From positions 186,001-250,000 of the forward strand of contig NZ_JAAORH010000001.1 in the NCBI RefSeq assembly GCF_017696085.1: a stretch of 64,000 nt of DNA, read 5' to 3'. The stretch is from Prochlorococcus marinus XMU1410. Its GTDB lineage: Bacteria > Cyanobacteriota > Cyanobacteriia > PCC-6307 > Cyanobiaceae. This document shows, in pieces, positions 1 through 64,000 of the stretch. The notes under the pieces are model-generated. The model saw nothing but the letters and a program-made list of their open reading frames with translations. It did not search any database and was not told the DNA's origin. Position numbers and translations under genes: made by a program. Numbering within the stretch: the first letter of the stretch is position 1; every line of letters begins with the position of its first letter.

Positions 1-2294
1 CTGGCAATATCTAAAACATCTGCCATTGATTTAATTTGTTCAATTGTTTTGTGAAGTTGATTATAACTTTCGAGACCTACACAAAGATTTATAATAGCTG
101 GTTTACCATAAGCAGTTTTAACATTTGCATCGCTAACGTTTATACCTTTATCAGATAACCGCATAAGAATATCTTTAAGGACTCCAACTCTATCAATTAC
201 TTCTATTCGTAGCTGAATTGGAAACTTATTATCGCCAGTTTTATTATCTTGATTCCAACCAACAGGTAATCTTCTCTCTATTGGAATTGGTATTACATTC
301 TCACAATCTTCCCTATGTATGGTTATCCCATGGTTGCCGAGCGATACAGTTCCGACAATATCCTCACCTGGAAGTGGAGTACAGCATTTACCTATTCTGT
401 AATCAAGACCTTCTATCCCGGAAATTGGTGATTTAGCTGCCGCATTGGATTTAACAGTGGATAAATTACTATTACTTTTAAGAGATTTTGCTATTTCAGA
501 GTCAGAAACATTTTTTACATCTTCCGTTTGTAATTTTATTTCTTCTCTTAGTCTGTTTAATACTTGATGCAAAGTTAAACCGCCAAAACCGAGAGATGCA
601 AGAAGGTCTTCAGTAGTTTTTAAATTGCATCGATTTGCAACTTTTTTCATGGCTTCGCTAGAAAGTAATGCTTCAAAACCGTTTCGACCTACTTCTTTTT
701 CAAGTAAATCTCTACCTCTTTTAATCGTTTCATCACGATGGCTTTTCTTATACCATTGGCGGATTCTATTTTTAGCAGTTGGTGTAACTACAAAGTTCAG
801 CCAATCCAAGCTTGGAGTAGCATTATTACTGGTCAAAATTTCTATGAAGTCACCATTTTGAAGTGCTGTAGATAATGGAGAAAGCTTTTCATTAATTCTT
901 ATTCCATTACAGTGATTTCCAACTTCAGAATGGATTCTGTAGGCGAAATCTATCGCGGTAGATCCTTTCCTTAAACCAACAACATCTCCTTTTGGAGTGA
1001 TTACAAATACTTCTTCATCAAATAAATCTTCTTTAATTGAAGCTAAATAATCATTATGATCCCTTTCATTACCTTCTTGTTGCCATTCTACTAATTGTCT
1101 TAGCCAATTAAATCTCTCGGCATTACTTTTAGCAGGAGAACCGCCCTCTTTATATTGCCAATGAGCGGCAATACCATATTCAGCAATTTGATGCATCGAA
1201 GTAGTTCTAATTTGAACTTCAATAGGTCGATGTCTTCCAATCACAGAAGTGTGTAATGACTGATATCCATTCGGTTTTGGTAATCCTATATAGTCTTTAA
1301 ATCTACCTGGAATTGGTTTGAAAGTATCATGAACAACTGCTAAAGCTCTATAACAACTATCTGAATTGTCCACGATAATTCTTAGGGCAGCAACATCATA
1401 AATCTCGTGAAAATGCTTTTGTTGTCTTTCCATTTTGCTCCAGATGCCATAAAGATGTTTTGGCCTTCCTGTTATTTCAAAATTTTTCAAACCTGCTGAA
1501 ATCAAGTTTTCCTTCATAAGATTTAAAGTTACTTTTAATCTTTTTTCTCTATCACTTCTTTTAACGGCGATTTGATCTTTAAGATCTAGATATTCTTTGG
1601 GCTCTAGGAATTTAAAAGCTAAATCTTCTAATTCCCATTTAAATCTGTTTATTCCTAGTCGATTAGCTAATGGTGCATAAATCTCTCTTGTTTCTCTCGC
1701 TATTCTTAGTTTTTTCTCATCATTTAGCCATTCAATTGTTCTCATGTTGTGAAGTCGATCTGCAAGTTTAACTAAGACAACTCTGATATCGCTGGCCATA
1801 GCCAAAAACATTTTCCTAAGATTTTCAGCTTGTGCTTCAGTCCTGTTGTTAAAGTGAATGCCGCCTAATTTTGTTACACCCTCTACAAGTATTTTTACTT
1901 CTAATCCAAAATTTGTTTCTATTTCGGATAAATCAATGCCAGTATCTTCAACTACATCATGTAAAAGGCCTGCAGCAATAACAGATGCACTAGCACCTAT
2001 TTCTTTAAGGAGATTTGCAACAGCAACCGGGTGGATAATGTATGGCTCGCCGCTCGCACGGAATTGTCCATCATGAGCTTTATAAGCAAGTTTAAAAGCC
2101 TTTACTATAAGGTTTTGATTCTCATCATTTTCTTTATTTGATTTTTCAAAATTATGAATATCTTTAAGAAGCCAATCGGGAATATTTATTTGATAATTCA
2201 AAGATTCACTTTCATATTTTTTATTTTCAGGCAAAATAGTTTTGGAAACTTCAATTTCGTTTTTTTCTTTTGAATTTGCAGCTGCCTCGGACAT
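1..2294 (-). CDS. spoT: Bifunctional (p)ppGpp synthetase/hydrolase, 3' end cut by window edge
   Basis: Makes and degrades the stringent-response alarmone (p)ppGpp in the cytosol. I translated it from the ATG at 2294 and it stays open through about 764 codons to the window edge. The domains in order are a short variable N-terminus, a hydrolase HD domain with an intact HDVVEDT motif (H112, D113), a synthetase domain with the KPNGYQSLHT block near residue 335, a TGS domain from about residue 425, and the start of a C-terminal ACT domain. An intact HD motif argues for a two-way Rsh/SpoT enzyme rather than a synthetase-only RelA. The C-terminal residues lie outside the window. It is transcribed away from the ABC gene across a 54-bp gap. 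Confidence 0.95.
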   Translation of the reverse strand, partial: MSEAAANSKEKNEIEVSKTILPENKKYESESLNYQINIPDWLLKDIHNFEKSNKENDENQNLIVKAFKLAYKAHDGQFRASGEPYIIHPVAVANLLKEIGASASVIAAGLLHDVVEDTGIDLSEIETNFGLEVKILVEGVTKLGGIHFNNRTEAQAENLRKMFLAMASDIRVVLVKLADRLHNMRTIEWLNDEKKLRIARETREIYAPLANRLGINRFKWELEDLAFKFLEPKEYLDLKDQIAVKRSDREKRLKVTLNLMKENLISAGLKNFEITGRPKHLYGIWSKMERQQKHFHEIYDVAALRIIVDNSDSCYRALAVVHDTFKPIPGRFKDYIGLPKPNGYQSLHTSVIGRHRPIEVQIRTTSMHQIAEYGIAAHWQYKEGGSPAKSNAERFNWLRQLVEWQQEGNERDHNDYLASIKEDLFDEEVFVITPKGDVVGLRKGSTAIDFAYRIHSEVGNHCNGIRINEKLSPLSTALQNGDFIEILTSNNATPSLDWLNFVVTPTAKNRIRQWYKKSHRDETIKRGRDLLEKEVGRNGFEALLSSEAMKKVANRCNLKTTEDLLASLGFGGLTLHQVLNRLREEIKLQTEDVKNVSDSEIAKSLKSNSNLSTVKSNAAAKSPISGIEGLDYRIGKCCTPLPGEDIVGTVSLGNHGITIHREDCENVIPIPIERRLPVGWNQDNKTGDNKFPIQLRIEVIDRVGVLKDILMRLSDKGINVSDANVKTAYGKPAIINLCVGLESYNQLHKTIEQIKSMADVLDIA

Positions 2295-2348
2295 TTTATA
2301 TTGCTTTAGATGTATTTTATTTATGTCTAGAAAAATTTGCTATAAATC

Positions 2349-3947
2349 ATGGAAAAAAATAAAGAAAAAATTATTGTAGTTAAAAATCTTACTGTTAAAT
2401 ATGGTCTAAAACAGCAACCTATTATCAAAAATTTTAATTTGGAAATAGATAGTGGAGATCATTTGGCCATAATAGGACCTTCTGGATGTGGAAAGACCAC
2501 TTTTGCAAAAACATTAGTAAATATATTGCCTGCAAAGGCAACTTCTAAAGGGTATCTATCGATTTCTAATGTAGATCCTAGGAGAATAAACAACAAAGAT
2601 GCACAATTATTTAGAAGAAAGAATTTTGGATTTATTTATCAAGACTCTATAAAAAAACTTAATCCGCTAATGAGAGTTGGGGATCATTTATATGAATTAT
2701 TTAAAACACATGATCAAACTAAATCATCTTTAGCTATTAAAAAATTAGTAAGAGAAGTTTTTCAAAAAGTCGGAATTGAAGAAAGTAGACTTGATTCTTT
2801 CCCACATCAATTTAGCGGCGGAATGAGACAGAGAGTTTCTATAGCAATGGCACTTGCTTTGAAACCTAAATTATTAATAGCTGATGAACCTACAACAAGC
2901 TTAGATACCAAAACAAGTTTTGAAATTATGCAAGAAATAATTCATCTATGTAATGAATTTGATACAACTTTAATTTTAATTAGTCATGATATTAATCTTG
3001 CAGCAAAGTGGTGTAAAAAAGTTGCAATAATTGAAAAGGGATCGATTGTTGAAAAAGGGAATATATTAGATATTTTTCAATCACCAAAATCAGATATCGG
3101 GAAAAAGTTAGTAAATGCTTCAAAAATAGTATTAGAACCAAATAATAAAAATAATGCTCGAGATGAGGTCGTTCTAGAGGTAAATAACCTAAGACATTGG
3201 TATAAATTAAATTCTTCAATTTTCATTAATAAATGGAATAAGGCTTTAAATGAAGTTAGTTTCAAGTTGTATGAGAATGAGACTCTTGGAATAGTTGGTT
3301 CTTCAGGGAGTGGTAAAAGTACATTATGTAGGGCTTTAATTGGACTTCTTAAAGTAAGAGGTGGTGAAATCAAAATTTATGATAAAAATCATGCATCGAA
3401 AAAAAATAAATCTTTTAAAAAGAAAAATAAAGTGCAAATTATTTTTCAAGATCCTTTTTCAAGTTTGAATCCGAAAATGACAATTAAAAATATTTTGGAA
3501 GATATATTTTTTATTCAAAAAATTTCAGATAAAAGAAAAATCGAAAAAGAAATAAAATTAATGTTAAGAAATTTAAATCTTCCCTTAAATAATGATTTTT
3601 TTAATTCTTATCCTAACCAATTATCTGGTGGTCAGTTGCAAAGAATTTCATTGGCCAGGGCGCTATTGTTGAAGCCAAAAATTTTAATTTGTGATGAGAG
3701 CGTAAATATGTTGGATGCTTCAGTAAAAATAGAGATTCTTGAATTACTAAGAGTCTTGCAAGAAAAAATGAATTTAACGATTATTTTTATTACCCATGAT
3801 TTAGGAATTGCTAAAAGATTTTGTAATAGGTTGCTAGTTATGAATCATGGAAAGATAGTTGATGAAGGAGAGAGTTCTGTAATATTCACTAAAACTCAAA
3901 ACCCGTATACAAAATCGCTTCTAAATTCCTCTTTAAATCTCATTTAA
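2349..3947 (+). CDS. ABC transporter ATPase with two fused nucleotide-binding domains (peptide/nickel type)
   Basis: A 532-residue protein with two complete ABC ATPase domains. Domain 1 has Walker A GPSGCGKTT at 43-51, signature FSGGMRQR at 155-162 and Walker B D179-E180. Domain 2 has Walker A GSSGSGKST at 317-325, signature LSGGQLQR at 425-432 and D449-E450. Domain order and the long linker resemble DppD-DppF fusions that power oligopeptide, dipeptide or nickel importers. The motifs establish the ATPase; the substrate is inference. No permease or binding-protein gene is adjacent, so its membrane partners must be encoded elsewhere. The last 8 bases overlap the 3' end of rluD on the other strand. 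Confidence 0.85.
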   Translation: MEKNKEKIIVVKNLTVKYGLKQQPIIKNFNLEIDSGDHLAIIGPSGCGKTTFAKTLVNILPAKATSKGYLSISNVDPRRINNKDAQLFRRKNFGFIYQDSIKKLNPLMRVGDHLYELFKTHDQTKSSLAIKKLVREVFQKVGIEESRLDSFPHQFSGGMRQRVSIAMALALKPKLLIADEPTTSLDTKTSFEIMQEIIHLCNEFDTTLILISHDINLAAKWCKKVAIIEKGSIVEKGNILDIFQSPKSDIGKKLVNASKIVLEPNNKNNARDEVVLEVNNLRHWYKLNSSIFINKWNKALNEVSFKLYENETLGIVGSSGSGKSTLCRALIGLLKVRGGEIKIYDKNHASKKNKSFKKKNKVQIIFQDPFSSLNPKMTIKNILEDIFFIQKISDKRKIEKEIKLMLRNLNLPLNNDFFNSYPNQLSGGQLQRISLARALLLKPKILICDESVNMLDASVKIEILELLRVLQEKMNLTIIFITHDLGIAKRFCNRLLVMNHGKIVDEGESSVIFTKTQNPYTKSLLNSSLNLI

Positions 3948-4899
3948 CTTTAAGAACACTTAGTAATTTTTGAAAATCTAATGGTAATTCTGATTCAAAT
4001 ATCATTTCTTTACCATTTATTGGATGTATAAGTCCAAGCTTGATGGCGTGTAAAGCTTGGCCATCTAATTTACATGGTAGTTTTTTACATCTTCCATATA
4101 ATGGATCACCCACAATTGGATGATTAATGTGAGCGCAATGAACTCTTATTTGATGCGTTCGCCCCGTATCTAGTTTGAAACTCATTAATGAGTAATTGCC
4201 AAATCTTTCTTCTAATTTCCAATAGGTACAGGCATACCTTCCTAATGTTTCTTCAACTACTTTATATTTCAATCTATTGAATTTATCTCTGCCAATGTGT
4301 CCCACTATTTGGCCTTTTTCAGAATTAGGTGCTCCATGAATTACTGCAATATATTCGCGTGATGCTATTTTTTCTTTAATTTGTTTCTGGAGATTTACTA
4401 ATGCCTCTTGGCTTTTTGCAACCACCATACATCCGGAGGTATCTTTATCTAATCTGTGAACAATCCCAGGTCTTAGTTTCCCATTAATTCCAGGCAGATC
4501 TTTACAGTGAAATAGTAATCCATTCACTAAAGTTCCAGATTTGTGTCCAGGGGCTGGATGAACTATTAGACCTGATTGTTTATTGATAACTATGATGTGC
4601 TCGTCTTCAAAAAGGATATTTAAATCCATTTTTTCAGGTTTCAAATAAATAAGCGGTTCTGGTGGAGGCATCCATATTTGAACGTTGTCGCCATTTTTTA
4701 ATGGGGTCTTTGCTTTTGCGGTCTTATAGTTTACAAGTACTAAACCTGAATTTATAAAATGTTGAATTCTTGCTCTACTTTGTTCTGGCCTTTTACTTAC
4801 CAACCATCTGTCTAGCCTCATAGGCAGAGGTAGCTCATAAATAATTTCTATAAGCTCACCTTCTCCAATCCCGAATGAATTTTGATTATTTAATTCCAT
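3940..4899 (-). CDS. rluD: 23S rRNA pseudouridine synthase, RluD family
   Basis: Isomerises uridine to pseudouridine in rRNA; the RluD family usually acts on helix 69 of 23S rRNA. The 319-residue protein starts with an S4 RNA-binding domain (about residues 25-85). The catalytic block HRLDKDTSG follows, with the nucleophilic aspartate at D151, and then the RTHQIRVH motif. Length fits the family. It is the second gene of a pair with rbgA, whose last 10 bases overlap its start, so the two are probably translationally coupled in a ribosome-maturation operon. Which uridines are modified cannot be read from sequence. Confidence 0.93.
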   Translation of the reverse strand: MELNNQNSFGIGEGELIEIIYELPLPMRLDRWLVSKRPEQSRARIQHFINSGLVLVNYKTAKAKTPLKNGDNVQIWMPPPEPLIYLKPEKMDLNILFEDEHIIVINKQSGLIVHPAPGHKSGTLVNGLLFHCKDLPGINGKLRPGIVHRLDKDTSGCMVVAKSQEALVNLQKQIKEKIASREYIAVIHGAPNSEKGQIVGHIGRDKFNRLKYKVVEETLGRYACTYWKLEERFGNYSLMSFKLDTGRTHQIRVHCAHINHPIVGDPLYGRCKKLPCKLDGQALHAIKLGLIHPINGKEMIFESELPLDFQKLLSVLKVK

Positions 4900-5762
4900 A
4901 GTGGGACTTCTAAAGCAATTTTACCCAGCATTTGATTTCTATAATCTTCCAATAACTTATGAGACATTCTCCTTTTATCACCTGAGGTATGTTTTGAAGC
5001 TACTTCGTTGATCCAAGCAGAAGGACTCTTAAAGCCTTTGGTAATATCAACTCCATATCTATTAGATATTTGTTTAACTGAGATATTCGCATTCTTATCT
5101 TTGTTGAGAGTGGATATAATTTTGATAAACTCAATTGCTACACTCTCTATTTCATAAGCAGCTTCACCAATATCGTCACACAGTGCAAGATTAAGTGCTG
5201 ATTTTTGATCTTCTAAATTTGGAGGTATAACGCCAGGAGCATCTAGCAGATTTATACCACTTTCTAATTTTATCCATCTTAAATTACGAGTAACGCCTGC
5301 TTTTCTAGCGCTATCTACAACTCTTTTTTTTGCAATTCTATTAATTAATGCTGACTTTCCTACGTTTGGAAAACCAAGTGTAAGGGCTCTAATTGGCCTA
5401 ATTAGCATTCCTCTAGAGAGTCTTCTATCGTCGATTGACGACCTAGAATCTTTGGCTGACTTACAAATTTCTTTAATCCCTATTCCTCTTTTAGCATCAC
5501 ACCACAGAGGATATTGATCTTTAGCATTAAACCATTTATTCCAACTATTGATTGTATGAGGGGAGATCATGTCTGATCTGTTAATAACAAGAATATGTTT
5601 TTTATTATTTATCCATTTATTTAAGTGTGGATGTCCTGTTGACAAAGGAATTCGTGCATCTCTAACTTCTATGACTAAATCTACTTTATTGATAACTTCA
5701 GATAATTTCTTTTCTGCTTTTGCAATATGGCCTGGGTACCATTGAATTTTGGGTATGTCCAC
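4890..5762 (-). CDS. rbgA: Ribosome biogenesis GTPase RbgA/YlqF
   Basis: A circularly permuted GTPase that assists late assembly of the 50S ribosomal subunit. The permuted motif order is visible: G4 as NRSD at 61-64, then G1 GFPNVGKS at 130-137, then G3 DAPG at 174-177. The N-terminal WYPGHIAKA block is typical of the family. G4 has arginine where NKxD has lysine. At 290 residues the length is normal. It is followed directly by rluD with a 10-base overlap, which fits a joint role in ribosome maturation. A 213-bp spacer separates it from the divergent pgk gene. Confidence 0.93.
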   Translation of the reverse strand: MDIPKIQWYPGHIAKAEKKLSEVINKVDLVIEVRDARIPLSTGHPHLNKWINNKKHILVINRSDMISPHTINSWNKWFNAKDQYPLWCDAKRGIGIKEICKSAKDSRSSIDDRRLSRGMLIRPIRALTLGFPNVGKSALINRIAKKRVVDSARKAGVTRNLRWIKLESGINLLDAPGVIPPNLEDQKSALNLALCDDIGEAAYEIESVAIEFIKIISTLNKDKNANISVKQISNRYGVDITKGFKSPSAWINEVASKHTSGDKRRMSHKLLEDYRNQMLGKIALEVPLWN

Positions 5763-5975
5763 TTCAATAAATCAAATAAAATTTTGTATTCCTTTTAGTT
5801 TTTATAAGTTTCAAAAGTATTTACTTCTAAAGTTTAGTATAAATTTAATAACTAAAAAATTTTTATAATCGTTAATTTTTAAAATTTATTAAGGCATAGG
5901 TAACAGTAACTACTTTTTAACCCAATAAGCCCAAATTAACGTTAGGGTCTTGAGATTATAAATATAGCTTGTTTA

Positions 5976-7184
5976 ATGTCAAAATTATCTCTTTCCAGTC
6001 TTGATAAGACACATTTAGAAGGAAAAAAAGTTCTTGTAAGAGTAGATTTTAATGTTCCATTAAATGAAGATGGTCAAATAACCGACGATACGCGTATTCG
6101 TGCAGCGATCCCAACTATTGAATATCTTATTAATCATTCCGCAAAAGTTATTTTAGCTGCTCATTTTGGTAGACCAAAGGGTCAGGTAAATGAAAAAATG
6201 AGATTAACTCCAGTAGCAGCAAGATTAAGTGAATTGTTGGGGCAAAATGTTGCTCTTACTAGCAGTTGTATTGGTGATGAAGCAGTTGCACAATCAAATA
6301 GCTTATCTAATGGAGATGTTCTTTTACTTGAAAATGTTCGTTTTTTTGGTGAAGAGGAAAAGAATGATCTGGAGTTTGCTAAAAAATTAGCATCACATGC
6401 AGATATGTATGTAAATGATGCTTTCGGTGCTGCTCATAGAGCGCATGCTTCAACTCAGGGTGTTACAAATTATTTAAGTCCCTCAGTAGCTGGATTCCTT
6501 TTAGAAAAAGAATTGAAATACCTACAAGGAGCTGTAGATTCCCCAAATCGTCCATTGGCAGCAATAGTTGGAGGATCAAAGGTTAGTAGCAAAATAGGAG
6601 TACTTGATTCTTTACTAGATAAGTGTGACAAAATCATGATTGGTGGAGGTATGATTTTCACTTTTTATAAAGCTAGAGGTTTAGATGTTGGAAAGAGCCT
6701 TGTAGAAGAAGATAAACTCGAGCTAGCTAAAGATTTAGAAGCAAAAGCAAAAGCAAAAGGAGTAGAATTGCTATTACCCACTGATGTTGTTTTGGCTGAT
6801 GAATTTTCTCCTGACGCCAATAGTAAAATATCTCAAATTGATGCAATTAGTGGGAATTGGATGGGTCTAGATATTGGTCCAGATTCCATTAAAGTTTTTC
6901 AGAATGCTCTTGCAGAATGTAAGACAATTATTTGGAATGGTCCAATGGGAGTTTTTGAATTTGATAAATTTGCAGACGGTACAAATGCAATAGCTACGAC
7001 TCTTGCGGACTTAAGTGCTTTTTCTGAAGTTTGTACAATAATTGGTGGTGGAGATTCAGTTGCAGCTGTTGAAAAAGCAGGATTAGCTGAGAAAATGTCT
7101 CATATATCTACTGGAGGTGGGGCTAGTTTGGAACTTTTAGAAGGTAAAACTTTACCAGGTGTGGCTGCGTTAAACGACGCTTAG
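5976..7184 (+). CDS. pgk: Phosphoglycerate kinase
   Basis: Transfers phosphate between ATP and 3-phosphoglycerate. In a cyanobacterium it serves the Calvin cycle by day and glycolysis at night. The 402-residue length is standard. The N-terminal substrate domain carries RVDFNVPL near residue 22; the hinge and nucleotide-binding side carries [12 protein letters not shown]; the C-terminal loop is GGGDSVAA. The start is the ATG at 5976; the 213-bp AT-rich spacer upstream must hold its promoter, but I could not fix a -35/-10 pair. It ends one base before the convergent gene on the minus strand, with no terminator hairpin between them. Confidence 0.97.
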
Positions 7185-7185
7185 G

Positions 7186-7920
7186 TTATATCTTATCAAC
7201 AATATCAATGCTCTTTGTGAAAGTAATCATTCCTTCAGGATGAGCTATCATTCCTGACCAAATTTGTATCCCTGGTTTTGACGGAGCTCTTGTTATTTTA
7301 AAAATCCCTCCAGACGCCAATGGCTCCAATAATATTTCTTGTTCAAACAATGAATTAACTTGATGAGGTTTTATAGCTCCAGCAATAATCACTTCTTCAA
7401 GAGGCTTATTTAGAATTATATCGATATCGTATTTTGAACCAGTAAGAACTCTATCAGGAATATTAAAACTAATATCTATTTTTTTATTATCGTTTCTTAT
7501 TGTGGTGAATAAATTTTTGATAATCCCTTCATCTATTTTCCCATTCAATATTGAAAATAAATAATCAAATTTGGATTCGAGTATATATATTTCTCCATTA
7601 ATTATTTTTTCCCCAAAAACATTTATTCGCAAAATATCTTTATCTGGAATATTAGATTTTAATCTTTTGATCTTCCATTTGCTGTTAGGAAAATCATTAA
7701 TAATCTTTGAAAATTGTTTTGGTATATTTTGGCTTTCTTCATTTCTAAAATTTTTTCTAATGAATTCTAAATCTTTTGTATTTAAGGAGTTTTCTAGATT
7801 TCTTATAAAATCAACTTTAAAAGTTTGCGTTATTGCTGAATAGGGAAAAATAAGATAAACAAATAAGTGGAGAAGAAATCCTATATTTTTGAATAAGTTT
7901 AAATTAAACATATTAATCAT
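7186..7920 (-). CDS. Conserved unknown protein with N-terminal signal or anchor segment
   Basis: I do not recognise a family for this 244-residue protein. Residues 9-32 form a hydrophobic stretch that looks like a signal peptide or single membrane anchor, so the rest is probably periplasmic or lumenal. The remainder mixes short beta-rich and helical segments. There are no cysteines in the mature part and no obvious catalytic motif. A second ATG three codons in (7911) is an equally good start. It is convergent with pgk and divergent from murG, 31 bp away. A cell-envelope role is only a guess from the murG neighbour and the signal segment. Confidence 0.75.
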   Translation of the reverse strand: MINMFNLNLFKNIGFLLHLFVYLIFPYSAITQTFKVDFIRNLENSLNTKDLEFIRKNFRNEESQNIPKQFSKIINDFPNSKWKIKRLKSNIPDKDILRINVFGEKIINGEIYILESKFDYLFSILNGKIDEGIIKNLFTTIRNDNKKIDISFNIPDRVLTGSKYDIDIILNKPLEEVIIAGAIKPHQVNSLFEQEILLEPLASGGIFKITRAPSKPGIQIWSGMIAHPEGMITFTKSIDIVDKI

Positions 7921-7951
7921 TGGTTATTTTATTCTACTATTTTAGTTTTTT

Positions 7952-9043
7952 ATGTCTAAAAAAAATAATTTATTAGTTGCAGCAAGTGGGACAGGGGGGC
8001 ATATTTTCCCAGCTTTAGCAGTTTCTAAAGAGGTGGAAGATAAATGGAATATTCATTGGTTGGGTGTTAGTCAAAGACTGGATGCAAATTTTATTCCCGA
8101 AAAATATAATTTGAGGACTTTGAATATAAAGACACCAAGAAAAAATATTTTTTTGTTTTATCAATATATAGAAATTTTAATGTCAACTTTTCAAATAATT
8201 AGGATCTTAAAAAATAAAAAAATTAACTTAGTTTTTGCGACTGGCGGTTATATATCAGCACCTACTATTGTTGCTTCAAAACTTCTAAGGATACCTATCA
8301 TTATTCATGAATCAAATGTAATTCCAGGAATGGTCACGAAATATTTTGGTTTTTTATGTAACTATGTTCTTTTAGGATTTAAAGAAACAAATTCTTATTT
8401 AAAAAATTGTAAAACTATTTTCACTGGAACACCTTTAAGAGAGCAATTCTATAAATTTAATTTTCTGCCAGAATGGGTTCCAAAAGGAAATGGACCTCTT
8501 TTGATTGTTATGGGAGGTAGTCAAGGAGCAAAAGCTATAAATCAAATTCTTTATGAATCTCTAGAATTTTTAATAAAAAAACAATTTCGGATAGTTCATA
8601 TTGTTGGCGAATCTAATCTAAAACCTTTTCATGTAAAAAACTCCAAAAATTATATTCAAAAGAAATTTACTAATGAAATAGCAGCTTTAATTCAAAACTG
8701 TGATCTTGTAATATCGAGATCTGGTGCAGGAACAATCAATGAATTAATGGAGGCTGAAAAACCTTCAATTTTAATTCCATATCCAGATTCTAAAAATAAT
8801 CATCAGGAGAAAAATGCCATGATTCTTGCTGCAAGTGGAGGCTCAGTTTTAATCAATCAGAATAAAATGTCCAAAGAAATTTTTGAAGAAACTCTAGAAA
8901 GAATTTTTAAAATAAAATCAAAAAAGGGAAAAAATCATTATGAAATATTAGATCTCATGAAGAAGAATATGGAAAATAATAATAAAGTTAAATCTAAAAA
9001 TGAGATTAAAAAGTATATTAATTATTTTTTAAAGGAATTCTGA
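7952..9043 (+). CDS. murG: UDP-GlcNAc:undecaprenyl-PP-MurNAc-pentapeptide transferase
   Basis: Adds GlcNAc to lipid I to form lipid II, the last cytoplasmic step of peptidoglycan precursor synthesis, on the inner face of the plasma membrane. The N-terminal acceptor-domain loop GTGGHIFPALAV is at 13-24. The C-terminal donor domain shows GGSQGAKAIN and the SRSGAGTINELM block, which are GT28 hallmarks. It is 363 residues, as expected. No other mur gene is nearby. Its last 22 bases overlap the 3' end of the aminotransferase gene on the opposite strand. Confidence 0.95.
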   Translation: MSKKNNLLVAASGTGGHIFPALAVSKEVEDKWNIHWLGVSQRLDANFIPEKYNLRTLNIKTPRKNIFLFYQYIEILMSTFQIIRILKNKKINLVFATGGYISAPTIVASKLLRIPIIIHESNVIPGMVTKYFGFLCNYVLLGFKETNSYLKNCKTIFTGTPLREQFYKFNFLPEWVPKGNGPLLIVMGGSQGAKAINQILYESLEFLIKKQFRIVHIVGESNLKPFHVKNSKNYIQKKFTNEIAALIQNCDLVISRSGAGTINELMEAEKPSILIPYPDSKNNHQEKNAMILAASGGSVLINQNKMSKEIFEETLERIFKIKSKKGKNHYEILDLMKKNMENNNKVKSKNEIKKYINYFLKEF

Positions 9044-10143
9044 ATTTCTTCACATAAAAGAGTGTTATTTTTCCTATTCTGCAGACTTATTCTTGCCCAC
9101 TTTTCGTCAAGAAATCTAAATGAAGTGCATTCTCTAAGCAATATTCCCTTATTTTCTAAGTATTTTATATTTGGCAATAAGGATGTTTCACTTTCTATTA
9201 AAAAAAAGTTGGTTGAAGAGTTATGAATTTTGAGATTCTCTATTTTTAATAATTTTTCAAATACTCTCTTTTTTTCAATATTTATCCAGCTGTGAATCTG
9301 TTTTGTCCACTGTTCATAGAATTTCTTATTACTTAGAAGATCAATTCCCGCTTTAATAGAAAATGAATTTAAAGGCCAAGGATCTCTATTTATTTCCCAT
9401 TGTTTAAGTTTTTTCGATGAGCCAATAACGTAACCTAATCTAAGACCAGGAATATTGAAGATTTTGGTCAAGCTTCTCAAGACTAATAAATTATCAAATC
9501 TTTTGGTTAATGGTATTAAAGATTCTTTGTCTCCATTAGGTGTTATCGATAAGAAAGCTTCATCGCATATAACTAATTTATATTTTTTTACAACTTCCTC
9601 CAATGAATTCTTTTCCCATAATTGGCCAGTAGGGTTATGTGGATTTGTTATCCAAATAACATCGCCTTTTGGATGAAGCGGAAATGATTGAGGAAAAATA
9701 TCATTCCAGTTTTTTGGTAATTCGCAATGTATAAAATTGCTATTCCAACAATTTAAAGATCTTTCATAATCAACAAATGATGGAGAAGGAATACAACTTA
9801 TTCCGAATTTGGATGCTTCATAACCTGCCCAGGTTATTAATTCAGAAGCTCCATTGCCAGGCAATATATTGTCTGGATTTATCCCATGAAATTTACCGAT
9901 TATTTCTTTCAGATCACTCAAGTTTCTTTCTGGGTAATATCTAAAGCCAAGATTCTTAATTTCCTCATTTATTGAATCTATTATTATTTGAGGGGGATCA
10001 AAGGGTACTAATGATGCACTTGCATCAATGATTTCCGATGGTAATAAATTTAATTTTTTCGCAGTTGCATATACATTTCCACCATGCTTCAAGTTTGATC
10101 CTCGCATGGCTAACGTTGAGTAATCATGAGCTTCATTATTCAT
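9022..10143 (-). CDS. cobD: PLP-dependent aminotransferase-fold enzyme, CobD-like (threonine-phosphate decarboxylase)
   Basis: A fold-type I PLP enzyme of 373 residues. The N-terminal HGGN segment followed by an IIDASASL block is characteristic of CobD, which decarboxylates threonine-O-3-phosphate to aminopropanol phosphate for the nucleotide loop of cobamides. The PLP lysine is K227 within SLTKIF, and the phosphate-binding arginine region GLRLGYV follows. The closest alternative is a HisC histidinol-phosphate aminotransferase; the N-terminus favours CobD. Marine picocyanobacteria make pseudocobalamin, which needs the aminopropanol arm. It lies 9 bp downstream of pyrD on the same strand. Confidence 0.75.
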   Translation of the reverse strand: MNNEAHDYSTLAMRGSNLKHGGNVYATAKKLNLLPSEIIDASASLVPFDPPQIIIDSINEEIKNLGFRYYPERNLSDLKEIIGKFHGINPDNILPGNGASELITWAGYEASKFGISCIPSPSFVDYERSLNCWNSNFIHCELPKNWNDIFPQSFPLHPKGDVIWITNPHNPTGQLWEKNSLEEVVKKYKLVICDEAFLSITPNGDKESLIPLTKRFDNLLVLRSLTKIFNIPGLRLGYVIGSSKKLKQWEINRDPWPLNSFSIKAGIDLLSNKKFYEQWTKQIHSWINIEKKRVFEKLLKIENLKIHNSSTNFFLIESETSLLPNIKYLENKGILLRECTSFRFLDEKWARISLQNRKNNTLLCEEIQNSFKK

Positions 10144-10152
10144 TCTCTAATT

Positions 10153-11322
10153 TTATTCAACCCATTTTAAATCTGATCCAATTGCATCTTTTATACTAGA
10201 TAATTGATGTTTATTGAGTTGCTTTATAATGCCCTCAAGTATATCTGGTACTAATTGTGGACCCTTATATATCCATCCTGTATAAAGTTGAATTAATGAT
10301 GCTCCAGAACAAATTCTTTCCCAAGCTGACTCAGGACTATCTATTCCACCAACGCCAATTAAAATAATCTTTTTATCAATATTATGTATATGTTTTATTA
10401 TTTGATTTGCTTTTTTTTGGAGAGGCCTTCCACTTAATCCTCCATTCTCTTGAGAGAGTAATAATCCAGTTTGCCTGATCTTTCTATTTTCAAGACCTAA
10501 TCTATCAATGCTGGTGTTTGTAGCAATTATTCCATCAATGCTTTCCTCGATTATTAATTGGCAAATATTTTCAATATCTTTAAGGCCTAAATCTGGCGCA
10601 ATTTTTACAAATAATGGTGGACAATTAGGTAAGTTTTTAATTTCTCTAAGAAGTTCTTTTAGAAGAATTGGATCTTGTAATTTTCTTAGCCCTTCAGTAT
10701 TTGGAGAACTAACGTTTATTGCTGCGTAATCACAATATGGAATTAATAATTTTAGAGAAGTTAAATAATCATCTTTTGCTTGAGATAAACCGGTAATTTT
10801 TGACTTCCCGAAATTTATCCCTAAACAAATATTCTCCCTGTTTTTTTTAAACTCAATACCTTGTTCGACAAAATTTTTAACTAGATTTTCAGCACCATTA
10901 TTATTGAAACCCATTCTATTTAATGCTGCTTCTTCTTCTGCCAATCTAAATAACCTCGGTTTGGGATTTCCATTCTGAGCAAATTTAGTTACTGTACCAA
11001 GCTCAGCAAATCCAAAACCAAAATCTTTCCATATATTTGCGGCATTTCCATTTTTGTCAAAACCCGCAGCTAAACCAATTGGATTACAAAAATTTATTCC
11101 ACATATGTTCTGAGTTAATCTTTTATCAACTACAGAAAATTCTTCATTTAGATTTTTTAAGATAGAGGATATTATAGGCCAATTATATTTTCTTGAACTG
11201 AATGATAGGAGACTAAGAGAAAAATTTGTTAAGTATTCTGCATCAATTCCAGAGTCTTTTTTTAATACAGGGGTAATCAAGTTTTTATAAAGATTTTTAA
11301 ATCCCCCCTTCTGTTCATTCAT
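10153..11322 (-). CDS. pyrD: Dihydroorotate dehydrogenase, class 2 (quinone-dependent)
   Basis: Oxidises dihydroorotate to orotate in pyrimidine synthesis and passes electrons to membrane quinone. The 389-residue length and N-terminal extension mark class 2. Visible motifs are the FMN and orotate loop NRMGFNNNGA and the catalytic NVSSPNTEGLR block with serine as base, which separates class 2 from the cysteine-using class 1. The C-terminal IGVGGI and LIQLYTG segments bind FMN phosphate. It is in a minus-strand run with rnhA upstream (6-bp gap) and the CobD-like gene downstream. Confidence 0.95.
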   Translation of the reverse strand: MNEQKGGFKNLYKNLITPVLKKDSGIDAEYLTNFSLSLLSFSSRKYNWPIISSILKNLNEEFSVVDKRLTQNICGINFCNPIGLAAGFDKNGNAANIWKDFGFGFAELGTVTKFAQNGNPKPRLFRLAEEEAALNRMGFNNNGAENLVKNFVEQGIEFKKNRENICLGINFGKSKITGLSQAKDDYLTSLKLLIPYCDYAAINVSSPNTEGLRKLQDPILLKELLREIKNLPNCPPLFVKIAPDLGLKDIENICQLIIEESIDGIIATNTSIDRLGLENRKIRQTGLLLSQENGGLSGRPLQKKANQIIKHIHNIDKKIILIGVGGIDSPESAWERICSGASLIQLYTGWIYKGPQLVPDILEGIIKQLNKHQLSSIKDAIGSDLKWVE

Positions 11323-11328
11323 AAAAAA

Positions 11329-12048
11329 TTAGGCTTCTTTTTTTTCTATTATCCAATATTTTTTATCTTTAGGAATCAATCTCCAATTACGCCATTCAAA
11401 AAGTGAATATTGTTTTATCTTTAAGTGGTTTTCGTCACCTAATAAGGTGTCTAGTTCAGTTGAACTTAACAGGTACTTTTTTTCTGCAAATTTTTGAATT
11501 AATTCATTGCGGGAAAATAATTCCTGAATTTCTGCAGGTGCATTTTTTTCAAAAAAATCAGCTGAGGATTTTACTTTTTTTAAGTTACTTTCTATAGATA
11601 TACCTTTGCTGTAATTAGTTGCAATTTTATCAACCCTATCATTTTGTTTATCCCCGCTATGACCTTTTACATATTCCATTATTAGGCCATTAATTCTTAA
11701 TTGATCAATTTTTTGCCACAGATCAAGATTTTGAACTGGTTTTCCTGAACTTGTTTTCCATCCATTTTTCTTCCAATTAATAATCCATTTTGTATAACCC
11801 TCTATGACATATTTACTATCAGTTCTTAGTTTAAAGTTCTCTTTTAATTTGTAGGTTTTTAATTTCTCAAGAGTTTTTATAGCCGCAGTGAGTTCCATTC
11901 TATTATTAGTAGTATTTTGCTCGGAACCACCTATTTCTAATTCGCTGTTATCGTCAAAAATTATTAAACCGCCCCAACCACCTGGGCCTGGATTACCACT
12001 GCAGGCTCCATCCGTTGCGGCTTCAATCGCAATACTATCACTATTCAT
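11329..12048 (-). CDS. rnhA: Ribonuclease HI with C-terminal extension
   Basis: Cuts the RNA strand of RNA-DNA hybrids. With the ATG at 12048 (239 residues) the metal-binding residues are D13 in ATDGAC, E52 in [10 protein letters not shown]77 in RTDSKYV and D140 in NDRVD, with the loop histidine H130 in KGHSGD. This is the complete catalytic set. A TTG seven codons upstream (12069) is possible but less likely. The RNase H core is about 150 residues; roughly 90 extra residues follow, lysine- and glutamate-rich, with no motif I can name. The rplL stop lies just upstream. Confidence 0.92.
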
Positions 12049-12095
12049 AATTTTTGAAGCCGATATCAAGGTTATCGGCTTGAAAAAATGTAATC

Positions 12096-12491
12096 TTACT
12101 TAAGTGTAACTTTACCGCCAGCTTCTTCAATCTCTTTCTTTAAAGATTCAGCATCTGCTTTGGCAATTCCTTCTTTTACTGTTTTTGGTGCAGATTCAAC
12201 AAGTGCTTTTGCATCGCCAAGACCTAGACCAGTTGCATTTCTTACAACCTTAAGGACTTTGATTTTTGCAGCTGCATCAAAGCTTTCGAGAACTACATCA
12301 AATTCAGTTTTTTCTTCAGCAGCGCCACCATCTGCGTCACCGCCAGCTGCTCCTGGAGCTGCCATTACTACACCTGCAGAAGCTGCAGCAGATACACCAA
12401 AAGCCTCTTCAATTTGCTTTACAAGCTCAGATGCTTCTAAAAGTGATAAAGATTTTAATGATTCAAGAATTTCTTCAGTTTTTGCGGACAT
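12096..12491 (-). CDS. rplL: Ribosomal protein bL12 (L7/L12)
   Basis: Forms the flexible stalk of the 50S subunit that recruits translation GTPases. The 131-residue protein has the N-terminal dimerisation helices, an alanine- and glycine-rich hinge (about residues 33-58) and the globular C-terminal domain with the conserved [15 protein letters not shown] segment. It is the last gene of the ribosomal stalk operon, 28 bp after rplJ. Several antisense open frames across the hinge are shadows of its GCA/GCT-rich codons. Confidence 0.98.
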
Positions 12492-12519
12492 TTTCTTAAA
12501 AGTTAATTAGGGTTTTGAT

Positions 12520-13047
12520 TTAAGATTCTGATTTTTCAGAATGTTGTTTAAGTGATCTAGCAAGTCCAGAAGGCACTTCGTTGATAGAGATCGCAATTTT
12601 TGTTGCTACGCCATTCAGAGCGCCAGCAATTTTTGCCATCAATACTTCTTTAGATGGAAGACTTGCAATTTCTTTTATTTCAGAATCGCTAAGAAGTCTG
12701 CCTTCAAATAAAGCTCCTTTGGTCTCGGATTTTTTGGTGTCTTTTTGAAAAGATTGGATTGCTTTTACAGCACCACCAACATCTTCTTTAATTAACACAA
12801 AAGCATTTGTTCCGGTCAGTAAAGATTCAAGATCGTTCCAATTACTATCTCCATCAATAGCTTTGCGCATTAATGAATTTTTAGTAACTTTGCAGATACC
12901 GTTAGTTGTTTGCAATCTAGATCGCAAATCTGACATCTCTTTGATAGTTAAACCTTTATAGTCAAGAACTACAGCCATTTCCGAGTCGTCTAAAAGAGAT
13001 TTAATCTCAGTAACGATTTTTTGCTTATTCTCTAGTGTTCGGCCCAT
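12520..13047 (-). CDS. rplJ: Ribosomal protein uL10
   Basis: Base of the ribosomal stalk; it binds 23S rRNA and anchors the L12 dimers. At 175 residues it is of normal bacterial length, with the N-terminal RNA-binding domain containing [13 protein letters not shown] and a C-terminal helix for L12. It heads the rplJ-rplL pair. It is preceded by a 190-bp untranslated stretch that probably carries the L10 autoregulatory leader. Confidence 0.97.
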
Positions 13048-13237
13048 TGATGTTTTTTGGATCGTAATTTAGGAAGAGCAGGAAATGCGGCAAAGTTCTT
13101 TTAAAGAGGCCGCTTTTATTAGATCCAAAAAGAAATAATTTAAGACGAGTCCTCGGTAGGAATTAAAAATTTAGAATAACTAAATCAACCTACTTTCTTT
13201 GGCCGTATTATTGCAATTTAAATTATACTACAAAGCG
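13048..13237 (-). ncRNA. Putative L10 leader (autoregulatory 5' region of rplJ-rplL)
   Basis: The gap between rplA and rplJ is 190 bp, much longer than other spacers in this operon (67 bp or less), and has no open frame. Read on the minus strand it contains a GCGGC/GCCGC stem (13087-13091 with 13109-13113) and a conserved-looking ACCGAGGAC patch. Bacterial rplJL operons usually carry an L10-binding leader here, so position supports the call. I could not fold it or match it to the Rfam model, so its exact limits are uncertain. Confidence 0.5.
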
Positions 13238-13945
13238 TTAACCTTCAGGTTGATAATCTTGTACAGCATTTATGTCTACTTGAACTGAAGGCCCCATTGT
13301 TGAAGTTACATAAAAAGTTTTCCAATACTTTCCCTTAGCTCCACTAGGTTTATTTTTGTCAATTGATTCTTGCAAGGTTTTTAAGTTGTCAAATAGAGCC
13401 TCTTTCGTGAAACTTGCTTTCCCGAAGCGAACATGAACGATACCCGCTTTATCAGCTCTAAATTCGAGCTTACCAGCTTTGAATTCTTTTATTGCATTAG
13501 CAATATCATTAGTTACTGTCCCAGCTTTAGGGTTAGGCATTAAACCTCTCGGTCCTAAAACTCTTCCTAATTTTGCAACCTTTGGCATCATATCTGGAGT
13601 TGCAATAAGTAGATCGAATTCCATATTCCCTTTATTTATGCTTTCTACAAGATCTTCTTCCCCAAATAAATCTGCACCAGCAGCCTTAGCTTTTGATACA
13701 TTCTCACCGCTTGTAATTACTGCAATTTTGATACTTTGGCCAGTACCATGTGGTAATGCAACAGTGGTCCTTAATTGTTGATCAGTATATTTTGGATCAA
13801 TACCTAAACGTATATGTGCTTCAATAGTTTCATCAAATTTTGCATTAGCATTTTCTTTGATAATACTAAGAGCTTCAAGTGGTGCGTAAATACGATCTTC
13901 TATCTTTGTTGATAGAGCCGCCATTCTTTTGGAAAGTTTTTTCAT
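13238..13945 (-). CDS. rplA: Ribosomal protein uL1
   Basis: Forms the mobile L1 stalk at the tRNA exit site and in many bacteria represses its own operon. The 235-residue length is typical. Recognisable blocks include VALPHGTG near residue 63, the [19 protein letters not shown] segment in the middle, and a C-terminal [11 protein letters not shown]. It follows rplK after 67 bp and belongs to the secE-nusG-rplK-rplA cluster order that is conserved across bacteria. Confidence 0.98.
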
Positions 13946-14012
13946 AATAATATTGGGTGCAAACGGTTATTAACTAACCTCCCCTAAATAGTGAGCAATT
14001 TTTGTCTTGAAC

Positions 14013-14438
14013 TTAATCAGTGATAGAGACACCCATATTACGGGCAGTACCCTCAATTACTTTCATTGCTGATTCAACACTAGAACAGTTTAGGTCAGGA
14101 AGCTTAGTTTTGGCTATTTCTTCTAATTGAGCTTTACTTATATTACCAACAGAGCCTTTTGCGGATTCACCTGATCCTTTCTCTATACCAGCTGCTTTTG
14201 TTATCAAGACGGAAGCAGGAGGTGTTTTTGTGATAAAAGTAAAGCTTCTATCTTCAAAAACAGAAATCTCAACTGGAATTACAAAACCTGCTTTATCTTG
14301 TGTCCTTGCATTATATTCTTTACAAAATGCCATGATATTGACACCATGTTGTCCTAAGGCTGGTCCTACAGGAGGAGCAGGATTGGCTTTGCCTGCTTGC
14401 AGAGCAAGCTTGATAACTGCAACAATTTTTTTTGCCAT
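14013..14438 (-). CDS. rplK: Ribosomal protein uL11
   Basis: Part of the GTPase-associated centre of the 50S subunit, needed for factor binding and for RelA activation in bacteria that have it. The 141-residue protein shows the proline-rich N-terminal motif [17 protein letters not shown] and the C-terminal rRNA-binding GTARNMGV. It sits between nusG and rplA with 67-bp spacers on both sides. Confidence 0.98.
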
Positions 14439-14505
14439 TAGATTAGAGAATTTAAGCTTAAGTAGAAGACCATAATTTTACTCGATAAACAGGAACAATT
14501 AGAAA

Positions 14506-15117
14506 TTAATTTTGTTTATTGATTTGAGAGAACTCTAATTCTACAGGAGTCTCGCGCCCAAATATAGAAAGTAATGCTTTTAATTTATTTCTTTCCCCTG
14601 AAACTTCAATAACTTCTCCCTGAAAATCCTTGAACGGACCACTAGTTACTATGATTCTATCTTTTTCTTCAATATCTAACTTGATTACAGCTTTTTTCTC
14701 TGATGCACGTTTGAAGATCCTATTAACTTCTTGTCTAGATAATGGTCGAGGTTTGATATGACCTCGTGATCTTCCGCTCACTCTGCCGTCTTCAGCACCA
14801 ACAAAGTTAATTACATTTGGGGTACTTTTTACAGCCATCATTGTATCTTCATCCAAAATCATTCTTACAAGAACATAACCTGGGAAAACTTTTTCTTCAG
14901 TAGTTTGCCTACTTCCATCTTTTTTTAATTTAATTCCAGGAGTCTGGGGAATTTCAATTTCAATAATTCGATTATTAACACCTAAAGTTACTGATCTCTG
15001 CTCAAGAGTCGCTTTTACTTTTTTTTCGCAGCTTGAAGCTACTTGAACGGCATACCATCTTGCTATGCTATTGTGTGCTTTTGAAGAAGCAAGGTTTGTA
15101 GTCAATTCATTACTCAT
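14506..15117 (-). CDS. nusG: Transcription elongation/antitermination factor NusG
   Basis: Binds RNA polymerase, modulates pausing and links transcription to translation. It is 203 residues with an NGN domain (WYAVQVASSCEKKV near residue 21; VFPGYVLVRM in the middle) and a C-terminal KOW domain with the motif VTSGPFKDFQGEV. A short N-terminal extension precedes the NGN domain, which is usual in cyanobacteria. It lies between secE and rplK. Confidence 0.97.
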   Translation of the reverse strand: MSNELTTNLASSKAHNSIARWYAVQVASSCEKKVKATLEQRSVTLGVNNRIIEIEIPQTPGIKLKKDGSRQTTEEKVFPGYVLVRMILDEDTMMAVKSTPNVINFVGAEDGRVSGRSRGHIKPRPLSRQEVNRIFKRASEKKAVIKLDIEEKDRIIVTSGPFKDFQGEVIEVSGERNKLKALLSIFGRETPVELEFSQINKQN

Positions 15118-15172
15118 GTTTTTCTGGAAATTTAATTAAGATCTTTAAAAAAAATTAATATTCAGGAAAAAT

Positions 15173-15415
15173 TCAACCAAAAATTTGAGAGGCTGCCCAT
15201 CCATAGAATCTACTGACAGATGCTATGACTGCCGCAGAAAAGGATACCATAATTATAACCGCTACAGATTCGCTAAAGAGTTGTTGTTTGTTAGGCCAAA
15301 CAACAAGTTTAAGCTCATCGTAGGTAGATCTAAAAAAATTATTATTTTTTTTAGGCTCTTCAACTTCAGGGGAATCCTTTTTGAGAGGTTCTTTATTAGT
15401 AGTAGGACTTGTCAC
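15173..15415 (-). CDS. secE: Preprotein translocase subunit SecE
   Basis: Small essential subunit of the SecYEG protein-conducting channel, placed in plasma and thylakoid membranes. The 80-residue protein has a charged N-terminal region, the conserved amphipathic segment with ELKLVVWPNKQQL, and one C-terminal membrane helix, as in other single-span cyanobacterial SecE proteins. Translation appears to begin at GTG (15415). It is the first gene of the secE-nusG-ribosomal protein cluster. Confidence 0.94.
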   Translation of the reverse strand: MTSPTTNKEPLKKDSPEVEEPKKNNNFFRSTYDELKLVVWPNKQQLFSESVAVIIMVSFSAAVIASVSRFYGWAASQIFG

Positions 15416-15474
15416 AAGATTTGTTGAAATTAAGCTTTAGGCTTTAATTTTATTTTAGCTTATCGATTTACTCA

Positions 15475-18231
15475 TCAGCTAGGTCTGAAAACAATCTCAT
15501 CTTTATTAGCTGGGTTAAGTTTAATTATGATATTTTTTTTGTTTTTAAATTTTTCCTCCAAAAGTTTTGCTGCTAATGGATTTTCTATTTGTCTTCTAAG
15601 TTCTCTGCTCAGTGGCCTAGCACCATATTCAGGTTCGTAAGAATCGTTTGCGATTTTATTAATAACTTTTTTGTCTATAGAGATATTTATTTTCTGTTCA
15701 AGAAGTAGGTTTTTTAAATCTTCAGTTTGAAGAATAATAATTTTTTGAAGTTCACTAATAGATAATGGATCAAACTTTACTACTTCATCAATTCTATTTA
15801 AAAATTCTGGTCTAAAAATTGAAGATAATGTATTACTAATGGAATGATCAAGAATTTGTTGCTCTTTTTCTAACTTTTCCTCACTTTTGGAAATCTTAAG
15901 TGCATATTCCAGTATAGATTTACCAGCTAGATTGCTTGTCATAATGATTACAGTATTTTTGAAGTCAACTGTTCTTCCTCGAGAGTCCGTTAATCTTCCT
16001 TCATCTAAAACTTGTAAAAGGATATTAAAAACTTCTGTATGTGCTTTTTCTATCTCATCAAGAAGTATTACTGAATATGGTTTGCGTCTTACCGCTTCAG
16101 TTAATTGACCTCCCTCTTCATAACCAACATAACCTGGAGGAGCACCTAAAAGTCTTGCGACGGCATTTTTCTCCATATATTCACTCATGTCTAATCTTAA
16201 AAGTGCGTCTTCTTCATCAAATAAGGCTGTTGCAAGAGATTTCGCTAATTCTGTTTTGCCAACACCTGTAGGACCCATAAATAAAAAAGATCCAATAGGC
16301 CTTTTTGGACTTTTCATGCCAACGCGAGCTCTTCTAATTGCAGCAGAAACAGTTTCTATAGCTTTTTCTTGTCCAATAACTTTTTCACTTAGTTCTGTTT
16401 CTAGATTGACTAATTTTTTACGTTCATTTGAAACAACTTTAGAAATTGGAATACCTGTAATTTTTGAAACAACATCAGCAATATCATCAGGTTCAACTTG
16501 ATATTTGAAAGGGAAATTTTTATTTTTCTTCATTTTATTAAAGTTTTCTTCAACTTTTTGGATTTCATTTTCTATTACACTAAGTTCCCCTTCAACATTT
16601 TCTAAAAAATCCAGATCATTTTCAATTTTGCGATTTGATTTATCTTTAATTTGTTTTGTTAGTTTGTCTTCTTCTTTCATCAAAATAGATAATTGTTCCA
16701 TCTCTTCGCGTAAATCATTCCAATTGTCGAAAAGAACGTTCAATTTTACCTCTGATTGTTGCCTCATATTCAATAGTTTTTCTTGAGCTTCGATATTTTC
16801 TCCTCGCAAATTATTCAGTTTTTCATCAATAGTATGAAGTTTATTTTCTTGTTGAAAAATTATTTGAGGTTTACTATTAAATTCGATTTTTAATTGTGCA
16901 GCTGCTTCATCAATTAAATCTATTGCTTTATCAGGAAGACATTTATCGCTGATATATCTGTCCGCCAATTTTGCAGAATAATTTACAGCCTCTTCAGAAA
17001 TTCTGATGCCATGATGTGATTCATATTTTTTTTTGATACCTTGAATTATTTTTGCGCTCAATTCTACTGAAGGTTCATTAACAGCTATCTTTTGAAAGCA
17101 ATTGTTCAATGCCTGATCTTTTTCAATAGTTTCACTAAATTTCTCAGGTGTTGTCGTGCCAATACATCTAAGTTCACCTTCAGCTAGTAAAGGTTTTAAG
17201 ATATTACTAATGTTAGTAGAAGATCTATCAGAACTTAATATTGAGTGAATTTCATCAATAAATAGAATCATTCCTTGGTTTGGATCGTTTAGTTCCTGCA
17301 TTATTAAGGTTAGTCGTTCCTCTAGTTGGCCTCTAAATTTTGTCCCAGAAACTAATGCACCTAAGTCAAGTGAAATAATTTTAAAGTCTCTTAAAGAATC
17401 AGGAACTTTTTTGTCTACAATTAATTGCGCAAGTAATTTTGCAATTGAGGTTTTACCAACTCCAGGATTGCCGATAAGTATGGGATTATTTTTATTTCTT
17501 CTGCAGAGTACCCTCATTAAATTATTAATCTCATTTTCTCTTCCTATAACGGGATCTAGCAAGCCTTTTTTAGCTGATTCTGTTAAATCTTTTCCATAGA
17601 TTGATAGAGCATTTTCATCTTTTTCAACTTGTTTTTTGGTTTCAATTTGAAGTGCACTTTTAGGTAATGGAACAATAGCTTTTTCAAATGTTTCTTCTTT
17701 AAATAAAGTTTTTTTGTTTGACTCGAAATTTGATTGATTATTTATATCAATTACGTTCTTATAATCGAAAGAATCTTTTGATTGATTAATATTTGGGAAA
17801 AACTTTAATTCTTCTTCTAATTTTTCCATTGAAAGATTGCCTTCTTCAAAAACATAATTTCCAATTCTTAAATCTCTTCCAAGAGCAATTAGCAAATGCG
17901 GTATTTCTATTAACCTAGATCCCCATTGAGTTTTAATCTGATTTGCATTATCTAATAAAATTTCTAAATCTTCCCCGATAGTAAAAATATCTGACTCATT
18001 TGTCGGTGTTTCTTCTAGAAAATCTTCTGTTAAATCTAAAACTGTATCTTGGTCTATTGATAATTTTTCAATGAAAGCAAAGAATTCACTCGAAGAAAAC
18101 AATGTATGAATTATGTGTTCAATATTAAATTCGCTATGATCCCATTTTTTTGCGGTTTCTTCCCCTGAAAGAAGAAGATTCCAACTTATATCGCTAAAAA
18201 GTTCAGGACAGGATGTAAGAGTTTCTCTCAT
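15475..18231 (-). CDS. clpB: ClpB-type Hsp100 disaggregase/unfoldase (second ClpB paralogue)
   Basis: An AAA+ chaperone of 918 residues with two ATPase modules. Walker A1 is GNPGVGKT from residue 254, and Walker B1 gives LFIDEIH. A long coiled middle domain follows, then Walker A2 GPTGVGKT from residue 653 with Walker B2 LLDEIEKAH. The C-terminus has the RPEFLNRIDE sensor region. The middle domain and the lack of a ClpP-docking IGF-type loop that I can see favour ClpB over ClpC/ClpA. It is longer than the usual ~860 residues and its N-domain is divergent, so I take it as the second, variant ClpB known in cyanobacteria. A 260-bp spacer separates it from eno. Confidence 0.85.
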   Translation of the reverse strand: MRETLTSCPELFSDISWNLLLSGEETAKKWDHSEFNIEHIIHTLFSSSEFFAFIEKLSIDQDTVLDLTEDFLEETPTNESDIFTIGEDLEILLDNANQIKTQWGSRLIEIPHLLIALGRDLRIGNYVFEEGNLSMEKLEEELKFFPNINQSKDSFDYKNVIDINNQSNFESNKKTLFKEETFEKAIVPLPKSALQIETKKQVEKDENALSIYGKDLTESAKKGLLDPVIGRENEINNLMRVLCRRNKNNPILIGNPGVGKTSIAKLLAQLIVDKKVPDSLRDFKIISLDLGALVSGTKFRGQLEERLTLIMQELNDPNQGMILFIDEIHSILSSDRSSTNISNILKPLLAEGELRCIGTTTPEKFSETIEKDQALNNCFQKIAVNEPSVELSAKIIQGIKKKYESHHGIRISEEAVNYSAKLADRYISDKCLPDKAIDLIDEAAAQLKIEFNSKPQIIFQQENKLHTIDEKLNNLRGENIEAQEKLLNMRQQSEVKLNVLFDNWNDLREEMEQLSILMKEEDKLTKQIKDKSNRKIENDLDFLENVEGELSVIENEIQKVEENFNKMKKNKNFPFKYQVEPDDIADVVSKITGIPISKVVSNERKKLVNLETELSEKVIGQEKAIETVSAAIRRARVGMKSPKRPIGSFLFMGPTGVGKTELAKSLATALFDEEDALLRLDMSEYMEKNAVARLLGAPPGYVGYEEGGQLTEAVRRKPYSVILLDEIEKAHTEVFNILLQVLDEGRLTDSRGRTVDFKNTVIIMTSNLAGKSILEYALKISKSEEKLEKEQQILDHSISNTLSSIFRPEFLNRIDEVVKFDPLSISELQKIIILQTEDLKNLLLEQKINISIDKKVINKIANDSYEPEYGARPLSRELRRQIENPLAAKLLEEKFKNKKNIIIKLNPANKDEIVFRPS

Positions 18232-18488
18232 AAACTATAAAACTATAGTTGATTATTAATTAATATTCTAAATAGGATTTGCATTAATAATCATCCAATA
18301 ATTTTCAAATTGTAAGATGAAATTTAAAAATATGTTTATGAAAGGGATTGAGGGGACTTTTGACCTAATAAAAGCGTTAACTAATATCTAAGTTGTTATT
18401 AATTAAAAATTATAATTGGTTAACATATTTATTTCAGATATTAGCCAAATAGTTCAGCTATTTATAGGATTTAAATAGTAATAATTAA

Positions 18489-19784
<1,296 letters not shown>

Positions 19785-19789
19785 TTTTT

Positions 19790-21457
19790 TTAACCCTTAA
19801 GTTTTTCTAAACGTGAGCCTTTTCTCATAATTAATTGGCATTTTATCCAATCAATACTTATTGGTAATGCAAACAAAAGTGGCAACAATGCAAAATTATT
19901 TTGTTTATTGGTTACAAGTAAAGCAGATGCAATTGATAAGCTTCCTATAAGAATTGAATGTCCTAACGTTTTTTGAGCAGTAAACATTTTTTTGAATTGT
20001 CTATCAGACTCTCCCATTCTTATTTGCAATTGTAAATCGCCCTGCTCTAATCTTTCTAAACTTTCATCTATTCTTTTTGGAATTCCAACAGCTTTCGATC
20101 CTAGTTCACCTACTTGCCTTCCAAATTGGTTAATTAAATCGTTGGGATTTTGATTATTTGAAGTCATAAGTTCTATTAAGTAAGGCTTGGTAACTGATAC
20201 AAGGTTAAACCCTGGGTCAAGCATTCTACCAACTCCTTCAAAAGTTGATAAAGCTCTCATTACAAAGATTAAATCTACTGGTAATTGAAATGGAGTTTCA
20301 TAAACAAGTTCATATAAATCTCCAGATAATTTTTCAATAATATTTGGACTGAATGGTGGAGTTAAGGCTTCTTTAAGCATTAATCTGACTAATCTTCTAA
20401 CTGGTCCTACATCAATATCTAGTGAAATGAGCCCCGCTTGTTGTAATTGACTAACAAGCGATGAGGCGTCTCTTAAAGCGGCAGCCTTAACCATCCCCCC
20501 TAATCTTGTTTGAAGATTATTTGATATATTGCCCATCATTCCAAAATCATAAAAAATTAATTTACCTTTATTTGAAACAGCTAAATTCCCTGGATGTGGG
20601 TCTGCATGAAAAAACCCGTAATTTACTAATTGTTTTAAATAGCTGATTGCGCCTATTTCTGCAATTTTAGGCAAATCAATTTCTTGTGATTTTAATTTTT
20701 CTAAATCGCTTATTTTTGTGCCTTCTAAATAACTTAAACAAAGCACTTTTTCACTACTCATATCCCAAATTACTTCAGGAACTTCAACATTTTCATCCTC
20801 AAGAAATTGCTGTCTAAATCGTGCTGCATATTGTGCTTCGGAATTAAAATCAAGCTCCTTCATGAGCACTTTCCTGCACTCTTTCGCAATCTCAACCCAG
20901 TTTCTACCTCGACTCCAATTCTTATTTTTCTGTAATAATCCTGCTATTTGCTGCATTATGCCCAAATCGATAATAAACAATTCTTTTAAATTGGGTCTTT
21001 GAACTTTAAATACTACCTTCTTACCATCTTTTAAAGTCGCCCTATGAACCTGAGCTAGTGATGCTGATCCAACCGGATCACATATTATTTGATCTATTTC
21101 ATTGAACTTAGACCCTAGTTCTTTTCTTATAGTTTCTTCAACTTGCGTAAATGAAAAATTAGGAACTTGATCCTGCAATTTAGATAATTCCTGTATCCAG
21201 GTATTAGGAATTAAATCAGGTCTTGCTGATAATAATTGTCCAATCTTAATAAATGCTGAACCAAGCTTTATTAATTGATTAGTAAACCACTTAGCTCTTT
21301 TAATCTGGACCCTACTTTTTTCATTGCTCTTAGTTTTGAAAATTATGAATTTAATATTATCTATCCACAAATTTATTGCAAGGGAAATCAGAGTTATCCA
21401 AATAAGGAAGGCCCTCTTCAATTTTTTTAAACGATAATGAAGAATTGGATAACTCAT
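19790..21457 (-). CDS. ABC1/UbiB-family atypical protein kinase-like protein
   Basis: Member of the ADCK/UbiB family, which in plastids and cyanobacteria is tied to prenylquinone metabolism at the thylakoid or plastoglobule. At 555 residues it shows the family-specific KxGQ motif (KIGQ, 71-74) followed by SARPDLIP, the ATP-side lysine block VVFKVQRP, the catalytic loop FHADPHPGNLAV and the metal loop FYDFGMMG. Two hydrophobic segments at the C-terminus suggest membrane anchoring. Its substrate is unknown. The first 4 bases overlap the stop of the upstream 105-residue gene, so the pair is likely co-translated. Confidence 0.88.
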   Translation of the reverse strand: MSYPILHYRLKKLKRAFLIWITLISLAINLWIDNIKFIIFKTKSNEKSRVQIKRAKWFTNQLIKLGSAFIKIGQLLSARPDLIPNTWIQELSKLQDQVPNFSFTQVEETIRKELGSKFNEIDQIICDPVGSASLAQVHRATLKDGKKVVFKVQRPNLKELFIIDLGIMQQIAGLLQKNKNWSRGRNWVEIAKECRKVLMKELDFNSEAQYAARFRQQFLEDENVEVPEVIWDMSSEKVLCLSYLEGTKISDLEKLKSQEIDLPKIAEIGAISYLKQLVNYGFFHADPHPGNLAVSNKGKLIFYDFGMMGNISNNLQTRLGGMVKAAALRDASSLVSQLQQAGLISLDIDVGPVRRLVRLMLKEALTPPFSPNIIEKLSGDLYELVYETPFQLPVDLIFVMRALSTFEGVGRMLDPGFNLVSVTKPYLIELMTSNNQNPNDLINQFGRQVGELGSKAVGIPKRIDESLERLEQGDLQLQIRMGESDRQFKKMFTAQKTLGHSILIGSLSIASALLVTNKQNNFALLPLLFALPISIDWIKCQLIMRKGSRLEKLKG

Positions 21458-21771
21458 TTAATTTGCTTATTTATGGTTTTATTAAAGAGATCAATTTGAT
21501 TATTGATACTTTTAATTTCATTTAAAGCTTTTTTTATTTTGGAATCTGGATAAGTATTTGAGGAATCATTTTCTTGAATATTTTCAGCTTTCTCCATTCT
21601 TGAGGCTTCTTCGATTATGGATTCTTTTAAACTATCAAATTCTTTTTTGAGAATTTCAGGAGCATCCTGAGCAATATGTGTTGCTTCTTCAATTTTTTCA
21701 ACCAATATTTCGTTTAATTTTTCGGTTACTTTCTTAATGGCAGCTTTTAAAAGGTAATCAGAGTTGGTCAT
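21454..21771 (-). CDS. Small helical protein of unknown function coupled to the ABC1 kinase gene
   Basis: A 105-residue, strongly charged, almost wholly helical protein without cysteine, tryptophan or membrane segment. The pattern of hydrophobics every three to four residues suggests a coiled coil. I recognise no family. Its stop overlaps the start of the ABC1/UbiB-like gene by four bases (ATGA), the usual sign of translational coupling, so a role as partner or regulator of that protein is a reasonable guess. Confidence 0.7.
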   Translation of the reverse strand: MTNSDYLLKAAIKKVTEKLNEILVEKIEEATHIAQDAPEILKKEFDSLKESIIEEASRMEKAENIQENDSSNTYPDSKIKKALNEIKSINNQIDLFNKTINKQIK

Positions 21772-21810
21772 GAAAAATATAATGTTTCAACGGCAATTGA
21801 TTTTTCGATA

Positions 21811-21828
21811 TGATCTAATAATAGATCA
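21811..21828. repeat. Inverted repeat in divergent spacer (TGATCTA-N4-TAGATCA)
   Basis: A perfect 7-bp inverted repeat with a 4-base centre, lying about 40 bp upstream of the 105-residue gene and about 195 bp upstream of the TrxB-like gene. It is not followed by a T run, so it is not a terminator. It may be an operator or a chance AT-rich palindrome. Confidence 0.4.
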
Positions 21829-22005
21829 ATACAGAACGTTTCACGTAACTGATCATTTTGATAATTAATTTTTTATGTTTTTCCTATGTAAGTTTGTTTC
21901 TATATTAAGCTTTTTTCTCTTTTTTCTTTTAACTTATATTTATATAAAGGTTCAGGTATTTACTTTAAAAATATCTTCTAACCAAGAACTCATCTAATTA
22001 ACTAC

Positions 22006-22013
22006 AAAAGGAG
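22006..22013 (+). promoter_or_regulatory. Ribosome binding site deciding a TTG start
   Basis: AAAAGGAG sits 10 bases before the TTG at 22024. It is a clear Shine-Dalgarno sequence, uncommon in this window, and fixes the unusual TTG start of the TrxB-like gene. Confidence 0.7.
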
Positions 22014-22023
22014 TTTTTAAAAA

Positions 22024-22980
22024 TTGGAAATCATTGAGTCAGATGTAGTTATTATCGGAGGAGGCCCGGCCGGATGTACTTGCGCACTTTATACATCTCG
22101 TTCAAATTTAAAGACAGTAATTTTAGATAAAAATCCATCTGTTGGCGCCTTAGCAATAACTCATCAAATAGCTAATTATCCAGGGGTTCCTGTTGATATA
22201 AGTGGAGAAAAATTACTTACCCTAATGAGAGAACAGGCTGTGCAATACGGCACAGATTATAGAAGAGCGCAAGTGTTTGGAATAGACGCTAGTGGAGAAT
22301 GGAAAATGGTTTACACGCCCGAAGGCACTTTTAAAGCTAAAGCACTTGTACTTGCAAGTGGAGCCATGGGTAGGCCTGCATCATTTAAGGGAGAAGCGGA
22401 TTTTCTTGGTAAAGGAGTAAGTTATTGTGCTACATGTGATGGGGCTTTTTATAAAAATAGAGAGGTTGCCGTTGTTGGAGTAAACAAGGAGGCAATTGAA
22501 GAGGCAACTGTTCTAACTAAATTCGCATCAACCGTGCATTGGATTACATCAAGTGATCCTAAATCAGATAACGAAGAAGCTATGGAATTGATGGATAATT
22601 CAAATATAAAACATTGGAGTAGAACAAGATTATTAGAAATATTGGGAGATGATATGGGTGTTAATGGGGTCGTTGTAAAAAATAAGCAAGAGGAAAATCC
22701 TATCAATTTAAATTTAGATGGAGTGTTTGTCTACATGAGTGGTTCGAAGCCGATTACTGATTTTTTAGGGGATCAAATTGCTTTAAAAGAAGACGGAGGA
22801 GTTATTGTGGATGACTTTATGTCTACAAATTCTGATGGAGTATGGGCTATTGGAGATATAAGAAACACACCATTTAAGCAAGCCGTAGTTGCAGCTTCTG
22901 ACGGATGTATTGCTGCAATGTCAATTGATAGATATTTAAATAGTAGAAAAAATATTAGAGTGGATTGGATTCATTCTTAA
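22024..22980 (+). CDS. Thioredoxin-reductase-like flavoprotein lacking NADPH-binding motifs
   Basis: A 318-residue protein with the TrxB fold. FAD motif GGGPAG is at 12-17, the redox pair CATC at C135/C138, and the C-terminal FAD segment WAIGDIRNTPFKQ is intact. The two motifs that hold NADPH in TrxB are gone: GxGxxA reads GVNKEA (152-157), and HRRxxxR reads TSSDPKS (175-181). It may therefore not use NADPH. Relatives without these motifs include ferredoxin-dependent flavin thioredoxin reductases and the diflavin-linked disulfide oxidoreductases reported from cyanobacteria; which it matches is inference. The start is TTG with a strong AAAAGGAG upstream. Confidence 0.85.
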   Translation: MEIIESDVVIIGGGPAGCTCALYTSRSNLKTVILDKNPSVGALAITHQIANYPGVPVDISGEKLLTLMREQAVQYGTDYRRAQVFGIDASGEWKMVYTPEGTFKAKALVLASGAMGRPASFKGEADFLGKGVSYCATCDGAFYKNREVAVVGVNKEAIEEATVLTKFASTVHWITSSDPKSDNEEAMELMDNSNIKHWSRTRLLEILGDDMGVNGVVVKNKQEENPINLNLDGVFVYMSGSKPITDFLGDQIALKEDGGVIVDDFMSTNSDGVWAIGDIRNTPFKQAVVAASDGCIAAMSIDRYLNSRKNIRVDWIHS

Positions 22981-23001
22981 ATAAAATATACCTTCTTTGA
23001 T

Positions 23002-23283
23002 CTAAAGGGGTGTTGCTTCAGAAATATAAGCGACTCCTCCGTAATAGCTCAAATCGTCCCTGATGTTATCTCTCATTTTATCTATTAATTCTTGCTCGCA
23101 AAAAACAATTACATGAGCATTTGCTCCTAATCCTGTAAATTCCATATCTTCTGTTACAACTCTTTCAGGTCCTCTGCCTGTAGCGTGTTTCATAACTGTA
23201 TATCCAGGAACATTAGCTTTTTCTAATGTTTTAATGATTGCATCTAGTTCTCTTTCACTAAATATCAAATCTAATCTTTTCAT
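23002..23283 (-). CDS. sbtB: PII-like protein SbtB, regulator of bicarbonate transporter SbtA
   Basis: A 93-residue ferredoxin-fold PII relative encoded 2 bp after sbtA. SbtB proteins bind adenine nucleotides, including cAMP, and dock on the cytosolic face of SbtA to control bicarbonate uptake. The T-loop region (about residues 32-50, with GRGPERVV) and the VIVFCEQE strand are visible. Freshwater homologues are near 110 residues and end in a cysteine-bounded CGPxGC loop; this one stops at SEATPL with no such loop and has a single cysteine. Identification rests on the fold pattern and the sbtA linkage. Confidence 0.85.
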   Translation of the reverse strand: MKRLDLIFSERELDAIIKTLEKANVPGYTVMKHATGRGPERVVTEDMEFTGLGANAHVIVFCEQELIDKMRDNIRDDLSYYGGVAYISEATPL

Positions 23284-23285
23284 TT

Positions 23286-24284
23286 TTATAAAGGTGATAG
23301 TGGGATAATAGTATTTACTAAACTCATATATATGGGAATGCCGAGAACTATATTGAATGGGAAAGTTAGACCTAGTGTAGTTGAAATATAATAACTAGAT
23401 TTAGCTTCTGGAACTGTCATCCTCATTGCTGCAGGAACTGCTAAATAAGACGCGCTTGCACATAAAACCACAAATAAAAGTGAGTTGCCAGGTCCTAAAG
23501 ATAAAAATCTTGCAACGAAAACACCAATAAATGCGTTAAATAAAGGCATAAAAATGGCAAATCCAATCAAGAACGAACCTGCATTTTTCAGTCTCGGCAA
23601 TCTTTGAGCAGCAACTATTCCCATATCTAACAAGAAGAAGCATTCTGCTCCATAGAATAATTGTCCAGTAAAAGGCTCCATTTTTTCAATTCCTGAGGGA
23701 TTAATGGAAGCAGTGAGAAATCCTACAATCAAGCTTGAGAGCAATAAATAAACTGATCCATTCAAAAGTGATTCGTGTAATATTGCGCTTAGATGCATTT
23801 TTCTTGATTTTGGTCTATTTTTTGGAGCTGCAAATTTCACAAGTAATAATCCAACAATTATTGCAGGAGACTCCATTAAAGCTAAAGCGCCAACCATAAA
23901 CCCATCAAAAGCTATTTTTTGACTTTCTAAAAAACTTTCTGCAGAGATAAATGTAACAGCACTAATTGAACCGTATGCTGCTGCTATCGCGGCTGAATTA
24001 AAGACATCAAACTTAAATCTTAAAATTAAAAATCCAATCAGCGGGATTACTAGTGACATCAGTATTGCAGCACTTAAAGTAGGCAATACTTGATCTGTAA
24101 AACCACTTTTCTGTATCTCTATACCTCCTTTAAAACCAATAGCTAGGAGTAGGTATAAGGAGAAGAGTTTAGGTAATGGAGCTGGTATCTCTAAATCAGA
24201 TTTAAAGAGTACTGATATTGCTCCAATCAAAAAGAAAAGAACTGGCGGGGCTAATACATTTTGCAGAATTGGACTTATTTCCAT
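23286..24284 (-). CDS. sbtA: Sodium-dependent bicarbonate transporter SbtA
   Basis: Integral plasma-membrane protein of 332 residues with about ten hydrophobic helices in two similar halves, as in SbtA. It imports bicarbonate with sodium to feed the carboxysome. Recognisable points are the N-terminal NVLAPPVLFFLIG helix, AAAYGSISAVTF at the first crossover region, and CASASYLAVPAAMRM at the second. It is the middle gene of a tight operon: a SulP transporter 6 bp upstream and sbtB 2 bp downstream. That arrangement supports an inorganic-carbon role for all three. Confidence 0.88.
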   Translation of the reverse strand: MEISPILQNVLAPPVLFFLIGAISVLFKSDLEIPAPLPKLFSLYLLLAIGFKGGIEIQKSGFTDQVLPTLSAAILMSLVIPLIGFLILRFKFDVFNSAAIAAAYGSISAVTFISAESFLESQKIAFDGFMVGALALMESPAIIVGLLLVKFAAPKNRPKSRKMHLSAILHESLLNGSVYLLLSSLIVGFLTASINPSGIEKMEPFTGQLFYGAECFFLLDMGIVAAQRLPRLKNAGSFLIGFAIFMPLFNAFIGVFVARFLSLGPGNSLLFVVLCASASYLAVPAAMRMTVPEAKSSYYISTTLGLTFPFNIVLGIPIYMSLVNTIIPLSPL

Positions 24285-24290
24285 AAATTA

Positions 24291-25958
24291 TTAGGCTATT
24301 TCATTTAGAGCAGTTTTTAAAGCTTCTTTTCTTGTTTCAATAATCCCTTCAACTCCAAACTTAGCTAATCTATCTTTTACTTTTTCATTAGCACCTGCAA
24401 CAAATGCTTTTCTGGAATTATTTTTTGCTTCTTGCATCATATCTTCTATTGCCAGAGTCGCGGTCACTCCAAGTCTTGGAACATCAGTGATATCTAATAT
24501 CAAAACTTTGTAGTTTCTTACAAGCATCATTCTCTCAGATATACCTTTAGCTGCTCCAAAACTAAGTGGTCCTTTAAGTCTAAATAGCATTACTTCTCCT
24601 GAACATCTATCTAGTAGTGCTTTTTCATCAGCAGGTAATGCATTTTTAGCTTGATCATCTTTTGATAAAGGATTATCCTCATCCATACCTTCTAGTTGAG
24701 TTTCAGTTATTGAATCGATAGTGAGCATATTTGCTATGAATACACCTACTAGAACTGCCCAAATTAAATCCCAAAAAACTGTCATCAAAAGTACGCCATA
24801 CATTACTACTGAAGTTTTTAAAGATAATTTGTGAGCCCTCCTTAAAAATCCCCAATCAATAATATCTAAACCTACTTTTATAAGGATTCCTGCTAGTAAC
24901 GCAGTTGGTATTTGCTCAGCTAAAGGTCCCGCACCAACTAAAACTATCAACAATACAACTGAGTGAACCATACCAGAGATAGGAGTTGATCCTCCAGATT
25001 TAACATTTATGACTGTTCTCATTGTTGCTCCTGCTCCAGGTAAACCTGAAAACAGACCTGCAACTGCATTTCCTATCCCTTGACCAATAAGTTCTCTATC
25101 AGAATTATGTTTTGTTTGAGAGATATTGTCTGCTACTAGAGATGTCAGTAAGGAGTCAATTGCGCCAAGTACTGCTAGGACTAATCCTGCTTTGAAAATA
25201 ATTGGGAAATATTGATTAAAACTTGGGAAATTTAAAGATGGAACTCCCCTTGGAATTTCTCCAATTCTATCAATTGCTCCATCTCCAAAAATTAATATTG
25301 ATATTGGAGTAACTATCAATAGTGCCAAGAGAGGAGAAGGTACCCACTGACTTATTTTTCTAGGAGTAAGAAATACTATACCTAGTGTCATTATTGCAAC
25401 TCCAATAGCAGCACCATTGGGCTGGAAATTTGAAAATACAGTAGTTAAAGATTCGACTACTCCACCTCGAGTGCTAATTCCAAGTAATGGTCCAATCTGA
25501 AGCGCAATGATTATTACTCCAATACCAGACATAAATCCTGAAACAACAGAATATGGAACTAAAGTAATGTATTTACCTAGTTTTAGAATCCCGAATAATA
25601 TTTGCAGTAAGCCGCCAATGACTACCGCTGCCATAACTAAAGGTAAAATTTGTCCTGCAGAAAGATCTCTTGGAACCCCTACTGCGGCCAAGCCTGCTAC
25701 TACGCCTGCAACAGTTACACTCATGGGACCGGTAGGTCCACTAACTTGAGCAGGTGTTCCGCCGAATAATGCGGCTAAAAAACCAACTACTACTGCTCCA
25801 TAAAGTCCATAAATTGCTCCGCCAGGTCCTAACGCAGCATTTCCAAAAGCAAGAGCGAGAGGTAAAGCCACTACTGCGGCTGTGATGCCTCCTAGAATAT
25901 CGCCTCTTACATTTTTCAGATGAAATCCATTAATTATGTTCAAAGATGCTTTCCTCAA
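24291..25958 (-). CDS. bicA: SulP-family anion transporter with STAS domain, BicA-like
   Basis: A 555-residue SLC26/SulP carrier. The first ~410 residues contain the membrane domain with the motif VSGPTGPMSVTV and the GNAVAGLFSGLPGAGATMRT segment; a STAS domain follows from about residue 440 (VLILDITDVPRLGVTATLAIEDM broken over its centre). In cyanobacteria this family includes BicA, a low-affinity, high-flux Na+/bicarbonate symporter; sulfate transport is the main alternative. The operon with sbtA and sbtB favours bicarbonate. The start appears to be TTG at 25958, with another TTG five codons later. No ATG lies near the expected N-terminus. Confidence 0.8.
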   Translation of the reverse strand: MRKASLNIINGFHLKNVRGDILGGITAAVVALPLALAFGNAALGPGGAIYGLYGAVVVGFLAALFGGTPAQVSGPTGPMSVTVAGVVAGLAAVGVPRDLSAGQILPLVMAAVVIGGLLQILFGILKLGKYITLVPYSVVSGFMSGIGVIIIALQIGPLLGISTRGGVVESLTTVFSNFQPNGAAIGVAIMTLGIVFLTPRKISQWVPSPLLALLIVTPISILIFGDGAIDRIGEIPRGVPSLNFPSFNQYFPIIFKAGLVLAVLGAIDSLLTSLVADNISQTKHNSDRELIGQGIGNAVAGLFSGLPGAGATMRTVINVKSGGSTPISGMVHSVVLLIVLVGAGPLAEQIPTALLAGILIKVGLDIIDWGFLRRAHKLSLKTSVVMYGVLLMTVFWDLIWAVLVGVFIANMLTIDSITETQLEGMDEDNPLSKDDQAKNALPADEKALLDRCSGEVMLFRLKGPLSFGAAKGISERMMLVRNYKVLILDITDVPRLGVTATLAIEDMMQEAKNNSRKAFVAGANEKVKDRLAKFGVEGIIETRKEALKTALNEIA

Positions 25959-26166
25959 AATAAATACTTAACTAAAAGATATTATCTCTAAATGATGTAA
26001 ATTTGTGAAAAATGAAGATTGTGCAAAATATTTTTGTAACTTTTTTTGCTCTTATTAAATAAATTTTAGTTAATTTTCCTGAACAAAAGTAGTCTCTGAT
26101 TAATTTTTGTGCGAGGCAAGCGATTAATGTATTAGATAAATATTTTTCAATTTAAATAATATTCAA

Positions 26167-27168
26167 ATGAATTCGATTATTCGTCCAAGAAGATTAAGAA
26201 GAAATGAGGCAATTAGAGAAATGGTTAGAGAAAACCATCTAACGGCATCGGACTTTATATATCCATTATTTATTCATGAAAAAGATTTTAAAGAGGACAT
26301 TTCAGCAATGCCCGGAACTTATAGATGGGATATTAATGGCTTAATAAAGGAGGTTACTAGGGCATGGGAATTGGGAATAAGGTGTGTGGTTCTTTTCCCA
26401 AAAATTGACGATAGCTTAAAGACTGAAGATGGAGCAGAATGTTTTAATGAAGATGGTTTAATACCTAAAGCTATTCGAATATTAAAAAAAGAGATTCCAG
26501 AAATGGCAATAATGACAGATGTTGCCTTGGACCCATACTCTTGTGATGGTCATGATGGATTAGTTGATGAAACTGGCAAAATATTGAACGATGAAACAAT
26601 CGAAATTTTAAAAAAACAAGCTTTAACTCAAGCTAGAGCTGGAGCAGATTTTATTGGCCCTAGTGACATGATGGATGGGAGAGTTGGAGCAATTAGAACT
26701 GCTCTTGATAGTGAAGGATTTAGTGATGTAGGTATTATTAGTTATACAGCTAAATATTCATCTGCTTATTATGGTCCGTTTAGAACTGCTTTAGATTCGG
26801 CTCCTAGAGAAAATAGTAAGAAAGTAATTCCAGACAATAAGTCTACATATCAAATGGACCCTGCCAATTCAAAAGAGGCTTTAATTGAATCTGCATTGGA
26901 TCAGTATGAAGGAGCTGATATTTTGATGGTAAAACCAGGAATTTCATATTTGGATATTGTTTATAGACTAAGCACATTTTCAAATAAGCCCATAGCTGCA
27001 TACAACGTTAGTGGGGAGTATTCCATGGTAAAGTCTGCTGCTATGAAGAACTGGATTAACGAAAAAGATATTGTTTTAGAGACATTGCTTAGTTTTAAAA
27101 GAGCAGGAGCAAAATTAATACTCACTTATCATGCTTGTGATGCATCTCAATGGTTGCAGGATACTTAA
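26167..27168 (+). CDS. hemB: Delta-aminolevulinic acid dehydratase (porphobilinogen synthase)
   Basis: Condenses two 5-aminolevulinate molecules to porphobilinogen, on the route to heme and chlorophyll. The 333-residue protein has both active-site lysines, in TAKYSSAYYGPFR and in LMVKPGISY. The metal loop reads ALDPYSCDGHDG. This is the aspartate-rich, magnesium-type form found in plants and cyanobacteria, although one cysteine sits in the loop. The ATG at 26167 gives the standard N-terminus RPRRLRR. A 208-bp AT-rich spacer separates it from the SulP gene. Confidence 0.96.
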   Translation: MNSIIRPRRLRRNEAIREMVRENHLTASDFIYPLFIHEKDFKEDISAMPGTYRWDINGLIKEVTRAWELGIRCVVLFPKIDDSLKTEDGAECFNEDGLIPKAIRILKKEIPEMAIMTDVALDPYSCDGHDGLVDETGKILNDETIEILKKQALTQARAGADFIGPSDMMDGRVGAIRTALDSEGFSDVGIISYTAKYSSAYYGPFRTALDSAPRENSKKVIPDNKSTYQMDPANSKEALIESALDQYEGADILMVKPGISYLDIVYRLSTFSNKPIAAYNVSGEYSMVKSAAMKNWINEKDIVLETLLSFKRAGAKLILTYHACDASQWLQDT

Positions 27169-27230
27169 AAACTCATTATTAACAAAAATTTGGTTTATTC
27201 TTAGATAAATAATAAATTAATTGCTTTGTT

Positions 27231-27617
27231 TTGAAGTTTTCACAAGGAGTAAATAGGATTGGTCACATTGCACTTAGAGTAGATGATCTCGAAAGGGCGA
27301 AATCTTTTTATATTAAGCTGGGTATGAAATTGGTTTGGGATGATAAAGATTGGTCTTATTTAGAGGCAGGTAAAGGGAAAGATGGACTTGCTTTGTTAGG
27401 CCCTAGCTACAAAGCTGCGGGACCTCACTTTGCTTTTCATTTTGAAAATAAAAAAGAAGTGGAAAATATTCAAAATGATTTAAAAAATTCTGGTGTAAAA
27501 GTTGGTCCTTTACATGAGCATAGAGATGGAACAGCATCTTTTTATATGAAGGATACTGAAGGAAACTGGCTTGAGATGCTTTATGTTCCTCCTGAGGGTA
27601 TTCAATCGAATACTTGA
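27231..27617 (+). CDS. Glyoxalase/VOC-fold protein
   Basis: A 128-residue vicinal-oxygen-chelate protein resembling lactoylglutathione lyase. It has the paired beta-alpha-beta units, the N-terminal metal histidine in IGHIALRV (H12), a histidine in HFAFHF and the C-terminal glutamate in WLEMLYV. The likely reaction is detoxification of methylglyoxal, but VOC proteins are diverse and the substrate cannot be fixed. Translation seems to start at TTG (27231); no ATG precedes the conserved beta strand. It ends 13 bp before mutS2. Confidence 0.75.
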   Translation: MKFSQGVNRIGHIALRVDDLERAKSFYIKLGMKLVWDDKDWSYLEAGKGKDGLALLGPSYKAAGPHFAFHFENKKEVENIQNDLKNSGVKVGPLHEHRDGTASFYMKDTEGNWLEMLYVPPEGIQSNT

Positions 27618-27630
27618 TTCTTTTTTTTGT

Positions 27631-30042
27631 ATGCAAGAGAAAAGTTATTCTAAAAAATCATATTCAGATAACACCTTAGAAGAAGAATCTATAAACCTTT
27701 TAGAGTGGGATTCATTAAAAACCCATTTATCTTCCTTCGCCTCAACGGAAATGGGTAAACGATCAATTTTAAGTTTTGTTATACCTTCAGAATACGAGGC
27801 ATCTAAAAGACTTTTGAATGAAACTGTTGAAATTAATGAGTTAGAAAAAAATTTAGATAAATCAATTAGTTTTTCTGGTGTTTTTGATATTAGTAGAAAT
27901 ATTGAAATTTGTTCGAAGGGAGGTGTAATTTCATCTTCTGAATTGTTAGAAATAGCGAAAACAATTGCTGCAGCAAGAAATTTAAAAAAAATCTTATTAG
28001 ATTTTGAACAAAGGCCTTATATTTCATCATTTACAAAAAATTTAATTGACCATCAGAATATCGAAACGATTTTTAAAAAAGGCATTGAATCCAATGGAAG
28101 GATTTCAGACAATGCTAGTAATGAACTATCTATTCTTAGAAAAGAATTTTTATCTAAGAAACTTGAAAGAAAAATATTAGTTGAAAAATTTATTCAAAAG
28201 AATTTAGCTTATTTGCAAGATACTACTATTGGAGATCGATATGGAAGGCCTGTTTTAGCAGTGAAAGTTAATTATGTAGATAAATTTAAAGGAATAATTC
28301 ATGACTCTTCATCTTCAGGAAATACAGTATATTTTGAGCCTGAAAGTGTAGTAACTAAAGGTAATAAGATTGCTTCTTTAGAGGCTAGGATCACAGCAGA
28401 AGAATTTAAATTACTTAAGAAATGGTCCCAGGTTGTTAGTGATAATTCAGAAAATCTTATTGAAATGGCATCCATTTTATTGAGATTAGAAAATGCCCTA
28501 ACTCGTTCAAGATATTCGAAATGGATTGGAGGCAAAACTCCTACTTTTGAGAAAAGTCCTATTATTTCTTTAATTGGTTTTTCTCATCCGTTATTGATTT
28601 GGGAACATAAGAAAAAAGGAGCCCCTTCACCAGTAGCTGTCGATTTTTATATAAATAGGAATATTAAAGTTGTAGCTATTACAGGTCCAAATACTGGAGG
28701 TAAAACAGCAGCTTTAAAAGGTTTGGGCTTGTCTTTACTTATGGCTAGAGCAGGATTATTGATACCTTCAACTAATAATCCTATTATCCCTTTTTGTCCA
28801 AATATATATGTGGATATAGGAGATAATCAATCATTAGAAGAAAATTTATCTACCTTCAGTGGGCACATATCCCGCATAAAAGAAATATTAGATTCACTTG
28901 ATTATAAGAAAGGATTGTCGGTTGTTTTGCTAGATGAGATTGGATCTGGCACAGATCCTCTTGAAGGAAGTGCTCTTGCGATGGCTTTATTAAAAGAATT
29001 TGCAAATAAATCTGATATCACTTTTGCAACTACACATTATGGAGATATTAAGGCTTTAAAATATAACGACTCAAGATTTGAAAACGTATCAGTTGCCTTT
29101 GATGAGGATTCTTTGAAGCCAAAATATATACTCAACTGGGGTATTCCTGGGAGAAGTAATGCTTTGTCAATTTCAAAGAGAATTGGTCTCGATGAAAGCA
29201 TACTCAATGAAGCTGCAAATTATCTAAAGCCAAAAGAAGTTGACAATATTAACAGTATTATCAAAGGACTTGAGGAAGAGAAGATTAAACAACAAAATTC
29301 TGCAGAAGCTGCTGCAGAATTGATTGCAAGGACTGAAATATTACATGATGAACTGAAGAGAAATTATGAATATCAAAAAATAAATGCTGAAAAAATCCAG
29401 GAAATTGAAAGGTCTAAATTATCAAAACATATTGTATCCGCTAAAAAAGAGGTGATAGATTTGATTAAAAAATTAAGAGATAAAAATGTAAATGGAGAGG
29501 ATACGAGAATTATTGGAAAAAGATTAAAGGAAATTGAAAAGGAACATTTAACCCAAAAAAAACCTGAAAAGTCAATATCGTGGAACCCTCAGGTAGGTGA
29601 TTTTGTAAAAATTAAAAGTCTAAATAGTACGGGACAAATTGTAGATTTAGATAAAAAAGATGGTTTTTATGAAATTAAATGTGGTTCATTTAGAAGTACA
29701 TTATCTGTAAATGACTTTGAAGGTATTAATGGAGAAAAGCCTAATTTCAAAAGTTCAAAAATTGAGATCAAGTCTATAAGAGAAGATTTTTCTTTTTCTA
29801 AAATTAGAACGAGTAAAAATACAATTGACGTAAGAGGGTTAAGAGTCCATGAAGCCGAAATAATTATTGAAGAGAAAATTAGAAAATTTCATGGCCCGCT
29901 ATGGATTGTTCATGGAATTGGCACAGGAAAATTAAAAAAAGGACTAAGAAATTGGTTATCAGGTTTAAATTATGTTGATAAGATTGAAGATGCAGCCAAC
30001 AACGAGGGTGGCCCTGGTTGCAGTATTGCGTGGATAAAATAA
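27631..30042 (+). CDS. mutS2: MutS2-family endonuclease/ATPase
   Basis: MutS2 proteins act on branched DNA and stalled ribosomes rather than in mismatch repair. The 803-residue protein has the MutS core and ATPase with Walker A GPNTGGKTAALK and Walker B VLLDEIGSGTDP, then a lysine- and glutamate-rich coiled region, and a C-terminal Smr nuclease domain beginning with TIDVRGLRVHEAE and including IVHGIGTGKL. I chose the ATG at 27631. An in-frame TTG at 27571 would overlap the upstream gene and add 20 residues with no conserved look. Confidence 0.93.
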   Translation: MQEKSYSKKSYSDNTLEEESINLLEWDSLKTHLSSFASTEMGKRSILSFVIPSEYEASKRLLNETVEINELEKNLDKSISFSGVFDISRNIEICSKGGVISSSELLEIAKTIAAARNLKKILLDFEQRPYISSFTKNLIDHQNIETIFKKGIESNGRISDNASNELSILRKEFLSKKLERKILVEKFIQKNLAYLQDTTIGDRYGRPVLAVKVNYVDKFKGIIHDSSSSGNTVYFEPESVVTKGNKIASLEARITAEEFKLLKKWSQVVSDNSENLIEMASILLRLENALTRSRYSKWIGGKTPTFEKSPIISLIGFSHPLLIWEHKKKGAPSPVAVDFYINRNIKVVAITGPNTGGKTAALKGLGLSLLMARAGLLIPSTNNPIIPFCPNIYVDIGDNQSLEENLSTFSGHISRIKEILDSLDYKKGLSVVLLDEIGSGTDPLEGSALAMALLKEFANKSDITFATTHYGDIKALKYNDSRFENVSVAFDEDSLKPKYILNWGIPGRSNALSISKRIGLDESILNEAANYLKPKEVDNINSIIKGLEEEKIKQQNSAEAAAELIARTEILHDELKRNYEYQKINAEKIQEIERSKLSKHIVSAKKEVIDLIKKLRDKNVNGEDTRIIGKRLKEIEKEHLTQKKPEKSISWNPQVGDFVKIKSLNSTGQIVDLDKKDGFYEIKCGSFRSTLSVNDFEGINGEKPNFKSSKIEIKSIREDFSFSKIRTSKNTIDVRGLRVHEAEIIIEEKIRKFHGPLWIVHGIGTGKLKKGLRNWLSGLNYVDKIEDAANNEGGPGCSIAWIK

Positions 30043-30082
30043 AATTTAAAATACCTAGAAAACAATTTAATAAGCGTATTAA

Positions 30083-31066
30083 GTGCAATTTATTGATCAA
30101 GCCAACATTATCCTTAAAGCAGGAAAAGGTGGAAATGGAATAGTTTCATTTAGAAGAGAAAAATTCGTTCCTGCTGGAGGACCTTCGGGGGGAAATGGTG
30201 GAAGAGGGGGTTCAGTTATTTTGATGGCTGATAATAACCTTCAAACATTATTAGATTTCAAATTCAAACGTGAAATAATTGCTGAAGATGGATGCAAAGG
30301 AGGTCCGAATAAGAGATCAGGTGCTTCAGGTGAGGATAGAATCCTTAAAGTCCCCTGCGGTACAGAAATAAGGGATATTAAATCCGGCATCATTTTAGGA
30401 GACTTAACTAAAGATAAACAAAGTTTAACTATTGCCATTGGAGGAAGAGGTGGACATGGTAATGCTTACTATTTAAGTAATCAAAATAGAGCCCCTGAAT
30501 CATTCACTGAAGGAAAAGATGGTGAGATATGGGAGGTTCAATTAGAACTAAAACTTCTTGCAGAGGTTGGGATTATAGGCCTTCCAAATGCTGGAAAAAG
30601 TACTTTGATTTCAGTTGTATCATCTGCCCGTCCAAAAATCGCAAATTATCCTTTCACGACTCTAATACCTAACTTAGGTGTAGTAAGAAAAATTGATGGG
30701 AATGGTTGCCTTTTTGCGGATATTCCTGGATTAATATCAGGTGCAGCTGATGGCTTAGGTTTAGGCCATGATTTTTTAAGGCACATCCAAAGAACGAAGA
30801 TACTTGTTCACTTAATTGATGCAATTGCAGAAAATCCTTTACATGATTTTGAGATTATTGAGCAGGAATTAAAAAAATATGGGAAAGGTCTTTTAGATAA
30901 AGAGAGGATAATAGTGTTAAATAAAATGGAGCTGGTAGATGATGATTATTTGAAAATAATTACAAAAAAGTTAGAAGATTTATCAAAAAAGAAAGTTTTA
31001 GTTATTTCTTCATCTTTAAAAAAAGGTTTATCCTCACTGCTTTCTGAAGTGTGGAAAAGGATCTAA
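30083..31066 (+). CDS. obgE: Obg-family GTPase
   Basis: A GTPase tied to 50S subunit assembly and the stringent response. The 327 residues contain the glycine-rich Obg fold (about residues 1-158, with [12 protein letters not shown]) and a G domain with G1 [10 protein letters not shown]3 DIPGLI and G4 NKMEL. The start is GTG at 30083, since it gives the canonical FIDQAN N-terminus. It lies 40 bp after mutS2. There is no extra C-terminal domain, as in other short Obg proteins. Confidence 0.96.
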
Positions 31067-31152
31067 CTTAAATTAAAAATTTTTTTGTAAATAAATATAC
31101 TTGATTTAATAATGAAAATTAGCCATAAATAAGATAATTCTTTAAACCTAAT

Positions 31153-31335
31153 ATGAATTTCTACAGTTGTTTTGATAAACAAGGAAAAATAATAGCTAGA
31201 TGTCAAACCATACAAGATATTGAGGTTCTTAAGAAAATGGGAAGACCGATTGTAGAAGTTAAGGAAATGAAAAATGAAGAGTCTGTGGTATGTTCTCTGA
31301 CAGGTAGCCCATCAGATTTCAATATGGATTACTAA
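31153..31335 (+). CDS. Small conserved-looking protein of unknown function (60 aa)
   Basis: A 60-residue soluble protein beginning MNFYSCFDKQGK. It has three cysteines and no membrane segment, and I recognise no domain. The case for a real gene is its clean ATG, a stop followed at once by a strong terminator, and a frame without conflict on either strand. It is convergent with cp12, with the terminator shared between them. Confidence 0.6.
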   Translation: MNFYSCFDKQGKIIARCQTIQDIEVLKKMGRPIVEVKEMKNEESVVCSLTGSPSDFNMDY

Positions 31336-31349
31336 AAGAATTCAGGCAT

Positions 31350-31380
31350 AAAAAAAAGGGCTTTTTGAGCCCTTTTTTTT
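31350..31380. terminator. Bidirectional intrinsic terminator between the 60-aa gene and cp12
   Basis: An A8-GGGCT stem, TTTTG loop and AGCCC-T8 arm. The flanking A and T runs make it work as a rho-independent terminator for both converging genes. Confidence 0.9.
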
Positions 31381-31405
31381 TGCATTATCTAATAATTAAA
31401 TAAAC

Positions 31406-31624
31406 TTAATCATCATAAACAAGACATTCTGGTTCGTCTGGGTTTGCGTCGCAAAATAATTCCAAAGCATTAGGATCATGTTTATCTTCTGGATGATGAT
31501 CCTTATATTCTTCGAGTTCTTTTAGCTCTTCAGTTAAATGTCTGACCTTTGGAAGATTGCCCTCTGCTTTTGCAGATTCGATTTCCGATTGATCTTTTTG
31601 GATGTGTTCGTCAATGGATTTCAT
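31406..31624 (-). CDS. cp12: CP12, Calvin-cycle redox regulator (C-terminal cysteine pair only)
   Basis: A 72-residue, intrinsically disordered protein that bridges GAPDH and phosphoribulokinase into an inactive complex in the dark. The C-terminal GAPDH-binding tail is clear: ALELFCDANPDEPECLVYDD, with C58 and C67 able to form the redox disulfide. The N-terminal cysteine pair of plant CP12, linked to PRK binding, is missing. The middle region has the helical EELKELEEYK stretch. The gene stands alone, with a 118-bp spacer upstream before the GST gene and a shared terminator downstream. Confidence 0.9.
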   Translation of the reverse strand: MKSIDEHIQKDQSEIESAKAEGNLPKVRHLTEELKELEEYKDHHPEDKHDPNALELFCDANPDEPECLVYDD

Positions 31625-31742
31625 TTTAAGCTTTTCGTACTTTAGTAGACATACATAACATAGTTAATTTCTAATGAAATTGCATTATCTATGAACTAAA
31701 TAAGTGTTCATTACAACATCATTTTTTTTTGGAAATTGATTT

Positions 31743-32696
31743 TTATATTTTTTCGGACTCTAATCTCATTATTTTCTCTAGCGATGGTAAAACTGGGATT
31801 AGTTGATTTGGGTTTAAAGGGAATAAAGCTTTGTAGTAATCTTTTTTCCACTCATTGTCGAAGCATGTCCTATTTACATAAGATAATTTAAAAAAATTTA
31901 GTCTCCATTCAATAATTTTCTTGAAATTTGATAGTTCTTGTTCAGTACATTTGAAAAGTTTGCTATATATCAATTCCCATCTTATAAGCGTTGGAAAAAG
32001 GTAAATATCCGCGTAGGTTAACTCTTCTCCAAATATCCAGTCACCTTTATTTTTCTGTAGTAAATTTTCAACTTCATTTATAGCTGCGAAAAGATTTTGA
32101 CTTGCTTTTTCATAAGCTAACTGGTTTCTGGCAAAACCACATTTATATACTCCATCATTAATGCGGTTATTAATTAAATCTAAAAATTTTTTATTACAGT
32201 CCTTAATAGTTAATATCTTAATTTCTGATTGAATTTTTATTGAATTGAGTAATCTTATAATTTGTGAACTTTCATTAGATAAAATATTTACTTCATCTTT
32301 TACAAAGCTAATTAAAAGAGGTAAAGTCGCTCTAAAAATAATCTTTTTATTAGCCTTTTTGTAAAAGTCTGAAAGTCTCAGGCATCCCTTAAACTTTCTA
32401 TTGAAAATCCATTCGCCATGCTCAAGATCTGCTTTTAAAAAAATAACTTTAACTTTTTTAGATAAATGTTTTATTGCGTGGACGAGTAAAGTTCTTTGAC
32501 ACCATGGACAAGAATTCCCTACCAATAAATAAATTTGTCCACTTTCATTATTAATATCGTATTCACTATCAATTGTTATACCTTTAGGCCTTTTATAGTT
32601 ACCATGTAAATCTGATGGTGCGAAGCCATTCATTAGTTGGGTCCAAAACCAAAACCAGAATTTTCTGGTTGCTTTTATAAGGTATTTATTTTGCAT
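31743..32696 (-). CDS. Glutathione S-transferase family protein (glutathionyl-hydroquinone reductase-like)
   Basis: A 317-residue protein with an N-terminal thioredoxin-fold domain and a helical C-terminal GST domain. The active-site segment is SCPWCQR with C63 and C66; Xi/omega-class GSTs and glutathionyl-hydroquinone reductases carry a CPWAxR motif at this place, so the CxxC here is a variation. The aromatic-rich N-terminus (FWFWFW) and the C-terminal FGEELTYADIYLFPTLIRW block support GST assignment. The substrate is unknown. It is divergent from the aspartoacylase-family gene with a 23-bp gap, so the promoters must overlap. Confidence 0.8.
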   Translation of the reverse strand: MQNKYLIKATRKFWFWFWTQLMNGFAPSDLHGNYKRPKGITIDSEYDINNESGQIYLLVGNSCPWCQRTLLVHAIKHLSKKVKVIFLKADLEHGEWIFNRKFKGCLRLSDFYKKANKKIIFRATLPLLISFVKDEVNILSNESSQIIRLLNSIKIQSEIKILTIKDCNKKFLDLINNRINDGVYKCGFARNQLAYEKASQNLFAAINEVENLLQKNKGDWIFGEELTYADIYLFPTLIRWELIYSKLFKCTEQELSNFKKIIEWRLNFFKLSYVNRTCFDNEWKKDYYKALFPLNPNQLIPVLPSLEKIMRLESEKI

Positions 32697-32719
32697 AAAA
32701 TTTAATTTTTAATGAAAAA

Positions 32720-33625
32720 ATGACTGTTCAAAGAATACTTATCGTTTCAGGAACTCATGGGAATGAAATTAATCCTGTTTGGGCGGTTAAACAATTTAAT
32801 AGAGAGGAAAATATTTTAAATCATGGTATTGAGTATGAATACATCATAGGTAATCCTGTTGCCTATGAAAAAGGGTGCAGATATATAGATGTAGATTTAA
32901 ATAGATCTTTTAAAGAAAGTGAGAATTGTGATCAACAAAAGAATAGCTTTTATGAAACAAATAGAGCCAATTTCTTGTTAGATGAATTTGGAATTGACGG
33001 ATCTAAACCCTGTCAAATTGTAATCGATTTGCATACTACTACTGCAAATATGGGAACTAGTATTGTTTTGTATGGGAGGAGATTTAAAGATTTTTGTTTA
33101 GCTGCGTTACTGCAGAACAAATTTGGATTGCCTATTTATTTGCACGAAAAAGATAAAGCTCAAACTGGCTTTCTTGTAGAAGCTTGGCCATGTGGTCTAG
33201 TTATTGAAATAGGAGCTGTAGCACAAAATTTTTATGATCCAAAAATCATAGATAGATTCTCTCTAATAATTAGCTCCCTAAGGGAAGAGATAGATAAATT
33301 AAAAAATAACCTTATAGAACTCCCAAAGGAATTGGTTGTTTATGTTCATCAAGGAAGCATAGATTATCCAAGAGATAAAAAAGGAGATATTGATGGCCTA
33401 ATTCATCCTGAGAGAATAAATCAAGATTGGAAAATGATTAAAAAAGGAGATCCATTATTTCTTGATAGCCAAGGAATAGTTCACAAATATGACAGAGACC
33501 AATTGATTTGGCCTGTTTTTATTGGAGAAGTTGCTTATAAGGAAAAAAAAATTGCCATGAGTTACACAAAAAAAGAAGTTATTTGTTCCAAAAAACAATG
33601 GGTTCAAGATTTTGAAAGTCTTTAA
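32720..33625 (+). CDS. Aspartoacylase / succinylglutamate desuccinylase family hydrolase
   Basis: A zinc carboxypeptidase-fold amidohydrolase of 301 residues. The metal-binding motif GTHGNE gives H13 and E16. The substrate-binding DLNRSF block, the third zinc histidine in DLHTTTANMG and the catalytic glutamate in VIEIGAV are all present, so it should be active. Family members cleave N-acetylaspartate or related acyl-amino acids; the substrate in cyanobacteria is not evident from context. The 435 bp between it and psbA holds no gene. Confidence 0.82.
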   Translation: MTVQRILIVSGTHGNEINPVWAVKQFNREENILNHGIEYEYIIGNPVAYEKGCRYIDVDLNRSFKESENCDQQKNSFYETNRANFLLDEFGIDGSKPCQIVIDLHTTTANMGTSIVLYGRRFKDFCLAALLQNKFGLPIYLHEKDKAQTGFLVEAWPCGLVIEIGAVAQNFYDPKIIDRFSLIISSLREEIDKLKNNLIELPKELVVYVHQGSIDYPRDKKGDIDGLIHPERINQDWKMIKKGDPLFLDSQGIVHKYDRDQLIWPVFIGEVAYKEKKIAMSYTKKEVICSKKQWVQDFESL

Positions 33626-33960
33626 ATTAAGAAACCGGAACAATAAATCATTGAAAACTAATAAGGATTTTTTATTTAATAGATAAGTTTATTTAATGTT
33701 CAATACTTTAATTTTTTTTACTAACTCTTAAACCTTAAAAACCTAAATTCTTTCGCTCCAATAGATAACAGCTCCAAAACCCTCTAATTGCAGTCTTCTA
33801 AACCTAGCCTCTTTTAAGGAGACTACCTCTTTCGATCTTTTTCCGTTAAGAAGCCATTCGATTATTACCAAGTTTAATCACCAATTACAAAGAAAATATT
33901 AAGACACGAAGTCTCTTTTATTAGTATTTCGCAAAAATAACTTTACCTACAGAAAAATAA

Positions 33961-33990
33961 TTTACACATTTTTAGCGATTTTGGTCTAAA
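33961..33990 (+). promoter_or_regulatory. Probable psbA promoter
   Basis: TTTACA at 33961-33966 and TCTAAA at 33985-33990, 18 bases apart, form a plausible sigma-70 pair. Cyanobacterial psbA genes commonly have a TTTACA-like -35 box. A start near 33997 would leave a leader of about 60 bases. Confidence 0.5.
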
Positions 33991-34000
33991 ATCTTCGAAG

Positions 34001-34045
34001 CGGAATCTATTTTCCGTTTTTATTTACACGTCTCACTTTAGAGAC
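34001..34045 (+). promoter_or_regulatory. Two small hairpins in the psbA leader
   Basis: CGGAA (34001-34005) can pair with TTCCG (34012-34016), and GTCTC (34030-34034) with GAGAC (34041-34045). The second ends 15 bases before the ATG, a place where it could affect ribosome loading or mRNA stability. Confidence 0.45.
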
Positions 34046-34060
34046 ATACTTTACGAACTC

Positions 34061-35143
34061 ATGACAACTATTCAGCAGCAGCGTTCTTCGCTGTTAAAAG
34101 GTTGGCCACAGTTTTGTGAGTGGGTAACATCAACTAACAACAGAATTTATGTTGGTTGGTTCGGCGTCTTAATGATTCCATGCCTACTTACAGCAGCGGC
34201 TTGCTTCATCGTTGCATTCATCGCAGCACCACCAGTAGACATCGACGGAATTAGAGAGCCAGTTGCTGGTTCATTCCTATACGGAAACAACATCATCTCA
34301 GGTGCAGTTGTTCCTTCATCTAACGCTATTGGTCTACACTTCTACCCAATTTGGGAAGCAGCTACTGTAGATGAGTGGTTATACAACGGTGGTCCTTACC
34401 AGCTTGTAATTTTCCACTTCCTAATTGGTATCTCAGCATACATGGGAAGACAGTGGGAGCTTTCATACCGTTTAGGTATGCGTCCTTGGATCTGTGTTGC
34501 ATACTCTGCACCAGTTTCAGCAGCTTTCGCAGTATTTCTTGTATACCCATTCGGTCAAGGTTCATTCTCTGACGGAATGCCTCTAGGTATCTCTGGAACA
34601 TTCAACTTCATGTTTGTTTTCCAGGCAGAGCACAACATTCTTATGCACCCATTCCACATGGCTGGTGTTGCTGGTATGTTCGGAGGATCTTTATTCTCAG
34701 CTATGCACGGTTCACTTGTTACTTCATCTCTAATCAGAGAAACAACTGAGACAGAGTCTCAGAACTATGGTTACAAGTTCGGACAAGAAGAAGAAACATA
34801 TAACATCGTTGCAGCTCATGGCTACTTCGGTCGTTTGATCTTCCAATATGCTTCATTCAACAACAGCAGAAGTCTTCACTTCTTCCTAGCTGTATTCCCA
34901 GTTGTTTGTGTATGGTTAACTTCAATGGGTATCTGCACAATGGCATTCAACCTTAACGGTTTCAACTTCAACCAGTCAGTTGTTGATGCAAACGGTAAGA
35001 TTGTTCCTACATGGGGAGACGTTCTTAACAGAGCAAACCTAGGTATGGAAGTAATGCACGAGCGTAACGCTCACAACTTCCCACTTGATCTAGCAGCAGC
35101 TGAGTCTACAACAGTAGCTCTTTCAGCTCCAGCTATCGGTTAA
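34061..35143 (+). CDS. psbA: Photosystem II D1 protein
   Basis: Reaction-centre subunit holding the Mn cluster, TyrZ, P680 chlorophylls, pheophytin and QB in the thylakoid. At 360 residues it is full length. Q131 (position 130 in standard numbering) is the D1:1-type residue near pheophytin. The C-terminus keeps the manganese ligands in [15 protein letters not shown] and the CtpA-cleaved tail. Phe, Asn, Tyr and His are written mostly with C-ending codons (TTC, AAC, TAC, CAC), unlike the AT-ending codons of neighbours, as expected for a very highly expressed gene. It has its own promoter and terminator, so it is monocistronic. Confidence 0.99.
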
Positions 35144-35164
35144 GCTTAAAGTTCTTAAATTTAC

Positions 35165-35192
35165 AAGCCCCCTTTTTGGGGGCTTTTTTTTT
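35165..35192 (+). terminator. psbA intrinsic terminator
   Basis: AAGCCCCC, TTTTT loop and GGGGGCTT followed by a T run, 21 bases after the psbA stop: a strong GC-rich hairpin. Confidence 0.93.
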
Positions 35193-35252
35193 GTTTAATT
35201 TTCAATTGGTTTCATATAATGTTTATATATAGATAAAACATTTGATATTTCT

Positions 35253-36350
35253 ATGAGTAGTAGTTTTGGAAAAATTTTTCGTGTTAGTACTTTTGGAGAA
35301 TCACATGGTGGTGCAGTAGGAGTTATCCTTGATGGATGTCCCCCTAAGTTAAAAGTAGATATAAATCTGATACAAAATGAATTAGATAGACGAAGGCCTG
35401 GCCAAAGTGACATTACAACGCCCAGAAATGAAGAAGATAAAATTGAAATATTAAGTGGGATAAAGGAAGGGTTCACACTTGGAACTCCAATAGCGATGTT
35501 GGTAAGAAACAAGGATCAAAGACCACGAGACTATGATAATTTGGAACAAGTATTTAGACCTTCTCATGCAGATGGTACATATCATCTGAAATATGGAATT
35601 CAGGCAAGTTCTGGCGGTGGAAGAGCCTCTGCTAGAGAAACAATTGGGAGAGTAGCTGCTGGTGCTGTAGCAAAACAATTATTAAAAACCTTCTGTAACA
35701 CTGAAATACTATCTTGGGTAAAGCGTATACATGATATTGATTCTGATATAAATAAAGAGAAGATTTCTCTCAAAAAAATAGATTCTAATATTGTTAGATG
35801 TCCAGATGAAAATGTATCAACAGAAATGATCGAGAGAATTAAGGAATTAAAGCGTCAAGGAGACTCTTGCGGCGGTGTTATTGAATGTCTAGTAAGGAAT
35901 GTTCCCTCGGGTCTTGGAATGCCAGTTTTTGATAAATTAGAAGCTGATTTAGCAAAGGCTTTGATGTCTTTGCCTGCCACGAAAGGCTTTGAAATAGGTT
36001 CAGGTTTCTCTGGAACTTATTTAAAAGGAAGCGAACATAATGATGCATTCATCAAGTCTGATGATATTAGTAAGTTAAGAACAACATCAAACAATTCAGG
36101 AGGTATACAGGGCGGAATAAGTAATGGTGAAAATATCGAGATGAAGATAGCTTTTAAACCTACAGCAACTATCGGGAAAGAACAGAAAACAGTAAATGCT
36201 GAAGGTAAAGAAGTACTTATGAAAGCAAAAGGGAGGCACGATCCATGCGTTCTACCAAGAGCAGTTCCCATGGTTGATGCTATGGTAGCTCTAGTACTTG
36301 CTGATCATTTGCTTCTAAATCATGCTCAATGTGACTTAATAAATAAGTAG
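35253..36350 (+). CDS. aroC: Chorismate synthase
   Basis: Removes phosphate from EPSP to give chorismate, the branch point for aromatic amino acids, folate and quinones; it requires reduced FMN. The 365-residue protein shows the signature [14 protein letters not shown] near the N-terminus, the [15 protein letters not shown] loop and the C-terminal [13 protein letters not shown] block. Length is standard. It has an independent start 60 bp beyond the psbA terminator. Confidence 0.97.
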
Positions 36351-36384
36351 TATTTTTGTTGAATAAATTATATTTATCTTTGAT

Positions 36385-37011
36385 TTAATTATTTTTGAGC
36401 CATTCAAATATTTTTGGATCAAATTTTTTATTTTTGATAGCTTTATCTCCAATTACGACTGCTTTATACCCTAAAGATTTATAAGTTTTTAAATCATTGA
36501 TTGATAGTCCTCCAGCAGCAATGAAATCAATATTTGTATAGTTGAGTATATCTATCGAACTATCTTTACTGTTTATTGGGTAAATTTTGATAATTTTGCA
36601 ATTTAAATCTATCGCTTCCTTAAGATCTTTTAAATTATTAATTCCAGGAATTAATAAATAACTTTTTGACTGCGCATAATTGAAAAGATCTTTATCCCAA
36701 AATTTCATCATCGAAAAATTTAATCCAATTTTTAAAGAATCTTGTATTGATTGCTTATTAACTATGGAGGCGGAGCCTAAATTAATTCTTGGATATTTAA
36801 TTTTGATATCGGATACAAAATCGAACCAATTTTCGTTGTTAGACCAACTTATTTCAATATTCTTTAATCCTAATTTTACTAAGTATTCTAATTCTTCAAA
36901 AAATGAATTTCTTATAGAGGTATTTGAGTAAATATTATCTTCAGGTTTTATAAGTAAAAAAAAAGACTCAGTTTTCAGGAACTCCGAAAAAGAATCTTCT
37001 TTATTATTCAT
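36385..37011 (-). CDS. KDPG/KHG aldolase family protein, divergent (Eda-like)
   Basis: A 208-residue TIM-barrel protein that lines up with KDPG aldolase: the base E53 in NIEIS, LIPG at 120-123, the Schiff-base lysine K142 in KIYPI, and AGGL at the phosphate site. The arginine that follows the glutamate by four residues in Escherichia coli Eda (R49, in LRT) is replaced (SWSN here), and TGGI has become AGGL. It probably still makes a lysine Schiff base, but the substrate may differ from KDPG. If it is a true Eda it would serve the Entner-Doudoroff route. It lies 21 bp downstream of ftsH on the same strand. Confidence 0.7.
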   Translation of the reverse strand: MNNKEDSFSEFLKTESFFLLIKPEDNIYSNTSIRNSFFEELEYLVKLGLKNIEISWSNNENWFDFVSDIKIKYPRINLGSASIVNKQSIQDSLKIGLNFSMMKFWDKDLFNYAQSKSYLLIPGINNLKDLKEAIDLNCKIIKIYPINSKDSSIDILNYTNIDFIAAGGLSINDLKTYKSLGYKAVVIGDKAIKNKKFDPKIFEWLKNN

Positions 37012-37032
37012 TAAAAATTTAAACTTTCGCGA

Positions 37033-38886
37033 TTAAATATAGTTTGCGACTTTTACTTCTGAGCGGTTAAGCAAATCTTGGATATCTTCAGTATCTATAG
37101 TTTCTCTTTCAATTAGCATTTGAGCCATTTCGTCTAGAACTATTCTGTTATCTGATAAAACTTTTGTAGCTCTCTTATAGGCCACATCAACAAGTTCTGA
37201 AACCTCTACATCAATTGTTGCGGCCGTGTCTTCAGAAAAGTCTCTTGTAGAGCTCATATCTCTTCCGAGAAACATTCCACCTTGAGATTGACCTAGAGCG
37301 ACAGGACCTATTTTGTCACTCATGCCGAATTTAGTGATCATTTGTCTTGCTACATTAGCAACTTGTTGTAAATCATTTGAAGCTCCAGTTGTTACTTCTT
37401 CTTCTCCATAAACAATTTCTTCAGCAACTCTTCCACCAAGAGCTACAGCCATTTGATTTTGAAGGTAAGAACGAGAGTAAAGACCAGATTCCATTCTTTC
37501 TTCACTTGGAGTAAAGAAGGTTAGACCTCCAGCTTGACCTCTTGGAATAATTGAAACTTTTGCTACTGGATCATAATCAGGCATTAATGCTCCAACGAGT
37601 GCATGACCAGCTTCGTGATAAGCAACTAATTCTTTTTTCTTATCACTGATTACTCTATCTTTCTTTTCTGGGCCAGCCATAACTCTTTCAATTGCATCAC
37701 CTACTTCATCGTTGCTTACTTTATCTAAATCTTTTCTAGCTGCTAATATTGCTGCTTCATTTAAGAGGTTAGCTAAATCTGCACCAGTAAATCCTGGTGT
37801 TCTTCTAGCAACTTTATCTAAATCTACGTCTTTTGAAAGAGTTTTATCTTTCGCATGAACATTTAATATCTGCAATCTTCCAGCATAATCTGGTCTATCT
37901 ACTGTTACCTGTCTATCGAATCTTCCAGGACGCATTAAAGCTGAATCTAAGACATCTGGTCTGTTGGTGGCAGCAACTATTATTATTCCTGAATTACCTT
38001 CGAAACCATCCATTTCAGTTAGGAGTTGATTTAATGTTTGCTCTCTTTCATCATTTCCTCCGCCCATACCAGCACCCCTTTGTCTTCCAACTGCATCTAT
38101 TTCGTCAATAAAAACAATACAAGGAGCATTCTTTTTAGCTTGTTCAAAAAGATCTCTAACTCTGCTAGCTCCAACTCCTACAAACATCTCTACAAATTCT
38201 GAACCAGATATTGAGAAAAAAGGTACACCTGCTTCTCCAGCTACTGCTTTTGCTAACAATGTTTTTCCTGTCCCAGGAGGGCCAACAAGAAGAACTCCTT
38301 TCGGAATTTTTGCTCCTACTGCAGTAAATCTATCTGGGCTCTTAAGAAAATCTACAACTTCTGTAAGTTCTAATTTTGCCCCTTCAACACCAGCAACATC
38401 TGAAAAGGTTACTTGTGTAGATGGTTCCATTTGCAATCTAGCTTTGCTTTTACCAAAACTCATGGCAGGGTTACCACCTCCAGCATTACCACTTTGGGAT
38501 CTTCTGAAAAGAAAAAATAAGCCTCCGATCAAAAGTACTGGAAAAATTAAGCTACTTATAGCTTGTTGCCATGGATTGGCTAATTTTGTAGGAGTTACAG
38601 CTATATCTACATTATTCTCAGTCAGTATTTTTAATAAATCTTTGTCAGGGGCTAAATTGACCTCAGACCTGCTCCCATCATTTTCAACAACTTGAGCTGT
38701 GGCATTATCTGGAGATATTAGGACTCTACTGATTTCTTTATCTTGTACTGCCTCTATAAAATCACTATATCTCAAGGTCTTTGTAGAACTTTCAGTATTA
38801 GGTTTATCAAAAACTGATGTACCAATGAAAATTACAGTAATAACAGCTAGGACATAAAGTCCTACGTTTCTCCAACGTTTGTTCAC
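37033..38886 (-). CDS. ftsH: FtsH zinc metalloprotease, thylakoid type
   Basis: Membrane-bound AAA+ protease; in cyanobacteria such proteins degrade photodamaged D1 during PSII repair. The 617 residues contain two N-terminal membrane helices around an exposed loop, the AAA module with GPPGTGKT and [13 protein letters not shown], the second region of homology with [19 protein letters not shown], and the zinc site HEAGH. The start is GTG (38886). Close similarity to the FtsH2/FtsH3 group is my impression from length and motifs; the exact paralogue is not settled. It sits within a few kb of psbA. Confidence 0.95.
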
Positions 38887-38932
38887 AATAAAAAATCTTT
38901 AATAAATCTATAATACTAATAATAAAACATTA

Positions 38933-40108
38933 TTAAGAGCGTCTTAGAACATCTACTACACTTTTGAATGCAAACCATTCAGGAATTGGTTCGCCATTCC
39001 TTAATTTCTTTCTAAATTCAGTACCACTAAGTTTCATAATTTCATAATTTAATTCTTTGGCTTCTTCAGCTGTTATATATCCTTTTTCCTTCGTATAAAC
39101 TAAATTTTTTGAAGGAACAGTTTGCATCATCAATTCATCTGCACACTTATTTGCAAAATTCTGGGCGTCATATGGACCATAAAAATCCTCACCAGTTGAT
39201 GAAGACTTACAACCAGCCATATCTCTACCAATAATAAAGTGGGTGCAGCCATAATTTCTTCTGATTATCATATGTTGCAGAGCTTCTCTTGGCCCCGCCA
39301 TATGCATTGAATAAGGTAAAAAAGCCCATTTTATTCTTTCATCAGATATTTCCTCTTCTAATTCTTTATAGGTCAAATATCTAACTTTGCCCGGGATATC
39401 ATCTTGTTGAGTTGGTCCACAAGTTGGATGAACTAAAACAACTGATTTAGAGGAGACATTTTCTGAAAGTAAGGCATTAGTAAATAATTCATAATGTGCT
39501 CTATGAATTGGATTTCTGCATTGAAATGCAACTACATCATGATTTGATGGCAGTGTAGATCTAACTTCTTCTGGGGTTTTGCAGGGGAATTCTCTAGTTG
39601 GTAGTTCGAAACCATAAACTCTTCCTCCTATATAAAATCTCCCTCTCTCGTTAAAAATCATCTTAACAGCAGGATGATCTAAAGAATTAGTACCATAACA
39701 AAGTTCAGCTTCTAAGGATTTGTCAGGCTCCCATTTAGAGCTAACTTCTAAAACTGCTATTTTTTGTTTTTTATAAGTAAGTAATATTGTCTCTCCAGCT
39801 TTTACTTTTTCATTATTTGAATCAAATACAATGGGCAAGCCAAAAAGCAACCCGTTTGTATTTCTATTATTTTTAATTACCGAATTATAGTTTTTTTCAT
39901 CCATAAAACCTTCCAATGGAGAAAAAGCTCCAACCATCAAAAGTTCTACATCGCATGCATTTCTCTCGCTACATTCAAACTCATAAGTAGCTTGAGAGAT
40001 AAGATCATTTTTAAGGTTTTTATCTTTGATAATTAAATTTTTTAGTTCCCCTCCATAAGGCGGTATTAGTCCATTAGTATCTGTTTTAGCTTTTTGTTGT
40101 AATTCCAT
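38933..40108 (-). CDS. sat: ATP sulfurylase (sulfate adenylyltransferase)
   Basis: Activates sulfate with ATP to adenosine 5'-phosphosulfate, the first step of sulfate assimilation. The 391-residue protein has the QCRNPIHRAHYEL active-site block (QxRNPxHxxH), the GPREALQHMIIRRNYGCTHFIIGRDMAG region split across its centre, and the C-terminal FRKKLRNGEPIPEW. No APS kinase domain is fused. It starts at an ATG 73 bp from the psbO stop, with the psbO terminator between the two genes. Confidence 0.96.
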   Translation of the reverse strand: MELQQKAKTDTNGLIPPYGGELKNLIIKDKNLKNDLISQATYEFECSERNACDVELLMVGAFSPLEGFMDEKNYNSVIKNNRNTNGLLFGLPIVFDSNNEKVKAGETILLTYKKQKIAVLEVSSKWEPDKSLEAELCYGTNSLDHPAVKMIFNERGRFYIGGRVYGFELPTREFPCKTPEEVRSTLPSNHDVVAFQCRNPIHRAHYELFTNALLSENVSSKSVVLVHPTCGPTQQDDIPGKVRYLTYKELEEEISDERIKWAFLPYSMHMAGPREALQHMIIRRNYGCTHFIIGRDMAGCKSSSTGEDFYGPYDAQNFANKCADELMMQTVPSKNLVYTKEKGYITAEEAKELNYEIMKLSGTEFRKKLRNGEPIPEWFAFKSVVDVLRRS

Positions 40109-40143
40109 TTTTTAAATTGATTTAAAGAAAAATTTTGAAAAAA

Positions 40144-40167
40144 AAAGAGGGGTTTAACCCCCTTTTT
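40144..40167 (-). terminator. psbO intrinsic terminator
   Basis: GGGGTT/AACCCC stem with a one-base loop at its centre, flanked by A and T tracts. Read on the minus strand it lies just after the psbO stop and ends in a T run. Confidence 0.8.
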
Positions 40168-40181
40168 CTCTTAAGTAAGAT

Positions 40182-40976
40182 TTATGCCTTTCTTCCGTAA
40201 AGCTCCCCAATTATTTTTACATCAAGTGGATCCTTTGAACCCATATCTGTATCTGAAGGTTGGATAGCTTCAAAAGTACCAGCAAATTCGTCTGTGTCAG
40301 AATCTACATTATTTATTGAAAGAGTAATAACACCAGTTCCGTTTACATCAACTTTAATATTTTCTTTTGCAAGTTCTTCGTCATCTCCTCCTAATGCAAC
40401 TAAACCTTGAGCATATTCAACACCAGTATTTTTAGCTCTTGCCTTAGGATCCAGAAAATCACCAGTTCTGTAGTTAGGTGTAAATGTTGAGCCGCTAACC
40501 TCAGTGCCTGGCTCAATAGATGAAGGTAAATCAGCTGTAAGATCTTTGGCTGAGAATGCAAATGGCACTTCTAAACCACCAGGAGTTAATACAGTAATAA
40601 GTTGAAAATCAATACCACCTTTTTCGGTGAAAGTTCCTGAATCTATATCTCCATAAACTTCTGTGACTGTGGTGTTATTTCTAGGACTAATAATTTTTGT
40701 AGAAACAAATTCTGCAGCTTTTCTTTTTGTCCCGGGCACTTTTACATAAACTTCTGTTGGATGCATGCATATTCCTTTGAGGCTATCTCCATTCCCTAGA
40801 GATATTGATCCGACAAGAGATGAGTCTAATGTAGGGCAATCATTAGCTTTTCCTGTGTTAACAACATCTGTGAATTGTGCATTTCCTCTTTCAGAAAAAG
40901 CAAATGTTTTAACAGGTACGAAAGCAAAAGTTATACAAATTGAAATAACAAAAGCTAAGAAAGAACGAATTCTCAT
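40182..40976 (-). CDS. psbO: Photosystem II manganese-stabilising protein PsbO
   Basis: Lumenal extrinsic subunit that stabilises the oxygen-evolving cluster. I start it at the ATG at 40976 (264 residues), which gives a compact signal peptide MRIRSFLAFVISICITFAF ending near TFA. An upstream ATG at 41021 would add 15 residues before it. The mature part has the usual single cysteine pair (C in NDCPTL and GICMHP), the GGIDFQLITVLTPGG strand and the C-terminal IQPSDTDMGSKDPLDVKIIGELYG. Expression probably comes from the 170-bp spacer before coaBC; a terminator follows. Confidence 0.95.
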   Translation of the reverse strand: MRIRSFLAFVISICITFAFVPVKTFAFSERGNAQFTDVVNTGKANDCPTLDSSLVGSISLGNGDSLKGICMHPTEVYVKVPGTKRKAAEFVSTKIISPRNNTTVTEVYGDIDSGTFTEKGGIDFQLITVLTPGGLEVPFAFSAKDLTADLPSSIEPGTEVSGSTFTPNYRTGDFLDPKARAKNTGVEYAQGLVALGGDDEELAKENIKVDVNGTGVITLSINNVDSDTDEFAGTFEAIQPSDTDMGSKDPLDVKIIGELYGRKA

Positions 40977-41191
40977 AATTAAAGTTGCAGTAAAGTTCTG
41001 TGACGATAGATTAAAGGTCATCTAATAAGTTCAGTACGGATATTACAAGGGAAAGGACCATAAAAGATAGGACTATTAAATCCTCGAAACAACCCGTAGC
41101 TTTTTAGATTTTAAAAAACTGGAATTATTTTAAGCTATCGCATTATTTTTAATGATTAAGATTACAAAAAAATACAAATTAAAAATTTTTT

Positions 41192-42448
41192 TTATTTCTT
41201 TAATGAAATAATTTGGGTTATTAATTTATTTGCTAAATCAATTTTTGATGTTTTGTTAATGTAGTGCTCCATATTATTAGTATCGAATAACCAACCTTCA
41301 TTTTGTGCCAAAAAGCCAAATCCTTGGCCTTCAATATCAATTGGATTTGCGAATAGATAATCACAACCCTTTTTGATTATCTTTTCTTTAATTGTCATTC
41401 GTGCTTCTTCGATAGATCCTGTAAAAGCACAAAAGCCAACAAAAACTTGGTTATCTTTTTTTGATTTACTAATTGTTTTTAAAATATCTGGAACTAGCTC
41501 AAAGTTTTGATTCAAATGAGCATTAATTTGATTTTTTGGAATTTTAGCTGAAGTATCAGAGTTTATTTTGAAATCAGATACTGCTGCATTCATGAAAAAA
41601 TAATCGCAATTTGATATTTCATTATTTAGTGCCCTAATTAAATCAACACTAGTTTCAATTTCATATCTTTTTAGTCCATCAGTAAGATTCTTATCGATTT
41701 TTAGAGGACCATGAACATATTTTACTTGTGCTCCCCTAAACCTCGCTACTTGAGAAAGAAGTAGGCCCATAGCTCCAGAACTTTTGTTAGTAATGTGTCT
41801 TGCCGCGTCAATTTTCTCTGAGGTACACCCTCCAGTTATTAAAATTTCTTTATTAAGTAAATCTTTGCGATATTCATTTTGTTTATGTGAAACTATAAAT
41901 TCAAGAGCTAATTGGATTAGATCATTGGGAGGTATCTTACCGATGCCAATAGCATCACATGCTAAGAGGCCTTCACTTGGTTGCAAAGACAAAACATTTT
42001 CGTAATTCTGTAAATTCTCATAATTTTTTTGGACAGCTTTATTTAGCCACATTTGTGTATTCATTGCTGGTGCAACAATAATTGGCTTTATATTTGCTAT
42101 TAAGATGCTTGGGATCAATCCCTCTGCATTTCCAGTTACCCATTTTGCTAATGTTGTCGCTGTTAAAGGGGCGATGATTAAAATTTCAGCCCAATTACTT
42201 AGTTCTATGTGAAGAGGTGTTGATTGACCATCAGACCATTGATCATTTTCTAATATGCACGGGTTTCTACTTAAAATAGAAAGAGAAAGCGGCTTTATTA
42301 ATTTTTCTGCATTTTTTGATAAAACGCATCTTATTTCATAATTTTCTTTCGCTAATTGGCTAACTAATAATGGAACTCTTACAGCTGCAATACTTCCAGT
42401 TATTAATAAGAGGACCTTTATTTTGGAGTCCTTGCTTTTAGTTTTCAT
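41192..42448 (-). CDS. coaBC: Bifunctional phosphopantothenoylcysteine decarboxylase/synthetase
   Basis: Joins cysteine to 4'-phosphopantothenate (CoaB half) and decarboxylates the product (CoaC half) in coenzyme A synthesis. The 418 residues have the N-terminal flavodoxin-like CoaC domain with the FMN-side PAMNTQMW motif, and the C-terminal CoaB domain with the ITGGCTSEKIDAARHITNKSSG block (broken here at the centre). The start overlaps the end of the DUF2555 gene by 11 bases, which suggests coupling. Confidence 0.95.
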   Translation of the reverse strand: MKTKSKDSKIKVLLLITGSIAAVRVPLLVSQLAKENYEIRCVLSKNAEKLIKPLSLSILSRNPCILENDQWSDGQSTPLHIELSNWAEILIIAPLTATTLAKWVTGNAEGLIPSILIANIKPIIVAPAMNTQMWLNKAVQKNYENLQNYENVLSLQPSEGLLACDAIGIGKIPPNDLIQLALEFIVSHKQNEYRKDLLNKEILITGGCTSEKIDAARHITNKSSGAMGLLLSQVARFRGAQVKYVHGPLKIDKNLTDGLKRYEIETSVDLIRALNNEISNCDYFFMNAAVSDFKINSDTSAKIPKNQINAHLNQNFELVPDILKTISKSKKDNQVFVGFCAFTGSIEEARMTIKEKIIKKGCDYLFANPIDIEGQGFGFLAQNEGWLFDTNNMEHYINKTSKIDLANKLITQIISLKK

Positions 42449-42659
42449 CGAAAGGTTCCTGATCGAGTAGATGGGTATAATTAGTCGTTAATTCAGGCCT
42501 ATTGATTGCAAGAGCCCTCAGCAAGTGCCAGTCTTTTAAACCATCAAATGGAGTATTATAATTATCTTCCTCCAGCCTTTTAGCGAGCTCAAAGGTCATT
42601 TCTTCATCAAAAGAATTTACTAGTTCCTCACTTATTTTATTTTCAGTAATGAATTTCAT
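42438..42659 (-). CDS. Cyanobacterial DUF2555 protein
   Basis: A 73-residue acidic soluble protein with the conserved centre TPFDGLKDWHLLRALA and the ending HLLDQEPFDEN, which I recognise as the cyanobacterium-specific DUF2555 type. The function is unknown. I use the ATG at 42659 (MKFITENK) rather than the one five codons upstream. It overlaps coaBC by 11 bases. Confidence 0.75.
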   Translation of the reverse strand: MKFITENKISEELVNSFDEEMTFELAKRLEEDNYNTPFDGLKDWHLLRALAINRPELTTNYTHLLDQEPFDEN

Positions 42660-42743
42660 ATTGAGTAAAGTCAATATACTTTAATAATAAAGCCTCAAGT
42701 AATTATTTAAAATTGATATAAGAATTAAGTACATATTTTCAAG

Positions 42744-42770
42744 GATATGATAATTTTCAATTTTCATATC
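42744..42770. repeat. AT-rich inverted repeat (GATATGA / TCATATC) in divergent spacer
   Basis: A 7-bp perfect inverted repeat with an inner AATT/AATT pairing, midway between the divergent DUF2555 and 66-residue genes. There is no T run, so not an evident terminator. It could be an operator or chance. Confidence 0.3.
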
Positions 42771-42877
42771 TTTTCAAATTGTTGGTAGGTCATTTATCTT
42801 CATTCTCAGTCATAAATATGCAAAATCTCCTTTTCAAAAATATTCTCTCTTAATATATTATTGGTAAAAATTTTATC

Positions 42878-43078
42878 ATGTCGCAAACCAAAAGAGAGCA
42901 AGTAATTAGCCACATACGCTATTTAAGACAAGAGCTTAGAGAAATGCATTTAGGAATAAAAGAAGATGACCTATTACCTGAATCAGGCGAATTAAGAGGA
43001 TTGATGGCTCAGTTGGAAGCATTACTTGAATTAATAGAGGGAAATACTAGAATTCAATCAAACTCTGAAGCAGCTTAG
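42878..43078 (+). CDS. Small helical protein of unknown function upstream of ycf20
   Basis: A 66-residue protein, nearly all helix: MSQTKREQVISHIRYLRQEL, an LLPESGELRG turn, then a second helix ending in a serine- and asparagine-rich tail. This reads as a helical hairpin. I cannot name the family. It lies 11 bp upstream of ycf20 in the same direction, so the two are probably co-transcribed. Confidence 0.7.
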   Translation: MSQTKREQVISHIRYLRQELREMHLGIKEDDLLPESGELRGLMAQLEALLELIEGNTRIQSNSEAA

Positions 43079-43089
43079 TTTAATGAGAA

Positions 43090-43431
43090 ATGGTTGTTAA
43101 ACCTCAAAAGACAAAATTTCAGATAAAGATTGTGGAAAATATTCAGACATTAAGTATTTGGGCAAATAATCCATGGCGAAGATATTCAATATCATTGATT
43201 ACCCTTTTAATTGGATATTTTTTTGGAAGTTCTCTTGGTATGGTAAGTGCCGTTGTGGAACTCATGGATCCTGTAGCTGCTTTCTTATCAGTAGTTTTTA
43301 TTGAAATTTTAATATCTTTAAGAAGAAATTTTAGATTTGAAAGGAAAAAGAAATTTTTAGTACTTTTATTAGATTCTTTAAGATTAGGATTATTTTATGG
43401 TTTCTTTACTGAAAGTCTCAAATTGCTATAA
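43090..43431 (+). CDS. ycf20: Ycf20-like membrane protein (DUF565)
   Basis: A 113-residue protein with two to three hydrophobic helices and the conserved centre WRRYSISLITLLIGYFFGSS, as in Ycf20 of cyanobacteria and algal plastids. Plant homologues affect non-photochemical quenching, but the molecular role is not known. It ends two bases before the convergent pyrB. Confidence 0.82.
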   Translation: MVVKPQKTKFQIKIVENIQTLSIWANNPWRRYSISLITLLIGYFFGSSLGMVSAVVELMDPVAAFLSVVFIEILISLRRNFRFERKKKFLVLLLDSLRLGLFYGFFTESLKLL

Positions 43432-43433
43432 AT

Positions 43434-44450
43434 TTATTTGTTGTGCTTTTGTAATAGATAAAGTAAAGCCATTCTTATAGGGATACCATTTGCAACTTGA
43501 TTATTAATTAAGCAATTAGGATATCGATCTACAATCTTACTACTTATTTCAATATCTCTATTAATGGGACCAGGATGAAGAATTGGGATTTCTTTATTAT
43601 TCAAAGATAATTTCTCTGGGGTTAAGCCATAATCCAAACTATATGAATCAATGCTACTTAGTAAATTCTCCATCATTCTCTCTTTCTGGAGTCTTAAAAC
43701 AATAATCGCATCTGCAAATTTTATTGATTCTTCCAATGATCTAGAAATTTTTATGGAACCTCTTGATTTAACAGGATCTTTTATTTGATATGGCGCAGGG
43801 GTTTTTAAAAAATTGATAAATTCATAAGGTATTAATGTCTCGGGACCACATAAGATTATGTCTGCGCCGAATGAACTCAAAGCCCAAAGATTTGATCTGG
43901 CAACCCTTGAATGATTAACGTCTCCAATTATTAAAATTTTTTTGGAATTTAAAACCTCTGGATTAAGTGTTTTTTTGGAAAAGAATTTTATCAATGTGTA
44001 GATGTCAAGCAATCCTTGGCTAGGGTGACTATGTAATCCATCTCCCGCATTAAGAACCGAAGTCTTGGAATTTATTGCATCAAGTTTTTTTGCAATCTCA
44101 TAGGTTATGTAACTTGATGAATGTCTTATAACTAATGTATCCGCCCCCATAGCAGAATAAGTTATAGCTGTATCAATTATTGTTTCACCTTTTGTTAAAG
44201 AACTTGAAGATGGTGCAAATGTCTGGACATCAGCAGAAAGCCTTTTTGCTGCAAGCTCAAAACTATTTTTTGTTCTTGTACTAGCCTCGAAAAATAAAGA
44301 CGTTACCAAAGTCCCTTGTAAAGCCGGTATCTTTTTCGTTCCTGCATTTTTTAATACATCAAATCTATTGGCTAATTCGAATACTGACTCATAATCCTTA
44401 ATTGAAAAATTAGCTAATGTGTGAATATGTTTATGAGGCCAAATTTGCAT
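43434..44450 (-). CDS. pyrB: Aspartate carbamoyltransferase catalytic subunit
   Basis: Joins carbamoyl phosphate and aspartate, the committed step of pyrimidine synthesis. The 338 residues include the carbamoyl-phosphate loop [11 protein letters not shown], the HSSSY region, [12 protein letters not shown] and the C-terminal [10 protein letters not shown]. The regulatory subunit PyrI is not nearby, as in other cyanobacteria. It is 20 bp downstream of the DNA glycosylase gene. Confidence 0.95.
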
Positions 44451-44470
44451 TACGTTGAAAAGATAAATGA

Positions 44471-45055
44471 TTATTGAAATTTAGGTGTTCTGTCACCTTT
44501 TAATCTTTTACTTACACTCCTACTATTTTTGAGATACCAACGCCATTTTATATTTTTTGCCTTTGATATGCCAATTCTCGTAGTTTGAATAAGATCTTTA
44601 TTTTCTATAGTGGATTCTCTTGGAGAAATCCATAAAGATTTGTTATTAAGAACTTTAAGTGAGTTAAATGCAATGTCTATATTGAATGTTTTTGTTACTA
44701 GGCCAGGTCCAGAAGCTAATCTTTCATTTTTATTAGAGATAAAAACTGATCTTATCAACACACCACTCGCAAAATTTTCTTTATCAGTAACTATGTTTAA
44801 GCAATGATGAATGCCATATGATTTGTAAATATAAAATGTGCCAGGTTTGCCAAATAATGATTTGTTTGATTCAGTCATTTTGCGGTAGCCATGACAGGCT
44901 TCTTCTTCTTGTGAATAAGCTTCAGTTTCAACAATTATCCCTTTAACTAGATCTATCTCATTATTTTTTTTAATGAGGTAACAGCCTATTAAATCAGGAG
45001 CAACAAGTTTGGAGTGCCGATAAAAAAAATTTTTTGGAAAGAATTCTTCTTCTAT
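44471..45055 (-). CDS. mpg: 3-methyladenine DNA glycosylase (Aag/Mpg family) with no canonical start codon
   Basis: Excises alkylated purines from DNA. The first ATG (44878) would give only 135 residues and omit the catalytic glutamate. The same frame runs on upstream through [10 protein letters not shown] and [20 protein letters not shown], the Aag active-site block with the catalytic Glu, to an in-frame TGA just before 45058. Between that stop and the conserved domain there is no ATG, GTG, TTG or CTG. ATA at 45055 gives 194 residues, the normal family size. Either a rare AUA start is used or a mutated start has silenced the gene. The reading frame itself is intact. Confidence 0.75.
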
Positions 45056-45226
45056 TTTTCAAAATCTATCTAATAACATATTTAGCTGAGAAAAATAATT
45101 AAGGCTATTAATTGATATTGATTTTCAAAAAGATGTGACTATTTTTTTAAATTATTTGAAATTCAAAGGATATGTAAATAAGTTGTTCTTAATAAACTAT
45201 TATTTAATAAGAAAGATATTAAATGT

Positions 45227-45520
45227 ATGACAAAAATAACTAAAGAGGAAGTAAAAAAAGTTGCTCATTTAGCGAGATTAGAACTTAACGAGAATGAAAT
45301 TAATACTCATGCACAACAATTAGAAAAGATATTGGAATACATAAGACAACTTGAAAAAATTGATACAGATGATGTCCCCTGTACAACGAGAGCTATAGAG
45401 GTTGTAAATGTATTTAGAAAAGACGAAAAGAAGAATTCTGATTGCAATGAAGATCTTTTAGAATTAGGTCCATCGAGAGAAGATAAATATTTTAAAGTAC
45501 CAAAAATTATTACTGAATGA
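45227..45520 (+). CDS. gatC: Glutamyl-tRNA(Gln)/aspartyl-tRNA(Asn) amidotransferase subunit C
   Basis: Small stabilising subunit of GatCAB, which converts Glu-tRNA(Gln) to Gln-tRNA(Gln). The 97-residue protein has the typical VKKVAHLARLELNENEI N-terminus, the central ILEYIRQLEKIDTDDV and the C-terminal REDKYFKVPKIITE. The gatA and gatB genes are not in the window. It ends 5 bp before the convergent crtR. Confidence 0.94.
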   Translation: MTKITKEEVKKVAHLARLELNENEINTHAQQLEKILEYIRQLEKIDTDDVPCTTRAIEVVNVFRKDEKKNSDCNEDLLELGPSREDKYFKVPKIITE

Positions 45521-45525
45521 TTAAG

Positions 45526-46557
45526 TTAGTTGCTTCCAATAAATGTTTTGTTGACTAGCTTTAATAAAATTTTTTTCATCTTAAAGCCTGGATATAAATT
45601 TATGATTTTTCTTATTTTCCCTCTCTTTTTGCTATGACTCCTTACACCTATTAATAAATCATAAATAAAGTTAAAAATGTCTTCTTTACTTTCAAATATC
45701 CCAACCCTTTGAGGGGAGCCTTTTTTATCCAATAAAGGCTTAGTTTTTTCGTAAGCTATTTTGTATTCAAACCAAGGAATCGAAGGCCATAGATGATGAA
45801 TGAGATGGTAATTTTGTCCCATTATTAATAAATTCATAAATTTGCTTGGGTAAACTCGAGAATTTATCCATTTATTTCTTGATCGAAATGGTCTATGGGG
45901 TAGATAATCAAAAAATATTCCTAAAGTGACCCCTACCATTAATGCTGGGCCGAACCATAAATTATAAATTAAATTCATAAAGTCAAATTTCAAACCTGCC
46001 AAGATAATTGTTATGAATATGGATCTTTCAATTCCCCATTGTAGTAATTCATATCTTCGCCATAGTTTTCTTTGAAAGAAAAACACCTCATGATAAAAAA
46101 ATCTTGGAGCAATTAGCCAAATTGGACCAAAAGTACTGACAATATGATCTGGATCATTTTTGGGGTGATTTACGTGAATATGGTGTTGTAAATGAACTCT
46201 TGTAAAAACCGGGAAGCTAAACCCTAATAGAATAGCTGAGCCATGGCCCATTGCTTGATTTATCCAAGGAACTGGATGAGCAGCTTTATGACAGGCATCA
46301 TGAATAACAGTACCTTCAATATGTAAGGCTAAAAAAGCAGTGGCTACAAGTAAAGGTAAAGGCCAAACACCTCTATACCATTGCCATATACTAAGAAAAG
46401 CGAGAAAATAACCGCCAAAAAATAAACCTAATGTTGGATTCCAAAAACTTGGCGGATCTACGTAATTTTTAATCTCTTTTTGCCAATTAAATGTTTTTGA
46501 AGAATTAGTATTTTTCGTTGTATTTTTACTGGTTAAGTTTGAAATCGTTTCTTTTAT
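45526..46557 (-). CDS. crtR: Beta-carotene hydroxylase, CrtR type, with non-canonical start
   Basis: Membrane di-iron hydroxylase that makes zeaxanthin from beta-carotene. Histidine boxes are HDACHKAAH, HLQHHIHVNHP and the late HLIHHLWPS. An internal ATG at 46251 would miss the first box, so the gene must begin further up. The frame is open to an in-frame TAA at 46561-46563, yet there is no ATG, GTG, TTG or CTG in the extra stretch. ATA at 46557 gives 343 residues, a normal CrtR size. Hydrophobic spans before and after the boxes fit four membrane helices. The plus-strand tRNA-Leu lies beyond its 5' end. Confidence 0.85.
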   Translation of the reverse strand: MKETISNLTSKNTTKNTNSSKTFNWQKEIKNYVDPPSFWNPTLGLFFGGYFLAFLSIWQWYRGVWPLPLLVATAFLALHIEGTVIHDACHKAAHPVPWINQAMGHGSAILLGFSFPVFTRVHLQHHIHVNHPKNDPDHIVSTFGPIWLIAPRFFYHEVFFFQRKLWRRYELLQWGIERSIFITIILAGLKFDFMNLIYNLWFGPALMVGVTLGIFFDYLPHRPFRSRNKWINSRVYPSKFMNLLIMGQNYHLIHHLWPSIPWFEYKIAYEKTKPLLDKKGSPQRVGIFESKEDIFNFIYDLLIGVRSHSKKRGKIRKIINLYPGFKMKKILLKLVNKTFIGSN

Positions 46558-46714
46558 TCTTTAAATAATATAACTAATATTTTAAGATGATTGTATGTTC
46601 AAACATAAAAAAATTATTTTAGGAGATTTTTAATTTAGTTTGAATGTGTCAAATTAATCACCTTAAGAAAAAAAATTTTTAAAATAAACCTCTTTCAATT
46701 ATTATTTTATTTGA

Positions 46715-46796
46715 GCGGTCGTGGCGGAATTGGTAGACGCGCGAGTTTTAGGTACTCGTATCTTCGGGTGTGGGAGTTCAAGTCTCCCCGACCGCA
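46715..46796 (+). tRNA. tRNA-Leu (anticodon UAG)
   Basis: An 82-base class II tRNA. The acceptor stem GCGGTCG pairs with CGACCGC, with discriminator A at 46796. The D-arm GGCGGAATTGGTAGACGC is leucine-type. The anticodon stem CGAGT/ACTCG holds loop TTTAGGT, so the anticodon is TAG (46749-46751). A variable arm (TATCTTCGGGTG) and T-loop GTTCAAGTC follow. The CCA end is not encoded. Confidence 0.97.
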
Positions 46797-46867
46797 CTTA
46801 AGGAAATTCTGATAGATAGTTTGTTTATCCATATCAACTCTTATAATTTAGTTAACTAGTTAATTTA

Positions 46868-47317
46868 ATGAATAGTTTGATATTTTATTTGGGAACTTTT
46901 TATATTTTAGTTGGCACGATATTTCTTACTGTACCGATAATTTATCTTGAACTCGGTAAACCAAAAGACTTAATAAAAGCTTTTTTGAATTTATTAATAG
47001 GTTTGATATTAATAATTAAAAATAAAACAATAGATGAATCATTTTTTGTAATTCTCCTTTTTTTAACGGTACTAGTAGTTTTTTATCTAGTAGAGCTTTT
47101 TTTATCTAGATGGTACCAATTAACAGATAACGAAAAGAAAAAATTAATTACCTTTTTGGAGTTTAAAAATAACTTTTTGAAAATATTAGAATCCATAAAT
47201 CTGGTATTTGGTGATTTAACTAAACCTTCAAATTTTTTTAATTTTGGTAGCAATAATAAAAATACAACACAAAAAAAGTGGGTAAGGAATGATAAAAATG
47301 ATAATATAAAAGTCTGA
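46868..47317 (+). CDS. Membrane protein of unknown function, possibly Ycf66-like
   Basis: A 149-residue protein with three hydrophobic helices in the first 85 residues, then a basic, asparagine- and lysine-rich soluble tail. The helix arrangement and the VFYLVELFLSRW end of the third helix resemble Ycf66 proteins of cyanobacteria and algal plastids; I rate this as a resemblance only. It begins with ATG 71 bp after the tRNA and precedes ileS by 120 bp. Confidence 0.65.
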   Translation: MNSLIFYLGTFYILVGTIFLTVPIIYLELGKPKDLIKAFLNLLIGLILIIKNKTIDESFFVILLFLTVLVVFYLVELFLSRWYQLTDNEKKKLITFLEFKNNFLKILESINLVFGDLTKPSNFFNFGSNNKNTTQKKWVRNDKNDNIKV

Positions 47318-47437
47318 AATCAAAAAAATTGGTTATTTGAAACATCTCCAAAAAACTACATGTCAACTAAGAAAGAATATAATGAATTAGATTTATTTAA
47401 ATAATTCTTTTGATCACCAATATTTTTTTATCGTTGT

Positions 47438-50344
47438 ATGAAATCTCAAAATAGTAAAGAACAAAAATCAGAATTTTCTTATAAAGAGACTCTAAATTTA
47501 TTAAAAACTGACTTCTCAATGCGTGCTAACTCAGTTGTAAGAGAACCCGAGATTCAGGTTTTTTGGGCTGAGAACGATATTGATTTCAAATTAGGTTCAA
47601 GTAATTCTGGCGAAATATTTACATTACATGATGGTCCTCCTTATGCAAATGGGGCGCTTCATATGGGTCATGCCCTTAATAAAGTTTTAAAAGACATAAT
47701 AAATAAGTACAAAACCTTAAGGGGATTTAGGGTGCATTTCGTACCTGGTTGGGACTGTCATGGATTACCTATTGAATTAAAAGTTCTTCAGAATTTAAAA
47801 TCTGATGAAAGAAAGAATCTTGATACTTTAAATTTAAGAAAAAAAGCAACAGATTATGCTCATATCCAAATTAATAACCAAAAGGAGGGTTTTAAAAGGT
47901 GGGGCATATGGGGAGATTGGAATAACCCTTATTTAACTCTTAAGAAAAGTTATGAATCTGCTCAGATTGGAGTATTTGGGAAAATGTTTTTAAATGGCTA
48001 TATATTTCGAGGTCTCAAACCTGTACATTGGAGTCCAAGTTCAAGAACTGCACTTGCAGAAGCAGAATTAGAATACCCTGATGAACATTATTCAAAAAGT
48101 ATTTATGTTTCATTAAAAATCACTAAAATACCTGAGGAAATTCTATTAAATTTCATCCAAGAAAATCTTGATATAAAAAAAGATTTTTTTCAAAATAATT
48201 CTTTCATAACTATTTGGACCACTACTCCTTGGACCATACCTGCAAATGAAGCTGTTGCAGTAAATCCAAAAATAAACTACGTTTTTGCTATCGATGAAGA
48301 GAAGCGAATTTACCTTTTTGCTAAGGATTTATCTTCTGAAATAAGTAAGAAATTGAATAAAGATTTCAAGGTGCTTTTAGAAGTTAAAGGCTCCAAATTG
48401 GAAAATATTGAATATCAACATCCCTCTAAGAATAAAAATTGCAGAATTGTAATTGGAGGAGATTACATTACTACAGAATCAGGGACTGGAATTGTTCATA
48501 CTGCGCCTGGTCATGGGATAGATGATTTTAATGTGGGTCAAAAATATGATTTACCAATAACATGTGTGGTTGATGAAAAAGGTAACTTAAATGAATATTC
48601 TGGTCAATTCAAAGGATCAAATGTCCTGAAAGATGCAAATGATTTAATTATTGAACATTTAAAAGGAAATAATTTGCTTCTATTTAAAGAAAATTATAAG
48701 CATAGATATCCGTATGATTGGAGAACCAAAAAACCAACTATTTTTAGGGCAACAGAACAATGGTTTGCATCTGTAAATGGTTTTAGATCATCCGCATTAA
48801 AGGCAATAGAAGATGTTGAATGGATGCCAGAGACTGGAAAGAAAAGAATTTATTCTATGGTTGTTGGTAGAGGAGATTGGTGTATTTCTAGACAAAGGTC
48901 ATGGGGAGTCCCTATTCCAGTTTTTTATAAAAAAAATGGTAATGATATTCTCCTAAACAAAGAGATAATTAATCATATTCAAGGACTTTTTAGTGAACAT
49001 GGAGCAGATATTTGGTGGGATTGGGATGTCAAGAATCTTTTGCCAGAAAATTATGCAAAAGAATCTGATCTATGGAAAAAAGGAACAGATACAATGGATG
49101 TTTGGTTCGATTCAGGATCTAGCTGGGCCGCAGTATGTGAACTAAGAAGTGAATTAAAGTATCCAGCAGATCTATATTTAGAGGGCTCAGATCAACATCG
49201 AGGATGGTTTCAGTCATCTTTGCTAACATCTGTTGCAGTCAATAATAAACCTCCATATAAGAAAGTTTTAACTCATGGTTTTGCACTTGATGAAAACGGA
49301 AGAAAAATGAGCAAATCTTTAGGAAATGTTGTTGACCCAAATATAATTATTAATGGCGGTAATAATAAAAAAACTGATCCTGCTTATGGTGCTGATGTTT
49401 TAAGGCTATGGGTAAGCTCTGTAGATTATTCAGTAGATGTTCCAATTGGTTCAAATATACTCAAGCAACTTTCAGACGTTTATAGAAAAGTTCGTAATAC
49501 TGCAAGATATCTTTTAGGTAATATTCATGATTATGATCCTAAAATTGATAGTTTTGAAATTGAGCAATTGCCTCTCTTAGATCAATGGATGTTAGGCAGA
49601 TTAGTTGAGGTTACAGATCAAATATCAAATGCTTATGAAAATTATGAATTTTCAAAATTTTTCCAAATTTTGCAAAGTTTTTGCGTTGTAGATCTATCAA
49701 ATTTTTATTTGGATATTGCGAAGGATAGGTTATATGTAAGTTCTAAATCACAATTTAGGAGAAGATCTTGTCAGTTCGTTATGTCAAAAGTTGTTGAAAA
49801 TTTAGCCGTACTTATTTCTCCAGTGCTTTGTCATATGGCTGAAGATATTTGGCAAAATATTCCATATCTAACTAAAGAAAAATCAGTCTTTCAAAGAGGA
49901 TGGCCAATATTTTCGCAATCATGGAAAAATCAAATACTTAATGAGCACATTGCAAATTTACGAAATTTGAGAGTTGAAATTAACAAGGCTATAGAAGGAT
50001 GTAGGAACAAACAAATAATTGGAGCAGCTTTGGAAACTGAAGTTAATTATTTACCTGAAGATAAAGCTTTAAAAGATTCACTTACTTGGCTAAAAGAATT
50101 TGGTAATCAAGATGTAGATTTGTTTAGAGATTGGCTTATAGTATCAAATTTCCAAGTGGTATCCGATTTGGCGGAGAATTCCCTGATTATTGATAACAAT
50201 GCACTTGGTAAAATTCAAATAAATAAAGCTCAAGGTCAAAAATGTGATAGATGTTGGCACTATCAAAAAGAAACTTTTAATGGAATCCAAAATACAAAAT
50301 TATGCAAAAGATGTTCAAATATTATTAATTTTAAATTTATTTAA
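47438..50344 (+). CDS. ileS: Isoleucyl-tRNA synthetase
   Basis: Charges tRNA-Ile and edits misactivated valine. The 968-residue class I enzyme has the HIGH-type motif [10 protein letters not shown] near residue 70, the CP1 editing domain with [13 protein letters not shown], the KMSKS loop [10 protein letters not shown] near residue 624, and a C-terminal zinc finger with two CxxC pairs (CDRC and CKRC). This is the full bacterial form. Its last four bases overlap the convergent gene at 50341. Confidence 0.98.
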
Positions 50345-50649
50345 ATCCAGTTTTTTTGATTCAAAAAGAAAACTGAGTTTTGATTTTCTCTTATAAAATT
50401 TTCTTCGGTTTCTGTTAACGGTGCTTTATAAAGTTTAAAGTTTGTAATTATATAAGAAAGTGTTATTATTTTTTTTTCTGAATCTATTTCAATTGGATGA
50501 GTTGTTGAGCTACTGAATCCTCTGAAAATAATTATTTCTAATTGTTCTTTTTGATTTTCTTTTAGAATGAATCCCTCTAGTTTAAGTATCCTATCAGGTA
50601 TCTCGGAACTTATTTTTTCAAGACTATTTATTAAATCAATTTTTGCCAT
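50341..50649 (-). CDS. Small conserved cyanobacterial-type protein of unknown function
   Basis: With the ATG at 50649 the protein has 102 residues; the ATG nine codons upstream (50676) would overlap the preceding gene by 41 bases. It is soluble, with beta strands ([22 protein letters not shown], broken at its centre) and a THPIEID segment before a C-terminal helix. I cannot assign a function. The upstream membrane-protein gene ends 14 bases inside it, suggesting coupling. Confidence 0.65.
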
Positions 50650-51259
50650 CTTCTGAGAAGCAAGAGTTTCTTCCATTTTTAGGTAATTTGATTATTAACC
50701 ATTGAATAAGGCCTAAAATATAGAATAATAATGAAAAAAATCCTAAGAATTTTGATATCGGCTGGGTAAAGTTAGCTCCAAAGAAAAAATTAAATAAATT
50801 TTTAATAATAATGTATAAATTTGAAGAAGGTTGAAGCCATATTGCACAAGCATCTGAATTAATAAAAGAAAAGCAGTTGAAGTTTTTTAAACTCTGAATA
50901 AAGAAATTGAGAGATATAAAAGTTATCGTCCATCTCCATATTTTTGTCGTTGTTGTAAGGGAGTAAGAAAAATCATATTCTCTTAATTCATCATTAATAT
51001 CGTTCCAAAACCAAACTGAAGCTGTTATTAATAATGTTGAAATATTTGTTATCACAAGAGCATAATTATATTTTCCTATTAAAAGTAGAAGGCTTATAAA
51101 AAATAAAAGGGAGACTTTCCAATAAATTGATAGAAGTTTAATAACTGCTTTATTTCTTTTTTTAATTGACCATAAGGATAGAGTAACAGGAATACCAATA
51201 AGGCAAATAATTGAAAGTTGAAAGGATACCCAAATAGAAAGTTGATTAAAAACGTTCAA
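50636..51259 (-). CDS. Polytopic membrane protein, probably DUF3177
   Basis: A 207-residue protein with five or six hydrophobic helices. The first helices with SLWSIKKRNKAVIKLLSIYWKV (broken at its centre) resemble the cyanobacterial DUF3177 family; function unknown. It contains two cysteines in a predicted loop (FNCFSFINSDACAIW). It overlaps the following small gene by 14 bases. It is divergent from trmB across 122 bp. Confidence 0.65.
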   Translation of the reverse strand: MNVFNQLSIWVSFQLSIICLIGIPVTLSLWSIKKRNKAVIKLLSIYWKVSLLFFISLLLLIGKYNYALVITNISTLLITASVWFWNDINDELREYDFSYSLTTTTKIWRWTITFISLNFFIQSLKNFNCFSFINSDACAIWLQPSSNLYIIIKNLFNFFFGANFTQPISKFLGFFSLLFYILGLIQWLIIKLPKNGRNSCFSEDGKN

Positions 51260-51381
51260 AACTTTTTCTTTTTAAACACATAATAATTAAACATCAAACT
51301 GTTACTTTTGAACTTACTATTGTCATAGTTATGAATATTATGCATCCTTATATTATTGCCTAGGAATATATTGATAATTGT

Positions 51382-52011
51382 ATGAGACAGCATGTTAATC
51401 CCCTAAGTAGTAATTTTAATCAAATTGAGAGAATACCTTCTTTGAGCGAAATGTTTTGTGATTCTAAATTGAACCTACATTTGGATATAGGTTGTGCTTC
51501 TGGTGAGTTTCTATTTGATTTGGCTTTAGTTAATAACAGTTGGAATTATTTAGGAATTGAAATCCGTGAGAAATTAGTCAAAAATGCTAAATTAAAAGTT
51601 ATTGAAAGAGAAATCAAAAATCTATATTTTATATTTGGTAATGCTAATAATATTTTGAATGATGTTCAAAATAAATTTATTATCAAAAATCTAAAAAGTA
51701 TTTCTTTTAATTTTCCTGATCCTTGGTTTAAAAAGAGGCATTATAAAAGGCGTGTAATTCAGCAAGGATTTATCAATATGCTCTCAAATTCGTTGCAAAA
51801 AGGCACCCTAATTTTTATAAAAACAGATGTAAAGGATTTATTCGATTATATGGATTGCACTATATCGAGTAATTTTCATTTTAAAACAATAGATAAAAAA
51901 GATTTTAATTGTTCCGAAAGTTTTAATCCAATTAAAGTTAAAACTGATAGGGAAAAGTATGTAATTGTTAACCAACTTGATATTTATGAAAAAATTTATA
52001 TAAAAATTTAA
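51382..52011 (+). CDS. trmB: tRNA (guanine-N7)-methyltransferase
   Basis: Methylates G46 of the tRNA variable loop using S-adenosylmethionine. The 209 residues have the SAM motif [10 protein letters not shown], the LGIEIREKL block that follows, the signature [15 protein letters not shown] and a late KTDREKY motif. All fit TrmB. It ends one base before the convergent glmM. Confidence 0.94.
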
Positions 52012-52012
52012 T

Positions 52013-53371
52013 TCATCGTCGATTTGTTATTTTATCAATTTCTAAAAAGAGTTTGTTGGTTATTTCTTTTGATAAAGAATCAACTTTGTTATGGTTTTTG
52101 GCCTCAATTAGAACTCTCATAACCGGTTCTGTACCGCTAGGCCTTATATAAACTCTACAATTATCCGAATATATTTCCTGAATATTTTTTATAGATTCAT
52201 CAATTAAGATTTTGTTTTTTGAATTTAATTTATTAATATTAAAATTTAGATTGATATTGGTTAGTTTTTGAGGAAAAGGTTCGAAACTACTTTTAAGCCA
52301 ATCATTTAAATTAATATTTTTCTTTTTACAAAATTTAGAAATTTGAAGTGCAGTCAATATCCCATCTCCAGAAAAGTTATTAATTTTTGAAAGTATATGA
52401 CCTGACTGCTCACCTCCTAAAACTGCTCCTTTTTCCTTAATTGCGTCATGCACATGTTTATCTCCTACATTAGTTCTATATAAAATTCCTCCAATTTTCT
52501 TCCAGGCCTTTTCAAAACCTAAGTTCGCCATTTGCGTTGATATTAGTAAATTATTTGTGAGAATTTTTTGTTCCAAAAGTTCTCTACCCCAAAGAAAAAG
52601 AATGTGATCTCCATCTAAAACATTCCCTTTTGAATCTATGCCAATTACTCTATCAGCATCCCCATCGAAGCTAAAACCCATATCTGCAGGACTCTCTCTT
52701 AATGCTTTTTTTAATGGTTCGAGGTTAGTAGAACCACAATTCAAATTAATTTTCAACCCATTTTTAGAGTTATTGATAACTCTTACATCAGCACCAAGAG
52801 ATTGAAAAATATTTTTTGCGCAGGTTGCTGCTGATCCATAGCATGTGTCTAATATTATTCTCAACCCGCTTAGGTTTTCTCCACCCATTGTTTGGATTAG
52901 GCTTTTGATGTAAATATCGATGAGGTCTTTATTTGTATTTCGGGGGATCACTTTTTTAGGAACTGAGATATTGTGATTTGACTCTTCAATTAATTTTTGA
53001 ATTTTATTTTCAAAATATTTGGTAATTTTTTGACCATTATGATCAAAAATTTTTATTCCATTATATTCTGGCGGATTATGACTTGCAGATATCATGATCC
53101 CACTACTTAGGTTTTCTTGTTTGATTAAAAAAGGTATAGCTGGGGTAGGGCAGATTCCAAGATTTATAAATTTTTTACCACTATCGTTTATACCTTGAGT
53201 TATTGCCTGAAGTAGAATATCCCCACTAATCCTTGTATCTCTTCCTATTATTATTGGACTTTTATTCTCTAAGCTTGAACCTAAAGCGTATCCCACTTTA
53301 TAGGCTAGTGGATAGGTTATCTCTTCATTAAATCTTCCTCTTATTCCATCAGTTCCAAAGATTGATTGCAT
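52013..53371 (-). CDS. glmM: Phosphoglucosamine mutase
   Basis: Converts glucosamine-6-phosphate to glucosamine-1-phosphate for UDP-GlcNAc, and so for cell wall and lipopolysaccharide. The 452-residue protein has the N-terminal [11 protein letters not shown], the active-site phosphoserine loop [13 protein letters not shown], the metal loop DGDADR, the sugar-specificity loop GGEQSGH and the phosphate loop [11 protein letters not shown]. The TDGIRG and GEQSGH details favour GlmM over phosphomannomutase. Confidence 0.95.
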
Positions 53372-53480
53372 AATTAGATTTCAGGAATCAAAGAAATTTT
53401 GTTAATTATTCAGCTTTAGTTTATCAGTTGATTAAAAGCTTAAACTTTTAAATTCTCCTTATTTGTTTAACTTATTTAAA

Positions 53481-54053
53481 ATGTTTAAAGTAAGTAATAC
53501 CGCACAAGTGCAATCTGAGAGTCAAAAGCCAATTTTAAATACAAATCTAAAAACAATACTTATTTTGATTATATCTATTGTTATTGTTTCATTGCTTTTG
53601 TTTAGAAATTTATTTTTTAAATCAACTTATCTTCTAAAGAGTTTTGGAGAATTATCTGTTGACCCTGAAATAGCTTTTACAAATAATAAGCCTACATTTC
53701 TTGAATTTTATGCCGAGTGGTGTGAAGTTTGCAAAGAAATGGCTCCACAAGTTTCCGCTTTTAAAGATGAATACGAAAAAGATATTAATTTTGTTTTTTT
53801 AAATGTTGATAATCAAAAATGGGGTAATTACATCAAGAAGTTCGCCGTCAACGGGATTCCTCAAGTTAATCTTTTTGATAAAAAGGGTGATTTAATATCT
53901 ACTTTTATTGGTAAACAAGATGAAATAAAAATAAGAGAATCTATTAATAATTTAGAAAAAGAAGTGAAGCCCTATGAGGAAATTATTAATGCTGAATTTT
54001 CAACAATTCAAGAAAATAAAAATAATGAGGTTAATCCTCGTAGTCATGGATAA
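53481..54053 (+). CDS. txlA: Membrane-anchored thioredoxin, TxlA/HCF164 type
   Basis: A 190-residue protein with one membrane helix (about residues 25-45) followed by a thioredoxin domain with the active site WCEVC. TxlA and its plastid relative HCF164 are thylakoid thioredoxins facing the lumen, needed for cytochrome b6f assembly and lumenal thiol supply. I start it at ATG 53481; a TTG six codons earlier is possible. The C-terminal tail is acidic and ends RSHG. It converges with thyX, with a 3-bp gap. Confidence 0.87.
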   Translation: MFKVSNTAQVQSESQKPILNTNLKTILILIISIVIVSLLLFRNLFFKSTYLLKSFGELSVDPEIAFTNNKPTFLEFYAEWCEVCKEMAPQVSAFKDEYEKDINFVFLNVDNQKWGNYIKKFAVNGIPQVNLFDKKGDLISTFIGKQDEIKIRESINNLEKEVKPYEEIINAEFSTIQENKNNEVNPRSHG

Positions 54054-54056
54054 TTT

Positions 54057-54689
54057 TTACCATTCTAAAGATTTTGATACAATCGGAAAACATTGTTTAA
54101 AAATAGACTTGCATTTTTGGGCTATAGACTTGTGTTCTTTTTGAGTACCGTGAGCTGATCTTAAATGAATGTAATGGATCCACGATCTGCATGATCCAGA
54201 CATATATATTTTTGTTGGAGTTGCTAATGGTAAAACAAATCTCGCACATTCCTTTGCCACGCCTTCAGCAAGTAAATCTTCATATAATTTTGAAGCAGCC
54301 TGAAAATGTAAACCAATTTTTTCATTGAATCTTTTTTTTAATTCCTCAGGAAGGTCAGGAATTGAATTTTGCCTATTTTTAAAATCTTGACGTCTCAACT
54401 CTGGTAATGGGATATTACCCAATTGAGAACTATCTGCATATCTTTGGGAAAATTCCTGAAAAGTAAATGATCTATGCCTTAAGATCTGGGCAGCAATTCC
54501 TCTGTTAGTTTCTATTTGTAAAGTCATAAATGATTGTTCAAAAACACTCCAATGTTCATTTTTAATGCAATAACTCAATAATTTCGAATATTCCTCGTTT
54601 TCCTGATTTTTTGGATTACTGACTCTTGCGATGTAAGCCATTGTTTTTTCTGCATCAGGAGTTAGCGAAATTAGTTCAACTTTACTCAT
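54057..54689 (-). CDS. thyX: Flavin-dependent thymidylate synthase
   Basis: Makes dTMP from dUMP using methylenetetrahydrofolate and reduced FAD. The ThyX signature RHRSFTFQEFSQRY is intact (RHRxxSxxExSxR type, with T in the variable position). At 210 residues it is standard. It is directly downstream of dcd (1-bp gap), which deaminates dCTP towards dUMP, so the two form a short thymidylate pathway unit. Confidence 0.95.
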   Translation of the reverse strand: MSKVELISLTPDAEKTMAYIARVSNPKNQENEEYSKLLSYCIKNEHWSVFEQSFMTLQIETNRGIAAQILRHRSFTFQEFSQRYADSSQLGNIPLPELRRQDFKNRQNSIPDLPEELKKRFNEKIGLHFQAASKLYEDLLAEGVAKECARFVLPLATPTKIYMSGSCRSWIHYIHLRSAHGTQKEHKSIAQKCKSIFKQCFPIVSKSLEW

Positions 54690-54690
54690 G

Positions 54691-55284
54691 TTAGATTTTT
54701 GCTAAAGTCACTTTTTCTGGTTGGTTTTGATATTTACCTCTTCTATCTTCATAGGTTGTAGAGCATGGATCACCTTCAAAAAAGAGTAGTTGGCAAATAC
54801 CCTCTTCAGCATAAATTCTGCAATCTGCACCTGAACTATTACTAAACTCTAAAGTTAGATGACCTTCCCATCCTGCCTCTGCGGGTGTTGTATTAACAAT
54901 AATTCCTAGTCGTGCGTAAGTACTTTTGCCTATGCATATTACAGTTATATTTTCTGGTACTTTCATCTTTTCTAAAGCCACTCCTAATCCATAGGAGTGG
55001 GCGGGAAGAATAAAAAAGTCTCCATCATTATCATGGTGAAGAAGAGTTTTTTCTAAGTTGTTAGGATTAAACTTTTTGGGATTCATCACAGTACCAGGTA
55101 TATGTCTGAAAATTAGGAATTCTTTTGATGAAAGTCTTAAATCATAGCCATAGGAGGAACATCCGTAACTCAAAACTGGCTTTTGTTTATTGTCAGGCTC
55201 AAGATGCCTCACTAAATTAGATTGAAAGGGCTTGATCATTCCTTCCGAGGCTTTTTGATTTATCCAAAGATCATTTTTTAGCAT
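54691..55284 (-). CDS. dcd: dCTP deaminase
   Basis: Deaminates dCTP to dUTP, feeding dUMP to ThyX. The 197-residue protein has the motif IGKSTYARLGIIVNTTPAEAGWEG (broken around its centre), including the catalytic glutamate in AEAGWEGH, and a beta-rich trimeric fold pattern shared with dUTPase. No dUTPase-specific ending is seen. It lies between the CobO-like gene (4-bp gap) and thyX. Confidence 0.94.
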   Translation of the reverse strand: MLKNDLWINQKASEGMIKPFQSNLVRHLEPDNKQKPVLSYGCSSYGYDLRLSSKEFLIFRHIPGTVMNPKKFNPNNLEKTLLHHDNDGDFFILPAHSYGLGVALEKMKVPENITVICIGKSTYARLGIIVNTTPAEAGWEGHLTLEFSNSSGADCRIYAEEGICQLLFFEGDPCSTTYEDRRGKYQNQPEKVTLAKI

Positions 55285-55288
55285 TGTT

Positions 55289-55870
55289 TTATGAGCGAAG
55301 TTCGGTAATTTGGTTGGCCATTAATAATAGATCTTTAGGGATATCTGTACCAGTAAGGATTACATCTCCTGATATAAATCGGCTTTCAAGTGTTGAAATC
55401 AAATCATCTTTATCAATAATTTTCATTTCAATAGCTAAAAAAATTTCATCAAGTATTATTTGATCATTATCTCCAGACTGTAGTTCATTTTTACAAAAAT
55501 TCCATAATTCAAAAGTAGATTCATAAATAGATTTTTTTAAATTTTCATTATTTTCAATTTCTTCAGGATTGTATTGATCAAAGGAATGTGATGATCTTAC
55601 CCAGGTTAAATTACCGCATAACTTTACTGGATTATCAACTCCTTGTTTTACTCCTCCTTTCATGAATTGTATTAAGAGCACTTTTCTGCCAAGAGCAGCA
55701 TTTCTTAGAGAGTCTCTAATGATAGATGGATAGCTTCCTCTATATGAAGATTTATAGATTTGGATTTGTCCGTTTTGTTTAATTTTTTTTGCGTTAATTT
55801 CGTTAGTAGTATTTATATTTACAACTTCAAGATTATTTTTTGAATAAATATGGGATGAACTAATTACCAT
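55289..55870 (-). CDS. CobO/BtuR-family protein with degenerate P-loop
   Basis: A 193-residue protein that aligns with cob(I)alamin adenosyltransferases of the CobO/BtuR group: the GQIQIY strand, the ALGRKVLLIQFMKGG segment and a Walker B-like IILDEIFLAIEM. The ATP-binding GNGKGKTT loop is gone; residues 40-48 read KSSYRGSYP, without the essential lysine and threonine. ATP binding by the usual route is therefore doubtful, and the function may have changed. It heads the dcd-thyX run and is divergent from ntcA over a 199-bp spacer with a nested palindrome. Confidence 0.75.
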   Translation of the reverse strand: MVISSSHIYSKNNLEVVNINTTNEINAKKIKQNGQIQIYKSSYRGSYPSIIRDSLRNAALGRKVLLIQFMKGGVKQGVDNPVKLCGNLTWVRSSHSFDQYNPEEIENNENLKKSIYESTFELWNFCKNELQSGDNDQIILDEIFLAIEMKIIDKDDLISTLESRFISGDVILTGTDIPKDLLLMANQITELRS

Positions 55871-55888
55871 TATTTAGATTCTTTCTAC

Positions 55889-55921
55889 ATGCAGTATAAT
55901 TAGGATCTAATCACACTGCAT
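55889..55921. repeat. Nested palindrome between the CobO-like gene and ntcA
   Basis: Outer arms ATGCAGT (55889-55895) and ACTGCAT (55915-55921) enclose inner arms ATTAG and CTAAT around a three-base GAT centre; the spacers are three bases on each side. TATACT on the minus strand within it (about 55894-55899) fits a -10 box for the CobO-like gene. It looks like an operator or a structured leader. Confidence 0.6.
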
Positions 55922-56007
55922 ATAGTGTAATTTTACTTAAAAAAGGGTTAAGCAAGTGGAAAATGACTGAAAAGGGTTAATTGATAAACTAATAAGAATT
56001 GAAAATT

Positions 56008-56049
56008 GTTACTGTTGATACAAGATATTTTAGAGTGGCTCCTTAAATT
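56008..56049 (+). promoter_or_regulatory. NtcA-type activated promoter of ntcA (GTT-N8-TAC, N22, TAAATT)
   Basis: GTT-N8-TAC (56008-56021) differs by one base from the NtcA consensus GTA-N8-TAC. Exactly 22 bases later comes TAAATT (56044-56049), matching the TAN3T -10 box. This is the classical class II NtcA layout and suggests that NtcA activates its own gene. Confidence 0.65.
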
Positions 56050-56069
56050 TTTTAATAGTCAAGATATTT

Positions 56070-56804
56070 ATGATACCTGCTTCTCAAGGATTCAACCGCT
56101 TTAGTCCGCAACAGTCAGGACAAAGTAAAATTAACTCTGTTGGAGAACGTTTTCCAATCAATAGAACTTTAATGGAAGTTATTAAAGGTCTTGATGGTGC
56201 AAGCACAGAAATGGTTGAGAGATCTAAAACAATATTTTTCCCTGGAGACCCTGCTGAAAGAGTTTATCTTATAAGAAGAGGAGCAGTAAGACTTTCAAGA
56301 GTTTATGAGTCAGGTGAAGAAATAACTGTTGCTCTTTTAAGAGAGAATAGTCTCTTTGGTGTTTTATCTCTCTTAACAGGCCATAGATCTGATCGCTTTT
56401 ATCATGCTATAGCATTCACAAGAGTTGAAATGATAACAGCACCTGCAAATTCTGTTTTAAGAGCTATAGAGGAAGATGCATCAGTCGGTTTATTACTGTT
56501 ACAGGGGCTTTCAAGTAGGATCCTGCAAACTGAAACAATGATAGAAACTCTTACACATAGAGATATGTCTTCTCGTTTAGTAAGTTTTTTAATGGTTCTT
56601 TGTAGAGACTTTGGAGTTGCAGGTGAAAAAGGGATTACAATAGACCTAAGGCTTTCACATCAGGCAATTGCTGAAGCTATTGGTTCTACAAGAGTAACTA
56701 TTACAAGATTGTTGGGAGATTTAAAGGATTCAGGACTTCTTAATATTGAAAGAAAAAAGATTACAGTGTTCGATCCAATTGCTCTTGCAAAAAGGTTTAA
56801 TTGA
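56070..56804 (+). CDS. ntcA: Global nitrogen regulator NtcA (CRP/FNR family)
   Basis: Dimeric activator that senses 2-oxoglutarate with help from PipX and switches on ammonium, urea and glutamine synthetase genes under nitrogen limitation. The 244 residues include the cyclic-nucleotide-like domain with [20 protein letters not shown] and the HTH_CRP domain with [21 protein letters not shown]. It is longer at the N-terminus than the 222-residue freshwater form, as far as I know a feature of marine picocyanobacteria. Its promoter carries an NtcA-like box. Confidence 0.98.
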
Positions 56805-56843
56805 TTCATTATAAATTATTATGTATAGAGTGTATGCAAAAGT

Positions 56844-57809
56844 GTGGCTTGGATTTTAATTGTTTTTTTAATATTGCTAGGGGGATTAATTGCACCATTT
56901 GGGGATATTCTTGGAACAAAAATTGGTAAAGCAAGATTTAGTATCCTAAAATTAAGACCAAAAAAAACAGCAACTATAATAACCATAATTACTGGTGGGT
57001 TTATTAGTTCAATATCTATAGGGTTATTGATCTTAGTTAGTGAAGAATTCAGACAAAGGCTTTTTATTGATATTCCTTTTTTGCAAAAAACTTTAGATGA
57101 AAGTAAAAAGGCCTTAATCCCGCTACAGCAAGAAAGAAAGGAACTTGAAGGTAAAATTATTCAAAAAGAAAAGGAGTTAAATCAATTAAAAAATAATATT
57201 AAAGTATTTAGGAGAGGAAATGTTGTTATTAAAAGGGGACAAACTTTATTTATTGCTGAGGTCAATCCCAGCTCGGATATAAAACTAGATTTAACAAAAA
57301 TCTATAATGAAGCTGATAAATTTGTTAGGAAAATTGTTATCCCAATTAATAAAGAAGCAAAGAATATTCTTTTATGGAGGCCTAGTGATCTTACAAAAAT
57401 TGAGACAATAGCTGCTCGAGGTGGTAACTGGATTTTATTAATAAAATCAGCAACAAATGTTTTAAAAGGCGATAATTACGTTTTTGTATCTCCTGAATTA
57501 TTAGAGAATAAATTTATAGTCAAAAAAGGGGATATTATTACAAGTTCAACCCTGGGAGAAAGTGATTTAAATCTTAAATCAATAAATTTAAAAATTAAAT
57601 CATTGCTTAGAGAAACAAGGGATGAAATTAAGTCAAAAGGATCACAAGTGAGTGAAATTAATACAAGAGGAAATTTTGTAAAAAAAATTAGAGACTTTCT
57701 TCAAGAAAATCAAAATATTAAATTTAAGTTAGAAGTAATATCTTTAAGGGATAGTAAAACTGTAGAACCCATAGTCGTTGAAATTAATATTTTAAAGATT
57801 TCATCTTAA
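56844..57809 (+). CDS. DUF3084 membrane-anchored protein
   Basis: A 321-residue protein with two N-terminal membrane helices (residues 2-22 and about 42-66), a coiled coil (about 82-122) and a soluble C-terminal domain. The GTKIGKARFSILKLRPKKTA loop between the helices is typical of DUF3084, conserved in cyanobacteria with unknown function. The start is GTG at 56844. The next gene starts on the base after its stop, so the two are tightly coupled. Confidence 0.8.
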   Translation: MAWILIVFLILLGGLIAPFGDILGTKIGKARFSILKLRPKKTATIITIITGGFISSISIGLLILVSEEFRQRLFIDIPFLQKTLDESKKALIPLQQERKELEGKIIQKEKELNQLKNNIKVFRRGNVVIKRGQTLFIAEVNPSSDIKLDLTKIYNEADKFVRKIVIPINKEAKNILLWRPSDLTKIETIAARGGNWILLIKSATNVLKGDNYVFVSPELLENKFIVKKGDIITSSTLGESDLNLKSINLKIKSLLRETRDEIKSKGSQVSEINTRGNFVKKIRDFLQENQNIKFKLEVISLRDSKTVEPIVVEINILKISS

Positions 57810-58247
57810 ATGTCTAAAGTAATAACTATTGATCCCGGAAAAAGTAAATGTGGCTTAGTCTTAGCTGAAATTACTGAAAAAAAAGTTTATAAAGCAATCA
57901 TTATTAAAAGTGAATTAATTGAGAATTATGTCAGAAATTTAATTACCGCTGAGGACATATCACAAATTATTATTGGCAATGGTACCAAGAGTTTAGAAAT
58001 CATAGATAAACTAGATTTTTTTAAAAAAGAAATAATAATTTTTGAGGAAAAAAATACTACCTTCAGGGCTAAAGCAAGATATTTCGAGCTTTTCCCAATT
58101 AGTGGTCTGAAGTCTTTAATTCCTAGAGAGGTTTTTATTCTTAATAAAAACCTTGATGCGATATCAGCTTTGATAATTTTAGAAGATTATTGCAAAATTA
58201 AGTTTACTTTGAATCAAAATATAGATTTTAAAACTTGGCTGAAATAG
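57810..58247 (+). CDS. RNase H-fold protein, YqgF/RuvC-like
   Basis: A 145-residue protein with the pattern of a Holliday-junction resolvase-like nuclease: D8 in TIDPGKSKCGLV, E80 in FEEKNTTFRAK (compare DERxTT of YqgF) and D116 in NLDAISALIIL. The full acidic triad implies catalytic ability. YqgF processes the 16S rRNA 5' end in bacteria; this protein is a divergent relative and may act on another nucleic acid. It starts directly after the DUF3084 stop and its last 20 bases overlap the convergent DUF3146 gene. Confidence 0.7.
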   Translation: MSKVITIDPGKSKCGLVLAEITEKKVYKAIIIKSELIENYVRNLITAEDISQIIIGNGTKSLEIIDKLDFFKKEIIIFEEKNTTFRAKARYFELFPISGLKSLIPREVFILNKNLDAISALIILEDYCKIKFTLNQNIDFKTWLK

Positions 58248-58485
58248 TTAATTTATATTCATTCCCTGCTTCTAGTTCATAATCTTTTTTTAATAAAAAT
58301 CTCAATAATGAATCCTCAATTAATGCTCTTCCCAAAGGTGGATTTACCGTTAATAAACCTTTATGAAAAGACCATGTAAAAGTCCACTTAAATTGACTAG
58401 CTTCGACAACCCCTTGAATTTGCTTTTTTGAGAAGCTATATTCCTTAACACTTACATTGGCAATCGTTTCAGGTTTTGAACGCAT
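58228..58485 (-). CDS. Cyanobacterial DUF3146-like protein
   Basis: An 85-residue protein made mostly of beta strands, with FKWTFTWSFHKGLLTVNPPLGRALIEDSLLRFLL (broken at its centre) as its core. I associate this with DUF3146, a cyanobacterium-specific family of unknown function. It begins 3 bp after the pth stop on the same strand and overlaps the YqgF-like gene by 20 bases at the 3' end. Confidence 0.7.
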   Translation of the reverse strand: MRSKPETIANVSVKEYSFSKKQIQGVVEASQFKWTFTWSFHKGLLTVNPPLGRALIEDSLLRFLLKKDYELEAGNEYKLTISAKF

Positions 58486-58488
58486 TTC

Positions 58489-59091
58489 TTAAGGTTGATC
58501 TTTGTCAAAAGAATTTAATTCATTCATTATATATTCTTCTTTTTTAGTATTTAGTTTTTCGAGGGATCCTATCACTCTCTTGTACACTTTATCCAGTATT
58601 GATTTTTCTTCTAGAGAAATATTTCCTAGTACATGTGAAATAGTATTGAAATTATTTTTTCCTTTTTGTAGAGGAGGTGACCCAATACCAATTCTTATTC
58701 TCTTAAAGTTTTGTGTCTGCAATTTTTCAATGATGCTTTTAAGCCCGTTATGTCCACCTGAGCTTCCTTTTCTTCTAAATCTTATTTTTCCGAGGGGAAG
58801 ATCTTTATCATCAACTATTATGAAAATCTGATCTAAATTTATTTTGTACCAATCAACTATTGCTCGTACAGCATCACCACTGTTATTCATAAACGTATTT
58901 GGTAAAAATAACCTGAAAGTACAATTATTGATTTGAAATTCTGAGCAGGAACTTTTAAGTTTATCTTTTATTAGAAAATTTGAGTTATGTTTTTTTGAGA
59001 GTTTCTCAAGCAGTAAGAATCCAATATTATGCCTAGTTTTTGAATATTTTTTTCCAGGATTACCCAATCCAATTAGATATATTTCATTCAT
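58489..59091 (-). CDS. pth: Peptidyl-tRNA hydrolase
   Basis: Releases tRNA from peptidyl-tRNAs that drop off ribosomes. The 200 residues carry the N-terminal GLGNPGKKYSKTRHNIGF with the catalytic histidine, the substrate-side NTFMNNSG, the DDKDLPLG loop with the catalytic aspartate, and KGSSGGHNGLKSI. It is in a minus-strand run downstream of psbH, with a terminator hairpin between. Confidence 0.96.
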   Translation of the reverse strand: MNEIYLIGLGNPGKKYSKTRHNIGFLLLEKLSKKHNSNFLIKDKLKSSCSEFQINNCTFRLFLPNTFMNNSGDAVRAIVDWYKINLDQIFIIVDDKDLPLGKIRFRRKGSSGGHNGLKSIIEKLQTQNFKRIRIGIGSPPLQKGKNNFNTISHVLGNISLEEKSILDKVYKRVIGSLEKLNTKKEEYIMNELNSFDKDQP

Positions 59092-59155
59092 GATGTATTT
59101 CTAAATTCCTCTCATTGAGAATGATAAATATACAAACAAACTATAACCAAAAAAT

Positions 59156-59186
59156 AAAAATCCCTAATATTTTATTAGGGATTTTT
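59156..59186. terminator. Intrinsic terminator between psbH and pth
   Basis: A perfect 14-bp stem, AAAAATCCCTAATA with TATTAGGGATTTTT around a TTT loop. Read on the minus strand it ends psbH; its symmetry would also stop transcripts from the other side. Confidence 0.9.
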
Positions 59187-59220
59187 AGATTAAAAACAAC
59201 TTTAAAGGTTTTTCAGAAAT

Positions 59221-59421
59221 CTAGTTTCCATTCCAATCTACTGAGAAACCTTGTAGTAATAGTGATTGGTTGTAAATTTGCAGAAGAATAACTAAGAAGA
59301 CTAAAAGTAGTAATCCTATTACTGTCATCACAGGAACTGCCCCCCAGCCAGGAACCACTTTCCCTTGACCAGAATTGCCAATCGCTTTTAAAAGACTTCC
59401 TAATGCTGTTTTTTGGCCCAT
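59221..59421 (-). CDS. psbH: Photosystem II phosphoprotein PsbH
   Basis: Single-span PSII subunit near the QB site that stabilises the PSII core. The 66-residue protein has the motif [15 protein letters not shown] before its membrane helix and a short lumenal tail. The N-terminal [11 protein letters not shown] stretch matches cyanobacterial forms. It is divergent from psbN across 80 bp holding a perfect palindrome, with its own terminator downstream. Confidence 0.96.
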
Positions 59422-59456
59422 GTTGAATTCACTAAATCGAATATTATTTCGCTATT

Positions 59457-59472
59457 GTATAAGAACTTATAC
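59457..59472. promoter_or_regulatory. Perfect palindrome in the psbH-psbN divergent promoter region
   Basis: GTATAAGAACTTATAC: two 7-bp arms around AA. It is 36 bp from the psbH start and 30 bp from the psbN start, where it would overlap or touch both promoters. It reads GTA-N10-TAC, two bases longer than the NtcA spacing, so it is not a standard NtcA site. Confidence 0.5.
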
Positions 59473-59501
59473 ATAAATTGTTTACAAACTTAGTAAAATT
59501 G

Positions 59502-59654
59502 ATGCAAACTTTATCATCCGCTCCAGATCCTGCAGTTTCTATAGCAGTAACAATACTGGCATTACTATTAGCTCTAACAGGATTCGGTCTATGGACTGCA
59601 TTTGGACCTAAAGCTGCAAAACTTACAGATCCATGGGATGATCATGATGATTAA
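59502..59654 (+). CDS. psbN: PsbN protein
   Basis: A 50-residue single-span protein, MQTLSSAPDPAVSIAVTILA at the start and FGPKAAKLTDPWDDHDD at the end, which matches PsbN. It is needed for PSII repair and assembly in plants and is not a stable PSII subunit. I translated it directly from 59502 to the TAA at 59654. Its position opposite psbH is the conserved plastid and cyanobacterial arrangement. Confidence 0.95.
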   Translation: MQTLSSAPDPAVSIAVTILALLLALTGFGLWTAFGPKAAKLTDPWDDHDD

Positions 59655-59762
59655 CTCCCTTTAAAGTATTTCAAAATTTTCCAAAAATACAAAAAGTAAA
59701 CCTTTTACCATAATTTAAATATAAATTTAATAGGATATAAATCTGTCAGCACTCGTAATTCC

Positions 59763-59891
59763 ATGCTTGCCCTTAAAATTTCTGTATACACAATTGTTTT
59801 TTTCTTCGTTGGAATCTTTCTTTTCGGCTTTTTAGCTAGTGACCCAACTAGAACACCTAATAGAAAAGATTTAGAAAGTCCTCAGGATTAA
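59763..59891 (+). CDS. psbI: Photosystem II protein PsbI
   Basis: A 42-residue single-span subunit bound next to D1 and CP43. I translated it from ATG 59763: [19 protein letters not shown], then [21 protein letters not shown], which is a classic PsbI sequence with a slightly longer C-terminus. It lies 108 bp downstream of psbN on the same strand. Confidence 0.95.
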
Positions 59892-59981
59892 ATATCCTTG
59901 ACTTGTTTCAAATTTTGTAAAAATACAATTTTTAGATATATTTTCTAATAACTTTATAACGTTTTTTTGCTTTTAAACGAA

Positions 59982-60593
59982 CTAAATAAATTTTATATAA
60001 GGTAGTTCTTTATATTTCATTTCTACTAAAGAAGATTTTTCAAGTAATGTTGCTGTAGCATCCCATTCTCCGGATAAAAACATTTTTTTTGAGCTCTCTT
60101 CGATCTCAAGATTGAAATTTAAATCTTTTGATTTTGCTAATGAATTTTTAAGATCAATTTCTAAAAGTAAAGATTGATTATTGCAATAGTTTTGTATTTC
60201 TTCTATGGATTTTTTAAGTAGCGTAAAACATGGAATTCCTATCGCAATACAGTTACTGTAAAAAATGTCGGCGAAACTCTCGCCTATGATTGCTTTTATA
60301 CCCCATCTCATAAGCGCTTGGGGGGCATGTTCTCTGCTGGAACCACATCCAAAATTGCTATTAACAACTAGTATTGAGGCATTTTTGTTTTCCTCTAGAT
60401 CAAAAGGATGCTTTCCTTTTAAAGTTTTTCTATCGTCCTCAAAAACAGATTCACCCAATGAATCAAAGTTAACACACTTCAAAAAACGCGCTGGAATTAT
60501 TCGATCTGTATCAATATCATTTCCAATCAATGAGATACATTGCCCGTTAATATTTGAAATTTTTCCAATTGGCGGGGTAAAGTCTGATTTCAT
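59982..60593 (-). CDS. leuD: 3-isopropylmalate dehydratase small subunit
   Basis: Swivel-domain subunit that works with LeuC to isomerise isopropylmalate in leucine synthesis. The 203 residues have the IDTDRIIPARFLK block, the substrate loop NFGCGSSREHAPQALM and the GESFADIFYSNCIAIG segment. Its ATG shares one base with the leuC stop, so the two subunits are translationally coupled for equal amounts. Confidence 0.96.
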   Translation of the reverse strand: MKSDFTPPIGKISNINGQCISLIGNDIDTDRIIPARFLKCVNFDSLGESVFEDDRKTLKGKHPFDLEENKNASILVVNSNFGCGSSREHAPQALMRWGIKAIIGESFADIFYSNCIAIGIPCFTLLKKSIEEIQNYCNNQSLLLEIDLKNSLAKSKDLNFNLEIEESSKKMFLSGEWDATATLLEKSSLVEMKYKELPYIKFI

Positions 60594-61999
60594 CAGTTGA
60601 TAAATTCTCTAACGTCACTGACTTTGCCATTAATTGCAGCAGCAGCAACCATTGCTGGACTCATGAGCAGTGTTCTTCCTCTGGGAGATCCTTGCCGACC
60701 CTTGAAATTTCTATTACTAGAACTAGCACTAACTTGATTACCTATTAGCTTATCTGAATTCATTGCTAAACACATTGAGCAGCCAGGCTCTCTCCATTGA
60801 AATCCAGAATCCTTAAATATCTGATCAAGACCTTCTTGTTTTGCTTCAGTGGCTACTTTTTCTGAACCTGGAACTGCAAATGCTTTGACATTCTTGGATA
60901 CTTTTTTGCCTTTTAATACTTTAGCTGCAACTCTTAAGTCACTGATTCTTCCATTTGTGCAACTACCTATGAAACAAACGTCTACAGGAGTATCTTTTAT
61001 TAATTGTCCAGGCTTGAAACTCATATATTCATAAGCCTCTTCTGCAACTAATTTGTCATTTGGGGATAATTCATCTAAAAGAGGGATTTGTTGATTAATG
61101 CTTATACTTTGGCCGGGAGTAATCCCCCAGGTTACAGTTGGTTCTACCTTAGAAGCATCTAATTTAATTACGTCATCATAAATTGAATTTTCATCGCTTT
61201 TTAATGATTCCCACCATCTAAGCGCTCTATCCCAATGCTCATTTTTTGGAGCATATAATTTATTTTTAATGTAACTAAAGGTCTTTGCATCAGGGTTGAT
61301 GTAGCCGCATCTTGCTCCTCCTTCAATAGACATATTGCATATCGTCATCCTTTCTTCCATTGATAATTCATGTATAGCAGGTCCTGCGAATTCATATGCA
61401 AAACCTGCTCCTGCCTTTACACCAAGTTTATTAATTATATGAAGGACTAAATCCTTAGCATAAACACCCTTAGATAATTTATTGTCACACCAAATCTGCC
61501 TCACTTTCAATTTGTTCATGGCTAAGGTTTGGGTAGCAAGAACATCTCTTACTTGACTTGTACCTATACCAAAAGCAATTGACCCAAAAGCTCCATGAGT
61601 TGAAGTATGAGAATCTCCGCAAGCGATTGTCATTCCTGGCTGAGTTAGGCCTAATTCCGGTGCTACTACATGAACTATTCCTTGATTACCACTACCAATA
61701 TTAAAAAATCTTATATTATGTTCTAAGCAATTCTTCTCAAGTGTTTCAATCATCTTTTCAGCGAGATTATCTTTGAAAGGCCTGCTCTGATTATCTGTTG
61801 GTACAATATGATCAACAGTAGCAACAGTTCTATCAGGGAATTTTACTTTTAATTTTTTGTCCTTTAAAGCACCAAATGCTTGAGGACTCGTCACTTCATG
61901 GATAAGGTGAAGACCAATAAATATTTGATCAGATCCTCCAGGAAGACTTGAAACCTTATGTAAATCCCAAACTTTATCAAATAGGGTATCTTGACTCAA
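60593..61999 (-). CDS. leuC: 3-isopropylmalate dehydratase large subunit
   Basis: Aconitase-type [4Fe-4S] enzyme of leucine synthesis. The 468 residues have the substrate loop [13 protein letters not shown] and the three cluster cysteines, one in [11 protein letters not shown] and two in CSMCLAMN, and end with [19 protein letters not shown]. Translation seems to start at TTG (61999). It is followed by leuD with a one-base overlap and preceded by cinA, 13 bp away. Confidence 0.96.
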
Positions 62000-62012
62000 T
62001 TTGTAAAAATAG

Positions 62013-63287
62013 TTACTTACTATTCGATAATAGGATTAATCGGAGGCTGTTCAAACACACATTTACACTTAGTCTTTGAATTTCTATTCGATTTCGTGTT
62101 GAGTTAAATAGTTTTTTTATATTAGTTATATGATTATTCGGTCCTGAAATTGAAATATAGACAAGTCCAACCGGTTTATCTTGACTCCCTCCTTTAGGAC
62201 CAGCTATGCCACTAATTGCTATTGCCCAATCTGCTCCTAATTTCTCTTTTACATTAATTGCCATGGCCTCACAAACTTCTTCAGAAACAGCTCCATATTT
62301 TGTAAGCTTTTCTTTAGAAATATTTAATAATGAATTTTTTAGTTCATTACTATAGGAAACAATACTACCTTGAAAAACTTGAGATGATCCTGATATTGAG
62401 GTTAGTGATGATGATAGAAGGCCTCCGGTGCAGGATTCAGCAAAAACAATAGTTTCGTTCCTCTTGGTTAATTCTTTTATTAAAACGCTAGGAAGAGTAT
62501 CATTATCCTCTCCAAAAATAAATTTTGAAAAATCTTTTTTTAATTTTTCTTTAATAGGTTTAATTATATTTTTTGCTTCTAGGTTATTCTTAGCTCGCGC
62601 GGTGATTCTGAGTTTAACCTCTCCTAAGTTTGCATATGGAGCAACGGTAGGGTTTTTAAGATTTAATAGATCATTAATTTTTTCAGCAACGCTTGATTCT
62701 CCAATACCCGCAAATTTAAGAGTATTTGAAAAAAAGGAATAATTATCTGAGAATTTGGTTTTAATGAAATCATACGCAGTCTCTTCCCACATAGTTTTCA
62801 TTTCACTGGGTACTCCTGGGAAAGTAAGGATAGTAAAATCTTTTACTGGTTCCCAAATCATTCCTGGGGCAGTGCCCCTAGGGTTATTAATAATTTGAGC
62901 ATTTTCTGGGAAGAAACATTGTTTCCTTAAGCTGGAGGAATCGTCCTTGAGCTTTGAGTATGAAAGTTTTTGTTTAATTTCATCCCATAAGAGGGGCCTT
63001 TCAAAAAGAGATACATTAAAAGATTTGGCTATTGCTTCAGTAGTTAAGTCATCTGGGGTGGGTCCCAAGCCACCAGTTGTAATTAGAAGATTACTTCTTT
63101 TAGATATTTCTTGAATTACTTTTATAATTCGATCATAATTATCACCGACAGTTGATTGTCTAAAGTGATTTAAGCCTAATTGAGATAACTGTTCAGAAAT
63201 CCATTGAGCATTTGTATTGATAATATTTCCTAAGAGTAGCTCTGTTCCGATAGAAAGAATTTCAACTCCCTTGGAGTTAGGACTCAT
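62013..63287 (-). CDS. cinA: CinA-family protein (NMN amidohydrolase / ADP-ribose pyrophosphatase type)
   Basis: A 424-residue, two-domain protein. The N-terminal molybdopterin-binding-like domain has [20 protein letters not shown] and the [13 protein letters not shown] loop; the C-terminal PncC-type domain has [19 protein letters not shown] and [12 protein letters not shown]. It recycles pyridine nucleotides through NMN deamidation in bacteria with both domains. Its ATG overlaps the glyA stop by four bases, suggesting coupling. Confidence 0.92.
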
Positions 63288-64000
63288 TTAATTGATGCTT
63301 CAAGTTTGCCTTCATAAAGAGGAAAACGATTACATAAGGTTAATACTCTTTCTTTACATTGACTTTCAATCAGTGAATCGTCTGGGTTAAGTAATCTATC
63401 AGCAATAATTTCGCCAACTTCAGCAAAAGCATCTTCATTAAAGCCTCTAGTAGTTAAAGCAGCAGTTCCCAACCTTAGTCCGCTGGTTACAAAAGGTGAT
63501 TCAGGGTCAAATGGAACAGTATTTTTATTTGCAGTGATATTCACTTCACTTACAAGTAAGTCAGCAATCTTACCAGTCATATTGATACTTCTTAAATCGA
63601 GTAAAACAATATGGTTATCAGTGCCTCCACTAACGATATTAATACCTCTATTTATTAAAGTTGAAGCTAGAACTTTTGCATTTTTTATTACTTGTTGGGA
63701 ATAATTAACGAAATCTGGCTGCAAGGCTTCTCCAAATGCAACTGCTTTAGCGGCAATAATATGTTCTAAGGGACCACCCTGAGTTCCGGGGAAAACAGAT
63801 TTATCAAATTTCTTTCCAAATTCTGCATCTTTACACAAGATAAGTCCCCCTCTAGGCCCTCTTAATGTTTTATGAGTAGTTGTAGTTACTACATCACAAT
63901 ATGGTATTGGATTTGGGTGGAGTTTACTTGCTACAAGACCGGCGATGTGTGCAATATCAGCCATTAAGAATGCACCAACTTCATCTGCAATATTTCTAAA
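63284..64000 (-). CDS. glyA: Serine hydroxymethyltransferase, 5' end cut by window edge
   Basis: PLP enzyme that swaps serine and glycine with tetrahydrofolate, supplying one-carbon units; in cyanobacteria it also touches photorespiratory metabolism. The visible C-terminal ~238 residues include the PLP-lysine block [24 protein letters not shown] and [15 protein letters not shown]. The frame stays open to the window edge, upstream of an internal methionine at 63964, so the true start lies beyond position 64000. Its stop overlaps the cinA start (ATGA). Confidence 0.95.

Follow-up and report, generated by a model that had tools for sequence, protein, structure and literature searches.

The window, a stretch of 64,000 nucleotides from Prochlorococcus marinus XMU1410 (contig NZ_JAAORH010000001.1, positions 186,001 to 250,000), has a G+C content of 32% and belongs to a genome of 1.63 Mb in four contigs (G000), whose host was read as a member of a high-light clade of Prochlorococcus. 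An open reading frame check of the window revealed a gene at 22024-22980 that encodes a protein of 318 aa and begins with a TTG codon. An in-frame TAA is located one codon before this start, the sequence AAAGGAG lies upstream of it, and in the alignment the start agrees residue for residue with the ferredoxin-dependent flavin thioredoxin reductase (FFTR) of Gloeobacter violaceus. The product is a flavoprotein of the thioredoxin reductase fold with intact FAD motifs and both redox cysteines. As an earlier note on this DNA had described, GGGPAG (residues 12-17), CATC (135-138), and GDI (277-279) occupy their normal places, and both NADPH motifs are replaced; GVNKEA and TSSDPKS stand at residues 152-157 and 175-181, and neither GxGxxA nor HRRxxxR is present. 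The top NCBIfam match was to TIGR01292, the model for NADPH thioredoxin reductase, but its score of 307 bits (E 8.5e-92) remained below the 343-bit cut-off. A structure prediction from the single sequence reached a mean pLDDT of 33.7, too low for use. Among the closest 80 of 569 relatives, the protein is 99-100% identical in MIT 9401, MIT 9314, and many single-cell genomes. An sbtB-like gene runs towards this gene from the opposite strand, with 21 bases between the two. Coordinates are collected in Table 1.

Table 1. Features of the FFTR locus and related genes in the window.
Feature	Position	Strand	Remark
FFTR gene	22024..22980	+	209 of 317 residues shared with G. violaceus FFTR (5J60/6XTF)
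FAD-binding motif GGGPAG, residues 12-17	22057..22074	+	
Redox-active CATC, residues 135-138	22426..22437	+	Cys135 and Cys138 numbered alike in G. violaceus FFTR
Lost NADPH motif 1, GVNKEA for GxGxxA, residues 152-157	22477..22494	+	
Lost NADPH motif 2, TSSDPKS for HRRxxxR, residues 175-181	22546..22566	+	
W315, C-terminal tail tryptophan	22966..22968	+	Equivalent in G. violaceus FFTR stacks on partner-subunit FAD
sbtB-like gene (PF00543)	23002..23283	-	Convergent neighbour; outside the FFTR system
sbtA bicarbonate transporter gene (PF05982)	23286..24284	-	Neighbour; outside the FFTR system
SulP/BicA-type transporter gene	24291..25958	-	Neighbour; outside the FFTR system
CP12 gene (PF02672)	31406..31624	-	8.4 kb from FFTR; two cysteines only, C58 and C67

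The best solved-structure match of the window protein is the FFTR of G. violaceus (formerly DTR), to which it aligns ungapped and over the full length with an E value of 8.8e-140. Entries 5J60 and 6XTF represent that enzyme alone and with the ferredoxin Fdx1, respectively (PMC8469568). The two proteins share C135/C138 and the W315 tail, and the G. violaceus enzyme is also devoid of the NADPH motifs, carrying its own GLNPEA and TPKDPHT instead. It was reported to use ferredoxin as the donor and to be unable to use NADPH, while its W315 stacks on the flavin of the partner subunit; the potentials given for the system are -448 mV for FAD, -424 mV for Fdx1, -356 mV for the disulfide, about -290 mV for Trx, and -320 mV for NADPH (PMC12796991). 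Unlike its G. violaceus counterpart, the window gene starts with TTG and resides in an AT-rich picocyanobacterial host that also keeps NTRC. The clostridial FFTRs, such as CaFFTR2 of Clostridium acetobutylicum (6GNC), are described as ferredoxin-fed enzymes of the same fold that do not use NADPH; however, their chains are shorter (288-294 aa), they match the window protein much more weakly (6gna, E 2e-33; 6gnc, E 2e-30), and the tryptophan tail is described for cyanobacterial FFTR.

Judged by these comparisons, the window protein is almost certainly the Prochlorococcus FFTR, fed by ferredoxin and acting on thioredoxin. This is a known kind of enzyme and not a new one, and the Prochlorococcus FFTR has already been discussed in print (PMC9025218, PMC12796991). 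The earlier note had proposed an electron donor other than NADPH and a likeness to ferredoxin-dependent flavin thioredoxin reductases, and both proposals proved right. It had also called the donor unknown, which no longer holds; the question is answered by homology, because ferredoxin is reported for the 66%-identical G. violaceus enzyme, whose complex with ferredoxin has been solved.

The window protein would then behave as the Gloeobacter enzyme does. Two reduced plant-type [2Fe-2S] ferredoxins would deliver one electron each to the FAD of FFTR, a domain rotation would then let the reduced FAD open the C135-C138 disulfide, and the resulting dithiol would pass its electrons to the free thioredoxin TrxA. 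Reduced TrxA could subsequently switch on light-regulated targets, which we infer to include Calvin-cycle enzymes and CP12/PRK. In such a cycle, the NADPH site, which is degenerate, would be dispensable, and Trp315 from the partner subunit would stack on the flavin. The CP12 gene, which the earlier note had placed about 9 kb away, was indeed recovered at a comparable distance by its PF02672 match, and CP12 may be one of the proteins that the thioredoxin chain acts on. Buey et al. 2021 (Plant Physiol. 186:285), cited for the ferredoxin donor, reportedly tested CP12 reduction as well. With an FFTR of this type, photosynthetic ferredoxin would control carbon fixation through thioredoxin with no iron-sulfur reductase in between; the flavoenzyme would stand in for the iron-sulfur enzyme used by most cyanobacteria, in a phototroph that is abundant where the ocean is poor in iron, a setting discussed in PMC9025218 and PMC12796991.

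The fate of the NADPH motifs was followed in an alignment of 142 FFTR rows (101 distinct sequences, with 34 rows equal to the window protein). It consists of 80 named rows, 41 Prochlorococcus-like rows (two genomes being entered twice), G054, nine Synechococcus-type rows including G025, and 11 rows from other families; it takes in 50 of the 70 FFTR genomes of the family sample described below, the window's genome included, with two FFTR fragments of G247 left out. The 80 named rows are the top-ranking ones of 569 relatives and share 99% identity or more with the query (77 titled Prochlorococcus and three Synechococcaceae cyanobacterium), so that their lack of variation means little; it is the remaining 62 rows that are informative. 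Residue 154 is Asn in 141 rows and Ser in one, Arg176 occurs in none of the 142, Arg177 in three, and Arg181 in four, and Trp315 is found in every row. NTRC rows, that of the host genome included, carry Gly154, Arg176, and Arg181 in 6/6 and Trp315 in 0/6. On the evidence of the alignment, a sequencing error does not explain the motif loss, which is characteristic of the family. PMC9025218 likewise reports that none of its FFTR sequences has the NADPH motif, and the FFTR of Prochlorococcus marinus SS120 is among the aligned sequences named in a figure legend of that article.

A protein of the thioredoxin reductase fold from genome G270 (L139) is 44% identical to FFTR; it carries GEPPEA and LKGQAPS in place of the NADPH motifs, has CAIC at the redox centre, and keeps the C-terminal Trp. 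This protein is a deep branch beside FFTR.

The diflavin-linked alternative named in the earlier note would make the window protein a DDOR, in which every subunit binds a further FAD. Both belong to one superfamily, and the DDORs Gll2934 (5N0J/5ODE) and Slr0600 (5JRI), the latter of which we take to be a DDOR, share with it the thioredoxin reductase fold, a CxxC, and a lost NADPH site; the phmmer matches, though significant, are weak (5n0j/5ode, E 7e-20; 5jri, E 3e-17). However, the DDOR-family protein L175, whose best PDB matches are Slr0600 5jri (E 3e-114) and 5n0j/5ode (E 3e-101), is 26% identical to the window protein, compared with 66% for FFTR, and as a query in the host genome it matches the FFTR gene alone, weakly. 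The CxxC context differs as well, and W315 follows FFTR. In addition, DDOR is reported to hold two flavins per subunit and to be absent from Prochlorococcus while present in all other groups (PMC9025218). This reading, very improbable in our estimation, was rejected, since the protein is not closer to DDOR than to FFTR. No more plausible is a thioredoxin reductase that uses NADPH or NADH through an alternative binding motif. Such an enzyme would fit the TrxB-type fold, the CATC, and the sub-threshold TIGR01292 match, and E. coli TrxB (1TRB/1F6M) and cyanobacterial NTRC indeed resemble the window protein in fold, FAD motif, and CxxC position; NTRC, unlike FFTR, keeps G154, R176, and R181, lacks W315, and bears a fused thioredoxin domain. 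Five alignments were considered, four of them with thioredoxin reductases other than 5J60, and two of these (5mh4 and 5uth) were read residue by residue. GGDSA.EE stands there opposite VNKEAIEE and HRRDxxR opposite TSSDPKS, with no NADPH residues supplied by neighbouring positions. Both motifs are thus missing without a substitute nearby in the alignments read, Arg176 occurs in none of the FFTR rows, and the 66%-identical G. violaceus enzyme was reported unable to use NADPH (PMC12796991). The NADPH thioredoxin reductase reading was rejected on the absence of GxGxxA and HRRxxxR and the TIGR01292 score below cut-off.

The neighbourhood could be taken to mean that FFTR serves specifically to regulate bicarbonate uptake, operating a disulfide switch with SbtB-SbtA-BicA. 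As the earlier note had observed, inorganic-carbon genes face FFTR: those for a SulP/BicA-type transporter, SbtA, and a PII-like SbtB lie on the opposite strand. Genes for an ABC1 kinase, a 105-aa ORF, enolase, sbtB, sbtA, bicA, and hemB flank FFTR in 61/61 named loci with full 5-kb flanks, all very close relatives from among the closest 80 of 569 (19 of the 80, with shorter flanks, were uncounted), and the sbtB, sbtA, and bicA genes adjoin it in 7 of 20 loci of more distant genomes (L167-L173). Moreover, SbtB of Synechocystis has a C-terminal R-loop with two cysteines that is reduced by TrxA, and about half of 460 SbtBs carry this loop (PMC10991534). In contrast, the window SbtB (93 aa) has a single cysteine, C62, and no C-terminal R-loop pair, and the gene set was not found beside FFTR in the other 13 of the 20 distant loci, namely the nine Synechococcus-type ones, G054, L165, L166, and L174. 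Among them, L162 has a bicA homologue alone near FFTR, L157 is truncated to 3.6 kb at one side, and L174 still has enolase, ABC1 kinase, and hemB. Since the genes are convergent, FFTR and the carbon genes share no promoter. The neighbourhood is therefore no evidence of coupling, because the set was not found next to FFTR at 13 of the 20 distant loci and SbtB lacks the cysteine pair; the link to an inorganic-carbon operon hinted at in the earlier note was rejected on synteny and the missing R-loop cysteines, and a dedicated bicarbonate regulator is barely credible.

For the preferred reading, that of a ferredoxin-fed thioredoxin reductase, the other redox genes of the host are relevant. Profile searches of the genome gave 0 matches to PF02943 and 0 to PF02941, and a direct search for a homologue of the FTR catalytic subunit found none there, the same search being positive in 5/5 control genomes, one of which was the source of the query. 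FFTR thus appears to replace FTR in this host. According to PMC9025218, Gloeobacter and Prochlorococcus are the only cyanobacteria without FTR, and all of them carry FFTR. The wording of PMC12796991, "sole thioredoxin reduction system", is too strong for this genome, because its one NTRC (458 aa, with a CGPC-bearing thioredoxin domain and VRSDKLR at the place of HRRxxxR) keeps GGGDSA, R176, and R181. Since NADPH can reach a thioredoxin domain via NTRC, that wording would best be read as the sole reductase of free thioredoxin. The five PF00085 matches of the genome are a 107-aa TrxA (WCGPC), NTRC, frames of 205 aa and 330 aa, and a 129-aa match below the cut-off, and the best of five PF00111 matches is a 99-aa ferredoxin. 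A second thioredoxin-domain frame lies in the window at about 53682-53948 (G000:C1:239682-239948; PF00085, E 3.6e-18) in a 205-aa open frame.

The distribution of the two reductases was counted in a family sample of 151 Cyanobiaceae-like genomes, in which FTR was scored if either subunit was found, and the labels Prochlorococcus-like and Synechococcus-type were assigned here from FFTR similarity, phycobilisome genes, and genome size. FFTR occurs in 70 genomes (one partial, G036), and the catalytic and variable subunits of FTR in 77 each. Both reductases are found in 8 genomes, FFTR only in 62, FTR only in 73, and neither in 8; for the 95 genomes with a completeness of 90% or more, the respective numbers are 8, 30, 57, and 0. 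The 8 genomes with neither are all less than 90% complete, and their apparent lack of both is read as assembly gaps. That no near-complete genome is without both is as expected if the two enzymes do the same job, but they are not strictly interchangeable, because 8 near-complete genomes keep both. This count, together with two genomes outside Prochlorococcus that may have lost FTR, is what the present analysis adds, and it is a small addition.

The candidate losses come from the 30 near-complete FFTR-only genomes, of which 28 have one or two phycobilisome-family genes and two, G054 and G025, have 12-13. G054 (L164) is a 3.0 Mb genome in one contig, 98% complete, with an FFTR about 80% identical to that of the window in a locus of 66% G+C, while G025 (L155) has 1.9 Mb in 20 contigs, is 95% complete, and encodes an FFTR 64% identical. 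Profile searches found neither FTR subunit in either genome, and a direct FTR search was also negative in both. The single contig makes the absence good evidence in G054; in G025, it is possibly due to assembly gaps. In the published picture, all Synechococcus studied in one article contain FTR (PMC9025218), and FTR is called globally distributed in picocyanobacteria (PMC9361551); G054 and G025 differ in combining full phycobilisome sets and FFTR with no FTR found. Because these two FFTR-only genomes carry full phycobilisome sets, FTR may have been lost in lineages other than Prochlorococcus and Gloeobacter too, and we lean slightly towards the view that FFTR is the sole ferredoxin-thioredoxin reductase in these phycobilisome-bearing picocyanobacteria too. 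If so, FTR replacement happened repeatedly and is not peculiar to the streamlining of Prochlorococcus genomes. An enolase tree of 28 rows places G054 with eleven FTR-bearing genomes (99/96), one of which, G119, also has FFTR, and not with Prochlorococcus, while it does not resolve the position of G025 or of any Prochlorococcus-like row; the row of G056 (L185) was mis-extracted (490 aa, branch length 10) and was disregarded, though present when the tree was built.

In the FFTR tree (43 rows), the FFTRs of the family group together (93/93), as do the Prochlorococcus-like ones (92/94), neither grouping being starred. The Synechococcus-type FFTRs form a group (100/100) on a long branch (0.53), and G054 is unresolved at the base. 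The tree neither proves nor excludes lateral transfer of FFTR. The Synechococcus-type FFTRs (L155-L163) show 62-65% identity to the window protein, compared with 66-72% for the eleven FFTRs from other families, and in eight of the nine the genome also keeps FTR; these proteins are perhaps relaxed or shifted in function. In a locus from another family (L127 1492-2901, G201), FFTR is followed on its own strand, after no more than about 200 bases, by an FTR catalytic gene. The two are possibly a gene pair, an adjacency seen in 1 of the 35 loci inspected (L125-L139, whose flanks are short, and L155-L174).
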